64,000 nucleotides of DNA, taken from Calditrichia bacterium (GTDB lineage Bacteria; Calditrichota; Calditrichia; RBG-13-44-9; J075). The notes under the pieces are model-generated. The model worked only from the letters and a program-made list of their open reading frames with translations, did no database searches and was not told the DNA's origin. This document shows positions 1-64,000 of the stretch, piece after piece. The stretch lies in assembly GCA_028284905.1 (NCBI GenBank), contig JANQQU010000022.1, positions 248,001-312,000 of the forward strand, read 5' to 3'. The translations under genes were made by a program, and so were the position numbers. Numbering within the stretch: the stretch's first letter is position 1; each line of letters opens with the position of its first letter.

Positions 1-703
1 ACCATTCCAATTGGCCCTCTGTGGGCGCAACCATTGCTGCCGGATATTGCTGATATCCTTCGCGTTGCCGTAAGATGGTATCGGCAATTTGATGCTTGGC
101 ACCACCGGTAACCAGGAAGCTGATCCTGCTCGCGGCATTGATTAATGGTAAAGTAAAGGATATACGCTTCTGGCCACTTTGCGGGTGCCGGGCGACAATA
201 CAGAGATCTTCATCATTGTTTAACTCCTCGGTATCCGGGAATAGTGATGCGGTGTGGCCATCTGAACCCATCCCCAGAAAAACCCAATCGAAGCGCGGAA
301 GACCATTCTCATTTAAAGGAATTAATGCCTTCATTTCCCGGGCATAACGGGTTGCTTCGGATTCGGGGTCTGCTTCGCCAATCAGGCGATGCACATTGCG
401 GGAAGGAATGTTGATATGATCGAGCAAACTGGCAGCTGTCATTCCATAGTTACTATCCGCATGGTCTGCCGGGACACAGCGTTCATCTCCCCAGAATAAG
501 TGAAAGTAATCCCAGTCGATTGCACCGGAATAAGGCTCTTTTGCAAGCATTTCAAACAGAATGCGTGGCGTGCTGCCCCCGGAAAGGGCAAGGTAAACAT
601 TGCGGTTGTTAATGATTGCCTGAATGGACAATTGTACGATGCCATCCGCAATAGCACGGGCCATTGCTTCCTTGTTGTTCTGAATAAAAATCTTTGGTTT
701 CAT
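1..703 (-). CDS. pgl: 6-phosphogluconolactonase, C-terminus beyond window edge
   Basis: Hydrolyses 6-phosphoglucono-1,5-lactone to 6-phosphogluconate in the oxidative pentose phosphate pathway (cytoplasm). Reading the minus strand from ATG 703 gives about 234 open residues with no stop. Family motifs are in order: LALSGGSTPR (38-47), WGDERCVP (71-78) and LGMGSDGHTASLFP (143-156), then a terminal GQLEW near the window edge that normally sits only a few residues before the end. About 10 residues are therefore probably missing, by truncation at the window and not by mutation. The start is preceded by a GGAGTCCC stretch. It is divergent from the AAA+ gene to its right. Identification as the DevB/SOL-type enzyme is firm; the pathway neighbours (zwf, gnd) are not visible here. 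Confidence 0.95.
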   Translation of the reverse strand, partial: MKPKIFIQNNKEAMARAIADGIVQLSIQAIINNRNVYLALSGGSTPRILFEMLAKEPYSGAIDWDYFHLFWGDERCVPADHADSNYGMTAASLLDHINIPSRNVHRLIGEADPESEATRYAREMKALIPLNENGLPRFDWVFLGMGSDGHTASLFPDTEELNNDEDLCIVARHPQSGQKRISFTLPLINAASRISFLVTGGAKHQIADTILRQREGYQQYPAAMVAPTEGQLEW

Positions 704-946
704 GGGACTCCTTCGGGTAATACCGGCAGAAAAGTAAACTGGCGCTGAGGAGAAAAAATACAACACTAAGTTACTACTGCCAAAAAATTTACAAAGATGG
801 GAAGTTCATTGCGTTGCCGGAAATAACATCTTAGATTTAGCATCGCTTTGCTCAACTAACTGATGGTTATTGAGCCTGAAAGATACGAAATAAATTGGAA
901 AAATCAATATAGCGATCTATCCTGCCCGTTAAAAGGAGATTACAGA
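704..946. other. Divergent intergenic region
   Basis: This spacer separates pgl (leftward) from the AAA+ gene (rightward), so it must hold both promoters. I see no convincing -35/-10 pair. An in-frame ATG at 863 could extend the AAA+ gene by 28 residues, but it has no ribosome binding site and the extra residues do not look like part of the domain. Confidence 0.5.
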
Positions 947-2461
947 ATGCCTGCAAATGATCATCAAAATATAAAAACACTCGGACAACTCAAAGCCAGC
1001 GGTTATCAGGCGCGTTCCATAAAGGAAGAGTTGCGGGAAAACCTGATTGAGAAAATGAAGAACCGCGAATCTCTATTTTCGGGCATTTTAGGCTACGAAA
1101 AAACGGTAATCCCGGACATTGAACGGGCGATACTATCCCGCCATAACGTTATCCTTCTGGGCTTACGCGGGCAAGCAAAAACCCGAATTGCCCGTCAGAT
1201 GGTTGACTTACTAGACGAGTACATGCCAGTTGTCGGCGGCTCCGAGTTGAATGATGATCCATTAAACCCGATTTCCAGACTTGCCACTGATCTTATTGCG
1301 GAAAAAGGCGACGAGACACCCATCGAATGGGTGCACCGGGAGCAGCGCTATGCTGAAAAGCTGGCGACGCCGGATGTTTCCGTGGCAGACTTGATTGGCG
1401 ACTCGGACCCTATCAAAGCAGCAAATCTGCGTTTGCCCTATTCCGATGAACGGGTAATTCACTTCGGATTGGTCCCGCGGTCCCACCGCTCAATTTTTGT
1501 TATTAATGAATTACCGGATTTGCAGGCGCGGATTCAGGTGGCGCTCTTCAACATTCTCCAGGAAGGGGATATTCAGATACGTGGCTTTAAGCTCCGTATT
1601 CCGCTGGATATTCAATTCGTATTTACAGCGAACCCGGAAGACTATACCAATCGCGGTTCGATTGTAACGCCGTTGAAAGACCGTATCGAAAGCCAAATAT
1701 TGACCCACTATCCGAAAACCATCGAAACCGCAAAAGCGATTACCGCCCAGGAGGCCCGGGTACTGGACGCGCAAACCCGTCGAGTCGATATTCAGGATTT
1801 ATCCAGTTCTCTGGTAGAACAAATCGCCTTTGAGGCGCGCTCCAGTGAATATGTGGATGCGCGTAGTGGGGTTTCTGCGCGTCTGACAATCTCTGCTTAT
1901 GAAAACCTGGTGAGCGCTGCGGAACGCCGTGCTTTGTTGTTCGGGGAAGAAAAAACCGCCGTTCGCATTTCTGATTTTTGGGGTGTTATTCCCGCCATTA
2001 CCGGCAAAATCGAATTAGTGTATGAAGGAGAGCAGGAAGGGCCGGCGAAGGTGGCGCAAATCCTTATTGGAAAAGCTGTCCGCTCCATGTTCTCCCAGTA
2101 TTTCCCTAATCCGGAGCAGTTTAAAAAAGAAGGGCAAGTTAATCCTTATCAGAAAATTATTAACTGGTTTGGCGAGGGAAATGCGCTGGATTTGGTGAAT
2201 GATTGTTCCGCAGCGGATTATCGCAATGCATTGGTAAAAGTGCCCGGTCTCCACGAGTTGGTCAAGAGTTATCACAAAGACCTTGATGCGGATACCCATC
2301 TCTTCCTGATGGAATTTGCATTGCATGGATTGGCGGAATATTCTTTCCTCAGTAAACATCTGATCGATGACGGTCTGCAGTTCCGTGACTTGCTCAGCAG
2401 TATGTTTGGCGGAGGGGAGCCGGAAGTAGATGATGAATTTCCCGATGACGATTATTATTGA
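947..2461 (+). CDS. ChlI/MoxR-like AAA+ ATPase (magnesium-chelatase type)
   Basis: A 504-residue AAA+ ATPase of the group often annotated 'magnesium chelatase'. Walker A is GLRGQAKT (72-79), with Ala in place of the usual Gly before Lys, as also seen in RavA-like proteins. The Walker B-like strand reads IFVINEL near residue 187, with Asn where Asp is usual, followed by PDLQARIQVALFNILQEGD. The segment ANPEDYTNRG...PLKDR is the sensor/arginine-finger region. The C-terminal 200 residues are helical and end in an acidic tail. I chose ATG 947 because AAAAGGAG lies 8 bases upstream; the ORF could open at 863. Such ATPases normally work with a von Willebrand A protein as a remodelling pair, but none is next to it. 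Substrate unknown; bacteriochlorophyll synthesis is not implied. Confidence 0.85.
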   Translation: MPANDHQNIKTLGQLKASGYQARSIKEELRENLIEKMKNRESLFSGILGYEKTVIPDIERAILSRHNVILLGLRGQAKTRIARQMVDLLDEYMPVVGGSELNDDPLNPISRLATDLIAEKGDETPIEWVHREQRYAEKLATPDVSVADLIGDSDPIKAANLRLPYSDERVIHFGLVPRSHRSIFVINELPDLQARIQVALFNILQEGDIQIRGFKLRIPLDIQFVFTANPEDYTNRGSIVTPLKDRIESQILTHYPKTIETAKAITAQEARVLDAQTRRVDIQDLSSSLVEQIAFEARSSEYVDARSGVSARLTISAYENLVSAAERRALLFGEEKTAVRISDFWGVIPAITGKIELVYEGEQEGPAKVAQILIGKAVRSMFSQYFPNPEQFKKEGQVNPYQKIINWFGEGNALDLVNDCSAADYRNALVKVPGLHELVKSYHKDLDADTHLFLMEFALHGLAEYSFLSKHLIDDGLQFRDLLSSMFGGGEPEVDDEFPDDDYY

Positions 2462-2607
2462 TTTTTAGCGCGAAAAACGATAATATCTTTTCTGATCCAA
2501 GTATTGTTGTTTGTCCCTGAAAACTCAGGATTTTATTGTGATCGGTAAAGCAAACATCTACCACCATTTAATAAGTTGTTTTACGGCCGCTAAGCTATGG
2601 AGTCGAC

Positions 2608-5574
2608 ATGATTGGTAAAACGATGCTTCATTACCGTATCATCGAGGAACTTGGCCGTGGGGGCATGGGAGTTGTCTATCTTGCCGAAGATCTCCGCCTG
2701 GATCGTCAGGTTGCTATCAAATTCCTCCCGGCAAAAATAGCTGATGACAACGATGCCCGGCAACGTTTTCAAACCGAGGCTAAAGCTGCTGCTGCCCTTA
2801 ATCACCCCAACATTGCCCATGTATATGCGATAGAAGAGGTTGACGATCTGCTCTTTATCGTTATGGAATATGTGCCTGGCCGGGAGCTAAAAACCATTAT
2901 TGCTGAAGCCGGCACAGGTACGGATGATGCTGAAAGTTCTGGTCAGCCGCAATATCTGGAGACCTACCTTTCCATACCAGAAGTCGTGGACATTGTTTCC
3001 GAAGCTGCAGATGCGCTACAGGTTGCTCACGAAAAAGGTGTTATTCACCGCGATATCAAATCCGCCAATATTATGATTTCCGAATCCGGAGAAGTGAAAA
3101 TTATGGATTTTGGACTGGCGAAAGTTCGTGGGGGAACTTCGCTAACCCAGGTCGGAACAACGATGGGCACAATCGCTTATATGTCCCCGGAGCAAGCCAG
3201 GGGGCAGGAGGTGGATGAGCGTAGTGATATTTGGTCACTCGGGGTTATTTTATACGAGTTACTGACCGGAGAATTGCCATTCCGGGGTGACTATGATCAG
3301 GCAATCGTTTACAGCATACTCAATGATGAACCACAGCCGCCCAGCCAGTTCGATGGTTCGATTCCTGCCGAATTTGATGAAATAATCAGCAGCGCTCTGA
3401 GCAAAGAGAAAGACGATCGCTATAGCAGCATGACCGAATTCCGGGAAGCGCTTAATAAAAAAGCTGCGGATTTACCGGCCTTTCAGGTGCTGCAAAGTAA
3501 TCGAACAGTTTCGATGAAAGCACTCTTTTTGCCGTTACTTTTAATTGTTTTACTACTTACGATACTTTATTTCGTTACACAATCCGACGGAGGCACACAT
3601 CGTGCTGAATGGGCAAGAATGCAGGCGATTCCGGAAATAATTGATAAAATCGATCAGGAATCGTTTAACGAGGCTTTTGCCCTGGCGAAAGAAGCTGAAA
3701 AATATATGCCTGACGATCCGATTTTGAAACAGCAATGGCCGAAGATCGCCTGGCAATTCGCCATCAATAGCGATCCGCCCGGTGCTGATATCTTTTATAA
3801 GCCATACGATCAACCGGAAAACGAATGGATTCCCTTCGGTAAAACACCAATGGATAGCATCCGCTTCCCGAAAGGGTTTTATCGCTGGCAATTACGTAAA
3901 GACGGATTCCAGACAGTGACCTTCAGTGCTTCTGAGGGCAAAGATATTTATGGGAAACTGAATAAGCCGGGCGAAATTCCTAACGATATGGTGAGAGTTA
4001 TTAGCGTTTCTTCCCGTTTCCGAATTTCAGGGTTGAATCACTTAAAACGGTATTCGTTGCCAGATTTTTTTATAGATAAGTATGAAGTTACCAATCAGCA
4101 GTTTAAGGCATTTATCGAGAGCGGAGGGTATGATCGCGAGGAATACTGGCAATATCCTTTTTTAAAGGATGGCCGAGAAATATCGAGAGATGCAGCATTG
4201 CGCGAATTTACGGATGCAACCGGTCGTCGGGGACCAGCTACCTGGGAAGCCGGTAATTATCCGGAAGGTGCGGCGCAACTACCGGTGTCCGGTGTTAGCT
4301 GGTATGAAGCTGCTGCATATGCCGCTTATGCCGGAAAAACCTTGCCGTCGGTTTATCACTGGAACACGGCTGCCGGAGGGGGACGCAGTTTCGATTTGTA
4401 CACAGCAGCCCGAAGCAATTTCAACAACAAGGGACTATCCGCAGTTGGTGAGAGTGAGGCCATTGGCAGCACTGGCGCATATGATTTAGCTGGGAATGTG
4501 CGGGAATGGTGTTTAAACAGTAATGCGTCGGATATTTCCAGCCGGTATATTCTCGGTGGCGCCTGGAGTGACCCGGCTTATGCCTTTTCACATGCTGATG
4601 CCCGGTCGCCGTTTGATCGTTCTCCAGGGAATGGGTTCCGCTGCATTAAAGAAATTACCCCGGATTCGGTTCCGGCAAATATCTCTCAACCGATCACACC
4701 TGCAGCCAGACGGGATTTCTCATTGGAAAAGCCGCTTCCCCGGGAAACGGTCCGTACTTATAAAGATCTCTTTACCTACGAGAAAACGCCGCTAAATGCT
4801 CAAACAGAATGGTCTGATGATAGCCATCCATTTTGGATAAAGGAAAAGATCTCATTTGATAGCCCCTTGAAAGGGGAGCGAATGTTTATATATCTGTTCC
4901 TGCCGAAAAATGTTAATCCACCGTATCAAGTCGTAACAATGTTACCGGGATCGCGGTCGATATACATGCCTTCTAGTGAGAATGGAGATAACCTGAACAG
5001 CTTCGACGGTGTGGATTTTGTCATTAAAAATGGCAGGGCTTTATTATACCCGGTGCTGATTTCCATGCACGAGCGGATGGATGGCTTCGATTTTTATACT
5101 CCGGATTTACAGGTCGACGATCTCAACGAGCATATTTTTTCATGGGTGAAAGAATTTTCCCGATCAATTGATTACCTGGAAACCCGCCCCGATATCGACA
5201 CCACGAAAATGGCCTATTATGGCAGTAGTTGGGGAACCTGGGTTGGCAGCATCTTTTTGGCACTGGATCGTCGGGTTAAGGTGAATATCTGGCGGCTTAC
5301 TGGTTTGATTACTGATGAACTGCCGTCTTTTGTCGATCCCCTCAATTATTTACCGGAGATTACGATACCGACCCTCCTGTTGAATGGGAAATATGATTAT
5401 GTCTTTCCATATAAAACCTCTCAATTACCAATGATGAAGTTTCTCGGGAGTGCTGAAAAAGACAAAAAATTAGTGCATTTTCCTGTTGCCCACTCAATCC
5501 TCCGTCCTCGCCAGCAAGCGATTCGGGAAACCCTAGACTGGTTGGACCATTATCTTGGCCCGGTTCAAAAATGA
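2608..5574 (+). CDS. Fusion protein: Ser/Thr kinase, TM, PEGA-like, FGE/SUMF1-like and alpha/beta-hydrolase domains
   Basis: A 988-residue membrane protein. Residues 9-285 are a Hanks-type kinase: GRGGMG (17-22), VAIK with Lys38, HRDIKSAN with Asp149, DFG at 167-169 and an APE-like SPEQ. All catalytic residues are present. A single transmembrane helix lies at about 303-324. Next comes a PEGA-like segment (INSDPPGADIF... about 376-435), then a formylglycine-generating-enzyme/SUMF1-like domain (about 480-690; DKYEVTN, PVSGVSWYEA, LAGNVREW, GNGFRC). The C-terminus (about 730-988) is an alpha/beta hydrolase with GSSWG (Ser874), an Asp in NGKYDYV and a His in PVAHS. The kinase should be cytoplasmic and the other domains extracytoplasmic. 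Kinase-FGE fusions are known in bacteria; the added hydrolase is less usual. FGE-like domains in such fusions often lack oxidase activity. Substrates unknown. Confidence 0.9.
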   Translation: MIGKTMLHYRIIEELGRGGMGVVYLAEDLRLDRQVAIKFLPAKIADDNDARQRFQTEAKAAAALNHPNIAHVYAIEEVDDLLFIVMEYVPGRELKTIIAEAGTGTDDAESSGQPQYLETYLSIPEVVDIVSEAADALQVAHEKGVIHRDIKSANIMISESGEVKIMDFGLAKVRGGTSLTQVGTTMGTIAYMSPEQARGQEVDERSDIWSLGVILYELLTGELPFRGDYDQAIVYSILNDEPQPPSQFDGSIPAEFDEIISSALSKEKDDRYSSMTEFREALNKKAADLPAFQVLQSNRTVSMKALFLPLLLIVLLLTILYFVTQSDGGTHRAEWARMQAIPEIIDKIDQESFNEAFALAKEAEKYMPDDPILKQQWPKIAWQFAINSDPPGADIFYKPYDQPENEWIPFGKTPMDSIRFPKGFYRWQLRKDGFQTVTFSASEGKDIYGKLNKPGEIPNDMVRVISVSSRFRISGLNHLKRYSLPDFFIDKYEVTNQQFKAFIESGGYDREEYWQYPFLKDGREISRDAALREFTDATGRRGPATWEAGNYPEGAAQLPVSGVSWYEAAAYAAYAGKTLPSVYHWNTAAGGGRSFDLYTAARSNFNNKGLSAVGESEAIGSTGAYDLAGNVREWCLNSNASDISSRYILGGAWSDPAYAFSHADARSPFDRSPGNGFRCIKEITPDSVPANISQPITPAARRDFSLEKPLPRETVRTYKDLFTYEKTPLNAQTEWSDDSHPFWIKEKISFDSPLKGERMFIYLFLPKNVNPPYQVVTMLPGSRSIYMPSSENGDNLNSFDGVDFVIKNGRALLYPVLISMHERMDGFDFYTPDLQVDDLNEHIFSWVKEFSRSIDYLETRPDIDTTKMAYYGSSWGTWVGSIFLALDRRVKVNIWRLTGLITDELPSFVDPLNYLPEITIPTLLLNGKYDYVFPYKTSQLPMMKFLGSAEKDKKLVHFPVAHSILRPRQQAIRETLDWLDHYLGPVQK

Positions 5575-5717
5575 CCGGCGAATCATTTTGGGGTGCACAT
5601 TTGATTTCCCAAAAACTGCAATGAATCAATTCCCGGATTTACTGTTCAATCTTTCCTCAAGAATGCATATACTTGAAAAACTGTTAATTTGAGTCGTTAA
5701 TTATCAAGAGGAAAACC

Positions 5718-6602
5718 ATGAAGCGCGCTATATTAACTGTTTTCATTCTCTTTTTCACAAAAGTTTGTTTTGCTCAAATTTCCCATGGCATTGTTAAAGA
5801 AGGATTGACGCTGGATAGCAAAATTCTTGGGAAAGAAGTACGTTACACTATTTACCTGCCGTTCGATTATGAAACCTCAAATCGTTATTATCCAGTAGTT
5901 TACTTGCTTCATGGTTATACAGATAATGACATGGGATGGATACAATTTGGGGAAGCGAATCTGATTGCGGATAAAGCGATTGCCGAAAGAGAAATCCCTT
6001 CGATGATTATTGCCATGCCGGATGGGGGACTCTCCTGGTATATCAATAACTTTGATGGCAGCGTCCGCTACGAGGATTTTTTTGTTGAAGAGTTTATTCC
6101 GCATGTTGAGTCGCAATTTCGGATACGGGCGGAAAAGCGCTATCGTGGCATTGCTGGTTTATCGATGGGGGGATACGGCACGCTAGTGCAATTACTGCAT
6201 CACCCGGACTTGTTTAGCGCCGGCGCAGCATTAAGTGCGGCAATTTACACGAATGAAGAATTTTTGGAAATGAGTGAAGAGCGCTGGGCGGGATGGCCTT
6301 CCTGGGTTTTCGGAAAAGAACTTATTGGTGAAGCCAGATTAACTGAACATTTGCTGGAGAATTCTCCGATAGCACTTGTGAAGAAGGCTGACCCCAAGGT
6401 GCTGCGGCAAGTGCGCATCTACCTGGATTGTGGGGATGACGACTACTTGACGGTCGGTAATGCGATGTTCCACATCGCCCTAAAAGAAAAAGAGATTCGC
6501 CACGAATATCGGGTGCGGGATGGTGCCCATCGTTGGTCCTATTGGCGCAGCGGACTGGTCGATGCTCTAAAGTTTATTGGTGTCAGTTTCCATCAACCGT
6601 AA
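5718..6602 (+). CDS. Secreted esterase, EsteraseD/feruloyl-esterase family
   Basis: A 294-residue alpha/beta hydrolase of the putative-esterase family (PF00756 type). The first 20 residues are a Sec signal peptide ending in CFAQ, so it should act in the periplasm or outside. The core shows VVYLLHGYTDN (oxyanion region), GLSMGG with nucleophile Ser149, an acidic residue in LDCGDDD (about 240) and His281 in DGAHRW, which together give the catalytic triad. Relatives hydrolyse feruloyl, acyl or S-formylglutathione esters; the signal peptide argues against the cytoplasmic formylglutathione role. Start at ATG 5718 after an AGAGGAAAACC stretch. The crotonase gene follows three bases after the stop, so the two are probably co-transcribed. 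Confidence 0.85.
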   Translation: MKRAILTVFILFFTKVCFAQISHGIVKEGLTLDSKILGKEVRYTIYLPFDYETSNRYYPVVYLLHGYTDNDMGWIQFGEANLIADKAIAEREIPSMIIAMPDGGLSWYINNFDGSVRYEDFFVEEFIPHVESQFRIRAEKRYRGIAGLSMGGYGTLVQLLHHPDLFSAGAALSAAIYTNEEFLEMSEERWAGWPSWVFGKELIGEARLTEHLLENSPIALVKKADPKVLRQVRIYLDCGDDDYLTVGNAMFHIALKEKEIRHEYRVRDGAHRWSYWRSGLVDALKFIGVSFHQP

Positions 6603-6605
6603 TGA

Positions 6606-7355
6606 ATGATGCTAAAATTTGATATACAGAATAAAATTGCAACATTAATCATCGATCGCCCGGCTGTGCATAATGCCATCAATGATACGATGATGACCCT
6701 GCTGGAAAAAGCGCATGCAGAGATTGCCAATAACGATGTTCGCGTGATTATATTGAGCGGGGCAGGGGAGAAGACCTTTTGCGCCGGCGGTGATATTCGT
6801 TATTTCGCAACGCTAAACACCGCAGAAGCCTGTCAGGAAATGTCCCTGCGAATGCAGAAAATTCTCGATGGATTTTACCGGGGAAAGATACCGGTGATCG
6901 CAGCAGTCAACGGAAGTGCCTTTGGCGGTGGCTGCGAAATATTGAGCGCCTGCCATATTCGTATTGCTGCGAATCATGCCCGTTTTTCCTTTCGCCAGGC
7001 CCCAAACGGGATTATTACCGGTTGGGGCGGCGGCCGGCGGCTCTTTCGACAAATTGGTCAGGGGCAAGCGCTGCGACTCCTGCTTAGCGGCGAAGGAATA
7101 GATGCCAACACTGCCCGGGATATTGGATTAATAGAATCTGTTACCAGCAGCGAGCAACTCATGCCTGAAACAATCGCATTAGCAGAAAAAATAGCTGCCA
7201 ATCCCCCGGAAGCCGTGCAGGCATTTCTCGCTTTGGCGGAAAAGTCAGATGCCACCTTGACGGCGGAATTAGCGAATTTTGAAACCGGCCGCTTCACAAC
7301 GCTCTGGCTTGGCGACTGCTTTCAAACCTTTCTGAAACAATTTCTTGAAAAATAA
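6606..7355 (+). CDS. Crotonase-family acyl-CoA enzyme (enoyl-CoA hydratase/isomerase-like)
   Basis: A 249-residue cytoplasmic crotonase-fold protein. It has the CoA-binding FCAGGDI (58-64) and the oxyanion segment AAVNGSAFGGGCE (99-111). Rat enoyl-CoA hydratase uses two glutamates. The first aligns with Glu111 here, but the second aligns with Gln131 (FSFRQAPNG), so ordinary hydratase activity is doubtful. The following GWGGGRRL and the overall pattern recall ethylmalonyl/methylmalonyl-CoA decarboxylase-like members as much as hydratases. It begins three bases after the esterase stop and lacks its own clear ribosome binding site, suggesting coupling. It ends tail to tail with the secreted propeller gene, one base apart. 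Reaction unassigned within the superfamily. Confidence 0.85.
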   Translation: MMLKFDIQNKIATLIIDRPAVHNAINDTMMTLLEKAHAEIANNDVRVIILSGAGEKTFCAGGDIRYFATLNTAEACQEMSLRMQKILDGFYRGKIPVIAAVNGSAFGGGCEILSACHIRIAANHARFSFRQAPNGIITGWGGGRRLFRQIGQGQALRLLLSGEGIDANTARDIGLIESVTSSEQLMPETIALAEKIAANPPEAVQAFLALAEKSDATLTAELANFETGRFTTLWLGDCFQTFLKQFLEK

Positions 7356-7356
7356 G

Positions 7357-8568
7357 CTAACGAACATAAAGCATTTTATGGGTGTTCGCAAAATTACTGG
7401 CGTTCAGGCGATAGAAGTATATACCGCCGGCGACCTGCTCACCAGCATCATTTTTGCCATTCCAGGTGACGGTATAATCTCCCGGGGCGCGATGTTCATT
7501 CAGCAGCGTTTTTACCCGGCGCCCGCTGCTATCGTAAACCATCAATTTTACAAAATCGGCCACTGTCATCTGAAACCCGATATGCGTCACAGGATTAAAT
7601 GGGTTGGGATAATTCTGGCGCAGATTGAAGCGGGCTGGCGCTGTATCCGGGGAACGGTCTACAGCGGTGGGTGAGAAGATGATCATACGCAGCGCCCCGG
7701 GGTTGTTGAGCTCGGAGATGAATAGTGTATCCCCGGTTACGGAGGCGGCGATGCCGTTCGGAGCGTCAAAAGTTGCCTGGTCCGCCGGGCCGTCCTGGGT
7801 GCCGATCTGCCCGGTCCCCGCTAGCGTATCGATTACGCCGTCCAGACTGACGCGGTGCACCAGCGGCTGACTGGAGTTGCCGGTGAGATACAACTCGCCA
7901 TTGGCGTAAGCGATATGTCCAATGTTGAAGGGGTGACGCGGGGAAGTGGGGAGTTGTGCCAGCAGGCTGATATTACCTTCCGGCGTAATTTTGAACAATC
8001 GGGCGTCACCAATGTTTGGTGCATAAAGATTGCCGGCTTCGTCAATCGCCAGGCTGACCGGCACGTTCAGGCCGTTATTGCTGGCAAAAACATTGGCGGC
8101 GCCGCTACTATCTATTTCATAAATCGTTCGGCCATTTCCGGGGAAACCCGCGCCGTAATGGGACACATAAATATTACCGCTGGCCCGGTTGACCACCACG
8201 CCGGAAGGACCGGTTGTAACCGTCGCCAACCGGTTGATGGTGACGGCTGGCTGCAGGGTAATTCGATAGAGCCCCTGATTGTTGAATGTGCTCACGTAAA
8301 GCCGCCCGGCCAGATCGTAATCTATGTCAATCGGGCCGTTTAAACCGCTGGTGAAAATACTGGTAGAGCCATCCATTTGAATTTTAAAGATGCGCGAACC
8401 ATCATAACCTTCGGTACCATAAAGGGTGCCATCCGGGGTCATCAACAAACCATCAAGGGAAAGCGCGCCGTCCAGCGTCAGGGTTTCCACCCGAACGTTT
8501 TGCGAGAATAAATTGATGCTAAAGATGATTACAATGATGTTGAACCAAAACTGTTGTTGAGAATTCAT
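7357..8568 (-). CDS. Secreted NHL/SMP-30-like beta-propeller with T9SS-type C-terminal sorting domain
   Basis: A 403-residue secreted protein. An N-terminal signal peptide of about 22 residues (FNIIVIIFSINLFSQ) is followed by a run of propeller blades, each with a pattern like GxLYVST, GNIYVSH, GNLYAPN or GELYLTG (about 30-300), as in NHL-repeat and SMP-30/gluconolactonase proteins. Around 315 the linker FNLRQNYPNPFNP opens the C-terminal domain, which has the FlgD-Ig-like shape (VYDSSGRRVKTL...YTVTWNGKNDAGEQVAGGIYFYRL) and ends in KMLYVR. This is the type A sorting tail read by type IX secretion in FCB bacteria. Acidic metal ligands for a lactonase are not obvious, so a binding role is possible. 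Start ATG 8568 with AAGG upstream. Confidence 0.88.
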   Translation of the reverse strand: MNSQQQFWFNIIVIIFSINLFSQNVRVETLTLDGALSLDGLLMTPDGTLYGTEGYDGSRIFKIQMDGSTSIFTSGLNGPIDIDYDLAGRLYVSTFNNQGLYRITLQPAVTINRLATVTTGPSGVVVNRASGNIYVSHYGAGFPGNGRTIYEIDSSGAANVFASNNGLNVPVSLAIDEAGNLYAPNIGDARLFKITPEGNISLLAQLPTSPRHPFNIGHIAYANGELYLTGNSSQPLVHRVSLDGVIDTLAGTGQIGTQDGPADQATFDAPNGIAASVTGDTLFISELNNPGALRMIIFSPTAVDRSPDTAPARFNLRQNYPNPFNPVTHIGFQMTVADFVKLMVYDSSGRRVKTLLNEHRAPGDYTVTWNGKNDAGEQVAGGIYFYRLNASNFANTHKMLYVR

Positions 8569-8667
8569 AAAAGGGCCTTTCGTTTGAAATGAGTCATTTA
8601 TTTTTCAGGAAAATGCTCATTCTTTTAACGAAAGTCGCCCGTGCTCAAGAGTGCGAACCTCTAAATG

Positions 8668-9801
8668 TTATCCTGACATACGTTTTTCCCGGGATTTCAT
8701 ATAGGCCATTGGTGTCTGGTGAGTCAATTTTTTGAAAGCGGTATTAAAAGCGGTTTTCGAATTAAAGCCGGCTTCGAAAGCGATTGCCAGCAGAGTGATG
8801 TTTTCATTTCGGTCCTCGACGGCAAGCATTTTAAATTCGGCTACCCGGTAACTGTTGATAAAATCGAAGAAATTCATCGCAAATTTTTCATTGATCAGCC
8901 GAGAGAGATCGCGGGGATGAATAGCCATTAATTCCGCGAGGTGGGAAAGGGTCAGCTTACTATCCAAATAGGGCTTTTCCGCGGCCATCAGTTTTTCCAG
9001 GCGTTGCTGCAAATTGATCAGCATTTCCTCCGATAAAGAGGAATTCTCATACTTCCGGCGCTGCTCCTCCGGGGGGAGCTTAAATATCTCCTGGCGGGTC
9101 ATGGCGAAATAGGCGAGAATAAAGGTGGTAAAAGAGAGGCAGACCCAGGAAAAATTGTAATTGAGAAAGGAGAGGTTGGGCAAAAACGGTAGATAGGGAT
9201 ACATCGTGACATAGAGCCAGGAAAACCAGGAAAGCGCCGCCAGGGCAAAAAAAGTTTGTAGATATCTAAAGTTTTCCTGGAAAGATGCATGATTGGGCAG
9301 CGCCCGGCGGTGCTCAGCGAGCAAGCGGTAACTGATCCACAAATAAATCGCCATCTGCAGCAATGCGATAAAACTGATGTAGGGCACTTCCCACAAATCC
9401 AAGGTCATCAGGCGACGAAAATAAACTTCCCGGGATTCCAGCAGGTACAGCGCCATCAGGAGAAAGTGTCCGGCAGCCGGGAGGAAGTGCAGCCACCAAC
9501 GGGAAAACCCTTCCACTGGTCTGCTTAGCAAGGTACGGATATAGAAATAGAAAATTGGGCCATAAAGGAGCAGGGGGATGTCTGGCAGTAGAAACAAATG
9601 CGGGTAAGTGCGCCAGATGGAAATACTCTCCGCATAGACCAGCCGGCTGAAGAGAACCAGGGAGATCAAGAGAATGAATACCGCCAAAATACGGTTCGCC
9701 GGACGGTTGCGGTCGCGGATGCGGTTGATTGCCACGGCAAGAATCAGGCCCTGGATAGCGCCGAAGAGGATTAATATTGAAAGGGGCGTGATGCCTGCCA
9801 T
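8668..9801 (-). CDS. Membrane-embedded AraC-family transcriptional regulator
   Basis: A 377-residue protein with about seven hydrophobic helices in the first 245 residues (for example ITPLSILILFGAIQGLILAV, then about 37-57, 69-88, 102-121, 138-160 and two more). These are followed by a cytoplasmic AraC/XylS DNA-binding domain of about 100 residues (LTLSHLAELMAIHPRDLSRLINEKF... through AFEAGFNSKTAFNTAFKKLTHQTPMAY). This layout, a membrane sensor fused directly to AraC helix-turn-helix motifs, is common in Bacteroidota and relatives. It sits upstream of the secreted propeller gene on the same strand, 99 bases apart, and might regulate it; that is inference. The signal sensed is unknown. Start ATG 9801 with GGAG about 11 bases upstream. 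Confidence 0.88.
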   Translation of the reverse strand: MAGITPLSILILFGAIQGLILAVAINRIRDRNRPANRILAVFILLISLVLFSRLVYAESISIWRTYPHLFLLPDIPLLLYGPIFYFYIRTLLSRPVEGFSRWWLHFLPAAGHFLLMALYLLESREVYFRRLMTLDLWEVPYISFIALLQMAIYLWISYRLLAEHRRALPNHASFQENFRYLQTFFALAALSWFSWLYVTMYPYLPFLPNLSFLNYNFSWVCLSFTTFILAYFAMTRQEIFKLPPEEQRRKYENSSLSEEMLINLQQRLEKLMAAEKPYLDSKLTLSHLAELMAIHPRDLSRLINEKFAMNFFDFINSYRVAEFKMLAVEDRNENITLLAIAFEAGFNSKTAFNTAFKKLTHQTPMAYMKSREKRMSG

Positions 9802-10354
9802 AAGAAAATTTCTCCGAAAGTTCTCAGCAATCTACAAGGTCACCGATGTTTTTTACGAATAGCGCAGGATCTAGTTCTAAATTATTTACCTAAAAAACGC
9901 CATTCGGCCCGCTTTTGTTGACAACGCGTATGGATCAATCGTCGAGGGATGATGGCAGCGGCGGATTATAAAAAACGCCTGCAATTCCAGTTCGGATATT
10001 GCTATTAAAGATCTGGAAACATCATTGTTCAAAAAACTTTGGATAGGAGATCACTTTCGTAATTTTCTACAACGCTTTCTGGACAAACCGTAAATTTTAT
10101 TTGCCCTGCTTTATTCCTCCGTTTTAGCGCTCCGCCTCCTGCCTTACAATTTTAACGAACATAAGTTCAATAAAAACAGCAAGCACTTCTGCATTCGACG
10201 CTAGCGGCGAGAATTAGCAGTGAAATTGATTTTTAGTTTGAAAATTACAGCACCGCTTAATCTATATTTTACAAACTCTTAGGATGATTTTGGAAATGAT
10301 GGCATTGAACTTGATAGGTAGTGCATAAGAACAAAACTATCAGGAGGCAATGTC
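9802..10354. other. Long non-coding spacer
   Basis: These 553 bases between the AraC gene (leftward) and the cytochrome gene (rightward) have stops in all frames and no ORF with a ribosome binding site. I saw no convincing repeat, tRNA or terminator. The right end holds the AGGAGG site (10342-10347) used by the GTG start at 10355. An ATG at 10350 opens only a three-codon ORF. Confidence 0.6.
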
Positions 10355-11263
10355 GTGCTAAAGAAAACTTTAAAGTGGATTGGAATTGTTTTAGGAAGTT
10401 TGCTAGGAATATTATTGTTAGTTGGAGGCGCCTTATATTACCAGGGGAGTAATAATATCGACCAAATCTTCGAAGTTGCAGATAGCCGTTTGGTTCTAAA
10501 TATACCTTCGGATTCCGCAGCGGTAGCGGAAGGGAAACGGTTGGCTGTTTCCCGAGGCTGTACGGAATGCCATGGTACGGACTTATCCGGCCAATTACTA
10601 ATCGATAGCCCGGCAATGGCTACTTTGGCAGCGGCAAATTTGACCCCGGGAAAAGGCGGCATTGGAAAAGAATACCAGGACAAAGATTGGATACGGGCAA
10701 TTCGGCATGGATTGAACCGGCAGGGGAGAGCACTAGCAATTATGCCGTCCGTAGAATATTCTCACATCAATGATAGCCAGTTGGGGGCAATGATCGCTTA
10801 TATAAAACAGTTGTCACCAGTGGACAATGAATTACCGGAACGGCGTTTCGGTCCAATTTTTCATCTGCTTAATAATTTTAATGACGAATTCCTGCCCGGT
10901 AGAGTTGTAGTCCATGATCGGGAGAGAAGTGTAGATATTTCTCCGGGAATAACGGTAGCCTATGGCGAATACCTTTCCACCATGTGCCAGGGATGCCATG
11001 GACCGACAATGGCCGGTGGCATTGTCGCAGGTGCGCCGGGATCTCCTCCATCGGCGAATATTACCCCGGATCCGAATCATGGCATTGGCAATTGGGATGA
11101 AGCGGATTTTTTCCGGGCATTACGCAACTATGAACGTCCGGATGGCAGCGAAATTAGCAAAGGGATGCCAGAGTTTGTCGGAAAAATGAGTGATGAGGAA
11201 TTAAAAGCGATTTGGCTCTATCTGCAATCAATCGCTCCTGTTGCCCAGGCGGTTGAACAATAA
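10355..11263 (+). CDS. Membrane-anchored dihaem c-type cytochrome
   Basis: A 302-residue protein with an uncleaved or signal-like hydrophobic helix (about 8-29) and two cytochrome c domains, each with a CXXCH haem site: C69-C72-H73 (CTECH) and C211-C214-H215 (CQGCH). Likely axial methionines lie in AIMPS (Met130) and KGMPEF near the C-terminus. The layout resembles the dihaem cytochromes that pass electrons from periplasmic dehydrogenases, and the haem sites must be periplasmic. The start is GTG 10355, set by AGGAGG seven bases upstream; the nearby ATG at 10350 is out of frame and stops at once. A terminator follows at 11279. The strictosidine-synthase-like gene downstream is on the same strand and also membrane-anchored, but a functional link is only suggestive. 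Confidence 0.92.
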   Translation: MLKKTLKWIGIVLGSLLGILLLVGGALYYQGSNNIDQIFEVADSRLVLNIPSDSAAVAEGKRLAVSRGCTECHGTDLSGQLLIDSPAMATLAAANLTPGKGGIGKEYQDKDWIRAIRHGLNRQGRALAIMPSVEYSHINDSQLGAMIAYIKQLSPVDNELPERRFGPIFHLLNNFNDEFLPGRVVVHDRERSVDISPGITVAYGEYLSTMCQGCHGPTMAGGIVAGAPGSPPSANITPDPNHGIGNWDEADFFRALRNYERPDGSEISKGMPEFVGKMSDEELKAIWLYLQSIAPVAQAVEQ

Positions 11264-11278
11264 AAAGATAGCCGCAGT

Positions 11279-11321
11279 TGCCAGTGGCAGTTTCAATACT
11301 TACTGTCACTGGCACTGTTTT
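11279..11321 (+). terminator. Rho-independent terminator after the cytochrome gene
   Basis: GCCAGTGGCAGT (11280-11291) pairs with ACTGTCACTGGC (11302-11313) around a 10-base loop, with one G-T wobble, followed by the T-rich stretch ACTGTTTT. It lies 16 bases after the cytochrome stop. Confidence 0.75.
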
Positions 11322-11383
11322 CATATTTTCCAAATTTTTAGTATACTCCCGTCCATAGCTCAGAAGATATGCCGGGAGAAAAA

Positions 11384-12457
11384 ATGAGAAAAATCTTATG
11401 CTATTCAGGAATAATCCTTGCCTTACTTCTTCTTTACCTCGTTTTCTGGCCAACGCCGGTTGACCCGGTATCCTGGCAACCTTCAGAAGCTATACCCATG
11501 AGTGGTACGTTTGCGCCGAATGAATATCTGCAAAATACAGAACGGATCGAAATAGCTGATGGACATGGACCGGAAGATGTTGCTGTCGATAGCCTGGGAA
11601 GAATCTACGGCGGCCTTGATGACGGCCGCATTCTTCGTTGTGAAGCAAATGGCAGTGGAATGATGGAGTTTGCGAATACAAATGGCCGCCCATTAGGGCT
11701 TCACTTTGATGCGGCTGGTAATCTGATTGTTGCCGACTCGTATAAAGGGTTGCTTTCAATTGACCCTGCCGGAAAGATAACCGTATTGTCAACCGGCGCC
11801 GAGGGCGTTCCCTTCCGTTTTACTGACGACCTCGATATCGATTCCAGCGGGGTTATATATTTCTCGGATGCTTCTGATAAATTTTTCCAAAAGCAATATA
11901 AGCTGGATTTACTGGAGCACCGTCCAAATGGTCGTTTATTGGCATATTATCCGGAAACCGGGGAAACAAAAGTATTACTAAAAGATCTGCATTTTGCGAA
12001 TGGCATCGCAGTGAGCCCCGACGAATCCTTCTTGCTGGTTAACGAGACCTGGGAATATCGAATTACCCGTTATTGGTTGCGGGGAGAAAAACAGGGACAG
12101 GCGGATATATTTATTGAAGGTTTGCCGGGATTTCCCGATGGTGTCTCTTGCAACGGCAAGGATGTATTCTGGGTGGCAGTGCCAAACCCGCGAAATGCCT
12201 TGATCGATAAACTAGCCGATAGTCCCTTCCTGCGAAAAGTTATTGCCCGACTGCCGGATTCTCTGCAACCTCAAGCGGTGCCATTTTCACTTGTGGTTGG
12301 ATTGGATGTTGATGGAAATATCATTCACAATCTTCAATCGACGAATGGTGAGCCTTATGCCTTCATTACTAGTGTGGAAGAGCATCAGGGGAAGCTGTAC
12401 CTGGGGAGCCTGGAAATGACAGCCATTGGACGGATCGATACTCCCGGAAAATTTTGA
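11384..12457 (+). CDS. Membrane-anchored strictosidine synthase-like / SMP-30 beta-propeller protein
   Basis: A 357-residue protein with one N-terminal transmembrane helix (ILCYSGIILALLLLYLVFWP), then a six-bladed propeller of the strictosidine-synthase/APMAP group. Typical segments are GPEDVAVDSLGRIYGGLDDG, GRPLGLHFDAAGNLIVADSYKG, TDDLDIDSSGVIYFSDAS and LHFANGIAVSPDE...VNETWEYRI, then FPDGVS and a YLGSL near the end. In plants strictosidine synthase condenses tryptamine and secologanin, but bacterial relatives lack the catalytic Glu context and are probably lactonases or arylesterases; the actual reaction is unknown. I chose ATG 11384 because GGGAG (11374-11378) precedes it by five bases; an upstream in-frame ATG at 11369 has no site. 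The catalytic part should face the periplasm. Confidence 0.85.
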   Translation: MRKILCYSGIILALLLLYLVFWPTPVDPVSWQPSEAIPMSGTFAPNEYLQNTERIEIADGHGPEDVAVDSLGRIYGGLDDGRILRCEANGSGMMEFANTNGRPLGLHFDAAGNLIVADSYKGLLSIDPAGKITVLSTGAEGVPFRFTDDLDIDSSGVIYFSDASDKFFQKQYKLDLLEHRPNGRLLAYYPETGETKVLLKDLHFANGIAVSPDESFLLVNETWEYRITRYWLRGEKQGQADIFIEGLPGFPDGVSCNGKDVFWVAVPNPRNALIDKLADSPFLRKVIARLPDSLQPQAVPFSLVVGLDVDGNIIHNLQSTNGEPYAFITSVEEHQGKLYLGSLEMTAIGRIDTPGKF

Positions 12458-12784
12458 TGGCTAATGAGTCAATCTGCTCATCTGCTCATTTACTTACTTA
12501 CCACGCGACAATCCAGCATTAATCATCCATACGCTAAAAAGATGCTCTCACCTTCATTGACAAACATCACGTTAGCAATAGCGGGAAATGCAGTTATTAC
12601 CTTATACTACGAAATTGCTCTTTTAAATGGTCGGCCCGCAAAATTACTAAGGCCATCCTGAAAAACACCTCAAGTTGTTAATCTATAATCTTGACGTAGC
12701 AGTGCTTTTTGAGAAAGATGCCTTCGCTGCTCGATTAGTCTAAGCCTGGGCTTACCCGGAATTGCCCGAGGAGGATTTGCATTT
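12458..12784. other. Intergenic spacer
   Basis: About 325 bases. A 65-codon ORF (12464-12661) has no ribosome binding site, domain or recognisable composition, so I do not call it. The right end carries GAGGAGGA, the ribosome binding site of the next gene. No clear promoter or terminator. Confidence 0.5.
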
Positions 12785-13654
12785 ATGATTGTTTGTAATC
12801 ATTGTAACTCAATGAATAATGCTACCCGCGTTACCTGTATTCGATGTAAGGCGCCGTTAGATGATTCTATTTCCGAATCCTCTAATGTTCGGCAATCGCC
12901 GTTGCGGGTTGTGGGTGGAAAAAAGCCGCAATTCAATGTGCAAAATCCGGTCGAACAGCCTAACATAGACAAGCGTCATGGTGGAGAACAGTATCCATTT
13001 AATCAACCGAATGCGGCTGAAGATAGCACCATGGGTGGTTTCGACAGCGGTGGTGTTGATGTTGATAGTAAAGGGAAACGTAATTTTGTGCTAGCGGTTG
13101 TTGGCATTACCCTCCTGGCGTGTATGGGATTTGTTTGGTATATCACGGATCAAAACAATCAACAGATGAGCCGGGATGCATTTGCAAAGGCGGAAGATCT
13201 TTTTACCCAGGCCAAATACTCCGATGCTTTAAATGCTTACGAAGCATTTATCGTTGAATATCCGCAAAGCGAATTAGTGCCATTAGCAGACATCAAGCGT
13301 GCTGAGATTCGGGGCAGTCTACTGGCGGTTGAGCAGGAACGGGAAGCGCAGCAAAAACGATTACCAGGATTGGTAGATAATGCCATTAGCGCTTTCCAGG
13401 ACAAAAAATACCTGACGCCGGAAGACGATAATGCCATGATATACATTCGGGAAATATTGAAAATTGACCCGGAGAATAAATATATTAATAACATGAAAAG
13501 TAAGATCGTTAGTTTTTATCTGGGGGAAGCCCAAAAAGATGTGAAACGATATCGCTATCGGTCAGCGACTAAAAACTATGAACGCGTTTTGTCGATAGAT
13601 CCGTTAAATATTACGGCAATAGAAGAATTAGGAAAGATAAAAGCAAGAAGATAA
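12785..13654 (+). CDS. Zinc-ribbon, single-TM, TPR-containing protein
   Basis: A 289-residue protein of unknown function with three visible parts. Residues 4-21 form a zinc ribbon with paired cysteines C4-C7 and C18-C21 (VCNHC and TCIRC). A polar linker leads to one transmembrane helix at about 101-121 (FVLAVVGITLLACMGFVWYI). The rest is helical with TPR-like repeats, for example KAEDLFTQAKYSDALNAYEAF and AQKDVKRYRYRSATKNYERVL...DPLNITAIEELGKI. The ribbon should be cytoplasmic and the TPR part periplasmic. Start ATG 12785 follows CGAGGAGGATTTGCATTT. A small membrane-protein gene follows 63 bases later on the same strand. The layout suggests a scaffold; no enzyme signature is present. Confidence 0.75.
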   Translation: MIVCNHCNSMNNATRVTCIRCKAPLDDSISESSNVRQSPLRVVGGKKPQFNVQNPVEQPNIDKRHGGEQYPFNQPNAAEDSTMGGFDSGGVDVDSKGKRNFVLAVVGITLLACMGFVWYITDQNNQQMSRDAFAKAEDLFTQAKYSDALNAYEAFIVEYPQSELVPLADIKRAEIRGSLLAVEQEREAQQKRLPGLVDNAISAFQDKKYLTPEDDNAMIYIREILKIDPENKYINNMKSKIVSFYLGEAQKDVKRYRYRSATKNYERVLSIDPLNITAIEELGKIKARR

Positions 13655-13717
13655 TAGTGCCTGAATTATATCAGGTGCATTCTTTTCACAAGGACGAGAA
13701 ATTCGGTTAAAGGGAAT

Positions 13718-13918
13718 ATGGCCTATCTTGTTTATACATTACTGTTAATGTATCTCGGAACGATTGTAATAATGATTTTATTACTGATGAGAAGTGCACA
13801 TGTCGCCGAGTCTATTAATATTTCACTACAACAAATCAAAGATCAATTGGCAGAAGCACGCTGGAAAACTTTCACTGAAAAGGAAGATGTTGGCGAAGAT
13901 CATTCCCCGGAAAGATAG
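13718..13918 (+). CDS. Small single-TM protein, unknown function
   Basis: A 66-residue protein with a strong hydrophobic helix (about 4-23, VYTLLLMYLGTIVIMILLLM) followed by an amphipathic, charged tail (ISLQQIKDQLAEARWKTF). AAAGGG lies six bases before the ATG. Its position just after the zinc-ribbon/TPR gene on the same strand suggests a two-gene operon. The last 19 bases overlap tail to tail with the GH1 gene on the other strand. No family recognised. Confidence 0.55.
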   Translation: MAYLVYTLLLMYLGTIVIMILLLMRSAHVAESINISLQQIKDQLAEARWKTFTEKEDVGEDHSPER

Positions 13919-15207
13919 GTCTTGATTGCCGCTGCCTTCACCCCTCCATTGCGGCAAATATCAGCAAAAAATAAGCCGCTGCGCCGAATGGTTCTTTCCT
14001 GAGTTTCGAAATCGACTGCGATCAGACCAAACCGGGCACTAACCCCTTCCACCCATTCAAAATTGTCCATTAACGTCCAGTGATAATAGCGCTGAATATC
14101 AATGCCCGCTTCGATGGCCCGGTGTAATTCCGCAAGGTGATCATACGTATATTTTGCCCGAAAAGCATCGGCGCTATCACAAGTGCCATTCTCAGTGATA
14201 TAGATCGGTACCTGGTAACGACGATAATATTTCTCACAAATCCGGTAAATACCTTCCGGATAAATTTCCCAGCCTAAGTCATTAACTGCTGCCCCCTCTT
14301 TAACGGATAACTCTCCAAATAATGTATTCGGATTTAACTTGCCTTTTATGATATCCCGCGAATAATAATTTACGCCGAGAAAGTCGAGATACTTTCCTGG
14401 TTTAATAGATGGATGCTTTTTCAGGGGGAAGCGAATTCGCCCGAGGGACATCCCTTCCAGGAACACTTCCTGAAATAAATGACCATGCAGCCAACTGCTG
14501 AACCTGGAAAGCGGTCCGTTATCTTTCGGATCGAAGATGCGAAGATGATTGGCAACGCCGACTTTTGTGTCCTGAAAACCCATTTTCTGACGCATCCGGT
14601 GTATCAATTTATAAGCGTTAATATGCCCGGCAATCATATGACTGGCGCCCTTGAAATAAGCCGGTTTATCATTCTCAACGCCCGGGGGCCAGGTGCCAAG
14701 TATATAGCCCATGGTAAGGTAGACATTGGGTTCATTGATGGTTGTCCATTCCGCAACAAGATCGCCCAGCTCTTCAACTACCACCCGGGTGAAATTTTCG
14801 AACCAGTTGAGCACTTCCGGATTCGTCCAGGCGCCGGCATCTTCCATCCAGAGCGGGTGTGAAAAATGATGCAGCGTTACCAACGGTTGAATATCCGCCT
14901 CCAGCAATAGTTCGATCTCCCGGCGATAATGAGCGAGTGCATCTTTGTCATACACACCTTGCTGCGGTTCAATCCGGCTCCATTCCAGGCCCATTCGGTA
15001 TACCTGGCAATTGAGCTGCTTCATCAGGGCAATGTCTTCTTCCACGCGTTCCCAATGGTCGCAGGCAACAACCGAGTGACTGCCATCCTGAATCTTACCC
15101 AGTTCCGACCAGCGATACCAGTTATTGTTGCGATCGCCACCTTCTATCTGCAATGCGGCTGTTGCGGTGCCGAGGCGAAAGTTTTCCGGAAATTTAAATG
15201 GTTGCAT
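13900..15207 (-). CDS. Family 1 glycoside hydrolase (beta-glucosidase/beta-galactosidase)
   Basis: A 435-residue GH1 enzyme, the usual length for the family. It cleaves terminal beta-linked glucosyl or galactosyl residues by a retaining mechanism. Visible motifs are FRLGTATAALQIEGG at the N-terminus, TINEPNV with acid/base Glu159, YITENGT with nucleophile Glu339, and HWTLMDNFEW in the aglycone region. No signal peptide, so it is cytoplasmic and acts on imported oligosaccharides. I used ATG 15207, close to the start of the fold. A TTG at 15249 is in frame, and its TTGA overlaps the stop of the upstream kinase gene, so translational coupling from that codon is an alternative. Pairing with a galactokinase-like gene suggests beta-galactosides, but specificity cannot be read from the sequence. 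Confidence 0.92.
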   Translation of the reverse strand: MQPFKFPENFRLGTATAALQIEGGDRNNNWYRWSELGKIQDGSHSVVACDHWERVEEDIALMKQLNCQVYRMGLEWSRIEPQQGVYDKDALAHYRREIELLLEADIQPLVTLHHFSHPLWMEDAGAWTNPEVLNWFENFTRVVVEELGDLVAEWTTINEPNVYLTMGYILGTWPPGVENDKPAYFKGASHMIAGHINAYKLIHRMRQKMGFQDTKVGVANHLRIFDPKDNGPLSRFSSWLHGHLFQEVFLEGMSLGRIRFPLKKHPSIKPGKYLDFLGVNYYSRDIIKGKLNPNTLFGELSVKEGAAVNDLGWEIYPEGIYRICEKYYRRYQVPIYITENGTCDSADAFRAKYTYDHLAELHRAIEAGIDIQRYYHWTLMDNFEWVEGVSARFGLIAVDFETQERTIRRSGLFFADICRNGGVKAAAIKTYLSGE

Positions 15208-15245
15208 ATGAAATTCTCTGTTGTAATTGCGTAAAATATTGGTTT

Positions 15246-16337
15246 TCAATTGTTTGAATGAGTGATGCAGGCGCCGGGATCAACGTTGACTATAAATCCT
15301 TTCGCCCCAATGCTTTCCAGCGCCTCTACAACTTCCTCTTGCTTGCCCGGAGCGAGGATTACAATGGTGCCACCTCCGCCAGAACCGTTGATTTTAGCGC
15401 CAAGTGCGCCGATCGATAAGGCAATAGCGATCATTCTGTCGATGCGCGGCACCGTGATGCCGAGATGATGCTGTAATTCGAAATGATGTTGATTCATCAA
15501 CGTGCCAATTTGCTTTAAATCTGGTTGGGGAATCTGGAATAATTTAAGCGCTGCTTTTGTATAATAATGATTCTGAACGGCAGCGATGAAAAATGGCCGA
15601 AGCGTTTTTGGCAACAAGGGGGATAGGTTTGATAATTCATCCGGATGGGTTGCCTGCAGAGAAAATAACGGGCGTTGCGCTTTAATAATTTTTTCCGCTA
15701 GAAAGACATTCCTTTTAATATTGGAAAGCACTGCCAGTGTTTCTTTTGGCGCGCGGGCATCACCAAGTACCAGGCCATCCAGTTGAGAAGGGAGAGGCAC
15801 TACTGAAAATGGCTCAGCAGTATCAATATGAAGCAAACCACCGCAGCCGATGGTATAATGATCCATCATGCCACCAGGCTCACCGTGCTCTTTTACTTCT
15901 GCTTCATAAGCGAATTGGGAAAGTGCTTCCGGAGACACTACCCGGTCTCCCCCAAAATAATGCAGCAACAGCTGACCCCAGGCGATAGTCATAGCACTGG
16001 AACTTGAGGCGCCGGCATTTATGGGAATATTACTGCGAACAGTGATGTCCAAGCCATGAACGGGATGACAGTTGTGTCGACGCAGCACTCTTAGCATAGC
16101 GCCGAGATAATCGCGCTTTTCCAATTTCTCAAAAGTTTCCGTGATGTTAATTGTGCGACGTTTGCCAATATCTGGCATATCCAGAACAAACTCGTTGCGC
16201 TCATTTGGCCTAGCGTGCATCTCCAGATGACGATTAATGGCAGCAGCAATTACCGGCAAGCCCAGGTAATCCTGATGTTCACCGAAAAGGCAAACCCGCC
16301 CCGGTGCGCGGGAAATAACTGCTGCAGAATGCGTCAT
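15246..16337 (-). CDS. GHMP-family sugar kinase, galactokinase-like
   Basis: A 363-residue cytoplasmic kinase. Three GHMP motifs are present: the substrate-side SRAPGRVCLFGEHQDYLG (about 9-26), the ATP loop IPINAGASSSSAM, and the C-terminal INGSGGGGTIVIL. The first motif resembles galactokinase (GEHxDY) but has LGLPVIAAAIN after it, where galactokinases have a longer Gly-rich stretch, so it may phosphorylate galactose or a related sugar. The open frame extends to 16565, but those 76 extra residues overlap the transposase gene and look non-coding; ATG 16337 has GAGAG upstream and fits the family start. Its TGA stop abuts or overlaps the alternative TTG start of the GH1 gene, so the two form an operon, plausibly for release and phosphorylation of a hexose. 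Confidence 0.87.
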   Translation of the reverse strand: MTHSAAVISRAPGRVCLFGEHQDYLGLPVIAAAINRHLEMHARPNERNEFVLDMPDIGKRRTINITETFEKLEKRDYLGAMLRVLRRHNCHPVHGLDITVRSNIPINAGASSSSAMTIAWGQLLLHYFGGDRVVSPEALSQFAYEAEVKEHGEPGGMMDHYTIGCGGLLHIDTAEPFSVVPLPSQLDGLVLGDARAPKETLAVLSNIKRNVFLAEKIIKAQRPLFSLQATHPDELSNLSPLLPKTLRPFFIAAVQNHYYTKAALKLFQIPQPDLKQIGTLMNQHHFELQHHLGITVPRIDRMIAIALSIGALGAKINGSGGGGTIVILAPGKQEEVVEALESIGAKGFIVNVDPGACITHSNN

Positions 16338-16458
16338 TAAGAATGCTCTCAGTTCACGTTTCACAAATTCGCAGCTAATATATGCAAACTGATGCACATA
16401 TGGAATGGAGCAGGGAAAAATAGCGGCGATAGTTAATGATTTGTAAGAGGATGCACCT

Positions 16459-16914
16459 TTATTTCCATAAATCGCTTTCCTGGAATGTAATCGCATGTTC
16501 TTGCAATAATCCGGTATATTCGCTTTCAAATTTCCAACATTGGTGATGAATTTTTTGCCGCTCAATATATCTGGATACCTGTGCTAAATCCTTGTATCCA
16601 ACAGAAAAAACGCCATACCCGGTTTGCCAACGAAAAAGAGTAGGGAGGTTAAAAGTACGATTTATCCACCCGGATGAATAAGCCTTAACATCTCTGACCA
16701 TGGATGCTGTAGAATATGCTGTTTTGATATCCATTAAAATATGGACATGATCGCTAGTGCCATTAACGCAGTGTGCGAAACCGTATTTGTTGTTGATGAC
16801 CCGAGCGATATATTTATGCAGGCGCAGCTCCATATCACCGGGCTGGATGATCTTCTGTCGGTATTTTGTTCCGAATACGATGTGTAGGTAGTGCCGGGAG
16901 TAACTGTGAGCCAT
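16459..16914 (-). CDS. REP-associated tyrosine transposase (RAYT, IS200/IS605-like TnpA)
   Basis: A 151-residue Y1-type single-strand transposase, a normal length for the family. It begins with the typical SYSRHYLHIVFGTKYRQ, has the metal-binding HxH as DHVHILMD, and a catalytic-Tyr region GYGVFSVGYKDLAQVSRYIERQKIHH. The start is ATG 16914, with GGAGAAGGAG just upstream; an ATG at 16932 is in frame but is part of that leader. No TnpB partner is present. Two kinds of hairpin repeat lie in the 570 bases upstream. This layout matches domesticated RAYT genes, which are linked to the spread of REP sequences, more than an active insertion sequence. The enzyme appears intact. Confidence 0.9.
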   Translation of the reverse strand: MAHSYSRHYLHIVFGTKYRQKIIQPGDMELRLHKYIARVINNKYGFAHCVNGTSDHVHILMDIKTAYSTASMVRDVKAYSSGWINRTFNLPTLFRWQTGYGVFSVGYKDLAQVSRYIERQKIHHQCWKFESEYTGLLQEHAITFQESDLWK

Positions 16915-16927
16915 TTGTTCTCCTTCT

Positions 16928-16948
16928 CCCACTCCTGCATGGAATGAG
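16928..16948. repeat. REP-like hairpin repeat X, copy 1
   Basis: CCCACTCCTGCATGGAATGAG, an imperfect hairpin immediately upstream of the RAYT gene. The same element, in perfect form, occurs at 17165-17185. Confidence 0.6.
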
Positions 16949-17068
16949 TTATGATTAAGGTTTCTAAGGGGCGTCTCTAAAGGACCTTGTTCTATTTTAT
17001 TCTATAATTGCATTTACGAGAGGATTTTTAGAATCTTTTTCAAAGGAGTTGACATTTACCAATACGAT

Positions 17069-17135
17069 TACTAATCACTAAGCCCGTCAGGGCGCCCCAA
17101 GTTAGTCCAGGACGTTAGTCCAGGCTGGATGTCGG
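17069..17135. repeat. REP-like repeat Y, copy 1
   Basis: A 67-base element running from TACTAATCACTAAGCCCG to GCTGGATGTCGG, containing GGGCGCCCCAA and a small hairpin GGAC-GTTA-GTCC. It matches copy 2 (17230-17295) over nearly its full length with scattered differences, and resembles a third copy at 43487. Confidence 0.75.
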
Positions 17136-17164
17136 GAGAGTATAAGTCATTGATTGCTCGTATG

Positions 17165-17185
17165 CCCATTCCTGTACGGAATGGG
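17165..17185. repeat. REP-like hairpin repeat X, copy 2
   Basis: CCCATTCC-TGTAC-GGAATGGG, a perfect 8-bp stem with a five-base loop. It is followed about 20 bases later by the palindrome GGGACGTCCC. Related to the X copy in front of the RAYT gene. Confidence 0.65.
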
Positions 17186-17229
17186 TTTGGTTGGTTTTAA
17201 TGAGGGACGTCCCTGCGGGATTTTTAAAT

Positions 17230-17295
17230 TACTAATTCCAAGCCCGAAAGTGCGCCCCAAACTAGGCCAGGACGTTAGTCCAGGCCGGGCGTCGG
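17230..17295. repeat. REP-like repeat Y, copy 2
   Basis: A 66-base near-copy of the element at 17069-17135: TACTAATTCCAAGCCCG, then GCGCCCCAA, CCAGGACGTTAGTCCAGG and GGGCGTCGG. Lies 161 bases from copy 1 in the same orientation. Confidence 0.75.
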
Positions 17296-17485
17296 CGAAT
17301 ATCATTATTTAATTTCCCGGTCAGATCATCCGGCGATAAAAGACCACAATCAAACATCGCCCCTTATATTGTAATCTGTCACATAAGTTATTGTTTTGGG
17401 AACTATATTTTCATATTATCATCTAACTTTTATGCGGTTATTACGTTGTGTAGTGGATGATTAAACGAGGTCAACAATCACGTCT

Positions 17486-18877
17486 ATGAACATGCCTAAA
17501 ATTAAGTATTATCTGAACTTTATCATTCTTCGCCGAAATTTTTGGCTGCTGGCGATTATTTCATTCCTCTCTTATCGCTGGTATACCGAGTTTAGCAGTC
17601 TCGCCGGGGACAGCGCCAAGATTCAAATTGTTCTTAGCGGCGTCACTATTTTTTTCTGTGCGGCCGTATTCCTTTTTAGTCTCTGTACTTCCTTGCCGCC
17701 CTATCTTTCCCTTTGGTTTAAAAAGCGCGTGCTGGAAACCGAAGATGCTGAAAAACATGATGTCATCAAAGTGCGGTTCAAGGAAAGTAATCCTACCCCG
17801 GGGCTGGTGGACGCGGACATCCGTATCTACGGCGTTAGCAAGCCATTGCTGGGATTTGCCAAGACAAAAATCGTTTTCGATGACTATTTACAGACGGATG
17901 AAGTCTTGTTGGATAAAGTGATTCGCCGGCAGGGAAAAAAAGTCGGGATCATGGCGAGAAAAGGACTCCTGCTGCCGAATGTGAAAGATTATCGCATCCT
18001 GAGCAGCATCGTGCAATTTGAAGATTTCTTTCATCTGTTCTCCTGGCCGTACCGAGAGCATGAAGACAATGGCGTTTTTACCGAGCCGCCGCAGCGGGAT
18101 GGGGAGGAAATTCCTATTCATACTTCCAAATCGGAAGATCCGGTAATGAAAGTCATTCAGCATAAAGTAGCCAAGGGCGAACTGCTCGATTACAAAAAAT
18201 ATGCGCCGGGTGATGATATCCGCCGGATTATCTGGAAAAACTATGCACGAAACCGGGAACTAACCGTGCGGACTTTCGATCGCACTTTCCCTTATGTATC
18301 TCATATTAATGTACTGGTCAGTTTTTATGATGGCTCCCCCGGTAAACAGCCGATTGCCCTGAAGGATCACTTATTGGATATCTACAAGGAAAAAATTCGT
18401 CAGGTGATGGATTCAATTATGGATCAGGGTTTCTCCGTTCGCTTGATTCTTGATCAGGATATTACCCATCATTATGACCTTGATGAGTATGAAATGATGC
18501 TCTACCAGGTCAGCGCCTCCGGTTGGCAAACGGAACAGCCTCCGGAAGCTTTTATGCGGGAGAATGCCCATCGCATGAGAAACGGCTCGAACCTTCTGGT
18601 CTTTTCTTCACTTTGTCCGATGACGGATCTGGAGGTGCTCCAAAACGGACGGGCGGCCGATCTGAACATGTGTTGTTACAACGTTCGAGATACTTTTGAT
18701 AACAGCCAGCCACCCTCAGTATTAAAACGTTTGTTCTTTGTCGATGCCTATGATCCACTGGAAGCTGCCCGCCGGGAACAAAATGCCCGTAGTACCGTCA
18801 AATTTATTCATTCGAACGGAGATGAGATTCAGACAGCCTTTAACAGCAAATTTAACGAAACGGTGATTCAAATATGA
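17486..18877 (+). CDS. DUF58-domain membrane protein
   Basis: A 463-residue protein with two N-terminal transmembrane helices (about 17-30 and 45-68) and a cytoplasmic DUF58 domain. The family signature is clear at YKKYAPGDDIRRIIWKNYARNRELTVRTFD (about 232-262), followed by a vWA-like fold (HINVLVSFYDGS...LLDIYKEKIRQVMDSI). DUF58 proteins nearly always occur beside MoxR ATPases and transglutaminase membrane proteins, as here, and are thought to help a chaperone-like or envelope-assembly system. The stop overlaps the next start as ATGA (18874-18877), so translation is coupled. First gene of the four-gene operon 17486-25009. Start ATG 17486; a second ATG two codons later is also possible. Confidence 0.88.
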   Translation: MNMPKIKYYLNFIILRRNFWLLAIISFLSYRWYTEFSSLAGDSAKIQIVLSGVTIFFCAAVFLFSLCTSLPPYLSLWFKKRVLETEDAEKHDVIKVRFKESNPTPGLVDADIRIYGVSKPLLGFAKTKIVFDDYLQTDEVLLDKVIRRQGKKVGIMARKGLLLPNVKDYRILSSIVQFEDFFHLFSWPYREHEDNGVFTEPPQRDGEEIPIHTSKSEDPVMKVIQHKVAKGELLDYKKYAPGDDIRRIIWKNYARNRELTVRTFDRTFPYVSHINVLVSFYDGSPGKQPIALKDHLLDIYKEKIRQVMDSIMDQGFSVRLILDQDITHHYDLDEYEMMLYQVSASGWQTEQPPEAFMRENAHRMRNGSNLLVFSSLCPMTDLEVLQNGRAADLNMCCYNVRDTFDNSQPPSVLKRLFFVDAYDPLEAARREQNARSTVKFIHSNGDEIQTAFNSKFNETVIQI

Positions 18878-21800
18878 TCAAAACGGATTTTCGCCTGGTG
18901 CTCACCAACGCCATTTTTAAATTGTTGCCGACAATCGCAATCGGGGCATATCTCTGGTATTTGTATTCCGCAACATTAACGGAACTGCATACTGGTGTTT
19001 GGCCGAACGTCATTGTTTTTTCCCTCGGCATGACCCTGGCATTTTTCGCCTACTCCTATAAATTGCGCTTTTCGGTAACATTCCTGATCTTACTGGCAGT
19101 ACTCTTTGGAATATATCAGTATGTCGAGTCGCTCAGCGGTGGCGAATTTGACACATTCTACTATTCAATCACATTTTTCATCTACGCGGTTATTTTTCTG
19201 CTTTCCTGGCTGGTGGGTTTTGGCTTTGCCCGTTTTTCATCTTTCCCCTGGCTGGTTGCTATCGGCATTTTTGTGGCCGCGATGTCTTTTGTGGTTGGCG
19301 ATTACCTCAATTTACAAAACCGGATCAATAGTGACCTGGTAATGTGGGCTTCCAGTGGCATCTTTCAGGAAGATGCCATTATTCATCGCCTGGCGACGCT
19401 ACTTTTTATGCTGGTGATGCCAGTGCTCTTCTATTGCATCTATATCGTAACGATCAACGAGCTGCTGCGGAAAATGACCTTCTTTGATCCGGTTAAGTTC
19501 AAGCAGCTAATGAAACGCAGTGTGATGACAATTGCAATTTTACTAATGCTCTTGTTTCTCCCATTGCTTTATGCCTGGTTGTTTGGTTTACCGGCGGCGT
19601 TGGCCAGTCAGATTAACGCAGCGGAAGCCAGTTCGAATAGCTTCCTGAAAAAATCCTATAACGAAGAAACCCAGCAGCCGGAGTTCGATTTACAGGATTA
19701 TGCGCAGCTGTTGCCAAAAGTAACCCTTTCCGATGAAACGGTTTTCTGTGCATATATCGATAATTTCTTCGAGACAGGTAACGGCGGCCGCATTCCCATC
19801 CCGGTGCATTTTCGTCGTTTTGTTTTAAACCGCTACGAAGCAGAAAATGAAAAATTTGTGCTGGATCCTTATCCGCCCTCTGCGATTCCCGGGGATCTCT
19901 ATTCTCCGGAAATCCGCGATGTGCCGATCGGCTTTATGGTGCAGGATTCGGTCATCGAAGCGAACGCAGCGGACTACATGGCCCGAAAGAATATCGCTTC
20001 GACGGTTTATGTCGCCTCGCTTTCGCCGGATGCCTATGTCGCACCCAATACCGGCTACAGCTATCAGAAACTGCCGGTGCCCCCGGAAGATAAAGAGATG
20101 TTCAGCACGGTTTATCAGTGCTCCTCTCAAATATCTGTCTACAATTTGCCCCAGTATGTTTATAGCCGGGACAATCCGCAGCTGGAGTCTTTCAAGAAGG
20201 AGCGGGCAGAAGCGCTGCGCGTTGATGGCATCTATGTCGGGTTGGATTCCACATTTATGGAATACTACACCGAAATGGATACCACCGATACACTGCTGAT
20301 GAATCTTTCCAAAGAGCTGACCGAAGGCAAATGGAACGCCTACGAAAAGATTGAAGCAATTTCCGAGTTCTTTACCGGCAAAGAAGCGGATGGCACCCCG
20401 CGTTTCACTTACAATCTGGAGCCAGGTGCGCCGGAGAAGCCGGGACAATCATTTATGCATTACTTCCTGACGGAAAACCGCCAGGGCTACTGTACTTATT
20501 TTGCCGGGGCAACCACGCTCCTTCTACGCGCTGCCGGCATTCCTTGCCGGGTAGTGGTTGGATATGCCATCTATGATCGCAGCAATAAAAATGACGGCTG
20601 GTATTGGGTCTATGCGGACCAGGGACATGCCTGGGTCGAGGTTTATTTCCCCAGTTACGGCTGGATCGATTTCGACACTACGCCCGGCGAAGATACCGAA
20701 CCGGTTCGTCCGCCCCGTCCGGATGCAACCCCACCCGATTATGCCCGCGAGCCGTTTGTTTCCACACTGGGGAAAATCACCGGTATGAGTGCGGATTCCA
20801 CCAAGCTGGAAATTCGCCCCTACAGCATTCGCTATAAAACACAGGAATACAAAATTCCCGAGGAAGATTCCCAAATTATTACCCTGAAGCCAAAAGGCGG
20901 TGTGGTAACAATTGATGGCGAAAAGGTGAAGATCGGTGAGTTCGCGCTGGATCGCAATATGGTGCTTTCTGCCTATTCTTTCGCCTACGAGCTGGAGGGA
21001 ATTGGCGATTATCGCTCCAGCAAGCCGTTTATGCAATGGTTCGTCGATAAGTTTCCGGATGTCATTCCTGTTGATGAAGCTATTGTTGTCTATAAAGAGG
21101 AAGCAGAAGACGGTAAAATCTTTGCGGTGGAAGGGCGCATCGAATCAATTTTCGCGGACTCTTCCGGAATTTCCGTGATTCCCGATAAAATTACATTCCG
21201 CGGGAAAGATTATACCATTGCCCGGCAATACGCCTATCCTATCAAGCTAAAGCCGGAAGATGGCGCCATTTACATTGATGGCGAGAAAACTGACCTGAAT
21301 ACCTTTACACTGGGCGATTCGATGATGATTTATGCAGAATCGGCGCATCCCTCCTTAAAAGATATCAAGCCGTTTCTGGCCACGGAATCTTTTACTTCCT
21401 GGTTTAAGCATCGTTTTCCGAAGATAATTCCGGTTGACCGAATTACCTTGAGGATAACCCCGGTGCCGGTGGCACAACGCATATTCTGGACGCTGTTGAT
21501 TGCAGTGGTTGCAATTGCCTTATTCCTGGTTTTAATGGCGACGCTGGTGTATTTCTACTATAACTGGCGCTTTGGCATGGCGAAAGAACCTCAGAAACTT
21601 TATTGGCTCTATCGCCTCTCTCTGATGCTTTTAAACCAGTTGGGCTTCCATCGTGTCGTAAAAACCCCGCTGGAATATGCCCGGGATACGATTGATCCCA
21701 AATTTGAAACACAACTTGGAAAATTTGTCAATATCTATCATAAAGCAAAATATTCTCCCGCTGGCCTGGCGCCGGAGGAGAGCCGTTTTGTAGACGACTT

Positions 21801-21906
21801 CAAGCAGCAATTTAACGGCAAAGTTTTTCAGGCGTTTAGTAAGGGAGAGGTCACCCGCAGTTTCCTTAATTTTATCCGGACGCTGCGATTTTTGATGGCC
21901 CGTTAA
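18874..21906 (+). CDS. TgpA-like membrane transglutaminase with duplicated extracytoplasmic domain
   Basis: A 1010-residue protein. Residues 1-250 contain about seven membrane helices. A large extracytoplasmic part follows, with a transglutaminase-like core: Cys540 in GYCTYFAG, His585 in GHAWVEV and Asp601 in DFDTTPG form the papain-like triad. Between the core and the last helix (about 872-892) lie two tandem copies of a domain of about 107 residues (633-739 and 754-859). Both read ...IRP/IPDKITF...LKPxxGxxxIDGEK...SFxxWFxxxFPxxIPVD. The cytoplasmic tail (GFHRVVKTPLEYARD...) is DUF4129-like. Homologues such as TgpA are linked to envelope or cell-wall functions; substrate unknown. Starts inside the DUF58 stop codon. 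Confidence 0.9.
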   Translation: MIKTDFRLVLTNAIFKLLPTIAIGAYLWYLYSATLTELHTGVWPNVIVFSLGMTLAFFAYSYKLRFSVTFLILLAVLFGIYQYVESLSGGEFDTFYYSITFFIYAVIFLLSWLVGFGFARFSSFPWLVAIGIFVAAMSFVVGDYLNLQNRINSDLVMWASSGIFQEDAIIHRLATLLFMLVMPVLFYCIYIVTINELLRKMTFFDPVKFKQLMKRSVMTIAILLMLLFLPLLYAWLFGLPAALASQINAAEASSNSFLKKSYNEETQQPEFDLQDYAQLLPKVTLSDETVFCAYIDNFFETGNGGRIPIPVHFRRFVLNRYEAENEKFVLDPYPPSAIPGDLYSPEIRDVPIGFMVQDSVIEANAADYMARKNIASTVYVASLSPDAYVAPNTGYSYQKLPVPPEDKEMFSTVYQCSSQISVYNLPQYVYSRDNPQLESFKKERAEALRVDGIYVGLDSTFMEYYTEMDTTDTLLMNLSKELTEGKWNAYEKIEAISEFFTGKEADGTPRFTYNLEPGAPEKPGQSFMHYFLTENRQGYCTYFAGATTLLLRAAGIPCRVVVGYAIYDRSNKNDGWYWVYADQGHAWVEVYFPSYGWIDFDTTPGEDTEPVRPPRPDATPPDYAREPFVSTLGKITGMSADSTKLEIRPYSIRYKTQEYKIPEEDSQIITLKPKGGVVTIDGEKVKIGEFALDRNMVLSAYSFAYELEGIGDYRSSKPFMQWFVDKFPDVIPVDEAIVVYKEEAEDGKIFAVEGRIESIFADSSGISVIPDKITFRGKDYTIARQYAYPIKLKPEDGAIYIDGEKTDLNTFTLGDSMMIYAESAHPSLKDIKPFLATESFTSWFKHRFPKIIPVDRITLRITPVPVAQRIFWTLLIAVVAIALFLVLMATLVYFYYNWRFGMAKEPQKLYWLYRLSLMLLNQLGFHRVVKTPLEYARDTIDPKFETQLGKFVNIYHKAKYSPAGLAPEESRFVDDFKQQFNGKVFQAFSKGEVTRSFLNFIRTLRFLMAR

Positions 21907-21966
21907 ACAAGCAAGCTTCTTTTTGACCGTAGAATTAGCGAATAGAAAAAGAAAAGGACCGAGACA

Positions 21967-22980
21967 ATGAGTGAAGCAGCAATGATTGGCGTGGAAGAAG
22001 TAACCGCATGTAAAGCAAAAGCCGATGCAATTATCGGTAATGTAGAGAAAATTATCCGCGGGAAACGCCCGCAAATTATCAAGATGTTAACCTGTATGGT
22101 GGCCGGAGGTCATGTGTTGCTGGAAGATTTGCCCGGCCTGGGAAAAACAGCGATGGCCAAATCTCTGGCGTTTTCCATTGAAGGCGCACACACTGGTAAA
22201 GATGGAAAAAGCGATGATCATGTGCAGTTTAAGCGGATTCAGTTTACGCCGGATCTTTTACCGATGGACCTGATCGGTACTTACATTTTCGATGATCGCA
22301 ATAAGGATTTCATCTTTAAGCCGGGACCGTTATTCGGAAACATTATTCTTGCCGACGAAATTAACCGCGCCAGTCCGAAAGTGCAGTCCGCGTTGCTGGA
22401 GTGTATGGCAGAGAATCAAATCACCGTTGGCGAGAAAACATTCAGCCTGGATCATTTCTTTTTCGTGATCGCTACTCAGAACCCGATTGAGTTCGAAGGC
22501 ACCTATCCTTTACCGGCGGCACAGCTGGATCGTTTCTTTATGAAGTTCGATTTTGGCTATGTCGATGAAGAAAAAGAAATCGAAATCTACAACGATTACG
22601 TCCAGATTAACCGTATTCCGGAAACGATTCATCCGGTAGTTAATTACAATGATATCATTAACTTGCGGGAGCAGGCAGAGAAGGTGCACATTCATCCGGA
22701 AATTATCCGTGCAGTAAGTAATATTGTTCGCGCTACCCGCGATGATAATGCCATTCGCCTTGGTGCATCTACCCGTGGCGGTATCATCTTCCTTAAATGC
22801 CTACGCGCGCTGGCTCTGTTGCATGGTCGTGGCTATGTCGTTGAAGACGATGTAAAATTATTGGCATACGAAGTATTGAACCATCGTATGATTTTCAAGA
22901 ATCCGGAAGCTGGAAAAGCGGCGCTGGATCGTATCGTTCACCACGAGCTGGAACGTTTGGTGAACCTGAAACTGGCTTAA
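21967..22980 (+). CDS. MoxR-family AAA+ ATPase
   Basis: A 337-residue cytoplasmic ATPase. It has Walker A PGLGKT (about 57-62) in HVLLEDLPGLGKT, the family-typical FTPDLLPMDLIGT, Walker B IILADEINRASPKVQSALLE, sensor 1 ATQNPIEFEGTYPLPAAQLDRF, and a C-terminal lid with ATRDDNAIRLGASTRGGIIF. MoxR proteins act as chaperones that mature or activate partner proteins, typically the DUF58/vWA protein encoded next door. It lies 60 bases after the transglutaminase stop, with AAAAGGA upstream of ATG 21967. This is the canonical MoxR member; the AAA+ protein at 947-2461 is a more distant relative. Confidence 0.94.
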   Translation: MSEAAMIGVEEVTACKAKADAIIGNVEKIIRGKRPQIIKMLTCMVAGGHVLLEDLPGLGKTAMAKSLAFSIEGAHTGKDGKSDDHVQFKRIQFTPDLLPMDLIGTYIFDDRNKDFIFKPGPLFGNIILADEINRASPKVQSALLECMAENQITVGEKTFSLDHFFFVIATQNPIEFEGTYPLPAAQLDRFFMKFDFGYVDEEKEIEIYNDYVQINRIPETIHPVVNYNDIINLREQAEKVHIHPEIIRAVSNIVRATRDDNAIRLGASTRGGIIFLKCLRALALLHGRGYVVEDDVKLLAYEVLNHRMIFKNPEAGKAALDRIVHHELERLVNLKLA

Positions 22981-22996
22981 TTCCCCGGGAGTTTAT

Positions 22997-25009
22997 ATGC
23001 CTTATTTTAGAATTCTCCTTATTCTGATATTGCTGGGCAGCGGCAGCAGTTTACTGGCCCAGGGTGCCAATGATACCCGTGCGAATATCGATACCCTCCG
23101 CTGGGGATTCGATTACAAATCCGCAGAAGCATTACGCCGGGCGAAGCAGGCCCAATATCAGGATAGCACCTATTATGTTGGATACCTGATCGAAGCGTAT
23201 CACCATTTCGAAAAAGCGGAAGAGCACACCGGCTTGGTCAAAGCAGTGGCGCCGTTGCGAAAAAGTATCGAGTTATATGAAGATGATTATTCTCATACGC
23301 TGCGTCGCCGCTATAACCGACAGGATATTTATTCCGGTGCCTGGCGGGATATGTTTAAGCAGCTGGATTACTATGATTTGAGCAATCGCCTCATCAATGC
23401 ATATATCTCTTTGGAGATGCCGGATTCTGCTTATAATGCTGCCAGGCATTTACAAAAAGCTGATCTGGTTTTTGATTTTCAGTCTTACCATTGGCTTTCC
23501 TGGCTCTACTTCCGTTCGCGTATTTATGACAGCAAAAAATATGCTTTTCTAAAGAACTCCATCGCAGATAATATGAATGCGGCCTTTGCCTATACCGATT
23601 CTCTGGAGATGCGTTACCGGCGGAATACGCCATTTATTCGTAATGAAATCCTTGGGGCGGTCATTGAGGGCAGCGCTTTCTACAATGCTTTTTACAATTC
23701 CTTTATCCGCGGACCGCGTGGCACTATCGCCAATACCCTGGGAATATTGCACGGCTACAATTTTCAACCGGAGAAAGCTGCGGAATACTTCAAAAAGATG
23801 GACGGTGATGGAAGCGTTGCAAAGATGGTCAATCTTGGATATACCTACCATTCTGCAATCGATTTTCGCCAGGCGGAAGAATATTTTGGGAATGTGCCGG
23901 ATCGCGGCAGCCGCAGCCGGGGTGGGCATTGGCAGGGCTATTCCACAGTTTTTGTCTATAAAGGCGAGCCATTACAGGGCGCATTACAGTTGCAGGAAAA
24001 CCGGGACAAGCACGGCTTTACTATCGGTTATGGCTGGGACAATCTTTGCCTGGCGCGGATGTATCTCTATGGCGGGTATATTAATGAAAGCGAACGCTCG
24101 CTGGAGAAAGCTGATAAATTTAATGAAGTGCATTACAATACCTCTTTCCGGGAAGATCAGTATCGCTTTATGTTAAAAACGCTGCAGCTGATGAAAAATC
24201 ATTATGACATCAAAACGATTCAGTTTGAAAACAGGCAAAACTGGCTTAGCTGGCAGTGGTGGAAAAATGCCCCGGAACTGCTCTACGATAAATACACGAC
24301 CATTTATAAGCTGGCGAACGAACTGGCAGAAAATCCCGAGCGTAATGAAGTTTATTACCATATTTTCCACACCGAGTCGATTATCAGTTTCGATGAACTT
24401 TGGACAATTATCCACAATTACAGCAACAACTTTTTTGTGGAAACATTCAACAAGCTGGAGAAACAGGATCCTCGCATTAATCTCAATCGTTATTATCAGT
24501 TTTTTAAAGCGATGTTTCTGAAGGAAGAAGGGGAAGACGAGAAGGCCTTTGATGCACTCGCTTCGATTCTCAGCGATCCGCGTCTGGACCAGGATTACGA
24601 AAAGCTCCTGATGGCCCGCATCCATGAACAATGCGCCGTGCTGGCGGATGAGAACGGCTGGGGACCGCAGAAAGAATTCCATCTGAACGAACTCTATCGA
24701 ATTTATCCCACCCTGGTACCATTTTCCGATGCACAGATGACATTCCGACTAAAGGTGCCTGCCGATGTTGCCGGTAGCAATCAGCCGGCAGTGCAGGCAA
24801 TTCTCGGAGAATTGGAGAATTTTAATATTAACTGGGAAGCTGCTGAGGGGAGTCGTTATCCCCAGGTAGAGTTGGCAATGCTAGAGGGTAAGCTCGCTTA
24901 TCAGGTTACCTTGCCCAGCCGGGAAACATTTGTCCGTGGCAGTGTTGACGTAACTTCTCCGGATGCTGCCAAAAAGCTGGTGTATGGGCTTTTTGAAATT
25001 CCCCGCTAA
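22997..25009 (+). CDS. Secreted TPR-rich protein of unknown function
   Basis: A 670-residue protein with a signal peptide (FRILLILILLGSGSSLLAQG), then helical, aromatic-rich repeats of TPR type. Examples are IRGPRGTIANTLGILHGYNFQPEKAAEYFKKM, KMVNLGYTYHSAIDFRQAEEYF and LARMYLYGGYINESERSLEKAD. The last 110 residues look beta-rich. It has no enzyme signature. GGGAG lies six bases before ATG 22997, and the gene is 16 bases after moxR, so it is the last member of the DUF58/transglutaminase/MoxR operon. A role as periplasmic scaffold for that system is inference. A hairpin terminator follows at 25022. Confidence 0.75.
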   Translation: MPYFRILLILILLGSGSSLLAQGANDTRANIDTLRWGFDYKSAEALRRAKQAQYQDSTYYVGYLIEAYHHFEKAEEHTGLVKAVAPLRKSIELYEDDYSHTLRRRYNRQDIYSGAWRDMFKQLDYYDLSNRLINAYISLEMPDSAYNAARHLQKADLVFDFQSYHWLSWLYFRSRIYDSKKYAFLKNSIADNMNAAFAYTDSLEMRYRRNTPFIRNEILGAVIEGSAFYNAFYNSFIRGPRGTIANTLGILHGYNFQPEKAAEYFKKMDGDGSVAKMVNLGYTYHSAIDFRQAEEYFGNVPDRGSRSRGGHWQGYSTVFVYKGEPLQGALQLQENRDKHGFTIGYGWDNLCLARMYLYGGYINESERSLEKADKFNEVHYNTSFREDQYRFMLKTLQLMKNHYDIKTIQFENRQNWLSWQWWKNAPELLYDKYTTIYKLANELAENPERNEVYYHIFHTESIISFDELWTIIHNYSNNFFVETFNKLEKQDPRINLNRYYQFFKAMFLKEEGEDEKAFDALASILSDPRLDQDYEKLLMARIHEQCAVLADENGWGPQKEFHLNELYRIYPTLVPFSDAQMTFRLKVPADVAGSNQPAVQAILGELENFNINWEAAEGSRYPQVELAMLEGKLAYQVTLPSRETFVRGSVDVTSPDAAKKLVYGLFEIPR

Positions 25010-25021
25010 ATCCATTCTTTT

Positions 25022-25055
25022 GCCCGGTCTTTTATTATGGAAAGCCGGGCTTCTT
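25022..25055. terminator. Terminator between convergent genes
   Basis: GCCCGG (25022-25027) pairs with CCGGGC (25045-25050), extended inward by CTTT/AAAG across a one-base bulge, and followed by TTCTTTAATA. It closes the 17486-25009 operon. Confidence 0.7.
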
Positions 25056-25106
25056 TAATATAATAATCTGCAAACTTATTCCCCGAAGATTTTTAGTCAT
25101 CGGTTG

Positions 25107-26144
25107 TTAGCGCTTATAGAGATAGGCCATTTCTACCTTACGGGCGCCTTTCGCATCTGCCATCCAAAAACCGGTGCTGGATTCGTACACTGCCGCACCG
25201 CCGACTTCACCTTTTTTATTGAAGGCATAAAATTCCACGTTGAAATCCAGATCGCCATTATCTTTTAGCAAGTGGGGGAGACGGGTGTGGCTGAGAATGC
25301 GTTTGCAAACTTCCATGCAAGCCTCCTGGGGTGACTTACCCATTCGCATAAACTCTACGATCAGGAAGCAGGAAAGATTGTTGAGGTTCGCTTCTCCGCG
25401 TCCGGTGGAACCGGCGGCGCCGACTTCGTTATCAGCATAGAGACCGGCACCGATGATTGGAGAATCGCCCACCCGGCCGGGAATCTTGAAGCTGCGCCCG
25501 CTGGTGGTAGTAACGGAGGCGATATCACCATTGGTGTCGATCGCGGAACAATGGATAGTGCCATAGCTGTCTTTGTATTGATCGAGCAGCAGGCTGTATT
25601 CATCATCCGCGACTTCCCGCCAGTTATCACGGGGATTGAGTTTTTCTTTCCATTTCAGCCAAATTTTACGAGTTTTTTCGGTGAGCAGATTTTCCGTTTT
25701 GAAGCCATGCGCCAGGGCAAATTCCTGGGCGCCTTTGCCGACGAGCAGCACATGATCGGTGCGGTCCATCACCAGTTGAGCGACCTTCGCCGGGTTGCGA
25801 ATGCCTTCGATACAGGCAACTGCGCCGGCTTTATGCGTCGGGCCATACATCACCGCTGCGTCCAGTTGGACGACGCCATCTTCATTTGGTAATCCGCCAT
25901 AACCGACGGTGAGGTCTTCCGGATCATCTTCAACGATTTTTACCCCTTCAACTACTGCATCCATTACTTTTCCACCGCTTTGGAGTATTTCCAGCGCTTT
26001 TTTGACGGCAACTTCTCCGTTACCGCTGGCAATCGCTAACGGATATTCAGCAGACGGGGTAGCCGCTTTGAGCAGTGATGCGCTGCCAAGAGAAACACCA
26101 AGACTGGCGGTGAGAGAAGTCTTCAGGAAATCACGTCGTTTCAT
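25107..26144 (-). CDS. Glycosylasparaginase (N4-(beta-N-acetylglucosaminyl)-L-asparaginase)
   Basis: A 345-residue Ntn-hydrolase that cleaves the GlcNAc-Asn bond of N-glycoprotein fragments, giving aspartate and a glucosaminylamine. The N-terminus MKRRDFLKTSLTASLG carries a twin-arginine-type signal, so it is exported folded. The active nucleophile is Thr196 in YGTIHCSAID, exposed by self-cleavage before this residue. Flanking motifs are VGYGGLPNEDGVVQLDAAVM and GRVGDSPIIGAGLYADNEVGAAGSTGRGE. A good AAGGAG site lies eight bases before ATG 26144. The ROK kinase gene ends 49 bases upstream on the same strand, so the two are probably one operon. Confidence 0.93.
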   Translation of the reverse strand: MKRRDFLKTSLTASLGVSLGSASLLKAATPSAEYPLAIASGNGEVAVKKALEILQSGGKVMDAVVEGVKIVEDDPEDLTVGYGGLPNEDGVVQLDAAVMYGPTHKAGAVACIEGIRNPAKVAQLVMDRTDHVLLVGKGAQEFALAHGFKTENLLTEKTRKIWLKWKEKLNPRDNWREVADDEYSLLLDQYKDSYGTIHCSAIDTNGDIASVTTTSGRSFKIPGRVGDSPIIGAGLYADNEVGAAGSTGRGEANLNNLSCFLIVEFMRMGKSPQEACMEVCKRILSHTRLPHLLKDNGDLDFNVEFYAFNKKGEVGGAAVYESSTGFWMADAKGARKVEMAYLYKR

Positions 26145-26193
26145 AATCTTTTCTCCTTTGAAAAGTAATGGATGTTAAATGCTCGAAATATGA

Positions 26194-27126
26194 TTACAGG
26201 CGACTGAGGGCAAAAGCAGCTGCGCCCAATAAGCCAGCCTTGTTGCCCAGCCTGGCCCGGACGATTCTAACGTTTGCAGTCGCAGAGGCCATTGCCAGCG
26301 GCAGGGCTTTTTCGGCGATTGCTGCTACAAACCAGTCACCAGCTTCGCTAACGCCACCACCGATGATAATCACCTGCGGATTAAAAATATTTAGCATGTT
26401 GGCGACGCCAATGCTAACAATCTGAATCTCTTCATCGATGACCTGAGTAGCTTCCGCTTCACCGGCATTGTAGCGTTCAAATATTGTTATAGTGCTTTCG
26501 ATCTTTTCATTGGGTTTTAAGCGATTATAATTTTCAATCATTGCCGTTGCCGAAGCATACATTTCCCAGCAACCAATACCCCCGCACCGGCAGCGTATAC
26601 CATCGTAGCGAATGCTCATGTGGCCTAATTCCGAGCCAGCGTAATTGCTGCCGCGGAATAATTTGTTGTCAATGACAATACCGCCTCCAATGCCGGTTCC
26701 CAAAGTAATGCAGGCAACGTTTGAGGCGCCATCACCAGCGCCGTAGCGGGCTTCTCCAAAAGCCATCATATTCGCATCGTTGTCAATCCAGACCGGTAAG
26801 TTGAGACGGCTTTCCAGCCAGGGTTTGATTTTTACATTCTTCCAAAGTTTAAAATTTGGCGTATTTCCCATTAATGTGCCGGATTCCACATTCACCGAAC
26901 CGGGCGTGCCCATGCCGATGGCTGAAATTGCTGTGCCGTTTTTTTGGGCAATGTCGATTGCTTCTCGGGCAGCCGTCAATAAATCATTAAGAATCACTTC
27001 CGCTGGTTGATCTGCCTGTGTCGGGCATTGGGATTCGTGAAGGATTTCGCCTTTGGCCGAACAGATGCCATATTTAATAGCAGTGCCGCCGAGGTCCAGG
27101 CCAACAGCGTATTGCGGTGCGCTCAT
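26194..27126 (-). CDS. ROK-family sugar kinase (glucokinase or N-acetylhexosamine kinase-like)
   Basis: A 310-residue cytoplasmic kinase. The phosphate-binding loop is YAVGLDLGGTAIKYG near the N-terminus. The catalytic Asp sits in PVWIDNDANMMAFGE, the ROK signature runs through GTGIGGGIVIDNKLFRG...ELGHM, and the zinc site is CRCGGIGCWE. A Glu-His pair (ELGH) near the sugar site is typical of glucose and N-acetylglucosamine/mannosamine kinases. The frame opens at 27192, but ATG 27126 (MSAPQYAVGLDLGG) fits the family and has AGGAA upstream. It precedes glycosylasparaginase in a two-gene unit, which makes N-acetylglucosamine a plausible substrate; that is inference. Confidence 0.92.
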   Translation of the reverse strand: MSAPQYAVGLDLGGTAIKYGICSAKGEILHESQCPTQADQPAEVILNDLLTAAREAIDIAQKNGTAISAIGMGTPGSVNVESGTLMGNTPNFKLWKNVKIKPWLESRLNLPVWIDNDANMMAFGEARYGAGDGASNVACITLGTGIGGGIVIDNKLFRGSNYAGSELGHMSIRYDGIRCRCGGIGCWEMYASATAMIENYNRLKPNEKIESTITIFERYNAGEAEATQVIDEEIQIVSIGVANMLNIFNPQVIIIGGGVSEAGDWFVAAIAEKALPLAMASATANVRIVRARLGNKAGLLGAAAFALSRL

Positions 27127-27318
27127 AACATAATTCCTGATTTTGAAGTAAAAATTGAAGAAAATTCCACTTGCCCGTTGAGTTGCCGGCAAAAGGGAGC
27201 GTCCGGCAGAAAATACAATAAGGAAATGAGTATACCAAGATTCGCTATTACTGTCAAGGGCAAGTTTGCTGTTTCGGATGGTTGGAAAGGAGAGGGGGGC
27301 GAAAATTTCTGGTCATAC

Positions 27319-27356
27319 AGTAAAAATAGAAAACCTCTGCCCATCAGGGCAGAGGT
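27319..27356 (-). terminator. Terminator after the WV-repeat gene
   Basis: A perfect 10-bp stem, ACCTCTGCCC (27333-27342) with GGGCAGAGGT (27347-27356), around the loop ATCA. On the minus strand it is followed by TTTTCTATTTTT. It lies just beyond the stop of the gene at 27404. Confidence 0.85.
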
Positions 27357-27403
27357 CGTAGAGGTAAGGTACTTAGCTGGGAGAAGGAGAATTGTAATTT
27401 TTA

Positions 27404-27718
27404 TTAGACACGCTTCCAATGTCCGGGCACCCATTTATATCCGTTTTTCACGGATTTCCAGTGAGCAGGCACCCAAACAAAACCTTTACGCGGCTTTACC
27501 CATTTGCCTTTAACCCACACGAAATTACCCTTTTTCCATTGCCAGCTCCCTTTAACCCAAACTGCATTTTTGAATGGGCGCTGCGTTTTTACTTCAACTT
27601 TTACTGCCGGTGGGCGCTTTTTAATAACGATAACTTTACCCGCCTGGGCTGTGCCGGAAAAGGCCATTAGGAAACCACTTAAAAGTATCAAAAAGAAAAA
27701 TCTGTTTACACGTTTCAT
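27404..27718 (-). CDS. Small secreted WV/GHW-repeat protein
   Basis: A 104-residue basic protein. A signal peptide (FFFLILLSGFLMAFSGTAQA, about 6-25) is followed by short repeats of aromatic and basic residues: AVWVKGSW, FVWVKGKWVKPRKG, FVWVPAHW and YKWVPGHW. It belongs to the loosely defined YXWVxGHW-repeat proteins found in many Gram-negative envelopes, whose function is unknown. The frame is open to 27835, but ATG 27718 has AAGGAG seven bases upstream and starts a clean signal peptide. The tandem repeats suggest a small beta structure or a surface-binding module. Confidence 0.8.
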   Translation of the reverse strand: MKRVNRFFFLILLSGFLMAFSGTAQAGKVIVIKKRPPAVKVEVKTQRPFKNAVWVKGSWQWKKGNFVWVKGKWVKPRKGFVWVPAHWKSVKNGYKWVPGHWKRV

Positions 27719-28094
27719 TGCTTGCTCCTTATTCGCTTTGTTTGTCATTTTTAAGCTCTGCTTTTCTATAATGCGATTACCGTGCCAAAACTGAAATACG
27801 CTCTTTTTAAGGATTTCTTGTCCGAAAACCGGCAAAAGTGTCCCTGACAGTACACTGTAAAGTTCCAGCCGGGACAGCTGGAGTTTTTTAACATTTCATT
27901 GTAAAAAAGTGAATTTTTTAATAATGTTATCCCTGCAAGCAGTGAAATTTGATGCTTGTATATAAAAATAGAATAGCGGCTGGGGTAGCCGTCAGATTTA
28001 CGGATGTATGGATTCTCTTACCGGTATTCTTTGCTTACCGACGCAATTAACTTTTCGCTCTCGCTATCCAAAGTTTAATGATGGGATATTCACT
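27719..28094. other. Divergent spacer with a terminator-like hairpin
   Basis: Separates the WV-repeat gene (leftward) from the threonine dehydrogenase gene (rightward). It contains the palindrome ACAGT-AC-ACTGT (27847-27858) and then TCCAGC (27864-27869) paired with GCTGGA (27877-27882), followed by GTTTTTTA. Read rightward this looks like a terminator about 200 bases before the dehydrogenase start, so it could be an attenuator in that gene's leader. No gene seen. Confidence 0.5.
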
Positions 28095-29033
28095 ATGAAG
28101 AAGATATTGATTACAGGTGCTTGTGGGCAGATTGGTACAGAGCTAACAATAAAATTAGCCGAGATGTATGGTGATGAAAATATTATTACGACTGATATAC
28201 AAAAACCGCCGGCGGTTATTCGGGAGCATAGTAAATTTGAATATTTAAACGTTATGGATACCGATCAGCTCGCGAAAGCAGTAGTTGATCACGATATTGA
28301 TACAATTTTTCATATGGCCGCGATTCTTTCCGCAACTGGCGAGAAAAACCCTAAATTTGCCTATGACATCAATATGCAGGGCTTAATGAATGTCCTGGAA
28401 GTTGCCTGCCGTAAGCGTGTCAAAAAATTAGTAACACCCAGCTCTATCGCCGTCTTCGGACCGGACGCGCCCAAACAGAATACCCCGAATGAAATTCCAT
28501 TAAACCCCACAACGATGTATGGCGTAACCAAAGTTGCCGGCGAAAAGTTGCTCCAATATTATTATCTGAAATTTGGCCTGGATACCCGCTCTTTGCGCTA
28601 TCCGGGTATCATCAGCAGCGAGACCGCACCCGGTGGCGGTACAACTGATTATGCTGTCGATTTCTATTTGCATGCTGCCCGCGGAGAAAACTATACCTGT
28701 TTTGTTGAAAAAGATACTGTTTTACCCTTCATGTATATGGCTGACGCGATTAAAGCCCTGATCGATTTAGCGAATGCAGACAACAATCGATTACGCCGGC
28801 GAGTTTACAACGTTAGCGCAATGGCATTGTCCGCTGAAGAAGTTGTTACGTCCATCCAGCAGTATAAGCCGGATTTTCATTGCGACTATAATGCCGATTC
28901 CCGCCAAAAGATTGCCGATTCCTGGCCGGATAGTATCAGCGATAAGGAAGCACGAGATGAGTGGGATTGGTCGCCTGATTATGATTTGGACAAAATGACC
29001 CGGGAAATGCTTGAGAGGCTGGCAACAAAATAA
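28095..29033 (+). CDS. L-threonine 3-dehydrogenase, short-chain/epimerase type
   Basis: A 312-residue NAD-dependent SDR enzyme of the UDP-glucose-epimerase-like threonine dehydrogenase group. It oxidises L-threonine to 2-amino-3-oxobutyrate, which then gives glycine and acetyl-CoA or aminoacetone. The Rossmann motif is GACGQIG (about 8-14). The catalytic set is Ser in TPSSIAVFG and Tyr-Lys in MYGVTK. The region LRYPGIISSETAPGGGTTDYAVDFYLHA and the sequence LPFMYMADAIKALIDL match this group rather than sugar epimerases. ATG 28095 starts the fold; 29 upstream in-frame codons (from 28008) look untranslated. The TlpA-like gene starts within its stop codon (TAATG), so the two are coupled. The ligase Kbl is not in the window. 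Confidence 0.85.
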   Translation: MKKILITGACGQIGTELTIKLAEMYGDENIITTDIQKPPAVIREHSKFEYLNVMDTDQLAKAVVDHDIDTIFHMAAILSATGEKNPKFAYDINMQGLMNVLEVACRKRVKKLVTPSSIAVFGPDAPKQNTPNEIPLNPTTMYGVTKVAGEKLLQYYYLKFGLDTRSLRYPGIISSETAPGGGTTDYAVDFYLHAARGENYTCFVEKDTVLPFMYMADAIKALIDLANADNNRLRRRVYNVSAMALSAEEVVTSIQQYKPDFHCDYNADSRQKIADSWPDSISDKEARDEWDWSPDYDLDKMTREMLERLATK

Positions 29034-29962
29034 TGATCGATGGAATCACTAAGAAAATAAGCAGTGGATTTAATTGGCTGCATATGCTCGGCTGGGCAGT
29101 AGCGTTACTTTTTATTGCAATTGCAGGCGGAAATTATAACCCGAAATTGAATTTGCTTAGCGCTATCCTGGCGATTGGGGGAGCGATTGCCGGATTCTTT
29201 TCGGAGCAGCATTTATCTAATAATCGCATAACTGCGGCAGCGAGCGTTTCACTGCCCTTATTGATATTGCCCTTTCTCCAACCAAACTTATTCTCTCCGG
29301 ATATTTCAATACTCTTATCCCTGCTGGTGATGTCCGGTTTCCTGTTTGCTGGTCTTTTACGCAAATATTGGCCAGGTGAACAACGATATTCTTATCTCTT
29401 GCTGATGATATCCTGGGGTATTATGATTACGATTATCTCCCTTACGGGTGTTACTCGACTCCTGGAGCCAATGATGGTCGTTCCGCCGGCAAATAGCGAC
29501 TCAGAATATAATTACAATGCCTTCGGCGAACTCGAGATTAAGACGCTGGAAGGAGAGGTCTGGGATTCCCGGGCAGTTTCCGGAAAAGTGCTGGTGCTGG
29601 ATTTCTGGGCAACCTGGTGTGCTCCCTGCTTAGTACAATTACCAGCACTGCAAGCAGTGCATGAGCGCTATGAGAACAATCCGAATGTGCTCGTTTTTGG
29701 TATTATTCTGGAAGAAAAAAGAATGATGCCCCGCATTGTAGCCTTCAATGAAAATAAGGGATATAGTTTCCCTATGGCCTTCGATACATTTCATCGCATG
29801 GCTACTCGTTTTGGTGCGGATAAAATCCCTCATACGGTTATTATTGACAAAAAAGGTGTTGTTCGGGACGAACATACCGGATTAAAGGAAAGTAATGACG
29901 ACTTTGTTAATACGCTTAATACACAAATAGAAAAATTACTTAAAGAAGACTCACCGAAATAA
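29033..29962 (+). CDS. Polytopic membrane protein with TlpA/ResA-like thioredoxin domain
   Basis: A 309-residue protein. Four or five hydrophobic helices occupy residues 15-145. A periplasmic thioredoxin fold follows, with WATWCAPC (redox CXXC, about 190-197), the cis-Pro region DKIPHTVIIDKKG, and a C-terminal helix. TlpA/ResA proteins keep cytochrome c apoproteins or other periplasmic cysteines reduced, which fits an organism with c-type cytochromes (see 10355-11263). The extra membrane region suggests it may receive electrons through the membrane as DsbD/CcdA do, but no conserved Cys pair is apparent there, so a plain anchor is more likely. It overlaps the threonine dehydrogenase stop by one base (TAATG). 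Confidence 0.8.
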   Translation: MIDGITKKISSGFNWLHMLGWAVALLFIAIAGGNYNPKLNLLSAILAIGGAIAGFFSEQHLSNNRITAAASVSLPLLILPFLQPNLFSPDISILLSLLVMSGFLFAGLLRKYWPGEQRYSYLLLMISWGIMITIISLTGVTRLLEPMMVVPPANSDSEYNYNAFGELEIKTLEGEVWDSRAVSGKVLVLDFWATWCAPCLVQLPALQAVHERYENNPNVLVFGIILEEKRMMPRIVAFNENKGYSFPMAFDTFHRMATRFGADKIPHTVIIDKKGVVRDEHTGLKESNDDFVNTLNTQIEKLLKEDSPK

Positions 29963-30080
29963 TCGCATATCCTTAATTCTATTATATATAAATTCCCCAC
30001 AAGTGCAATTAATCAGGACTTTTGTTGTCTAAGATTAAAAGCATTTAATCGTATTTATTGTCTGCCTGAAAGGGAGAATC

Positions 30081-31001
30081 ATGAAGCACTTGTATTTATA
30101 TCTTTTCAATCGCCGTAATCTTCTGATTAATAGCGAATTACCTACTTATTCAGCAATGCCGCCTGCTACTAAATATTTGGCTAGAATCGCATTTCTCTCA
30201 TTATGTGCCTTTATCTGTTTTTGGATGACGGGATGTGGCAGCACATTGCCATTAGATAGTAAATGGCCTGCAAATAATATCGTCGTCGATGGGAAGCAGG
30301 AAGAATGGGGAGATAATATCAATTACATCGAAGATAAAAACATCGCACTGGGGTTTGCCAATGATGACCAATTTCTCTACATCAGCCTCTCCGGAATCAA
30401 GAGAGATCTCCAGTGGCAAATTATGACGATGGGATTAACATTTTGGTTTGACCCGGACGGCGGTAAAGAAAAAACTTTTGGTATCAAATTTCCGGTGGGT
30501 AGAATCGGGCAGCGGGGACTCTCCCAACAACGGCAAGGCTGGGGAGAAGAGAGCGAAGAAGAACGCATGAACAGGCAAAAGAAAGCATTGGAAGCTATTG
30601 AGATTTTCACCAATGGTGATGATGAACCCTTTCGGATGCGGATAGGGGAGGCGATGGGCATCGCGGCAAAAGTGAGTGGTTTGCCGGAGTCTATGACTTG
30701 CGAGTTGAAAATACCACTATCCGAGGGTGCGGGATTCCCCTATGCGATAAATGTAACGCCGGGCAGTACACTGGGGGTTGGTTTAGAGACCGGAAAACTG
30801 GATCGCAATAGCATGCAAGGGCTTCGTGCTGGTGGAGGTGTTGGGAGACGGTCCGGCGGCGGAGGAATGCGTGGTGGCCGTGGCGGCGGCAGAGGGCCGG
30901 CCGGAGGTGGTGAACGTCCACAAATGGGGAGTCAATTTAAATTGTGGATGGCAATTTCGCTGGATAACAAGGCAGAAAATGCCGCCCTTCTGGAAAATTA
31001 G
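30081..31001 (+). CDS. Lipoprotein with CBM9-like domain and Gly/Arg-rich segment
   Basis: A 306-residue predicted lipoprotein. A long N-terminal region leads into a hydrophobic stretch and the lipobox FWMTGC (Cys near residue 52). The next 180 residues resemble the CBM9-like fold found in sugar-binding and cytochrome-linked proteins (NNIVVDGKQEEWGD at its start, DDQFLYISLSG, LTFWFDPDGGK). A very glycine-rich stretch with Arg-Gly-Gly motifs follows (about 250-282, for example MRGGRGGGRGPAGGG), unusual for this fold, before a final beta strand. The start ATG 30081 has AAGGGAGA just upstream. Function unknown; ligand binding at the cell surface is a guess. Confidence 0.65.
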   Translation: MKHLYLYLFNRRNLLINSELPTYSAMPPATKYLARIAFLSLCAFICFWMTGCGSTLPLDSKWPANNIVVDGKQEEWGDNINYIEDKNIALGFANDDQFLYISLSGIKRDLQWQIMTMGLTFWFDPDGGKEKTFGIKFPVGRIGQRGLSQQRQGWGEESEEERMNRQKKALEAIEIFTNGDDEPFRMRIGEAMGIAAKVSGLPESMTCELKIPLSEGAGFPYAINVTPGSTLGVGLETGKLDRNSMQGLRAGGGVGRRSGGGGMRGGRGGGRGPAGGGERPQMGSQFKLWMAISLDNKAENAALLEN

Positions 31002-31014
31002 CATTTATATTTCT

Positions 31015-31079
31015 CCATGCCGGTAAGAAACCCAGGCTGGCTTTTCATTTTGTATGGCAGCCGGTTTCTGTTGGCATGG
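31015..31079. terminator. Long stem-loop between convergent genes
   Basis: Three stacked stems with small bulges: CCATGCC (31015-31021) with GGCATGG (31073-31079), AGAAACC (31026-31032) with GGTTTCT (31063-31069), and GGCTG (31035-31039) with CAGCC (31058-31062), around an 18-base loop. Lies between the lipoprotein and prpE stop codons. No good T tract, so a mini-element or processing hairpin is also possible. Confidence 0.55.
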
Positions 31080-31092
31080 GAAATTGTCCAAA

Positions 31093-32997
31093 CTACGATT
31101 GTTGCCTGGGATACCCGAGCTGCTTAAAGTCCGCAGTAATTTCCTCCAGAATAACCGGGTCATCGATTGTTGCCGGCACTTTATAATCCATGCCATCAGC
31201 AATCTTTTTCATCGTTCCGCGAAGAATTTTTCCGGACCGGGTTTTCGGTAATCGCTTGACAACCGTGGCTATTTTGAACGAGGCAACCGGACCAATTTTG
31301 TTCCGGACCATCTGGATGAGTTCGCCGATGATCTCGGCATCATTTCTTTCCACACCAGCCTTTAGCACTATTGTGCCAAGGGGAATTTCCCCTTTCAGCT
31401 TATCAGCCACACCCAATACTGCACATTCCGCAACATCAGGATGTGCTGAAAGTACTTCTTCCATAGCGCCGGTCGAGAGGCGATGCCCGGCAACATTGAT
31501 AATGTCATCGGTTCGGCTCATGACCCAGAGATAATTGTCGTCATCAATAAATCCGGCATCGGAAGTATTGTAATAGCCGGGGAATTCTGTTAAATAGGAA
31601 TTCCTGAATCCTTCATCATTTTGCCAAAGCGTTGGCAGGCAGCCGGGAGGCAGCGGTAGCTTGATAGCAATTGTGCCAATCTGCCCTGCTGGTAATTCAT
31701 TATTATTTTCATCGAGTACCTGGACATTGTAGCCCGGTACCGGTCTGGCACAGGAACCGGGTTTTACCTCGGATAGACCGAGTCCGGCACAATTAGCACC
31801 AATTGCCCAACCAGTTTCTGTCTGCCACCAATGATCAATGACTGGCACGTTCAGTTGCTCCCGTGCCCAGTGCAGTGTATTGGGGTCACAACGTTCGCCG
31901 GCCAGAAAGAGTGTCCGGAAATGCTGAAGATCGTATTTGCGGATAAATTCACCATTTGGGTCTTCACGCTTGATTGCCCGAAAAGCTGTCGGTGCTGTAA
32001 ACATTACCGAAACCTTATGTTGGGAGATCACCCGCCAGAATGCGCCGGGATCCGGAGTACCTACCGGTTTTCCTTCATACAAAACCGTTGTGCAACCCAT
32101 AAACAGCGGTGCATAGATAATGTAGGAATGTCCGACAACCCAGCCGACATCGGAAGCAGCCCAAAAAACCTCGCCGGGATTTACACCGTAAATGTTTTTC
32201 ATGCTCCACTTCAATGCTACGAGGTGGCCGCCATTATCACGCACCACGCCTTTCGGAACGCCGGTGGTGCCGGAGGTGTAGAGGATGTAAAGCGGGTCGG
32301 TGGCAGCCAGGGGCGTACAAGGGACCGGCTGGGCATCTTTCATTAATGCCTGCCAGTCGAGATCGCGACCTGCCGTCATCGCCGCATTCACCTGCGGTCG
32401 TTGAAAAACAATGGTCTTATCCGGTTTAGCGGTCGCTTGCTCGATCGCAGCATCCAGCAATGGCTTATAGGGAATGACTTTTTTCCCCTCGATGCCGCAA
32501 GATGCGGAAACAATCAGTTTGGGACGGGCATCGTCGATACGCGTGGCCAGCTCCCGGGCGGCAAATCCGCCGAAGACGACAGAATGAACCGCACCGATTC
32601 GGGCACAAGCAAGCATTGCGATAACCGTCTCCGGTATCATCGGCATGTAGATGACAACCCGGTCGCCTTTTTCGACACCGTTTGCCTGCAGCACGCCAGC
32701 AAACCGGGCGACGTTATCCAGCAATTCCAGATAAGTGAAAGTTTTAACCGTGCCGGTAACCGGACTGTCATAGATTAACGCAGCCTGCTCGCCCCGGCAA
32801 CGGTCGACGTGAAGATCCAGGGCATTATAGCAACTATTGGTAACGCCCCCGGTAAACCAACGATAGTATGGAATGTTTGTATCATCCAGTACCTTATCCC
32901 ATCGCTTGAACCAGTGTACATCATCTGCAACTTCGCTCCAGAAGCCATCAGGATCGCTTAACGATCGTTCGTAGAGAGTCTGATATGTATTCGCCAT
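31093..32997 (-). CDS. prpE: Propionyl-CoA synthetase / acyl-CoA synthetase
   Basis: A 634-residue ATP-dependent acyl-CoA synthetase, full length for the PrpE/Acs group. Core motifs are the P-loop-like LYTSGTTGVPKGVVR, the adenylate-binding HWWQTETGW, the hinge TSDAGFIDDDNYLWVMSRTDDIINVAGHR, and the C-terminal TRSGKILRG with the catalytic, often acetylated, lysine. N-terminal DVHWFKRWDKVLDD...WFTGGVTNSCYNALD is typical. PrpE-type wording such as GYNVQVLDENNNELPAGQIGTIAIKLPLPPG favours propionate, but acetate cannot be excluded. The start ATG 32997 is preceded by AAAGGAGA. Cytoplasmic; products feed propionyl-CoA or acetyl-CoA metabolism. Confidence 0.9.
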   Translation of the reverse strand: MANTYQTLYERSLSDPDGFWSEVADDVHWFKRWDKVLDDTNIPYYRWFTGGVTNSCYNALDLHVDRCRGEQAALIYDSPVTGTVKTFTYLELLDNVARFAGVLQANGVEKGDRVVIYMPMIPETVIAMLACARIGAVHSVVFGGFAARELATRIDDARPKLIVSASCGIEGKKVIPYKPLLDAAIEQATAKPDKTIVFQRPQVNAAMTAGRDLDWQALMKDAQPVPCTPLAATDPLYILYTSGTTGVPKGVVRDNGGHLVALKWSMKNIYGVNPGEVFWAASDVGWVVGHSYIIYAPLFMGCTTVLYEGKPVGTPDPGAFWRVISQHKVSVMFTAPTAFRAIKREDPNGEFIRKYDLQHFRTLFLAGERCDPNTLHWAREQLNVPVIDHWWQTETGWAIGANCAGLGLSEVKPGSCARPVPGYNVQVLDENNNELPAGQIGTIAIKLPLPPGCLPTLWQNDEGFRNSYLTEFPGYYNTSDAGFIDDDNYLWVMSRTDDIINVAGHRLSTGAMEEVLSAHPDVAECAVLGVADKLKGEIPLGTIVLKAGVERNDAEIIGELIQMVRNKIGPVASFKIATVVKRLPKTRSGKILRGTMKKIADGMDYKVPATIDDPVILEEITADFKQLGYPRQQS

Positions 32998-33139
32998 AAC
33001 CGATCTCCTTTACCGTTTTATGAGATACTGAAATATACTTAAATAGTGCTATATGAATAAAGGTTATTAATAAATTCTTTGAAGGAGGGCAGCGTTTTAT
33101 ATGTCGTTTTTGCGGAGAGATACCTGGTGATTTTAAAGT

Positions 33140-33176
33140 ATGATGCTGCCATACAGGAAGGGGATGACAGCATCAT
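33140..33176 (-). terminator. Hairpin downstream of the dienelactone hydrolase gene
   Basis: ATGATGCTG (33140-33148) pairs with CAGCATCAT (33168-33176), with three further pairs inside after a mismatch. On the minus strand it lies 33 bases after the stop at 33209. The T tract is weak. Confidence 0.45.
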
Positions 33177-33208
33177 AAGATTGCTTTAAAATGCTTTGCA
33201 TTTTTATA

Positions 33209-34057
33209 TCACAAATTTGCGTTGCCCGTGGGTAACAGGACATTGAAAAGGATGCTCATATGATTCCAGGAGCTGGTATCCGCATGGGCGTCATATGCGA
33301 GCGGCAGGGAGAACTTCTCGCCGTTTGCATCCGCATCAGGATTGGTAAAAGCATGTACGGCGCCCTGATAGTTGATAAATTCGTAAACTGCCCCGGCATT
33401 GTCCATTTCTTCTTTAAACGCCGCAATTTGTTCCTTGGTGACAAACGGATCGTCTTGCCCGTTACAAACCATTATTTGTGCCTTAATATCGCCGGGTTGA
33501 ACCTCATGGTGACTGTCCAGGCTGCCATGAAAACTAACGACCGCATCGAGATCTGTGCCGATCCGGGCCATATGCAGCACAATGCCACCACCAAAACAAT
33601 AGCCAATGGCTGCAATTTTTTCCGGATCAACGGAATCATGTTTTTTAACAAGATCCATCGCTGCATTGAACCGTGCTTCTCCGGCGGAAAGATTTTGAAA
33701 AACTTCACCGGAAAATTTCATGGCATCCTGTGGATGTGCAGCCTGTTTACCACCGCCAAACATGTCTATGGCAAGAGCAGTGTAACCCATCTCTGCTAAC
33801 TGAATGGCGCGTTTCCGGGTATAGTCATTATGTCCCCACCATTCATGTACAATGAGTACCGCCGGCCGTTTTCCGGTTTTAGTTTTGTCAAATGCTAAAA
33901 AACCTTTCATGTTAGTTTCACCATCAGTATAACTAACTTCTTCGGTTTGAATCGGTCCGGTATCCCCACCGGCAGGCGGCGTTTCACCAATATCTCCATT
34001 GTCTGCAGTAGTGCAGGCCAGGAAAATGGTAAATGCAAAAACAAGTAAATATCTCAT
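33209..34057 (-). CDS. Dienelactone hydrolase family lipoprotein
   Basis: A 282-residue alpha/beta hydrolase. A short lipoprotein signal ends at TIFLACT (Cys15), so the enzyme is membrane-tethered in the periplasm or outer membrane, unlike the cytoplasmic catechol-pathway enzyme. The family triad is visible: Cys in AAIGYCFGGG, Asp in NGQDDPF and His in GAVHAFTNP. Early segments PAVLIVHEWWGHND and AEMGYTALAIDMFGGG are typical of the DLH family. A strong AAGGAGG site lies eight bases before ATG 34057. Substrate unknown; the context (prpE, M28 peptidase) does not define a pathway. Confidence 0.87.
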   Translation of the reverse strand: MRYLLVFAFTIFLACTTADNGDIGETPPAGGDTGPIQTEEVSYTDGETNMKGFLAFDKTKTGKRPAVLIVHEWWGHNDYTRKRAIQLAEMGYTALAIDMFGGGKQAAHPQDAMKFSGEVFQNLSAGEARFNAAMDLVKKHDSVDPEKIAAIGYCFGGGIVLHMARIGTDLDAVVSFHGSLDSHHEVQPGDIKAQIMVCNGQDDPFVTKEQIAAFKEEMDNAGAVYEFINYQGAVHAFTNPDADANGEKFSLPLAYDAHADTSSWNHMSILFNVLLPTGNANL

Positions 34058-34296
34058 TAATATACCTCCTTGGGTGATTTTTAAATTATTCGCTGCCTAA
34101 TATAAGAAAATTCCGACAATCAGAGAAATGAATAACTGCGATTATTAGTAAAAGGATTTTCTGGAAAGATTTAAAACAGGGGAGGAAACGCCATATGCTG
34201 TATCATGATTGCGACAAAAATACCTGGTTTTACTATATTGTATTACATATCTACAAATTAATCGAAAATGCAATAAGAACAAACAGCGCGACCTCT

Positions 34297-34332
34297 ATTC
34301 ATCCTGAGTTTGTCGAAGGGCTCAGAATGAAT
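34297..34332. repeat. Copy of the widespread 'HPEFVEG' intergenic hairpin repeat
   Basis: ATTCATCCTGAG-TTTGTCGAAGGG-CTCAGAATGAAT, a 12-bp inverted repeat with one mismatch, inside the 360-base spacer 34058-34417. Close relatives of CATCCTGAGCTTGTCGAAGG are scattered through many bacterial genomes and create 'HPELVEG' peptides when translated. The 69-codon ORF spanning it (34195-34404) is therefore not called. The rest of the spacer shows nothing. Confidence 0.7.
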
Positions 34333-34417
34333 ATGAATTTCAGATCGGCGGTTCTTCTAATAAACAGTGCATTGGAAAAATTCGGAACCTATTGTTTAGT
34401 CTAATAGTCTACACAAG

Positions 34418-35986
34418 CTAACGAATCAACGTCATTTTTTTGGCAATTACCTTTTCTCCATTTTCCAGCTTATACAAGTAAACGCCAGAAGATGCCGGTT
34501 TGCCATTGTTTTGCTGGCCATCCCAAACGACCCGATGCACGCCTGCCGGTTGAACAGTATCAACCAATGTGCGTACTTCTGCCCCCAGTAAGTTGAAAAT
34601 TCTTAGCACAACGTGGGAGGTTTTATCCAGCGTATATTCAATGTTTGTGCTTGGGTTAAAAGGATTGGGATAGTTCTGCTTAAGGCTAAAGTTGTTGATA
34701 GGAAATGGGGCAGGAACGCTTGTGCCAGTCGTATTTAAAACAAAAACGTTGCTTAATCCGATACCAATATGCCGAACGTCCGCAAGGGTTGCGATTGTAG
34801 CCACGGTGGTTTTAACGACATTGCTCATAAATTCAAAATTCAACGTGGATATCAAATCACTGTTTTGATGATAATGGTGATTGCGGAAATTCGCCCCATC
34901 AGTTAGAAAAAGCGCCTGAATTCCGGCATCCCAGAAACGGGCATGGTCGCTTCTGCGAAAATTGGGATTGCTGGGATCTGCCTGAGTGGAAAGCACATTC
35001 AAAGCGGGAACATAAGTTGCTGCAGCGAGGTCGAACTGTTGGCGTAAAGGATTGGAATTAACATCGCTAATGTTATGGATGTAATTTCCGAGCGGTGCAA
35101 AGTCATCGCATCCGGCCTCATTGCAGGTAAAGCCGATCATTTCGAAATTTACAACCCCAGCGGTTTGCTGATAAGCAGGAATTGCATCGGTGACATACCG
35201 TAAGCTGCCTACCAGTCCCACTTCCTCCAGATCGAATCCGATAAAGACAATGGAATTATTAAAATGATATGCAGAGAATATCCGCATGGCCTCCAGCATA
35301 CCGACCACGCCACTGCCGTTATCATCTGCGCCAGGGGTATTGGGAACGGTATCAAAATGGCCATCGATAATGTAGGTGACAGCTTCATCCCCATCGCCTG
35401 GTAAGCGACCGATAATATTCGCAGCCGTAACGGTATTATAATTGAATTCGTGGCGATAAGTTTGCAGGCTTTTTTCGAGGAATTTATTTTCGATAAAAGT
35501 TTTCGTCGTTTCCCACATACCGGCGCCGCTGCTAAAGTGCCGCACCCCTTCAATCGCCTGCAGGGCATTAAGCATGTTATCGCTATCGACCTGATCAACG
35601 ATCGTTTGAATGTCTATTTTGTACAGATCATCGGCAATTACCTTAGCCTGAAAGCTTGCCAGTGACTTTCCCGATAGCTTGGTTAAGGCCGGATCATACC
35701 GCCATATAATTTGTTTTCCGGTACCGGGAAGCACTGGATAACCAATATCTCCGCTAACAGAATCTACCGGAAAAAGATAGGTGATACCATTATTGTCGGA
35801 TACCCGCAGCGATACTTCCATACTGTCCTGCTCGCTATCGTCTAAATCATAACTGATAGTTACAATCCCATTTAAGGTATCGGCAACTGCCAGCACGTTG
35901 CTGATTTCCGGAGATTGATTTTGGGCAGAAACTATAGTAAACATAAAACCAGCGATGAATAAAAATATCTTGAAAGCGGGCATCAT
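34418..35986 (-). CDS. Secreted M28 family zinc peptidase with T9SS sorting domain
   Basis: A 522-residue secreted metallopeptidase. A signal peptide (IFLFIAGFMFTIVSAQ) is followed by a beta-rich region of about 100 residues (ISYDLDDSEQDSMEVSLRVSDN). The M28 aminopeptidase domain has zinc ligands in YIIDGHFDTVPNTPGADDNGSG, FDLEEVGL, SDHARFWDAG and HHYHQNSD. The C-terminus FSLKQNYPNPFNPSTNIEY...GVYLYKLENGEKVIAKKMTLIR is a type A type-IX-secretion sorting domain. It should release N-terminal residues from peptides outside the cell. The start ATG 35986 (or the adjacent ATG 35983) has TAGGA upstream. All key residues seem intact. Confidence 0.92.
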   Translation of the reverse strand: MMPAFKIFLFIAGFMFTIVSAQNQSPEISNVLAVADTLNGIVTISYDLDDSEQDSMEVSLRVSDNNGITYLFPVDSVSGDIGYPVLPGTGKQIIWRYDPALTKLSGKSLASFQAKVIADDLYKIDIQTIVDQVDSDNMLNALQAIEGVRHFSSGAGMWETTKTFIENKFLEKSLQTYRHEFNYNTVTAANIIGRLPGDGDEAVTYIIDGHFDTVPNTPGADDNGSGVVGMLEAMRIFSAYHFNNSIVFIGFDLEEVGLVGSLRYVTDAIPAYQQTAGVVNFEMIGFTCNEAGCDDFAPLGNYIHNISDVNSNPLRQQFDLAAATYVPALNVLSTQADPSNPNFRRSDHARFWDAGIQALFLTDGANFRNHHYHQNSDLISTLNFEFMSNVVKTTVATIATLADVRHIGIGLSNVFVLNTTGTSVPAPFPINNFSLKQNYPNPFNPSTNIEYTLDKTSHVVLRIFNLLGAEVRTLVDTVQPAGVHRVVWDGQQNNGKPASSGVYLYKLENGEKVIAKKMTLIR

Positions 35987-36166
35987 AGGTTGTCCTAACT
36001 CAGTGAATATTACAATTAGTCAAACTAGGCTAATTAAAAGTAAATCAGCAGCAATGATGGGGCAATACCCCCTAAATGTGATATAAACAGATGATTCAGC
36101 ACCGGAAATCGCCTAAAGGGGTAACCTTACCAGGGAAGTGCAATATTCGTTTTGTCCTCGAAAAAA

Positions 36167-37810
36167 TTAGCGAAGTTTTCCTACGGCATTTTCAACCCCT
36201 GCCAGAAATTCCTCATCCACAAGAATTGCACGCATCCGGGCCATGTCCTTGTATACCGGTCGGTCTTTGTCCAGAAATGGGATTTGTTGACGGATCGCGG
36301 AGTAAGCGGCATAACTGCCTTTACCGAAAAAATCAGCCGGGGAGATGTCGTCGATTTGCTGGGCCATATTATAGCGAAAGTCCAATGCCTGGGCGGCATA
36401 GAGAAATTCGATCGCCAGAATTTTTTCGACGTTTTCGAGAATCGAACGTGCTTTGCGGGCAGCGATCGGGGCCATGCTGACGTGATCTTCCTGGTTTTCG
36501 CAGGAAGGAATCGAGTCGACACTGGCCGGATGCACCAGTGCTTTGTTTTCGGAAACCAGGGAAGCTGCCGTATACTGAGCGATCATCAGGCCACTTTCCA
36601 GGCCGGGATCGGAAATCAAAAAGGAGGGGAGGCCGCCGTTTAAGTTTTTGTCCGACATGCGGAAAATGCGCCGTTCGGAGATATTGCCGATTTCACAAAG
36701 TACAATGCTAAGAAAATCGGCTGCAAAGGCGACTGGCTGTGCGTGAAAATTACCACCGGAAATCGCTTTATTGACGGCATCGAATTCGGGAATAATGATT
36801 GGGTTGTCGTTGGTGGAATTCATTTCGCGCACCAGCACATTCTCAATATGAGCGAGCGTATCCCGGATGCCCGCCATCACCTGCGGATGGCAACGCAAAC
36901 TGTAGGCATCCTGAACCTTCATTGGGCGTCTGTCCAGTAGTTGACTGCCAGCAATCAAATTGCGGATATTCGCCGCACTGTCGATTTGCCCGGGATGAGC
37001 GCGTAAGTTATGGATTTCCGGAAGAAAAGCTGCCGAGATGCCTTCCAGGCCCTCCAGGGTCATTGCCATGGCGATGTCTGCCAGTTTGATCAGTCGTTTC
37101 GCATCTGAAATTGCCAGGGCGAGTAAAGCGGTGGAAATTTGCGTACCATTATTTAATGCCAGGCCTTCTTTTGCTTCCAGTATGGTGCGGGGAATGCCTG
37201 CAGCTGCCATCGCGCTTTTTCCGGAGGTTAACTGCCATTCTTTACTTTTGTTATTATAATGATATGCCTTGCCGCTAAAGTCCGTTGGGTCGGTATCAAT
37301 CCCCCGACTAAGCACTAATGCCATGTGGGAAAGCGGAGCGAGATCGCCGCTCGCGCCTAACGATCCCTGGGCAGGAATCCAGGGGGTTACGCCTTTTTCC
37401 AGCATTTCCAAAAGACGATCGGCGACTTTCAATCGGATTCCGGAAAAGCCTTTCGCGAATGTATTGGCGCGGAGAATCATCGCTGCGCGAACGACATCAA
37501 TAGGCAGTGGATCGCCGGCGCCGGCAGAATGGCTGACTATGAGATTGCGCTGCAGTTCCCGCAGTCGCTCCTTGTTGATGGAAACAGTGGCTTTTGAACC
37601 AAACCCGGTATTGATGCCATAGACAATTGGTTCGCCCTTTTGCTGAACCGTGTCCACCCAGTCCCGGCTCAATTGCATGCGTTCCCGGGCAGATTGCGAA
37701 AAGCTGACTTTGCTTTTCAAATTGCGGGCGGCGGCAGAAAGTTGCTCGATTGTCAAGGTTTCTCCATCCAGGAGCAATTCAGTGCGCTTCAACTGTTTAT
37801 CGGAACTCAT
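36167..37810 (-). CDS. hutH: Histidine ammonia-lyase
   Basis: A 547-residue lyase that removes ammonia from L-histidine to give urocanate, using the self-made MIO cofactor. The cofactor triad is Ala153-Ser154-Gly155 in GSLGASGDLAPLSHM. Tyr64 lies in PIVYGINTGFG. The selectivity loop LQRNLIVSHSAGAGDPL carries Ser-His (His94), which fits histidine or tyrosine rather than phenylalanine. SCENQEDHVSMAP near residue 430 is the HutH version of that motif. Slightly longer than the usual 510 residues. AAAGGAG is five bases before ATG 37810. No hutU, hutI or hutG is nearby, so the gene is an orphan, and a tyrosine-lyase role cannot be fully excluded. Confidence 0.9.
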   Translation of the reverse strand: MSSDKQLKRTELLLDGETLTIEQLSAAARNLKSKVSFSQSARERMQLSRDWVDTVQQKGEPIVYGINTGFGSKATVSINKERLRELQRNLIVSHSAGAGDPLPIDVVRAAMILRANTFAKGFSGIRLKVADRLLEMLEKGVTPWIPAQGSLGASGDLAPLSHMALVLSRGIDTDPTDFSGKAYHYNNKSKEWQLTSGKSAMAAAGIPRTILEAKEGLALNNGTQISTALLALAISDAKRLIKLADIAMAMTLEGLEGISAAFLPEIHNLRAHPGQIDSAANIRNLIAGSQLLDRRPMKVQDAYSLRCHPQVMAGIRDTLAHIENVLVREMNSTNDNPIIIPEFDAVNKAISGGNFHAQPVAFAADFLSIVLCEIGNISERRIFRMSDKNLNGGLPSFLISDPGLESGLMIAQYTAASLVSENKALVHPASVDSIPSCENQEDHVSMAPIAARKARSILENVEKILAIEFLYAAQALDFRYNMAQQIDDISPADFFGKGSYAAYSAIRQQIPFLDKDRPVYKDMARMRAILVDEEFLAGVENAVGKLR

Positions 37811-38108
37811 TCATTCTCCTTTAGCGAAAGTGGCCCGGTCCTCATCGTTTTAGCGGCTTCGCTGGTCAATGTGTTGTATTATTGCTTGCAGGGGCATTAG
37901 CGCTTTCCTGGTGCCGGGCGAAAGAGATGAATTTCTAATATGAACCTCCCGAACACAATTAAATATATTTTTTATTTATCGGGCAGAAGGCCTGGCAACA
38001 AAACAGGTTGTTCAGTAAAATGTAGCGCTTATATTGGCGATAAGGTTGATGGTGAACAGAAAATATGTTAACACTATTTTATGTGATAAGATGACGTGAC
38101 GAATACCC
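37811..38108. other. Divergent intergenic region
   Basis: About 300 bases between hutH (leftward) and the sigma factor gene (rightward). It is AT-rich toward the right and must hold both promoters; no confident boxes or repeats seen. Confidence 0.45.
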
Positions 38109-39350
38109 ATGCAGCTAAACATTAATGATGACATTTCCCGAATATACAAGTTCGAATCCGGCCGAGTACTTGCTACCCTGATTCGCATTCTCGGCGATTT
38201 TCACCGGGCGGAAGAAGCAATGCAGGAAGCTTTTAGTATTGCCCTGGAAAAATGGCCGGAGGAGGGGATTCCGAAAAATCCATATTCCTGGCTGGTCTCT
38301 GCCGGAAAGTTTAAAGCGATTGATGCGATTCGCCGGGCAAAGCGCGGCAGGGAATTAATGGAAGAGAATGCCCTGCTGGCAACCGAGAATGTTGCAGATG
38401 CCGATGACCCTGATTTTGATTTGCTGGAAGACGATCAGCTGCGCCTGATCTTTTTCTGCTGCCATCCTGCCTTACCGTTGGATTCTCGCATTGCCCTGGC
38501 GCTTCGGGACGTTTGCGCAATGCGGACAGAAGAAATTGCTCGTGCGTATCTGTTGCCTACTGAAACCATCAAGAAACGAATTTCCCGGGCGAAGGCGCTT
38601 TTCCGTGATAAAAATATTCCCTATGAAATTCCCCCAAAATCGGAGATGGCGGGGCGTTTAAATGCCGTTTTACATGTCATTTATCTTATTTTTAACGAAG
38701 GCTATGCCGCTACTGCCGGAGATAATCACCTTCGCAAGGAATTGACTGACGAGGCGATCTTTCTTTGTCGAAAGCTGGTGGCACTTACGCCGGCACCGGA
38801 AGGAATGGGGCTACTGGCTCTGTTGCTTATTCAGGAAGCGCGACGGGAATCCCGGGTTACAGATGACGGCGATTTAATTGCGTTGGAAGCTCAGGACCGC
38901 ACTCGTTGGGACCGAGACCTAATAAATGAAGGGATAAGCTTTATTCAACAAGCGATTATGTCTGGACGGCTCGGGCCATATACCTTGCAGGCGGCGATTG
39001 CCTCGGTGCATGCGGTTGCTGATTCTCTGGAAAATACACAATGGGATCTTATTGTCGGATACTATGATATGCTCCTGAAGATTCAGCCTTCCCCGATAAT
39101 AGCACTGAATCGGGCAATTGCTGTTGGTATGAAAGATGGCCCCGCGGCCGGAATTGCACTCATCGATGCACTCGCTAGAGATGTCCGTTTAAAATCCCAT
39201 CATTTAACCTATGCCGCCCGTGCGGATTTTTTGAAGCGTCTGAATTCGAACGATGATGCCATCAAAAATTATAAAAAAGCGATCGAGTTTTGTCAGTCTG
39301 GCTCGGAGCGTCGATACCTGGAAAAACAATTGGCAGAAATTTTAAAATAA
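38109..39350 (+). CDS. ECF42-type RNA polymerase sigma factor with C-terminal extension
   Basis: A 413-residue sigma factor. Region 2 is at the N-terminus (ILGDFHRAEEAMQEAFSIALEKWP...NPYSWLVSAGKFKAIDAIRR) and region 4 at about 115-165 (LPLDSRIALALRDVCAMRTEEIARAYLLPTETIKKRISRAK). A helical, TPR-like extension of about 240 residues follows (NEGYAATAGDN, then ...PIIALNRAIAVGMKDGPAAGIALID). This long form is the ECF42 group, which is normally encoded next to a DGPF/YCII-related protein, exactly as here. There is no anti-sigma factor; in this group the extension is believed to control activity. Targets usually include the neighbouring DGPF gene. The ribosome binding site before ATG 38109 is weak. 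Confidence 0.9.
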   Translation: MQLNINDDISRIYKFESGRVLATLIRILGDFHRAEEAMQEAFSIALEKWPEEGIPKNPYSWLVSAGKFKAIDAIRRAKRGRELMEENALLATENVADADDPDFDLLEDDQLRLIFFCCHPALPLDSRIALALRDVCAMRTEEIARAYLLPTETIKKRISRAKALFRDKNIPYEIPPKSEMAGRLNAVLHVIYLIFNEGYAATAGDNHLRKELTDEAIFLCRKLVALTPAPEGMGLLALLLIQEARRESRVTDDGDLIALEAQDRTRWDRDLINEGISFIQQAIMSGRLGPYTLQAAIASVHAVADSLENTQWDLIVGYYDMLLKIQPSPIIALNRAIAVGMKDGPAAGIALIDALARDVRLKSHHLTYAARADFLKRLNSNDDAIKNYKKAIEFCQSGSERRYLEKQLAEILK

Positions 39351-39462
39351 TTTTAGCAAACCTGTCCCTCCGGGGAATTTCTATTCGACTACCAGAAAAA
39401 GGGAGTCTGAAATCAGAAAATTCCCCAATCTACTAACCAGGTTTTTGAAAGGAGCTTTAGTT

Positions 39463-39819
39463 ATGCAGTTTTTTGTTTATTTTACGATTAGCGAAGGGCA
39501 AAAGATGAATCCGCCAACGCCGGAAGGAATGGCGAAGATGAGTAAATTCATGGAAGATGCTTTTAATGCCGGGACAATTGTTGCCACCGGTCGCCTTCCC
39601 CGGGAAACCACCCATGTGCGTTTGGAAGATGGGGAGTTCTCCGTTTCCGATGGGCCGTTCATTGAGGGGAAAGATATTATTCCCGGATTTACGGTGATCA
39701 GCGTGGATTCCAAACAGGAAGCGATTGAATGGGTAAAAAGTATGCGGGAGTGCATGGGCAACGGCACACTGCGAATGGCCCAGCTCGCTGCCACCGGTCC
39801 GGAAGATTTAAAACGCTAA
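39463..39819 (+). CDS. DGPF/YCII-related protein, ECF42 partner
   Basis: A 118-residue cytoplasmic protein of the YCII/DGPF superfamily (ferredoxin-like alpha-beta fold). It begins with QFFVYFTI, has the family motif EFSVSDGPFIEGKD (Asp-Gly-Pro-Phe at about 67-70) and GFTVISVDSKQEAIEW. These proteins accompany ECF42 sigma factors in many bacteria, often as target genes, but their biochemical role is unknown. I placed the start at ATG 39463, eight bases after AAAGGAG; an in-frame TTG at 39445 adds six codons but lies upstream of that site. It follows the sigma gene by 112 bases, enough for its own promoter. Confidence 0.88.
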   Translation: MQFFVYFTISEGQKMNPPTPEGMAKMSKFMEDAFNAGTIVATGRLPRETTHVRLEDGEFSVSDGPFIEGKDIIPGFTVISVDSKQEAIEWVKSMRECMGNGTLRMAQLAATGPEDLKR

Positions 39820-40077
39820 TGTATATGGCAAATTAGTGTGAAGCTGCTGGTAATTGTTGTTGCAGTTATCAGTAGCATTCTCTCCCTTTTTGTAACCCTC
39901 AACAAGATCTTTTGATTATAGCTGCCCGATTAATTAAAATTTTCGTTTTTCATAAACAAAATTTTAAAAAGCGTGTATATTAAAATTAAAAAAAAAGAGC
40001 GTTTTGAGCGTTTTTGTAAAAAGCTAATAAACTAATAAATTATATAAACCTAATATAATCAATACAAAGGGGACAGC

Positions 40078-40812
40078 ATGAAAAAGTTCTTTAATATTAT
40101 TATATCGATCGTGATGTTGGTGTTATTTACCGGTGTTGCAAAGTGTAACGAGAAGCCCTCCGCGACAGATGAAAACAATTTGGTGTCAGAAGTAATGACT
40201 TCGGAACGCCAGCAAAATGCTACACCGCAGGCGATTCTCGACGATTTAATGGCAGGTAATCAGCGTTACCTGGATAACCAGCTGACCAATCGTGATTTCC
40301 CCGCTCAGGTTAAAGCAACCACCAGTGGTCAATATCCGAAGGCAATTATTTTATCATGCGTAGACTCCCGGGTGCCGGTAGAGATGGCTTTCGATCAGGG
40401 CGTCGGTGATGTTTTCGTCGCAAGAGTCGCTGGCAATGCCGAGAATGAGGATATCCTTGGTAGTATTGAATATGCGGTCGGTGTCGCCGGATCGAAGCTG
40501 ATTATGGTACTGGGTCACGAGTCCTGCGGGGCAGTAAAATCTGCCATTGACAAGCTGGATGTTGGCAGTGCAAATGTCGATCATCTGCTCGGCCAGATTG
40601 AACCTGCGATTGAAATGGTGGAAGGTGAACGGAATTCGAAAGACAAGACTTATGTCAGCAACGTCATTCACACCAATGTTAATGTCACTGTAGAAGATAT
40701 CAAGAAGCGCAGTCAGATTGTCAATCAAATGGTTGCTGATGGCAAAGTTGACGTGGTTGGCGCCTACTACAGCCTGAAAGATGGTAAAGTAACACTGGTT
40801 GAGAAAAACTAA
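40078..40812 (+). CDS. Exported beta-class carbonic anhydrase
   Basis: A 244-residue zinc enzyme that interconverts CO2 and bicarbonate. The N-terminus (FFNIIISIVMLVLFTGVAKC) is a Sec signal, so it acts in the periplasm. Zinc ligands are Cys94 in SCVDSR (with the Asp96-Arg98 pair), His147 and Cys150 in GHESCG. Other beta-class features are the N-terminal LMAGNQRYLDNQ and a late VVGAYYSLKDGKV. Beta-class enzymes are more often cytoplasmic, so export is notable but not unique. Start ATG 40078 follows AAAGGGGACAGC; an AT-rich leader with TATAAT (40054-40059) lies close upstream. A strong terminator follows at 40848, so it is a single-gene transcript. Confidence 0.92.
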   Translation: MKKFFNIIISIVMLVLFTGVAKCNEKPSATDENNLVSEVMTSERQQNATPQAILDDLMAGNQRYLDNQLTNRDFPAQVKATTSGQYPKAIILSCVDSRVPVEMAFDQGVGDVFVARVAGNAENEDILGSIEYAVGVAGSKLIMVLGHESCGAVKSAIDKLDVGSANVDHLLGQIEPAIEMVEGERNSKDKTYVSNVIHTNVNVTVEDIKKRSQIVNQMVADGKVDVVGAYYSLKDGKVTLVEKN

Positions 40813-40847
40813 AAAATTTCAACTTTTATAAGCTATAGATTCTCACA

Positions 40848-40882
40848 CGCCCTCAAAGAATGCATTCGTTGAGGGCGTTTTT
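40848..40882 (+). terminator. Rho-independent terminator after carbonic anhydrase
   Basis: CGCCCTCAA (40848-40856) pairs perfectly with TTGAGGGCG (40869-40877) around a 12-base loop, followed by TTTTT. Confidence 0.9.
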
Positions 40883-41045
40883 GTCTAAAAAAATATACAC
40901 ACACTTAAAAAAGTATACGTTTAATTCGTCCCACTATTATTTTTTCCCTTCTTAAGTTTCTTAAAAACAACGTTTAGAACATCTTGAAATCTCTGGCATT
41001 CTTTTTGACTTATTTAGCGTAGAGATCAAAATAAAGGAGATGATT

Positions 41046-41714
41046 ATGTGCGCGATCAGTAAAAAGATTTTGGCCGGATTTTTCATTTTGTTCATCAGAA
41101 GTGTTTTTACCGGGTGCAGTGTCAACGGTTACAGCCTTGGCACAGCTGCTGACAGCAATAAGCCGGATTATGAATTTAGCAAAATTCCCGGGGTGAATGC
41201 CCAGTATACGCCATTTGGCCTGCAAACCCGCAGCAATTTCAGGCGGTATATTAATGACAGAGTTTTTATCACTTTGACAAATAATCAGTCGCTTACCTGC
41301 AAAGTTTTATCCGTCGAACAGAAAGATGGTCAGAGCTATTTCAATATTCTGAGAGGCAGTGAAAAACATCTCATTGCATTTAAGGATATTCTCTGTTTAC
41401 AAACAATGCGGGAAAAACTTGAATACCAGAATCTTGATCTGATCATTACGACTATTCATGGAAACAGCCTAATTGGCAAGTATCGCTCGGTGATGATTGA
41501 GGATAATCAGGTCTATCTGACCGTTGATATTTCGGGCAATGAACAAACAATTGCCTGCGAAGATATCGCGCATATCCGCTATAAAAATAAGAAAAATAGT
41601 GCAAAAACCGGATTCTTTGTCGGGCTGGTCTTTGATGCCGCAGCAGTAGTTGCATTTTCAACTATGGATATCGATTTGAACATCGTAGATCCCATGGGTG
41701 ATTGGGAAAAATAA
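41046..41714 (+). CDS. Putative lipoprotein, unknown function
   Basis: A 222-residue protein with a short hydrophobic N-terminus ending in VFTGCS, a plausible lipobox (Cys near residue 24). The middle is beta-rich with two similar halves (VFITLTNNQSLTCKVLSVEQKDG... and LIITTIHGNSLIGKYRSVMIEDN...), each ending in a turn such as AFKDILCL or ACEDIAHI. They look like two small barrel-type repeats. A weak hydrophobic helix lies near the C-terminus (TGFFVGLVFDAAAVVAF). ATG 41046 is six bases after AAAGGAG; the ATG at 41040 touches that site and is unlikely. No family recognised. Confidence 0.65.
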   Translation: MCAISKKILAGFFILFIRSVFTGCSVNGYSLGTAADSNKPDYEFSKIPGVNAQYTPFGLQTRSNFRRYINDRVFITLTNNQSLTCKVLSVEQKDGQSYFNILRGSEKHLIAFKDILCLQTMREKLEYQNLDLIITTIHGNSLIGKYRSVMIEDNQVYLTVDISGNEQTIACEDIAHIRYKNKKNSAKTGFFVGLVFDAAAVVAFSTMDIDLNIVDPMGDWEK

Positions 41715-41819
41715 TGGTTTTGGCGGAATACTGTGAGACTGATGCAGTTTTGAATCAGGAAACAAACGTGATGAGAAATATTTCCGGCCCGGTATTTTAG
41801 CGAATCATAACGAATTGAC

Positions 41820-41847
41820 TTGACTCTTTTCCGACATCATTTATATT
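41820..41847 (+). promoter_or_regulatory. Candidate sigma-70-type promoter for the amine oxidase gene
   Basis: TTGACT (41820-41825) and TATATT (41842-41847) with a 16-base spacer, 56 bases before the start at 41904. Confidence 0.4.
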
Positions 41848-41903
41848 GGATTTATTGATCTGATACTCAATTCTATGACTGAATAAAACCGAAAGCTGCG
41901 ACG

Positions 41904-43076
41904 ATGAATATGACCCGAAAAGAGTTCTTGAAAATGTGCGGTATGCTGGGCATCAGCATGCCTTTTTTTAATGCATTTACTGCCTGTAGTAAAGATTCCG
42001 TCAATCCAACCTTCAGCGGAAAAATATTAATCATCGGTGCCGGTATGGCAGGGTTAACTGCCGGCTATTTGCTTAGTCAATTTGGGATTGAATATGAGAT
42101 ACTCGAAGCGGCCCCAACCCACGGGGGGCGTTTAAAAACGAATACCGATTTTGTTGATTTTCCGATTCCCCTCGGGGCGGAGTGGGTGCATGTCTCGACT
42201 GATATTTTCAAGGAAATTGTTAATAACGACGCAACGCAAGTGTCAGTAAATACTGTCGGGTATGGTTCATCAGAAAGCTATGGCTATTGGGATAATGGTG
42301 CACTGAGTATTACCCAGGTCAGTGGCATCAGCGATCGAAAATTTGTTAATTCCAGCTGGCTGGGTTTTCTCGATCAATACATCGCACCAACTGCTTTGCC
42401 GCAAACCCGGTTTAACCGGAAGATTACTGCTGTCGATTATTCAGGGGAAACGATCACTGCCACCACTGATAGCGGAGAAAGTTACAGCTCAGATAAAATC
42501 CTTATCACCGTCCCCCTGAGAATATTGCAGGACAATGATATTACCTTCACACCGGGGCTTCCCAGCAATAAACAAACCGCCCTGAGCGAAGCCTTGATGT
42601 GGCCGGGCATAAAAGTCTTTCTGGAGTTCTCGGAAAAATTTTATCCGACCTTTTTGGAATTCGCAGATACCGACGGGGACAGCGGTGAAAAACTTTATTA
42701 CGATGCCGCCTTCGGGCAAAATAGCAGCAGACATGTGCTTGGGCTGTTCGCTGTCGGCACTGCTGCAGATCCTTACATTGCATTATCCGACAACAATCTT
42801 CGCAATTATATCCTCAACGAGCTCGATGCAGTTTTTTCCGGCCAGGCTTCGCAAAACTACCTGCAGCACATCGTACAAAACTGGTCCAATGAGCCGTTGA
42901 CGCGTGGTGCCTACATGCAAAATTTCCAAAACAGTGCTACGCCCAGAACGCTCTTCCAAGCGGTTGCCAATAAAGTTTATTTCGCCGGCGAAGCCTACTC
43001 CGACCTGGATGATTGGGGAGGGGCGCATGTAGCCGCCCGGACGGCGAAAAAAGCGGTAGAAAGTATGATAACCTAA
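41904..43076 (+). CDS. Exported flavin amine oxidase family protein
   Basis: A 390-residue FAD-dependent oxidoreductase. The N-terminus MTRKEFLKMCGMLGISM...FNAFTACSKD combines a twin-arginine-like region (here RK) with a lipobox-like TAC, so it is exported and perhaps lipid-anchored. The FAD site is KILIIGAGMAGLTAGYLL with Glu in EILEAAPTHGGRLKT. The C-terminal FAD-contact region is VYFAGEAYSDLDDWGGAHVAARTAKKA. These fit the monoamine-oxidase/phytoene-desaturase superfamily. It is shorter than typical amine oxidases (about 450). Substrate unknown. A small DUF1801-type gene follows 14 bases after the stop. Confidence 0.88.
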   Translation: MNMTRKEFLKMCGMLGISMPFFNAFTACSKDSVNPTFSGKILIIGAGMAGLTAGYLLSQFGIEYEILEAAPTHGGRLKTNTDFVDFPIPLGAEWVHVSTDIFKEIVNNDATQVSVNTVGYGSSESYGYWDNGALSITQVSGISDRKFVNSSWLGFLDQYIAPTALPQTRFNRKITAVDYSGETITATTDSGESYSSDKILITVPLRILQDNDITFTPGLPSNKQTALSEALMWPGIKVFLEFSEKFYPTFLEFADTDGDSGEKLYYDAAFGQNSSRHVLGLFAVGTAADPYIALSDNNLRNYILNELDAVFSGQASQNYLQHIVQNWSNEPLTRGAYMQNFQNSATPRTLFQAVANKVYFAGEAYSDLDDWGGAHVAARTAKKAVESMIT

Positions 43077-43090
43077 AGAAAGGGGGAAAG

Positions 43091-43447
43091 ATGAGCAATA
43101 CAGACGCACAGAAAATTCAGGATTTTCTCAATGACATTCAGACTATTTCAACAGAGCAGTGGGAACAGATTACTGCCATCCGATCGGTTTTCAACGAGAT
43201 TGGTCCTGAATTAAGGGAAGGGATTATGTATGGGGGATTGGTATTTTTTGCCGGCAAGGAATTAGTCTCAGGGATTTTCCCCTACAAAAATCACATCTCC
43301 ATCGAATTTGGCAATGGCGTTAATTTCTCCGATCCGGATGGATTCCTGGAAGGAAAAGGGAAAATGCGCCGGCATTTGAAAATCCTTGCCAAAAGTGATA
43401 TTGTGGATAAGAAGGTTGATTTTTACATCCGGCAAGTAGAAAAATAG
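43091..43447 (+). CDS. DUF1801-type small protein
   Basis: A 118-residue cytoplasmic protein of the DUF1801 (YdhG-like) group: an N-terminal helical part, then ELREGIMYGGLVFFAGKELVSGIFPYKNHISIEFGNG and a C-terminal GKGKMRRHLKILAKSDIVDKKVDFYI. The family fold resembles an iron-sulphur-assembly frataxin-like domain, but its role is unknown. The frame is open from 43013 inside the amine oxidase gene. ATG 43091, preceded by AAAGGGGGAAAG, is the sensible start. It lies 14 bases after the amine oxidase stop, suggesting co-transcription. Confidence 0.75.
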   Translation: MSNTDAQKIQDFLNDIQTISTEQWEQITAIRSVFNEIGPELREGIMYGGLVFFAGKELVSGIFPYKNHISIEFGNGVNFSDPDGFLEGKGKMRRHLKILAKSDIVDKKVDFYIRQVEK

Positions 43448-43486
43448 CAGCAATACAAATTTGAAGCAAATCAGAATAAACAATTC

Positions 43487-43541
43487 CAGCCCGCAAGGGC
43501 GCCCCGAAACGAGCCTGGGATGCAATCCCGGGCGGAATACG
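43487..43541. repeat. REP-like repeat Y, third copy
   Basis: AGCCCGCAAGGGCGCCCCGA followed by a GCCTGGGATGCAATCCCGGGC-type hairpin. It has the same plan as the Y elements at 17069 and 17230. Its small hairpin is GGGAT-GCA-ATCCC where those have GGAC-GTTA-GTCC, so the stem is kept although the bases changed. Confidence 0.6.
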
Positions 43542-43560
43542 TAAACAAACCCAAAAGAAA

Positions 43561-43585
43561 AAGCCTGCCAAAATTTGACAGGCTT
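43561..43585. terminator. Bidirectional terminator next to tRNA-Pro(CGG)
   Basis: AAGCCTG (43561-43567) pairs with CAGGCTT (43579-43585), with more pairing inside. T-rich tails lie on both sides: TTTTTT rightward and TTTTTCTTTT leftward. It ends the minus-strand tRNA transcript and could end the DUF1801 mRNA too. Confidence 0.8.
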
Positions 43586-43590
43586 TTTTG

Positions 43591-43664
43591 TCGGGGCGAG
43601 AGGATTTGAACCTCCGGCCTCACCGTCCCGAACGGTGCGCGCTACCAGGCTGCGCCACGCCCCG
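43591..43664 (-). tRNA. tRNA-Pro (anticodon CGG)
   Basis: A 74-base gene read on the minus strand. The acceptor stem CGGGGCG pairs with CGCCCCG. The D arm contains GCGC AGCCTGGTA GCGC. The anticodon arm is CACCG-TTCGGGA-CGGTG with anticodon CGG, reading codon CCG. The T arm is GGAGG-TTCAAAT-CCTCT, with discriminator A. The 3' CCA is not encoded (the sequence continues ACA). A second tRNA-Pro lies 2.5 kb away on the same strand. Confidence 0.95.
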
Positions 43665-43784
43665 ATCTCTAAAGCGGCAGGAATATAAAACTTTTTTTGA
43701 GGCGCGTCAAGCTTTTTTAGGAAATCTGGCAACTATGATTTCTTATGCCCCAGAGTATGTTCCAAAATAATTGTGTTATTTTTA

Positions 43785-43869
43785 TTGCCCGCGAAACACG
43801 CTAAAAACGCGAAAAATGAATATTCTTTTTATCGAGCCGCTTTGCGTGTTCCGCGTGTTTCGCGGGCAA
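43785..43869. repeat. 17-bp perfect inverted repeat
   Basis: TTGCCCGCGAAACACGC (43785-43801) is repeated in inverted form at 43853-43869 with a 51-base AT-rich spacer. It lies between the tRNA-Pro gene and the stop of the DUF368 gene. Could be a terminator stem, or a small mobile or REP-like element; no flanking duplication was seen. Confidence 0.7.
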
Positions 43870-43903
43870 AAGAATCTCTTCAGGACGGGCATTGCAAATA
43901 TTC

Positions 43904-44731
43904 TTATCTTTCCCCAAGATAATAAGAAACACCAACGCCGAGAAATGTCAATGCAATTGCTAATGCGGCCGCGCTCATCTGCTCTGGCAAGCCGGGGTAG
44001 ATTGGGTAGAGAGAGGCAACCACCAGCCCGAGTATAAAATAGAAGGTTTCCTTCGGGAATTTTTTTAGGAGCACATCGATCAACTTGGCAAAGCCCCAGA
44101 CACCGGCGCCGGCGCCGACTGCGATAATACCCAACAGCACGACGTTAAATTCCTTGATCGCTTTAATGACAACTTGATACTGCCCAAGCAATACCAGCAT
44201 GAAAGAGCCGCTGATGCCCGGCACGATCATTGAACCGCCGGCAAGAATACCACCCAGCAACAATAAACCGCCACTCGCCATGGTTAGTTGATACTCAAAA
44301 TTGATATCTTTCGATTTCTCCACCTCGGGAAAAAGAAGCGCAAAAGAGAGAATTAATGCCATACCAGCGATGAAAGATATTATTGCGCCGGCCGTTGGCT
44401 TCATATCATCATGCACATTGTAGATCGAAGGAATTGAGCCGGCGATTAAGCCGATAAAAAATAAATAGGTATATTGGGGATAATGGGTTAAGAGAAAATC
44501 CATCAGCCAGGAAAGCACGCCAATCGCCACAACCGCGCCGATCCCTATTTTCGCTAAAAACAAAATGTATTCTTTACGTTTCTCTTTATCTGTAACAAAA
44601 TTACCAATCGCTTCAATGAGTTGCTCATAGATGCCGAGCACCACTGCCATGGTGCCTCCGGAGACGCCCGGGATAATGTTCGCCACACCGATGATGCCGC
44701 CTTTGACCATCAACTTAATTTGTTCTATCAT
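43904..44731 (-). CDS. DUF368 / PopT-type polyprenyl-phosphate transporter
   Basis: A 275-residue membrane protein with about eight helices. Family hallmarks are two matching Gly-rich loops: GGIIGVANIIPGVSGGTMAVVLGIYE near the N-terminus and GGSMIVPGISGSFMLVLLGQYQ in the second half. These form the inverted-repeat plan of DUF368. Members of this family (PopT) recycle undecaprenyl phosphate across the inner membrane for wall and polysaccharide synthesis. The start overlaps the pcm stop by four bases (ATGA). A glycosyltransferase lies two genes upstream in the same operon, which fits a lipid-carrier theme. Function assigned from the family, not from this sequence. Confidence 0.88.
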   Translation of the reverse strand: MIEQIKLMVKGGIIGVANIIPGVSGGTMAVVLGIYEQLIEAIGNFVTDKEKRKEYILFLAKIGIGAVVAIGVLSWLMDFLLTHYPQYTYLFFIGLIAGSIPSIYNVHDDMKPTAGAIISFIAGMALILSFALLFPEVEKSKDINFEYQLTMASGGLLLLGGILAGGSMIVPGISGSFMLVLLGQYQVVIKAIKEFNVVLLGIIAVGAGAGVWGFAKLIDVLLKKFPKETFYFILGLVVASLYPIYPGLPEQMSAAALAIALTFLGVGVSYYLGER

Positions 44732-45366
44732 AACGTCCAGCCTTCCTTTCCGATTAACGGTACGAACTTTCGCGTGTAGTCCTCAAGTATATGATACTCC
44801 TCGGTGTCCCGTGTGATAATCATCAGCTTTTGTTCAGTTTTTTCTCCAACAGGAATAATCATCCGTCCTTTGTCTGCTAATTGTTTTAGAAGGCCTTCCG
44901 GAATGTCCGGCGATGCAGCGGTGACGATAATGCGATCATAGGGGGCGTGGGCCGTCCAGCCGAGGGTGCCATCCCCAATGCGAGTGCCGATGGTATAGTA
45001 ACCAAGCTCGTCGAAGAGGCGCTGGGTGCGGCGCGCTAAATCCGCGATGCGTTCCAGCGAATAAACCTTTACGCCCATCTCCGCCAGAACCGCGGCCTGA
45101 TAACCACTGCCGGTGCCGATTTCGAGAATGCGTTCATTGCCGGAAAGCTCTAAGAGCTGGCTCATGCATGCCACGGTTGTCGGATGGGAAATGGTTTGTC
45201 CAAAGCCGATCGGGAGAGATTTATCCAGGTAGGCCTGATGACGCATCGCTGCTTCGACAAAGAGATGACGGGGCACCTTGCGCATCGCCGCAATCACTTT
45301 TTCGTCGGTAATTCCTTTCGCAACAACATATTTTTCCACCATTTCCTTGCGTTGCCGTTCATACAT
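44728..45366 (-). CDS. pcm: Protein-L-isoaspartate O-methyltransferase
   Basis: A 212-residue cytoplasmic SAM-dependent methyltransferase that repairs isoaspartyl residues in aged proteins. The family start is ERQRKEMVEKYV. The substrate loop is PRHLFV, then LDKSLPIGFGQTISHPTTVACMSQLLEL. The SAM site is ILEIGTGSGYQAAVLAEMG, followed by RIGDGTLGWTAHAPYDRIIVTAAS and a late FVPLIGKEGW. All expected motifs are present at the usual length. Its start overlaps the glycosyltransferase stop by eight bases, and its stop overlaps the DUF368 start, so the three genes are translationally coupled. Confidence 0.95.
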   Translation of the reverse strand: MYERQRKEMVEKYVVAKGITDEKVIAAMRKVPRHLFVEAAMRHQAYLDKSLPIGFGQTISHPTTVACMSQLLELSGNERILEIGTGSGYQAAVLAEMGVKVYSLERIADLARRTQRLFDELGYYTIGTRIGDGTLGWTAHAPYDRIIVTAASPDIPEGLLKQLADKGRMIIPVGEKTEQKLMIITRDTEEYHILEDYTRKFVPLIGKEGWTL

Positions 45367-46099
45367 GGCCTCTGATCCTTTCCATAGATAATCGCAAAAT
45401 CAACGAGATAAAATTGAGTGTGTCGGGCAAATGGCGAATCGCACTGGGCGCGCCATTGTAGATAGTGGGAATATCCACATGCCCCACTGTTAGCTGCTGC
45501 CAGCCGCCTCGAATGAGAAATTCGCTTTCCAGGTGAAAGCGATTCTCTCCGGCCTGAATTTTTTCCAGCGCCCGGCGGGAATATAAGCGATAACCACACT
45601 GGCTGTCATGTATTTTTTGCCCGGCCATCAAAGAAATTATTTTCGAAGTGAGGTAATTGGATAAAATGCGGTGTGGCGGCATCACTTTCGGATCGCGGCG
45701 GCGGGAACCGATGATGATATCACCCTGCTTGCCCTGGAATGAATTTAGGAATTGCGGGATATGCTCCGGGGGATGCTGTAAATCCGCATCAAGGGTAAGG
45801 ATTGCAGAAATGGAGGGATTATCCATAAAATAAGAAAATCCACTCTTTAAGGCAGCCCCTTTCCCCAGGTTGCTATGGTGGTAGAGAATGCTGAGGTTAG
45901 GGATATCCAAAAAGTTTGAGACCGGGGGAGTGGAACCATCATCAACGATTAATATCGACAATTGCCATTCGGATAGTTCCTTTTCCAGATCAGTAATCCG
46001 GCTTAACAATTCCTCCAAATGGTCCGGAGAATTATAGACAGGAATAATAATGCCACATTGTGCGGGAGATGTTTGTTGCTGCGAATGTGCGGTTTCCAT
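45359..46099 (-). CDS. Family 2 glycosyltransferase, DPM1/GtrB-like
   Basis: A 246-residue GT-A glycosyltransferase. The nucleotide-sugar fold is clear: CGIIIPVYNSPDHLEELL, then SILIVDDGSTPP, GKGAALKSGFSYF, and the metal-binding LTLDADLQHPPE. GQKIHDSQCGYRLYSRRAL and FHLESEFLIRG are typical of polyprenyl-phosphate mannosyl/glucosyltransferases (GtrB/DPM1). No transmembrane segments. Donor and acceptor cannot be read, but co-transcription with a DUF368 lipid-carrier transporter suggests a polyprenyl-phosphate acceptor. First gene after tRNA-Pro(GGG) on the minus strand; ATG 46099 follows GGGGGT. Confidence 0.87.
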   Translation of the reverse strand: METAHSQQQTSPAQCGIIIPVYNSPDHLEELLSRITDLEKELSEWQLSILIVDDGSTPPVSNFLDIPNLSILYHHSNLGKGAALKSGFSYFMDNPSISAILTLDADLQHPPEHIPQFLNSFQGKQGDIIIGSRRRDPKVMPPHRILSNYLTSKIISLMAGQKIHDSQCGYRLYSRRALEKIQAGENRFHLESEFLIRGGWQQLTVGHVDIPTIYNGAPSAIRHLPDTLNFISLILRLSMERIRGHV

Positions 46100-46116
46100 A
46101 GACCCCCAGTGTTAAA

Positions 46117-46152
46117 TAAAAAAGGGGAATCAAAAATTGATTCCCCTTTTTT
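46117..46152. terminator. Bidirectional terminator after tRNA-Pro(GGG)
   Basis: AAAGGGGAATCAA (46121-46133) pairs perfectly with TTGATTCCCCTTT (46137-46149), with A and T tracts extending the stem on both sides. On the minus strand it lies just after the tRNA and before the glycosyltransferase start. Confidence 0.88.
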
Positions 46153-46155
46153 CCG

Positions 46156-46230
46156 TCGGAGCGACTGGATTTGAACCAGCGACCCCTACCACCCCAAGGT
46201 AGTGCGCTATCCAGGCTGCGCCACGCCCCG
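46156..46230 (-). tRNA. tRNA-Pro (anticodon GGG)
   Basis: A 75-base gene on the minus strand. Acceptor CGGGGCG pairs with CGCTCCG (one G-T pair). The D arm is GCGC AGCCTGGATA GCGC. The anticodon arm is CTACC-TTGGGGT-GGTAG with anticodon GGG, reading CCC and CCU. The T arm is GCTGG-TTCAAAT-CCAGT, discriminator A. CCA is not encoded. Shares its acceptor 5' half and D arm with tRNA-Pro(CGG) at 43591. Confidence 0.95.
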
Positions 46231-46269
46231 ATTTTTAAAACGGAAAAATATAGTATGCTTCCGGACGAA

Positions 46270-46420
46270 AAGCAAGTCCGTTGTTCGTTTTTCGTTGATC
46301 GTTATCCCAAAAAAACAACCCAACCAAAAACTCCATATCATTATACGCCAAAGGCGTTACACACACCGAGCCAGATCCAGCCAACGGCTGCATCAGGCGA
46401 ACAACGAACAACGATCAACG
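46270..46420. repeat. GTTGTTCGTT-rich inverted segments
   Basis: CGTTGATCGTT (46293-46303) and its reverse complement AACGATCAACG (46410-46420) bracket the spacer after the tRNA, each within a run of GTTCGTTGTTCG-like units. The right arm covers the stop codon of the phosphodiester glycosidase gene. Possibly that gene's terminator or a dispersed repeat. Nothing else in this 184-base gap. Confidence 0.5.
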
Positions 46421-47236
46421 CTTCTTAACAATCCCCAACACATTCGGGATCGCCCATCCGGCACTGGACGGCGTAGTATCAACGATCGAATTGTCAAAAG
46501 CGCCAATCTTGGCCATTTGCACATCGTCTGCGGAAATATAGAGCGTCGCTTTAGTGCCACCTTCCATGTACATGGCGTTGGTAATTCCCAGAGGCAGCTT
46601 CATAAGGATGTTAATGAAATCATGAACGCTATAGGGAGAACGGGTAAAAATAAAGAGGACATTATCTGCGGCATCCATAGCGAGGATAGACATGCTCCAG
46701 CGATTATTCTGTTGTGTCCAGACATTCTTGCCTTCGCAGCTAATCATGCGAATGTTTTGAAATACGGAATGATAGCGGGTGCGCAACGAATCAAAATTCT
46801 GGCAGGTTTTGTCGATAATCTGCACGGGTTTGCTGGTTGTATCTACCGGATTGAAGGCAAAAAACGTATTGTGCGGGGTAACGTGACTATTATTCAAATG
46901 ATCGAAGTTGCGCATGTAGCCAACGCTGGAAAGCATGTCTTCCTGAAACATCCCTGCGTTAATTGCTGCAACTAGCTGATGATCCTGCGCCCATTTGCTA
47001 ACCGTGCGGGATTTTCCCCCGTACTCCGAAGCGCAGAGTAATTTAAAGTCGTAATGTTCCGGATTTATTTTGAGGACGGTAATTTTCGAATCACCCAGAT
47101 CAGACTTTTTCGGGGAGGCGATATTGGCGAGATGCAGGCCGATATCCAGCCGTTCCCAGTTAATCGACTGGGCGAAAATCGTATTTGCCGAAAACAATAT
47201 TAGTATCAGCACCCAAGCGTTTTGCCGGAAGCGCAT
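46415..47236 (-). CDS. Exported phosphodiester glycosidase (NAGPA-like)
   Basis: A 273-residue protein with a signal peptide (WVLILILFSANTIFAQ) and a phosphodiester-glycosidase domain of the NAGPA/PF09992 type. Conserved segments are VAAINAGMFQED (about 95-106), SILAMDAADNVLFIFTRSPYS and the terminal MYMEGGTKATLYIS, where the family usually has a DGGGS-type motif. Human NAGPA uncovers mannose 6-phosphate; bacterial members act on exopolysaccharide or teichoic-acid-like phosphodiesters. ATG 47236 is preceded by AAAGG; a TTG at 47242 is in frame. The gene is divergent from the DPP4-like peptidase gene, 110 bases apart. Substrate unknown. Confidence 0.82.
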   Translation of the reverse strand: MRFRQNAWVLILILFSANTIFAQSINWERLDIGLHLANIASPKKSDLGDSKITVLKINPEHYDFKLLCASEYGGKSRTVSKWAQDHQLVAAINAGMFQEDMLSSVGYMRNFDHLNNSHVTPHNTFFAFNPVDTTSKPVQIIDKTCQNFDSLRTRYHSVFQNIRMISCEGKNVWTQQNNRWSMSILAMDAADNVLFIFTRSPYSVHDFINILMKLPLGITNAMYMEGGTKATLYISADDVQMAKIGAFDNSIVDTTPSSAGWAIPNVLGIVKKR

Positions 47237-47346
47237 ATACAAATACCTTTGTTTGATTTGCGTGACTAAAATAATTATCTTTTCCCGGATGAAAAGTTCC
47301 CATTATAAGACAGATCGCTGAATTTAGCAAGATGAAAGGAGTCAAA

Positions 47347-49503
47347 TTGAAAAAAATTACCGGGCATATCCTCTGGTTTTTATTCCTCAGCCTGATTAAT
47401 GTTTCCGCACAACCGAAAATACTGACACTGGAAAATGTGCTCGGTGAAAATGCCAAAGAATTGCAGCCCGTCGTTCCCAAACATCTCAGCTGGCTGCCCA
47501 GTGGTGAACAATATTCCTACATAATAAAAGACAATTTAATCATCGGTAATGTTGCGGACAACATTCCTGATATTTCTCTTTCTTTGGCGACGCTAAACGG
47601 CTGGTTGACAGCCCAATCCCTGGACACACTGGGGAAATTCCCGGAAATTCACTGGCAGGATGATCAGCGCTTCTGGTTTTGGAAAAAAGAACATTTGATT
47701 TCCGCGGATATGCAGGGGAATTCTGCGCGCTTGCTGGCCAAGCTGCCCAAGGTAGATGAGAAGAGAATAACCAGTGGAACTGCTCCATTAGTGGCTTATG
47801 CAGCCGCTGATAGTCTTTACGTGCTGGATAAAAATGGGAAAACAACACTCGTTGCCGGTAGCGAAGGAGACGGCATTAAATATGGTGTCAGTGCCCATCG
47901 TCGTGAGTTTGGCATCCGCGCAGGTAGCTTTTGGTCGCCCGAAGGCAAATACCTCGCCTTTTACCGGAAAGACGAAAGCATGGTTACCGATTATCCTTAT
48001 GTCGATTACAGCGAGCGTCCGGCAGTGCTGAAAGCGGCAAAGTATCCGATGGCGGGAATGGCGAATCATCTCGTAACAATTGGTATCTACAAAACCGGTT
48101 CCCGTGATAAAATCGTTTGGCTGAAAACCGGGGAGCCGGCAGATCAATATTTTACCAATCTTACTTTCAGTCCTGATGAGAAACATCTCTACATGGCTCA
48201 CATAAACCGCGATCAAAATCAATTACGCATGATACAATACGAGGCAAAATCCGGTAAGCCGAAGCTGACCATTTTTCAGGAATCGGAAGAGAAATATCTC
48301 GATCCACAAGTTGGGCCAATTTTCCTGAATGATGATTCCAAAACCTTCTTATGGCTCTCTCAACGGGACGGCTGGCGGCATTTCTATCAGTACGACCGGG
48401 ATGGCAACTTTATCAAACAACTGACAATGGGGAATTGGGAAGTTGTGAAGTATAAAGGATGCGATACAGAGGGCAAGCAGATATTCTTTACCGCCACAAA
48501 GGATGGCGTGCTCAATCGACACCTCTACAAGCTTGATCTGGAAAGCGGGGCAATCGAGCGCCTGACAAAAAATGCCGGCACCCATGACGTCGAAGTGTCC
48601 CCGGATGGTCGCTACTTTGCGGATGTATTTTCCAATATGCAAACACCGGGAAAAGCCGGAATCTATGATGCTGCCGGAAGTCTTTTGAAAATTTTCCACG
48701 AAGCAGAAGATCCGCTGGAAGCTTATCAGATGGGAGAAGTGCGGATTGCGCCGATGCGCAACAACAATGGCGACAGCCTTTTTACCCGGATCATCTTTCC
48801 ACCGAATTTCGAAGAAAATCAGCAGTATCCCTTACTGGTCTATGTCTATGGCGGCCCGCATTCGCAAAATGTGCAGAATCGTTGGCTCGGCGGTGGAGGC
48901 AGCTGGCAGCTCTGGTTAAATTACATGGCCACCCGCGGCTATATTGTGATGACAACAGATAATCGCGGTACCTACAACCGGGGACTTTCATTTGAGCAGG
49001 AAACTTTCCGGCAATTGGGGAAATTGGAAGTGGCTGACCAGCTGAGTATTGTTAACAGTTTAGTCGCAAAAGGCATTGTCGATAGTAGCCGGATTGGGGT
49101 TATTGGCTGGAGTTATGGCGGGTTTATGAGTGCATCCCTGATGCTGGAGGCACCGGAGCGCTTCAAGGCTGGTATCTCCGGTGCACCGGTAACCGATTGG
49201 CAATACTATGAAACGGTTTATACCGAACGCTATATGGATACGCCGGAAACTAATGCCGCCGGGTATGAAATGAGCAGCACGCTGAATAAGCTCGAACAGC
49301 TGCAGGGAAAATTACTAATGATTCATGGTACCTCCGATAATATCGTAATGTGGCAGCATTCAGTCCTCTTTATAGAAGCGGCAATGAAAGCTGGCAAGCA
49401 GGTGGATTATATGATCTATCCCGGGCATAAACATGGCGTCCGCGGGAAAGATCGCACCCACCTTTTTCAGCGGATGACCGGTTGGCTGGAGGAAAATCTG
49501 TAA
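47347..49503 (+). CDS. Secreted S9 peptidase, dipeptidyl peptidase IV-like
   Basis: A prolyl-oligopeptidase-superfamily protein of about 718 residues. A signal peptide (HILWFLFLSLINVSAQ) is followed by an eight-bladed DPP4-type propeller (about 50-470; WSPEGKYLAFYRKDES, LWLSQRDGWRHFYQYDRDG) and a catalytic alpha/beta-hydrolase domain. The nucleophile Ser lies in GWSYGGF, Asp in HGTSDNIV and His in YPGHKHGV. The family should remove N-terminal X-Pro or X-Ala dipeptides from extracytoplasmic peptides. I prefer TTG 47347, which has AAAGGAG five bases upstream. ATG 47332 is in frame but that site falls inside its first codons. The NFACT gene starts in the stop codon (TAATG). Confidence 0.9.
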   Translation: MKKITGHILWFLFLSLINVSAQPKILTLENVLGENAKELQPVVPKHLSWLPSGEQYSYIIKDNLIIGNVADNIPDISLSLATLNGWLTAQSLDTLGKFPEIHWQDDQRFWFWKKEHLISADMQGNSARLLAKLPKVDEKRITSGTAPLVAYAAADSLYVLDKNGKTTLVAGSEGDGIKYGVSAHRREFGIRAGSFWSPEGKYLAFYRKDESMVTDYPYVDYSERPAVLKAAKYPMAGMANHLVTIGIYKTGSRDKIVWLKTGEPADQYFTNLTFSPDEKHLYMAHINRDQNQLRMIQYEAKSGKPKLTIFQESEEKYLDPQVGPIFLNDDSKTFLWLSQRDGWRHFYQYDRDGNFIKQLTMGNWEVVKYKGCDTEGKQIFFTATKDGVLNRHLYKLDLESGAIERLTKNAGTHDVEVSPDGRYFADVFSNMQTPGKAGIYDAAGSLLKIFHEAEDPLEAYQMGEVRIAPMRNNNGDSLFTRIIFPPNFEENQQYPLLVYVYGGPHSQNVQNRWLGGGGSWQLWLNYMATRGYIVMTTDNRGTYNRGLSFEQETFRQLGKLEVADQLSIVNSLVAKGIVDSSRIGVIGWSYGGFMSASLMLEAPERFKAGISGAPVTDWQYYETVYTERYMDTPETNAAGYEMSSTLNKLEQLQGKLLMIHGTSDNIVMWQHSVLFIEAAMKAGKQVDYMIYPGHKHGVRGKDRTHLFQRMTGWLEENL

Positions 49504-51143
49504 TGCACCTTCATTACCAAACCCTTTTCCGGCAGATACTTACGCTGAATGATCTCGCCGCCGGGAAAACCATTGCGGATGCCTTTACCCAGCGCAAGAA
49601 TGAGTGGATTCTTCAACTGGCGGATGACGAGGGCTGCCTGCAATTATGCACGGACGCGCAGTATCCCTATCTACTCTTTCTGGCCCGCTCCAACCGCGGG
49701 AAGAACTCTGCCGATGTTATGACGGAATTGGCCGGAAAAACGATCGAGAGTTTTTCCTTGTTACCGGGAGAACGCATTGCTGAAGTCAGTTTCGTCGATT
49801 GGGAGCATCGCTTACTGCTACAATTTTTTACGGCCCGCAGTAATTTCTTTTTGATCGATGGCGAGGGAATGATCGTCAACGCCTTTAAGGGGGCAAAGAA
49901 ATTTGTTGGGACACCCTTCGAATTACCCGAAAATGCTATTGGGATGTTTCCCGGTGAGGATGCAGCGGAATGGAAACGATATCTGGAAGAGAATGGGGAA
50001 CTGCCACTGTTAAAGTCCTTTCGCCGTTTTCAATACTTTTCCCGCCCGGTAGTAAAGGAATTACTGCATCGATGTGATTTAGCGGAGAATATTAGCTGCG
50101 AAGAAGCTGTAAAGGATGCCGAAAACATTCGAAATCAAGCGAATGCATTAATAGCAGAAATGGAAAATGGTGCGCCGAGAATCTATTACCAGAATGAATT
50201 GCCGGAAAGCTTTTCCCTGATCGCACTAAACCATCTGAAAGAGCGGGAAGAAAAACAGTTCGATGATATCAATACGGCCTTGCGAACTTTCTGCTTTCAA
50301 TCCCTGAAATTTCGCGGACTGATCCAGAAGAAAACCCATTTTAGCCGCATACTGGCGAAAAAGATACAGTCCCTGCAATTTTCCCTGAAGAAGCTGCGTA
50401 ATAATCCGCAGGACCCAGCCAAGAAGGAATACTTCCAAAAAATTGGACAATTGCTCATCGCTCAACCACATCTGTTGGAGAAAGGGGAGGGGAAGGTTAC
50501 CTTGATCGATTATTATGATGCGGAAATGCCAGAATTTGAGGTTGTGGTCAAACCAACGCTCTCTGCGAAAGAAAATGCGGAAATATATTTCCAAAAAGCC
50601 CGGCGTTATCAGGAACGGGGAGAAGAGCATGCTTTGCGGGAGACACAAATGAATGAGCAGATAGAACTACTGGAAGGATTACAAGCTCAACTGAAAGATG
50701 CGGATACGTTTAAGGCTATTTCGAAAATTGAGGGAACATTAAAAAGCCGTCATTTACTGGCTTATAAAGCGGAAGAATCGCAATTTTATCGACTGCCTTA
50801 CAAGCAATACGAAAAAAACGGGTTTGATATTTGGGTCGGTAGATCCGCAAAGGACAACGATACGCTTACCTTTAAACATGCCAATAAAGAAGACATTTGG
50901 CTGCACGTCCAGGGATATTCCGGGTCCCACGTGGTTGTGCGTAATCCGGGGAAAAGGGATCAGATTCCTCCGGAGGTATTGCAGTATGCTGCCCGCCTGG
51001 CGGTATCATTCAGCACCGCCAAACATGCCAGCTACGTGCCGGTTGTCTATACCCACATCAAATACGTCCGGAAACCCCGCAAGTCTGCACCGGGCAGTGT
51101 GCTGCCCACCCAGGTGAAAACGCTCTTCGCTGATCCGCTCTAA
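49503..51143 (+). CDS. NFACT family protein (RqcH/Rqc2 homologue)
   Basis: A 546-residue protein with the NFACT layout: an N-terminal NFACT-N domain (LHYQTLFRQILTLNDLAAGKTIADAFTQ), helix-hairpin-helix and coiled-coil middle (about 240-400), and a C-terminal NFACT-R domain (FDIWVGRSAKDNDTLTFKHANKEDIWLHVQGYSGSHVVVRNPG). RqcH binds stalled 50S-peptidyl-tRNA and adds alanine tails that mark nascent chains for degradation. The DxWxH...GSHVV core is intact. In the N-terminal domain the usual Asp-Arg pair is not obvious (FLARSNRGKNS), so tailing activity is unproven. ATG 49503 overlaps the upstream TAA; a GGAGG is about 12 bases before it. Confidence 0.85.
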   Translation: MHLHYQTLFRQILTLNDLAAGKTIADAFTQRKNEWILQLADDEGCLQLCTDAQYPYLLFLARSNRGKNSADVMTELAGKTIESFSLLPGERIAEVSFVDWEHRLLLQFFTARSNFFLIDGEGMIVNAFKGAKKFVGTPFELPENAIGMFPGEDAAEWKRYLEENGELPLLKSFRRFQYFSRPVVKELLHRCDLAENISCEEAVKDAENIRNQANALIAEMENGAPRIYYQNELPESFSLIALNHLKEREEKQFDDINTALRTFCFQSLKFRGLIQKKTHFSRILAKKIQSLQFSLKKLRNNPQDPAKKEYFQKIGQLLIAQPHLLEKGEGKVTLIDYYDAEMPEFEVVVKPTLSAKENAEIYFQKARRYQERGEEHALRETQMNEQIELLEGLQAQLKDADTFKAISKIEGTLKSRHLLAYKAEESQFYRLPYKQYEKNGFDIWVGRSAKDNDTLTFKHANKEDIWLHVQGYSGSHVVVRNPGKRDQIPPEVLQYAARLAVSFSTAKHASYVPVVYTHIKYVRKPRKSAPGSVLPTQVKTLFADPL

Positions 51144-51158
51144 ACCGGTCGTCCAAAA

Positions 51159-51545
51159 TCAAGCGTAAATCTGATCCGGGAAGAGCTGACCGATAATCTT
51201 CCGGAATTCCATCGGCTTAATCGGCTTGGGCAGAATATAGTCGATGGACATCTCATGCAGATCGGAAATGAGATCCGCATTGATTTTCCCGGAAACCACC
51301 AGGATTGGTAATTGGGGTGAATACATCCGCACTCTGGAGATCAGCTCTACGCCATTTACGCGCGGCATAGCGATGTCCGTGATGAGCAAATCATAAGAAT
51401 TCTGCACCAGTTTATTCAGTGCCTCTTCGCCGTTATAGACCGTGATTACCTGGAATCCTTCCAGGGTCAGCCAGGTATCCATACTCCGGCTTAAATTACG
51501 ATCATCTTCAGCGACCAAAATCTTTCTCATGTTGAATGCAAGCAT
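51159..51545 (-). CDS. Single-domain response regulator
   Basis: A 128-residue CheY-like receiver with no output domain. The acidic pocket is AEDD (13-15), the phospho-acceptor Asp57 in LLITDIAMP, the switch Ser in LVVSGK and Lys in LPKPIKP. It may act as a phosphate sink or by protein contact. The frame is open to 51665, but ATG 51545 has GAGGG eight bases upstream. It lies downstream of the NtrC-type regulator and kinase genes on the same strand, separated by 227 bases, so it could share their regulation. It ends tail to tail with the NFACT gene. Confidence 0.88.
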   Translation of the reverse strand: MLAFNMRKILVAEDDRNLSRSMDTWLTLEGFQVITVYNGEEALNKLVQNSYDLLITDIAMPRVNGVELISRVRMYSPQLPILVVSGKINADLISDLHEMSIDYILPKPIKPMEFRKIIGQLFPDQIYA

Positions 51546-51772
51546 TGAAAATTCCCTCTTTATAGTAAATAGATCCTTTATTTGCGAACTTGCTAATGTA
51601 TTAGGGGAGGAATTAAGCAAAGGGCTTGCCAGAAATGCCAGAAATGGCGAAAGCCAGTTGTGCACTGGCCTTCAGGAGTTTGTGTGACGGATAACCATTT
51701 TGGTTATCTGAAAAAGTTGTAAAACAATTACACAAATTGTGTCATGGATATAACGATGCGCTATTCCGTCGT

Positions 51773-53128
51773 TTAATCTTCTATCTCATATTCTTCCAGT
51801 TTATTGTAAAGCGAACGTCTGCTAATGCCCAAAATGCTGGCCGCTTTCAGCTTGTTGCCGCGCACTGCCTTCAGGGTTTGAATGATCATTGTCTTTTCAA
51901 CTTCCGATAATGGCACACCTGGTTTGAAGGTAATATTTACCTGTGCAAGCCCCGGTTTGATGACATTGCTGGGAAGATGCTTTAAATCGATCTGGTTAGA
52001 GGCAGTAAGAACCCCGCGCAGAATAACATTACGAAGTTCGCGCACATTCCCCGGCCAGTGATAGGCTTTTAATGCTTCCATTGCCCGGTCGGTAATACCG
52101 GAAATTTTTTTGCTCAGTTCGATGTTGAAAGATTCCCGATAAAAATTGGCGAGGTAAGCGACATCGGCCTGACGTTCGCGCAGCGGCGGGATTTCAATTG
52201 TAAAAACGTTTAAACGATAAAAAAGGTCTTCGCGAAAACTGCCGTCTTCAATCATTTGACTCAGATTGTCATTTGTAGCGGCGAGAATGCGTACGTCAAC
52301 GGCGATCGGCTTGTTGCTGCCAACCCGTTCGATAATTTGGGTTTCCAACACGCGGAGCAGGCTGATTTGCACCGGCAAGCTCATCGTGCCGATTTCATCG
52401 AGAAATAAAGTGCCGTCATTGGCTTCTTCGAATTTACCTTTTTTGTCAGCGATCGCGCCGGTGAATGCCCCTTTCAAATGGCCGAACAGTTCTGAAGCAA
52501 CTAACTCTTTCGGAATCGCGCCGGTATTAACAGCGACAAAAGTGCCATCCTTACGTTTGGACAGGGCATGCACAGCCTGGGCAACCATCTCTTTACCAGT
52601 GCCACTCTCTCCGATGATTAACACCGGGATATCAGTGTTGGCAACTTCCTTGATTCGTTTGTAAACTTGCTGAATCGCCTTGCTTTGACCGACGAGGTTG
52701 TGAAAGTGGTAATACTTTTTCAGGCGTTCCTGCTTCTGGGCTTCATTCATGTCATCATTTTCATCAATCTGAAGCACCGTTTTTACCATTTCGACCAGTT
52801 CTTTCGGTTTAACCGGTTTCGTCATATAATTGACAGCACCAAGCTTCATTGCTTCCACAGCGTGCTCGATGGTGCCGTAACCGGTAACCATAATGACCTT
52901 CATGGAGGGGTAATCCGCTTTCAATAATTCCAGAAACTTCATGCCATCCATTTCATTCATTTTATAATCGGTAATGATCAGGTCATAAATGCCTTGTTCC
53001 AGCTTTTCTATGCCAATTTTGCCATTCGCGGCTTCATGTACTTCAAATCCTTCATCTTCAAGGATCGTTGCCATACCGACGCGCAAGTTCTCTTCGTCAT
53101 CTACAATCAGTATGCGGTAATTTTCCAT
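51773..53128 (-). CDS. NtrC-family sigma-54-dependent response regulator
   Basis: A 451-residue regulator. The receiver domain (1-120) has Asp10-Asp11, phospho-acceptor Asp54 in IITDYKM and Lys in MTKPVKP. The AAA+ domain (about 145-375) has Walker A GESGTGKE, the sigma-54-contact loop GAFTGA, Walker B GTLFLDEIG and an arginine finger. The C-terminal Fis helix-turn-helix is GNKLKAASILGISRRSLYNKLEEY. It activates RpoN-dependent promoters when phosphorylated, presumably by the kinase encoded just upstream. ATG 53128 has AGGA eight bases before it; the TTG at 53134 is less likely. The gap to the kinase stop is 15 bases, so they are an operon. Confidence 0.95.
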   Translation of the reverse strand: MENYRILIVDDEENLRVGMATILEDEGFEVHEAANGKIGIEKLEQGIYDLIITDYKMNEMDGMKFLELLKADYPSMKVIMVTGYGTIEHAVEAMKLGAVNYMTKPVKPKELVEMVKTVLQIDENDDMNEAQKQERLKKYYHFHNLVGQSKAIQQVYKRIKEVANTDIPVLIIGESGTGKEMVAQAVHALSKRKDGTFVAVNTGAIPKELVASELFGHLKGAFTGAIADKKGKFEEANDGTLFLDEIGTMSLPVQISLLRVLETQIIERVGSNKPIAVDVRILAATNDNLSQMIEDGSFREDLFYRLNVFTIEIPPLRERQADVAYLANFYRESFNIELSKKISGITDRAMEALKAYHWPGNVRELRNVILRGVLTASNQIDLKHLPSNVIKPGLAQVNITFKPGVPLSEVEKTMIIQTLKAVRGNKLKAASILGISRRSLYNKLEEYEIED

Positions 53129-53143
53129 TGACAATATCCTCTC

Positions 53144-55000
53144 TTAATTTTGGGAGGTCGGCAATTCAATATAAAAAATAGTTCCCTGTCCCAGTTTCGT
53201 TTCAAAATAGAGCTGACCTTCATGTGCTTCAATAATTTTTCGGCAAATTGCCAGACCGATACCACTACCACTATCTTTCGTGGTAAAATAAAGATCAAAA
53301 ATGTTATCCCGAATATTCGCGGGAATTCCTGCGCCAGTATCTTTGATGGAAATGACTACTTTCCCTTCATGATAGTGGGTGCGCATGGTTAATTCGCCCC
53401 CGGCGGTCATGGCATCATAGCCATTCAGAATCAAATTGATAATCACTTGCTTAAGCTTATCCCGACTAACATTTACCATTGGTAAATCCCGGGTAAAGCG
53501 ACGTTTTACTTCAATGTTTTTTTCTAATGCCTGCTGATAAACCAAATCATAGATCTCGAACATAAGATCGTTTATGTTCACGTAAGTAAGTGCCATCTGC
53601 TGCGGCTTGGCAAGACGGAAAAACTGGTCGATCAGCTTATTCAGCCGTTCTACTTCCGTGTTGAGAATGTTGATGGACTTTTTGATTTTGGTTAAGCGCT
53701 TCTCGTCATTAACGGACTTTGAGACCATACTGTCGACAATTTCCGTATGGATCGCCAGTGAGCTCAAAGGATTGCGGATTTCGTGGCCAATACTGGAAGA
53801 TAATTGGGAAATCGCTCCGTAATTCATACTGCGCTGCAGGGTGTCCTCCAGTTCTTGCAGCATGTCGAGATTCTTAATATAAAAAGTTACCCCGGTAATC
53901 TCGTCCTTAAAATAAAAGGGTCTTGCTAAAACTTCAACTTTTATTTTTCGGCTGTTCAATAAATTTAGGTTGAAGTAATCTTTTACTTCTTTCGTTAACG
54001 GATCTTTTGCCCGGCGAAACATCTCCAGTAATCGCGGATTTTGTTGCAAAAGACGATGTGTTTTCTGTTGAACCGCAGAGCGGGTGCGCAACTGAAAGAC
54101 GTCGAGAATATATTCGTTATGGGTAATGATGTGCATGTTCAAATCGAGAATCAGCAGTCCCTGGTTAAGAACGCGCATCATTGTATGGGCTTTCTCCGCG
54201 GACTGTTTAAAACTTTTGTCGATATCCTCCGCACCTTCATACATCTCATTCAATTTGCTGAAAACCGATTCCGGTTCGGCCGGTGTTGCCGGCACCTCAG
54301 GATTCTCGCCTGCTTCCGGTACCGCCGGTGTTTCTGTTTCTGCTGCTACCCCGGATACATGCTCGGATTTCCAGCTGAACCATAAGACCATCAGGATGAT
54401 GATGCTCAGCATTAGGCCAATGATCCAAAGCACTAATTGGCGCACGCTATCCAGTGACTGATTGCGAGCGAGGCGAACTTCGGTAATGATAAATCCTTTA
54501 AAGTCGTTTTGAATAAACACCGGCCAGGAGACATCAAGAAAATCCCATTGCGCATCCTGCCGTTCTTGAAGAATCAGGGGACGATGCTCGGCCAGACGCT
54601 GCTGTAGCTCCTCTGAAGCGTAGGGCGATTCTCCTTCCAGATTGATATTGTCGCTGAGAACAATCTGGTGTTCCGGAGATAAAATATGAATATGCAATAT
54701 CAGGGAATCTGCACTGACCAAATCCTTCAGGGTGTTACGGGGTGTTGCCTTGTCATAACGATCAAAGTTTTTTAAATCAAACCCGTAAGTTTTCGGCGTT
54801 ATTACCCGTTCCAGCGGTTCACTTAACAGGAAGGCGCGTTCTTCGGTTAGGTTGTCTACATAGGTGCTAATATATGCAGCCAACCGGCTGTTAAGGTTGT
54901 ATAATATCAGGCTTGCAAGGGCAATAGATATCAGGGCAATAAAGAGTAGTCTGGAGTGCTGCGTTGTCGGTTGTTCGCTTTTCACAAGTCTAATAATCAC
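53144..55000 (-). CDS. Membrane sensor histidine kinase, NtrB/AtoS-like
   Basis: A 618-residue kinase. Two membrane helices (about 17-38 and 188-213) enclose a periplasmic sensor of 150 residues. A Pro/Glu-rich linker (about 220-245) follows, then a PAS-like domain (about 275-390), the HisKA domain with phospho-His406 in SSIGHEIRNPLSS, and the HATPase domain with N box INLILNGYDAM, G1 DTGAGIP and G2 GSGIGLAI. It should phosphorylate the NtrC-type regulator encoded 15 bases downstream. The start is uncertain: GTG 55000 has no clear ribosome binding site and a second GTG lies five codons later. Signal unknown. Confidence 0.92.
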   Translation of the reverse strand: MIIRLVKSEQPTTQHSRLLFIALISIALASLILYNLNSRLAAYISTYVDNLTEERAFLLSEPLERVITPKTYGFDLKNFDRYDKATPRNTLKDLVSADSLILHIHILSPEHQIVLSDNINLEGESPYASEELQQRLAEHRPLILQERQDAQWDFLDVSWPVFIQNDFKGFIITEVRLARNQSLDSVRQLVLWIIGLMLSIIILMVLWFSWKSEHVSGVAAETETPAVPEAGENPEVPATPAEPESVFSKLNEMYEGAEDIDKSFKQSAEKAHTMMRVLNQGLLILDLNMHIITHNEYILDVFQLRTRSAVQQKTHRLLQQNPRLLEMFRRAKDPLTKEVKDYFNLNLLNSRKIKVEVLARPFYFKDEITGVTFYIKNLDMLQELEDTLQRSMNYGAISQLSSSIGHEIRNPLSSLAIHTEIVDSMVSKSVNDEKRLTKIKKSINILNTEVERLNKLIDQFFRLAKPQQMALTYVNINDLMFEIYDLVYQQALEKNIEVKRRFTRDLPMVNVSRDKLKQVIINLILNGYDAMTAGGELTMRTHYHEGKVVISIKDTGAGIPANIRDNIFDLYFTTKDSGSGIGLAICRKIIEAHEGQLYFETKLGQGTIFYIELPTSQN

Positions 55001-55160
55001 TTATTATTTTTGTGATACAATCATGAATTCGTGCCGGGTTCATCGCTCATCTTCTGCTGAAAATGCTGGCAGCATTGGCTTTTGCTGTCGGGGGACAAAT
55101 ATATCACTATTTCGGCAAGGGTTCGTGAGTTAAATCCCTATTTTTTAGATTACTAAAGTA

Positions 55161-55191
55161 AAAAGGATATGCGATGCCGGCATATCCTTTT
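55161..55191 (-). terminator. Terminator after the PorV/PorQ-like gene
   Basis: A perfect 12-bp stem, AAAAGGATATGC (55161-55172) with GCATATCCTTTT (55180-55191), with T-rich flanks on both strands. It lies about 60 bases after the stop at 55252, inside the 250-base gap before the kinase gene. No gene in the gap. Confidence 0.8.
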
Positions 55192-55251
55192 CAATAAATA
55201 TTTAAAAAGTTGGATATAATATACAACGAGTGGGGGAGAAATACTATTACA

Positions 55252-56244
55252 TTAACGATCGAAATTTACCAGTAATCCTATGCGATGGGCATTGCCCAAT
55301 TCTTCATCGTAACCGGTGAAGGAATAATCGATACCGATGTGTGGAATCTGAATGCCAATACCAAAACTGAGGCGTTGTAATTCATCATAACCACCTCGCA
55401 GGAAGAGTCGCTCCTGAATTGCCAGTTCGCCGCCAATAGCACCGCTAATAGGGCCGCTGTCAAGATTGCTATCCAGTAAATTGGGAGAATTTTGGGTGTT
55501 TATGATAAAATCGAAGTTGGGAACCAGGTAACTATTCAAACCTGGCAAGGGGAGAATGTAGGCGGTGCCGAAACGTAAAGTCGGGCTCACTAATTCCTTT
55601 CGGCCGGTATCCCAGGCAATTAACGTGGTAGTGATATTACGGAACATCCCGGAGATTCGTAACTTATTACTGGCGCTGTAGAGAAAGCCGGCGTCAAACC
55701 CCAAACCGTTAGCACTATTATCTGCCAGAGAGCGGCGAACCAGTTTTACGTTGAAACCCAATGACAATTTGCTGCGGAATTGATGCCCCATCGATAAAAA
55801 GAAAACATAGTCAGCGCTATTAAAATTGTTTATTTGGCTTTCATCTATACCGGTCAGCACACCATTGTCGTCAAAAATACCGGCGTTCTGAGAATTCTTA
55901 ATATTATCTACCCCAAGACGAATAAGGCTGAGGCCGATTGTTTTATTTCCGGAAAACGGTGTTGCAAAACCAATATAATCATAATTCACAGAAGCAAGAA
56001 ATTGCTGGGTATGTGTAAAGCCGAGCTGGGTGGTATTTACCTGGGCGAGGCCAGCGGGATTATAAAATGTTGCATAAACATCCCCGGCAGCTGCGGAGAA
56101 AGCACCACCAAGTGCTTGAGCCCGGGCAGAAACATCTATCGCCATGAACTCTCCGGCATATTTACTGATGCTCTGGGCTGCTAGCGGTTGCATTGAAGTT
56201 GCCAAATATATAAACGCAGAAATGAGGAGCGTTCTTAATATCAT
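55252..56244 (-). CDS. PorV/PorQ-family outer-membrane beta-barrel protein
   Basis: A 330-residue outer-membrane protein. A signal peptide (ISAFIYLATSMQPLAAQ) leads to the conserved family start FMAIDVSARAQALGGAFSAAAGDVYATFYNPAGLAQ, the hallmark of PorV/PorQ and UPF0164 proteins. Alternating strands (TIGLSLIRLGVD, LSLGFNVKLVRR, LFLRGGYDELQRLSFGIGIQI) fit a FadL-like barrel, ending in RIGLLVNFDR. PorV shuttles type IX cargo from the translocon to the attachment complex, and PorQ-like relatives have related roles. That suits the sorting tails on two proteins in this window, although several non-T9SS homologues exist. Single gene; AAGGA upstream of ATG 56244. Confidence 0.85.
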   Translation of the reverse strand: MILRTLLISAFIYLATSMQPLAAQSISKYAGEFMAIDVSARAQALGGAFSAAAGDVYATFYNPAGLAQVNTTQLGFTHTQQFLASVNYDYIGFATPFSGNKTIGLSLIRLGVDNIKNSQNAGIFDDNGVLTGIDESQINNFNSADYVFFLSMGHQFRSKLSLGFNVKLVRRSLADNSANGLGFDAGFLYSASNKLRISGMFRNITTTLIAWDTGRKELVSPTLRFGTAYILPLPGLNSYLVPNFDFIINTQNSPNLLDSNLDSGPISGAIGGELAIQERLFLRGGYDELQRLSFGIGIQIPHIGIDYSFTGYDEELGNAHRIGLLVNFDR

Positions 56245-56437
56245 TGGTTAGTGTCCTTGCATAATGAATAAAACTGTTTCGCTTTTATACTACCATCCTG
56301 AAAATAGTTCCGGGTGTCAAATTGCAGACGTACTTAAAGGAATACAATATATAGCAGGAACTTATAAAATAAAACGGATAAATCTGTCACTTGTATTACG
56401 CTCACCGGTTTATGGAATAAGGGGCACTGTTTTGCCG

Positions 56438-56459
56438 GGTAGGAAAATTTTTTCCTACC
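56438..56459. promoter_or_regulatory. Palindrome with AGGAAAA/TTTTCCT core, copy 1
   Basis: GGTAGGAAAA-TT-TTTTCCTACC, a perfect 10-bp inverted repeat. A second one with the same core is centred 51 bases to the right. Confidence 0.6.
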
Positions 56460-56490
56460 TTGGGAAGAAGATAGGGAGCACTCAGAAAAT

Positions 56491-56508
56491 CAGGAAAAAA
56501 TTTTCCTG
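56491..56508. promoter_or_regulatory. Palindrome with AGGAAAA/TTTTCCT core, copy 2
   Basis: CAGGAAAA-AA-TTTTCCTG, a perfect 8-bp inverted repeat sharing the AGGAAAA...TTTTCCT core with the palindrome at 56438-56459. Confidence 0.6.
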
Positions 56509-56898
56509 TTCTTTAAGTTTATTAAAAACATAAAGATAAGAGAGTGCTTATGTTTTTTGGTACCGTTTTTGTTTATTGATTAAGCAGGAGACAGAAACAA
56601 AGGTTACAAGGATGATGTGCTGTGACCAGGATGGTTTAAGAAGTTGTTGTTGTCTATAAAAGCAGTATTTTCGGGCGGTTTTTTAAGGTAGAGTGTTGCC
56701 GGGTAGTCTTTCCCTTAAAATCCAATTTTCCGAGGTGCTGCTTTTATTTTTTCTCCCTGCCTGAAAATTTCCCCTTCAATCTATTGACCGAATAGCGACA
56801 GTCGATTTTAATCACTGCGCTCAGAAAATTCCGTTGCTTCCCGCCCGGGAATAGTGTATTATTTTGGCGAACTTTCAAACTGATAATTCGGGAATTTC

Positions 56899-59853
56899 AT
56901 GTCTGCATCCACTCAACTATTAACACCGGAACATTTCGAAGCGCTCAAACTGGATGATTTTGTCGCTATCGACCTGGAAACGACCGGCCTGGATTACAAT
57001 AGTGAAGATATTATTGAGTTTGCAGCTGTTCATTTTCGTAATGGTGAAATTCATGACCAGCTCAATTTTTACGTTAAACCGACGAAAAAAATTCCCGCTT
57101 TTATCACCCGAATTACCGGTATCACGGAAAAAGATGTGGCCGATGCGCTGCCATTCAAGGAACAGCTGCCGCTAATCAGAGATTTTCTGAAGCATTACCC
57201 ACTAGTGGCACATAATGCTGGTTTCGATTTGGGGTTCCTGGAATATCATGCCCGGCGCAGTGAGCAAAATTTTGAAGGATGGGATGCTTTCGATAAATCC
57301 TTCCATTACTTCCCTAATCCGGTACTCGATACCTTACAATTGGCGCGCATCTACCTTTCATTTTTACCGGCATTTAACCTCGGGGCGCTGGTAAATTATT
57401 TCCAGTTTGAATTGGTGAATGCCCATCGGGCCCTACCGGATGCGGAAGCCGCCGCCCGTGTGTTTCTGGCAGTGCTGGAAATTGCTGTGAAGACAAAGCT
57501 GGCCGATGTTCAGAAAATTCTCCAAATCTTAGAACCGACAGAAGAACCCTTGAAGACTTTTTTCGAAAATCTTGCCCTTTTTGTTGCCAGTGGCCGACTG
57601 AGTGTACCGGTAGGGATTGATCGGGCAAAATTTAGTGTACAGGCCAATCACTACAATATTATTGGAGAACAAAGCCTGGCCATTCCTCAGGATGACGGTA
57701 CCCGGCTGATCGATGCGGATGATGTCGCCAATTTCTTTGGTGAAGATGGCGATTTGGCGAACGAATTCGGGGTTTTTGAGCCACGCCCGCCCCAGGTGAC
57801 CATGGCTGCTTCCATCGCCGACGCTTTTAACGATTCTCAATTTCTAATGGTGGAAGCCGGCACCGGCACTGGCAAATCCTTGGCCTACCTGGTACCGGCA
57901 ATCAAATGGGCGGTGAAAAACTATGGGCCGCAGGGCCGGGTTATTGTGAGTACGAATACCAAGAATCTGCAGGAGCAGTTGTTTTTTAAAGATTTGCCCA
58001 TCCTTAACAGCATTATGGAGGAGAAGTTTAAGGCAGTCCTTTTAAAAGGGAAGAACAACTACCTCTGCCTGGATAAATGGGTAACTGTGCTGAACGATAT
58101 GAAATCCAGCCTGACCCCAAAAGAGCGGATGAAAATATTACCGTTGGTTTTTTGGGTGCAGGAAACCGAAACCGGCGACATTGCCGAGAACAATGGATTT
58201 CGGGTAGAGCGCAATGGTGGATTATGGAGCAAGCTGATTGCCGAGAATAATTATTGCACCGGCAAAGCCTGCAAGTATTATGATCAATGTTTCTTAATGC
58301 GCGCCCGCAATAATGCCAAGGAAGCCCATGTGGTGCTGGTAAATCATTCACTGTTGTTCTCCGATTTGGCCGCCGATAATGCCATCCTTTCCGATTACTA
58401 CAACGTCATTTTCGATGAAGCCCACAATATCGAGAAAACAGCCACAGATTTTCTCGGGATCGAGACCACGGTCTGGCAATTTCGCGATTTCCTTAATAAG
58501 CTCTACCAAAAGGAACGCTTCGAAACCGGCGTATTGATGAAGCTGAAAAGACGGCTGCAGAAAAGCGAACTGAAGCCAACGATGGTCGATAGCCTGGAAA
58601 AAATGATCGAAGAGCTCATCGATCTTCGCCAGCAGTCCTGGTCGAAAACTCAGGATTTTTTCCGCGAACTTAGCCAGATGCTGCGGGAAAAACAGTTGGG
58701 AGATAGCAATTACTATAATACCCGCCACCGCTACGTGCGCGATGATCGACTGTTTGATACAATGGAATCCAATTATACCCAGCTCCTAAAATCTTTAATC
58801 AGACTGCAGTCAAAACTCAACGATCTGGTTGAATATTTTCGCGATATTCCCGAAGATAGTATTGACTATCAGCGGCAAATTTTTCAGGATCTTACTGCCC
58901 AGTTAACTCAGTGCGTTGCTGTCCAGAACAATCTGGAATTCCTCATTGAAGCGGAATGGGATACCTATGTTTATTGGTTCGAACTACCTTCGCGGGAAGA
59001 TAGCTTTGATACCCGACTTTACGCAGCGCCGCTGGATGTCGGCAATATTCTTCACGAAAAGTTGTTTGATCATCTCAAAACCGCCATCTTTACCTCCGCT
59101 ACGATGGCAGTAAACAAGCGCTTTGACTATTTTGGCAAGCGCATCGGTATCCAACATTTACCGGCGGAACGAACCCGCACCATTTTACTCGATTCCCCGT
59201 TCAATTATCCTGAACAGGTGATGCTTGGTGTACCTTCCTTTCTACCGGACCCTGCCAGTCCGCAATATACCAGTGAACTGAAGAAATTGCTGGAAAAAAT
59301 GGCTGTGGAAATGCCGCGCGGCACCCTGGTGCTATTTACGGCATATTCCATGTTAAACAATGTCTACCAGGGCATTCGCCACACCTTCGATTCGGAGGAT
59401 GTATTGTTGTTAGGGCAGGGGATTGACGGAGGCCGCCATGCGATCATCAATCGCTTTAAATCCCAGGAAGGCGCCTTCCTTTTAGGCACAGACAGTTTTT
59501 GGGAAGGGATCGATGTGCCCGGCAAAGCACTCGAACAAGTGTTAATCACCAAGCTGCCGTTTGATGTGCCGTCCGATCCGGTTATCCAGGCAAGATCGGA
59601 ATTGATTAAAAGTCAAGGGGGGAATCCTTTTTCGGAATTTGCCATTCCAGAGGCGGTTATTCGCTTTCGCCAGGGCTTTGGAAGATTAATTCGTTCCCGC
59701 GCAGATTATGGCGCGGTGTTGATTCTCGATACACGTATTGTTAAGAAGTTTTACGGCAAGATTTTCTTGAATTCGTTGCCCACTATTCCCAAGATCCTCG
59801 CTTCTGAAGATGAAATGTGGGTAGCGTTGGAAAATTGGTTTTCCGGGGTTTAG
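56899..59853 (+). CDS. dinG: DinG-type helicase fused to DEDDh exonuclease
   Basis: A 984-residue protein. Residues 15-180 are a DnaQ-like 3'-5' exonuclease: Asp25 and Glu27 in DLETTG, HNAGFDLGFLEYH, and HRALPDAEAA. A superfamily-2 XPD/DinG helicase follows: Walker A EAGTGTGKS with Lys326, four cysteines for an iron-sulphur cluster (LCLDKW, then CTGKACKYYDQC), Walker B/DEAH in FDEAHN, and motif VI QGFGRLIRSRADYG. In Gram-positives the same fusion is called DinG (YpvA); E. coli DinG lacks the nuclease. In some Firmicutes proteins the helicase is inactive, but here motifs look complete. It probably resolves R-loops or recombination intermediates. The start ATG 56899 has GGGA upstream but no strong site. 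Confidence 0.93.
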   Translation: MSASTQLLTPEHFEALKLDDFVAIDLETTGLDYNSEDIIEFAAVHFRNGEIHDQLNFYVKPTKKIPAFITRITGITEKDVADALPFKEQLPLIRDFLKHYPLVAHNAGFDLGFLEYHARRSEQNFEGWDAFDKSFHYFPNPVLDTLQLARIYLSFLPAFNLGALVNYFQFELVNAHRALPDAEAAARVFLAVLEIAVKTKLADVQKILQILEPTEEPLKTFFENLALFVASGRLSVPVGIDRAKFSVQANHYNIIGEQSLAIPQDDGTRLIDADDVANFFGEDGDLANEFGVFEPRPPQVTMAASIADAFNDSQFLMVEAGTGTGKSLAYLVPAIKWAVKNYGPQGRVIVSTNTKNLQEQLFFKDLPILNSIMEEKFKAVLLKGKNNYLCLDKWVTVLNDMKSSLTPKERMKILPLVFWVQETETGDIAENNGFRVERNGGLWSKLIAENNYCTGKACKYYDQCFLMRARNNAKEAHVVLVNHSLLFSDLAADNAILSDYYNVIFDEAHNIEKTATDFLGIETTVWQFRDFLNKLYQKERFETGVLMKLKRRLQKSELKPTMVDSLEKMIEELIDLRQQSWSKTQDFFRELSQMLREKQLGDSNYYNTRHRYVRDDRLFDTMESNYTQLLKSLIRLQSKLNDLVEYFRDIPEDSIDYQRQIFQDLTAQLTQCVAVQNNLEFLIEAEWDTYVYWFELPSREDSFDTRLYAAPLDVGNILHEKLFDHLKTAIFTSATMAVNKRFDYFGKRIGIQHLPAERTRTILLDSPFNYPEQVMLGVPSFLPDPASPQYTSELKKLLEKMAVEMPRGTLVLFTAYSMLNNVYQGIRHTFDSEDVLLLGQGIDGGRHAIINRFKSQEGAFLLGTDSFWEGIDVPGKALEQVLITKLPFDVPSDPVIQARSELIKSQGGNPFSEFAIPEAVIRFRQGFGRLIRSRADYGAVLILDTRIVKKFYGKIFLNSLPTIPKILASEDEMWVALENWFSGV

Positions 59854-59862
59854 AACAGTGCT

Positions 59863-60336
59863 TCAGGTAACATCGATGTGAGCGAATAACTGTTGGAGCT
59901 TTTGGAGTAACCCCTCATCCTTTTCAGCCATTCGACGCGTAAATTCATAAAATGAAACATGCCCTTCCTGCTCATGAAGGCCTTTTCTATGCCAATCATT
60001 TGCAGATAATCCCTTGAAGATATCCAGCAAGCTTCTTCTCAGACGAATGAAGTTGGCAATCATTTCATGCACCGTCATGCCATTGTGTTCTGGATTAACA
60101 TTTAACCGCTTAACATGTATCTTGGGGATATAGGGGTGTTCTTCTGAGAGAATTTTTTTCAGCCGGAAATTGATGACTTCTTCGTGTACGGTATTAACAG
60201 TAAAGAGGAGACTCTTTACTGCCAGCGAAATATGTTCAACCTTCTCGGTAGAAGTGCTTGGGTCTATCTGATTTAGCAAGCGTTGATATATTTGAAAATT
60301 GCGCTCATGCGCCTGGATCAACTCCTGAATTTCCAT
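59863..60336 (-). CDS. DinB-family protein (putative metal-dependent four-helix protein)
   Basis: A 157-residue helical protein resembling the DinB/YfiT superfamily: LIQAHERNFQIYQRLLNQI, VNTVHEEVINFRLKKI, GMTVHEMIANFIRLRRSLLDIF and HVSFYEFTRRMAEKDEGLLQKLQQL. Scattered His/Glu residues in matching helix positions (VHEE, VHEM, HVSF) could bind a metal. Family members include thiol-dependent metal transferases, but most are uncharacterised. AAGGACATTTTTTC precedes ATG 60336. It ends tail to tail with the DinG gene, nine bases apart. This DinB is not DNA polymerase IV. Confidence 0.75.
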   Translation of the reverse strand: MEIQELIQAHERNFQIYQRLLNQIDPSTSTEKVEHISLAVKSLLFTVNTVHEEVINFRLKKILSEEHPYIPKIHVKRLNVNPEHNGMTVHEMIANFIRLRRSLLDIFKGLSANDWHRKGLHEQEGHVSFYEFTRRMAEKDEGLLQKLQQLFAHIDVT

Positions 60337-60755
60337 GAAAAAATGTCCTTAAAACCAAACGTTTGTATAAATAACAATGTTGTATTTATCATTAGCTAGT
60401 CATCCCTGCAGTGGAAATAATGTCACTGAAAAATGAAAAGAACAAAAGTTGTGGTGGTGGATATAAGTAATGAGTCAGAGCCGGATAACTTTCGATCCAG
60501 GAATAAATTAGAGAGACTCGCTGGAATAATCATGACTTACCTCCCATTTTTTTCAATGTTAAATTTTTGTAACATATTGCTGAAGAAAAATCCCTCTTGA
60601 AGATGTGAATAAAAAATTGACTTGCCGCAACCATATCTTTGATATTATCTATATCTTCCATGACATAGCGGAAGTTCAGCATCTCCTGATATTACTTGCA
60701 TTTATGAGAGCTGGAATTTAACTTTCAAAGCATTCTATTACCGGCGGAGCGAATA
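60337..60755. other. Spacer before the sigma-54 activator gene
   Basis: About 420 bases upstream of two divergent genes. The only clear signal is the promoter candidate at 60617-60645. A sigma-54 consensus (TGGC-N8-TTGC) was not found. No ORF. Confidence 0.45.
60617..60645 (+). promoter_or_regulatory. Candidate sigma-70-type promoter for the activator-lptE operon
   Basis: TTGACT (60617-60622), 17 bases, then TGATAT (60640-60645), about 110 bases before the GTG at 60756. Confidence 0.45.
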
Positions 60756-61910
60756 GTGGCATTGCTGAATAAATATAAGAAAATACAAGAAGATTTGGGT
60801 ATTATCGGTACATCCGAAAAAATCCGCGAATTAGTCGAATTAATCATTTCTATTGCACCTACCAACATTTCTGTGCTGATTACCGGAGAAAGCGGTACTG
60901 GCAAGGAAGTTTTTTCCAAAGCGATTCATGAGTTAAGTCCTCGCAATAAGAGCAATATGTTGACTGTGAACTGCGGGGCTATCCCGGAAGGGTTGCTGGA
61001 AAGCGAGCTTTTCGGACATGAGAAAGGCGCTTTTACCGGCGCAGTAGCATCGAAAAAAGGGTATTTTGAACTGGCTGACAATGGCACCATTCTCCTGGAT
61101 GAAATTGGGGAGATGTCTTTACAAACCCAGGTGAAATTATTACGAGTGCTGGAAAGCGGTGAGTTTATGCGCGTCGGCAGTGGGGAACTGAAAAAAGTGG
61201 ATGTGCGGGTAATTGCTGCAACCAATCGGGATTTAAACCGAATGGTTCAACGGAAAGAGTTTCGAAAAGATTTATACTATCGTCTGAAAGCGGTGGCCTT
61301 ACACTTGCCCCCGATTCGGCAGCGCCGGGAAGATATCCCTTTGCTGCTGCATCATTTCATTGAAGAGTTCCGGGATAAACAAGATGTTACTTTTGCCGGG
61401 TTTTCCAGCGATGCAGTGAGTATTTTGAATAATTATGACTGGCCGGGAAATGTTCGGGAAATGCGTAATTTTATAGATACGGTGATTGTTCTCTCCCGCG
61501 GCGAAGAAGTTGGCGCTGGCATGGTGCGCGAGCATCTTCATGGCTATGAAGAAGAATCTGTGCCCGTTTCCACGACGTTGCCGATGCCGATGGGAATTTC
61601 CACGGAAGAAGCGGAAAGAGAGTTGATGTACAAAGCCCTCGTTTCATTAGGCATTGAAGTAAAAGAGATGAAAAACATGATGGTGCAGTTTTTTGATCGT
61701 TTGAATGAATATATCCGTCAGGGCACTTTTTATGAGCCGGTGGGTGTCGAACGAAATGGCGATGACATAAAACCATTAGATGAAATGGAACGGGAAATGA
61801 TCGAAAAGGCCCTCGATATGCATCGGGGAAACCGTCGAAAAGTTGCCCGCGCGCTTAATATTAGTGAAAGAACCTTATATCGAAAAATTAAAGAATATGA
61901 TCTGGGATAA
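60756..61910 (+). CDS. Receiverless sigma-54-dependent activator
   Basis: A 384-residue transcriptional activator that starts directly with its AAA+ domain (about 15-240), without a receiver or GAF domain. Walker A is GESGTGKE, the sigma-54 loop is GAFTGAVA, Walker B GTILLDEIGEM, and DWPGNVREMRNF marks the end of the domain. A linker of about 100 residues (EEAERELMYKALVSLGIEVKEMKNMMVQFFDRL) leads to the Fis helix-turn-helix HRGNRRKVARALNISERTLYRKIKEY. In FCB bacteria this type of gene often sits directly before lptE, as here. GTG 60756 is set by GGCGGAG seven bases upstream. lptE starts 14 bases before its stop, so translation is coupled. Confidence 0.92.
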   Translation: MALLNKYKKIQEDLGIIGTSEKIRELVELIISIAPTNISVLITGESGTGKEVFSKAIHELSPRNKSNMLTVNCGAIPEGLLESELFGHEKGAFTGAVASKKGYFELADNGTILLDEIGEMSLQTQVKLLRVLESGEFMRVGSGELKKVDVRVIAATNRDLNRMVQRKEFRKDLYYRLKAVALHLPPIRQRREDIPLLLHHFIEEFRDKQDVTFAGFSSDAVSILNNYDWPGNVREMRNFIDTVIVLSRGEEVGAGMVREHLHGYEEESVPVSTTLPMPMGISTEEAERELMYKALVSLGIEVKEMKNMMVQFFDRLNEYIRQGTFYEPVGVERNGDDIKPLDEMEREMIEKALDMHRGNRRKVARALNISERTLYRKIKEYDLG

Positions 61911-62403
61911 ATATTCATTTCGATTATTATGTATTGTTGTAGTGTTGTTGAACCTTAGCTGCATTAAGTATTCATTCAAGGGGGCGCTGCCTTCAAATCT
62001 GAAGACTGTTGCTATCCCGTTGTTTGAAGACCGCAGCCGGTGGGTCGGTTTGCAGGAAGAAATGACCCAGCAGGTTGTTGATGCTTTTATACAGGACAAT
62101 ACACTGCAGGTGATAGAAGATGAATCTGAAGTCGACCTTTTGTTGAAGGGAACGATTGTTTCTGTCCGCGAAAGAAATACCTCTGTTAGCAGCAGCGAGC
62201 AGGTAGAAGAGCAGGAATTGGTTGTATCTGTAAAAGTTGAATGTTTGAACACTCATTTGGATAAACCGCTCTGGAGCGGCACAGTATCGGATTTTGCTAC
62301 CGTTAGCGGCACAGCTTCCCTGGAAGAAAGGGAGGCAGCGGTCATTGAGGCAACGGAGAAGATCGTTGAAGAGATATTAAACCGGACGGTAGCGGCCTGG
62401 TAA
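61897..62403 (+). CDS. lptE: LptE-family LPS-assembly lipoprotein
   Basis: A 168-residue lipoprotein. The signal ends with NLSC, followed by the family start IKYSFKGALPSNLKTVAIPLFEDRSRW. An alpha-beta fold follows (MTQQVVDAFIQDNTLQVIEDESEVDLLLKGTIVSVRERNTSV) and a helical end (EREAAVIEATEKIVEEILNRTVAAW). LptE plugs the LptD barrel and helps insert lipopolysaccharide into the outer membrane, so the organism has an LPS-type outer membrane. ATG 61897 lies inside the preceding gene; upstream in-frame codons from 61843 belong to that gene's other frame. LptD is not in the window. Confidence 0.88.
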   Translation: MIWDKYSFRLLCIVVVLLNLSCIKYSFKGALPSNLKTVAIPLFEDRSRWVGLQEEMTQQVVDAFIQDNTLQVIEDESEVDLLLKGTIVSVRERNTSVSSSEQVEEQELVVSVKVECLNTHLDKPLWSGTVSDFATVSGTASLEEREAAVIEATEKIVEEILNRTVAAW

Positions 62404-62424
62404 TCTAAAAAAAGGAAAAATCGC

Positions 62425-64000
62425 ATGGAAAATTTCTTCGAACTGAACAATCTGGAGCAGTTTTGTACAGAAAATCCCGGTTCGATAGCTTTTGCATTTC
62501 TGGCGTTGGAAAAAATCAATGTTGGTGATCTTGAATCTGCATTAAATATTGCCGAGCAAGGCAGTCGCCAGCATCCTACTTATGCATTTGGTCATTACGT
62601 ACTCGCTTTATGTTATTATCATTCGAATGATTATACCAAGGCGAAAACGCATCTGGAGTTGGCTGTTGCATATGATGAAAAAAACCCCCGTGCATGGAAA
62701 TTGCTCAGTGAAATCAACCAGAAACTGGACTTACCGCTGTTGGCTGAAGATGGCAATCTGCAGTATTTCTTGTTAGATCCTTTTAATAGTGATGCTGTCA
62801 ATCAATTCCGTCAGGCTGATATCGATCAATTCAATGCCTTCGAGAACGGGCAGGAAATCTCGCTGGAAAACGAATTTGAGGATATCGTTGATATGCCGGA
62901 AGAGGCAGCGGCTGCTCCGGCTGTCGATATGCCCGACCCGGAGGAGAGCATCGCCGAACTTTTTGAAGACATGCCCGATCCGGAACCGGAGACGGACATA
63001 TCGCAGAAAGTTGATGAAGTTTTTAAAGAAACCATGGGCGATATGTCCCTGGATCGTGAAGAGTTCAGCAATATTGAAGGTGATGACGCTGCGCAGGAAT
63101 CTTTCTTTGAGGACATCTTTAGCGATGATAATGAGCCGACTGAGATTCAGGCGGAAACAGAAAGCCCCGCTGCGCCTCCGGAAGCGTCCATTTTTGATGA
63201 GACTTTTACTACGGACAGTCCGGCTGCGCCTCCCGAAGAGTCCCTCTTTGATGATACATTTGCTGCAGAGACTCCTGCTGCGCCTCCGGAGGAATCTTTC
63301 TTTGATGATACTTTTGCTAACATCGAGATCGATGAAACAGATCTGGCGCCGGAAAATCCAACTGCCAGTTCACTTGATGATACCATCGGATTTAATACCG
63401 AAGATTTTGCCAATACCGACGATGTTACCCCTTCCGGTAAAGAAACCGAAGCAAAGGATTTTGAAGCCATCGGCGATTTTGCCGCAGAAGAGAATGTTTT
63501 TGGTGGGATAGACGATATTGCCGATGAAGAAGTTGTCGAAGAAAACGGGCTGGACATCAATGCTGAGCTGGACGATTTCTTCTCCGACTACGATATCGAA
63601 GAGACTCCGGAAGAAGACGTCGTGGAGGATGTTGATCAGATTAATTTTGGCAATATTTTGTTCGATGATTCCGTGGTGAATGAAGTTACTCCCGGAACGA
63701 CACCGGAAATCGAAGAAGAAACGCTGATGGATTATAATGCTATGGTCGACGACATTATTGCAGAAAATAATGAAGAGCAAACGATCATTTCAGCTGCAGA
63801 AATATTTGAAAATAATGATGTTGAAGAAGAAACTGATATTCCAATTCCGGAAATGCCGGAAGCCCCTCCTACTGCCAGTGAAGATGTTTCGGTGAGCTTA
63901 AATGCAGATGTGCTGGATAAAAATGAAAACGGTGCAGAAGGGGGAGAAAGCAGCTTCCGTCCATCTGCAACCCGTTTCGGCCGGCCACCGCTCTTAACAC
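62425..64000 (+). CDS. Acidic TPR protein with tandem repeats, C-terminus beyond window
   Basis: At least 525 residues, open at the right edge. The first 110 residues are TPR-like (SIAFAFLALEKINVGDLESALNIAEQG...YVLALCYYHSNDYTKAKTHLELA). The remainder is very acidic, Pro-rich and apparently disordered. It contains three tandem 18-residue repeats (63160-63321) of the form PAAPPEESxFDDTF, and looser FDDxF/FEDIF motifs. No signal peptide, so cytoplasmic. AAAGGA precedes ATG 62425 at 22 bases after lptE, so it is third in the operon. The final visible residues (RFGRPP) turn basic, hinting at a different domain beyond the edge. Function unknown; a TPR adaptor with an acidic docking tail is an inference. 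A 240-codon ORF in another frame here is a shadow. Confidence 0.8.
   Translation, partial: MENFFELNNLEQFCTENPGSIAFAFLALEKINVGDLESALNIAEQGSRQHPTYAFGHYVLALCYYHSNDYTKAKTHLELAVAYDEKNPRAWKLLSEINQKLDLPLLAEDGNLQYFLLDPFNSDAVNQFRQADIDQFNAFENGQEISLENEFEDIVDMPEEAAAAPAVDMPDPEESIAELFEDMPDPEPETDISQKVDEVFKETMGDMSLDREEFSNIEGDDAAQESFFEDIFSDDNEPTEIQAETESPAAPPEASIFDETFTTDSPAAPPEESLFDDTFAAETPAAPPEESFFDDTFANIEIDETDLAPENPTASSLDDTIGFNTEDFANTDDVTPSGKETEAKDFEAIGDFAAEENVFGGIDDIADEEVVEENGLDINAELDDFFSDYDIEETPEEDVVEDVDQINFGNILFDDSVVNEVTPGTTPEIEEETLMDYNAMVDDIIAENNEEQTIISAAEIFENNDVEEETDIPIPEMPEAPPTASEDVSVSLNADVLDKNENGAEGGESSFRPSATRFGRPPLLT

Follow-up and report, generated by a model that had tools for sequence, protein, structure and literature searches.

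The tnpA gene and its product

The window, i.e. the whole stretch of 64,000 nucleotides of Calditrichia bacterium DNA that was analyzed, contains a tnpA gene (16459..16914, minus strand), which encodes a Y1 HUH transposase of 151 aa with subclass-1.2 motifs when read from the ATG at 16914. A longer ORF of 157 aa (16459-16932, minus strand) opens with a GTG at 16932 as an alternative start. The ATG is the likely start, since it is preceded by AAGGAG and since, in the alignment, conservation with the one other homologue found in the same genome (C24, 41% identical to the window TnpA) begins at its Met. The ORF is intact and matches PF01797 (E 7.5e-25) as well as the NCBIfam IS200/IS605 family (69.9 bits, cut-off 55). 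The closest solved protein is the ISHp608 TnpA (2a6m, 2.9e-9), onto which both the HUH pair and the Tyr align, DHVH on DHIH and YIERQ on YIENQ, and this match is enough to assign the predicted fold. An earlier note on this DNA had claimed an intact Y1 transposase with HxH and Tyr motifs and had set the presence of the catalytic Tyr on alignment as a test beforehand; both are borne out by the PF01797 match and the alignment with ISHp608 TnpA.

Regarding its classification, the window TnpA features DHVH, WQ and Y---Q--HH at a length of about 150 aa. In the published scheme (Quentin 2018, PMC6006769), Y---Q--HH is the signature of TnpA_Y1 subclass 1.2, which occurs mostly in Cyanobacteria and Bacteroidetes at low copy number and for which no REP is listed, while Y---NP is the class-2 motif. 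Judged by motifs and length against these descriptions, the protein is assigned to subclass 1.2 and is not a canonical class-2 RAYT. The designation as RAYT in the earlier note hence has to be abandoned, as Y---Q--HH is present, Y---NP is absent and there is no GTAG-tagged REP.

Two-hairpin elements at the locus

Four elements adjoin the gene, and every X or Y element carries a second hairpin, B, besides hairpin A. X1 (16928..16992, plus strand; hairpin A 16928-16948), located 14 nt upstream of the tnpA ATG, is degenerate, with two mismatched pairs and a folding no better than that of shuffles (z +1.4). It is followed by Y1 (17076..17134, minus strand; A core 17107-17124, B 17082-17093), X2 (17165..17220, plus strand; A 17165-17185, B 17210-17220; z -2.3) and Y2 (17236..17294, minus strand; A core 17267-17284, B 17242-17253, imperfect). 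X is thus oriented along the plus and Y along the minus strand, and in tnpA orientation the order reads Y2+, X2-, Y1+, X1-, tnpA. Because tnpA resides on the minus strand, the elements lie upstream of its start, and the earlier statement that the gene is "followed by" them has to be reversed. Dispersed repeats flank the gene as is known for class-2 RAYTs, and in the window they occupy its upstream side alone; within 500 nt on the downstream side no B-like hairpin was found.

Read from A to B, Y consists of about GCCnGGAC-TnnC-GTCCnGGC, followed by TA, a short linker and GCCC..GGGC, while X2 comprises CCCATTCC..GGAATGGG, a linker of 24 nt and TCCC..GGGA. The X2 stem CCCATTCC/GGAATGGG at 17165-17185 is good and unique within the window, and none of 100 shuffles contained such a stem. 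The Y copies at 17080-17135 and 17240-17295 agree at 47 of 56 positions, and the Y core without mismatch occurs twice versus 0.01 times expected. Accordingly, the earlier view of clearly repeated X and Y elements stands for Y and for the X2 stem but not for the degenerate copy at 16928. X2 and Y1 together form an inward-facing inverted pair (17074..17220), interpreted as a REPIN-like unit, which folds as a single structure (z -3.5, with 0/200 shuffles as good) and has the same orientation as the pairs of related genomes described below. What had been taken for two alternating families is in fact this one X/Y pair and half pairs beside tnpA, and as an example of its kind the locus is modest and partly decayed. 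A third Y copy of the window (43483..43541, minus strand) adjoins a tRNA gene, with copy and gene spanning 43483-43664 (Rfam tRNA, 62.2 bits, L192 1609-1682).

Distribution of Y and X in the genome

Since the strict two-hairpin rule yielded 9 sites in 1.23 Mb of this genome versus 1, 2 and 5 in shuffles, covariance models were used instead. A model built from nine Y copies revealed 33 Y places in 8.55 Mb at E<=0.002, 24 of them new. Of these, 30 were examined: 26 are intergenic, versus 8.7% expected, and two lie beside tnpA and 28 elsewhere, most copies being single rather than paired. In an alignment of these 30 copies, which is fitted to the model, helix A shows changes on both sides in 7 of 9 pairs, and the observed covariation was reached by no shuffle. 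As to the foot, 24 of the 30 copies carry TA after hairpin A (TAG on the other strand); as a rule it is preceded by C and not by AC, and the foot therefore deviates from GT[AG]G.

BLAST with the whole Y/X region retrieved one weak extra site. A search for X allowing up to 2 mismatches returned nine forward sites (control 1), two of which are the copies at the locus. X was considered as a dispersed family and rejected: of the seven sites outside the locus, the contexts of four (L245, L246, L247 and L249) were covered and none was REP-like, the remaining three being one in C85 and two in C92. Within this scope, i.e. up to 2 mismatches and four of seven contexts, X is confined to the tnpA locus. 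The genome-wide occurrence and the intergenic position envisaged by the earlier note consequently hold for Y, which is not confined to the locus, and fail for X. Calditrichota belong to the FCB group, and in proposing a REP-spreading unit for a genome of FCB type the earlier note went in the right direction, though the protein is no canonical RAYT and X is not dispersed; both the domestication and the spreading are putative.

Some further repeats were encountered. A short palindrome of about GGTCCGTAGGACCG occurs just after Y in L187, L196, L200, L201 and L202 and may represent another dispersed repeat family. A third repeat type, CTATAAATATnTCGTCCCTACGGGACT, is clustered in L048, L049 and L051 and is possibly the repeat of another transposase. 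Moreover, a near-tandem repeat of GCGCGAAACTCGGGACT-like units of ~24 nt occupies about positions 270-870 of L004, in a coding-looking region beside the paralogous tnpA.

Two-hairpin elements around tnpA homologues in several phyla

The locus set comprised 109 further loci with a tnpA homologue and the two of the own genome, 111 in total; L093 and L154 represent one locus, which is counted twice in the motif, hairpin, orientation and RF01687 locus counts. Y---Q--HH was present in 105 of the 111 loci, this duplicate included, while Y---NP was found in none of the 111, the window protein included. In noncoding DNA, simple hairpins amounted to 2.56 per kb within 500 bp of tnpA versus 0.46 beyond 1 kb. 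Two-hairpin elements numbered 80 in 43.3 kb of noncoding DNA within 500 bp, compared with 3 in 33.0 kb beyond 1 kb, which corresponds to a 20-fold higher density near the gene. With the strict rule applied ahead of the noncoding filter, a near element was present at 47 of the 111 loci and absent from 64. The orientation of the elements, drawn from one and the same scan as this strict-rule enrichment and counted for those 79 among the 106 near elements whose linker measures 9-15 nt, follows a consistent rule: upstream of tnpA the closest element occupies the minus strand at 25 of 28 loci, downstream the closest one occupies the plus strand at 29 of 30, and where both sides carry an element, tnpA is bracketed in the (-,+) arrangement at 15 of 16 loci.

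In elements chosen for pairing, the A stems vary freely between genomes with the pairing kept; covariation in the corresponding alignment A7 is inflated by this selection. Among 38 elements of relatives, 21 have CT after hairpin A and 19 have it after hairpin B; read in the B-to-A direction, the strand carries AG in front of hairpin A and often in front of B as well. On the gene side of A, a B-like hairpin accompanies 12 of 39 elements versus a background of 6.7%, and by eye such hairpins are also discernible in pairs devoid of tnpA. The CGTC repeats of Di Nocera, described with stems of 8-9 bp and a CCA tail, were considered as a possible identity of the elements, since B is often preceded by CG, but appear less probable given that description.

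Because MAFFT set hairpins of 19 and 20 nt out of register in the alignments A3, A5 and A6, a further model, R2, was restricted to 18 loop-3 elements. Its support for the association with tnpA is weaker inside the own class, with 12/31 versus 0/9 for at least 10 copies (p 0.025) and 16/31 versus 2/9 for at least 3 copies (p 0.12).

Correspondence to the Acido-Lenti-1 motif

The two-hairpin element is the same as the one modeled in RF01687 (Acido-Lenti-1), an Rfam model of independent origin that is filed as sRNA of unknown function and has a gathering score of 37 bits. The two window copies Y1 (17.0 bits) and Y2 (15.8 bits) score under this cut-off; among 20 scanned Y loci of the own genome, RF01687 matches at the element in 16 (E<=10) and passes the gathering score in two. 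In a scan of 100 of the 111 tnpA loci, RF01687 accounted for 32 of 35 Rfam matches, all 32 passing the gathering score and falling in 17 loci. Of these 32 matches, 27 lay no more than 500 bp from tnpA, or 23 of 24 without the repeat-rich L073, where such positions account for 21% of the sequence. The strand rule is weaker for RF01687, with nearest matches that are downstream on plus (8), upstream on minus (6), downstream on minus (5) and upstream on plus (4).

At the level of genomes, at least 5 copies of RF01687 were present in 15 of 35 TnpA-positive versus none of 25 TnpA-negative genomes among 60 relatives, kinship being ignored. Among 30 named TnpA-positive genomes, 27 had matches at E<=0.001, 20 passed the cut-off and several carried over 100 copies. 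A similar distribution emerged for 60 genomes from the phylum to which L126 (titled Acidobacteria bacterium) belongs, where, again ignoring kinship, RF01687 occurred in 12 of 13 TnpA-positive versus 5 of 47 TnpA-negative genomes, with a Spearman coefficient of 0.80 between RF01687 and TnpA. The plainest exceptions are G125, with 25 copies and no tnpA found, and G131, with tnpA and no copies found. In the TnpA-positive genomes of this phylum, 12 among the 123 RF01687 matches listed lie within 500 bp of tnpA, versus 0.13 expected; this proximity list used 45 of 54 tnpA matches, leaving out the nine weakest (E >= 3.4e-9), which the genome counts kept.

Inverted pairs as units

Close pairs, defined as RF01687 matches at most 300 nt apart among the matches listed (150 per set), display a strong preference for one arrangement. 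Among the matches listed, the first set comprised 22 pairs in (-,+) versus 2 in (+,-) orientation and 8 on the same strand, and the set from the L126 phylum contained 20 inward-inverted pairs versus 1; G075 belongs to both sets, and two of its pairs are included in both counts. Dispersed inverted pairs, the hallmark of REPINs and BIMEs, are therefore present in the relatives. Pair spacing is near constant within a genome, with 130-137 nt in 6 of 7 pairs of G061. Alignment of 20 pairs indicated by eye that conservation extends over the whole unit including the spacer, with G061 and G037 as the clearest cases, and that B-like hairpins also occur in the centre of the pairs. Of the three copy comparisons made in G061, two show 75-78% identity within the pair and 28-38% beyond it, and the other goes from 91% within to 62% and 30% beyond. 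In G037, similarity often runs past the pair, with one clean right boundary (L260). Since the orientation of the pairs equals that of the bracket round tnpA, the pairs without tnpA resemble the tnpA unit in a non-autonomous version.

Interpretation and alternative explanations

The association of tnpA with two-hairpin repeats is well supported, and a plausible mechanism behind it is a REPtron- or REPIN-like mobile DNA system run by a subclass-1.2 Y1 HUH transposase with the two-hairpin element as its substrate, a reading that we consider probable. With somewhat more reserve, and at slightly better than even chances, Acido-Lenti-1, rather than being an RNA gene, would be the DNA that subclass-1.2 TnpA uses as substrate, forming a phylum-crossing class-1 REPtron with miniature two-hairpin ends, of which inverted pairs with or without tnpA would be the mobile units.

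Such a system shares with the class-2 REPtrons of TnpAREP/RAYT (REPs, BIMEs, REPINs) a low-copy Y1 gene flanked by inverted palindromic repeats and the dispersal of these repeats as inverted pairs in intergenic DNA. It differs from them in its class-1 (subclass 1.2) Y---Q--HH motif, a (T)AG instead of a GTAG foot and two hairpins per element. Published members of subclass 1.2 (PMC6006769) resemble the present proteins in their length of about 150 aa, DH[VI]H, WQ, Y---Q--HH and low copy number but were described without REP, whereas the system considered here is linked to repeats and extends to further phyla. A search of the literature, with most subscription journals and all preprints outside its reach, found three papers that name Acido-Lenti-1 and one more through its accession, but none connecting Acido-Lenti-1 with subclass 1.2 or either of them with REPs; given this limited reach, the absence of such a link is no proof of novelty.

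Alternatively, the elements could be structured RNAs or transcription terminators, in line with the "sRNA" label of Rfam, and their closeness to tnpA would be incidental. Weinberg (2010) rated the motif as "probably" RNA, and a passage of PMC13298647 (2026) ventures the guess that Acido-Lenti-1 regulates proteases. Two stable hairpins with paired changes, and the CT that often follows B, sometimes with a T run, would suit such a function. This explanation is nonetheless unlikely in view of the clustering of the elements at tnpA, their co-occurrence with the gene, the constant inverted pairing, copy numbers of over 100 in some genomes and the presence of both orientations in tandem gene pairs (6 same, 10 opposite).

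Another scenario posits that a tnpA-bearing IS lands between the two A hairpins of pre-existing repeats without spreading them. Insertion of IS into REPs is known (PMC1525189, PMC8450116), and insertion at the centre of a pair would yield the same bracket. However, the repeats are mostly absent from genomes without tnpA (found in 5/47 versus 12/13 with it), separate ends of tnpA were not seen, and the gene-side B-like hairpin (12/39 elements versus 6.7% background) recurs, by eye, in pairs without tnpA, which renders this scenario very improbable. The hairpins at IS200 ends point the same way, and so do both hairpins of one element, which, together with the protein homology and the shared HUH and Tyr residues, speaks for an ordinary insertion sequence of the IS200/IS605 type (subclass 1.1; IS608) with its own end hairpins and derived MITEs, the least probable of the three alternatives, as the elements bracket tnpA in inverted rather than direct orientation, Y---Q--HH replaces the plain subclass-1.1 motif and the genes are low-copy and diverged, with just 41% identity between both tnpA copies in this genome. 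By comparison, copies of subclass 1.1 IS are near identical (99.4%; Quentin 2018, PMC6006769).

A proposed REPtron-like model and its significance

In the favored REPtron-like model, the substrate would be the two-hairpin element, which is ~46-60 nt long and composed of hairpin A, with 8-9 bp and a stem sequence varying by genome, and hairpin B, with 4-5 bp and the pattern YCCC..GGGR, joined by a linker of usually about 13 nt; on the strand read from B to A, a (T)AG foot lies 5' of hairpin A, often with AG before B. Two inverted elements with A inward and B outward would constitute the unit, whose autonomous form would hold tnpA between the elements and whose non-autonomous form would be a pair of 130-200 nt without tnpA, and single elements also persist in intergenic DNA. 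By analogy with the TnpAREP proteins of E. coli, S. maltophilia and Marinomonas, TnpA would bind the hairpins in single-stranded DNA with the (T)AG foot as a guide, and its Tyr would cleave nearby and then transfer the strand, thereby mobilizing the element. The proposal of (T)AG as guide derives from this analogy: according to PMC8266576, which also gives the guide rule for IS200-type ends, TnpAREP, guided by the foot, cuts REPs in single-stranded form close to the hairpin, commonly at CT, and in S. maltophilia cleavage was abolished when the third and fourth GTAG bases were altered.

If this model is true, the unexplained Rfam family Acido-Lenti-1 gains a concrete mechanism, and subclass 1.2, published without REP, gains a candidate substrate. 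REP-type repeats would then exist in two branches of Y1 transposases with different foot rules, one of them with a two-hairpin design, and comparing both branches would directly test how guide and hairpin set specificity. High-copy genomes have been identified and are ready for assays.

At four of the tnpA loci (L115, L171, L109 and L153), two families of A stems alternate round the gene, largely one per strand, in a manner resembling X and Y; left and right elements may be recognized differently.
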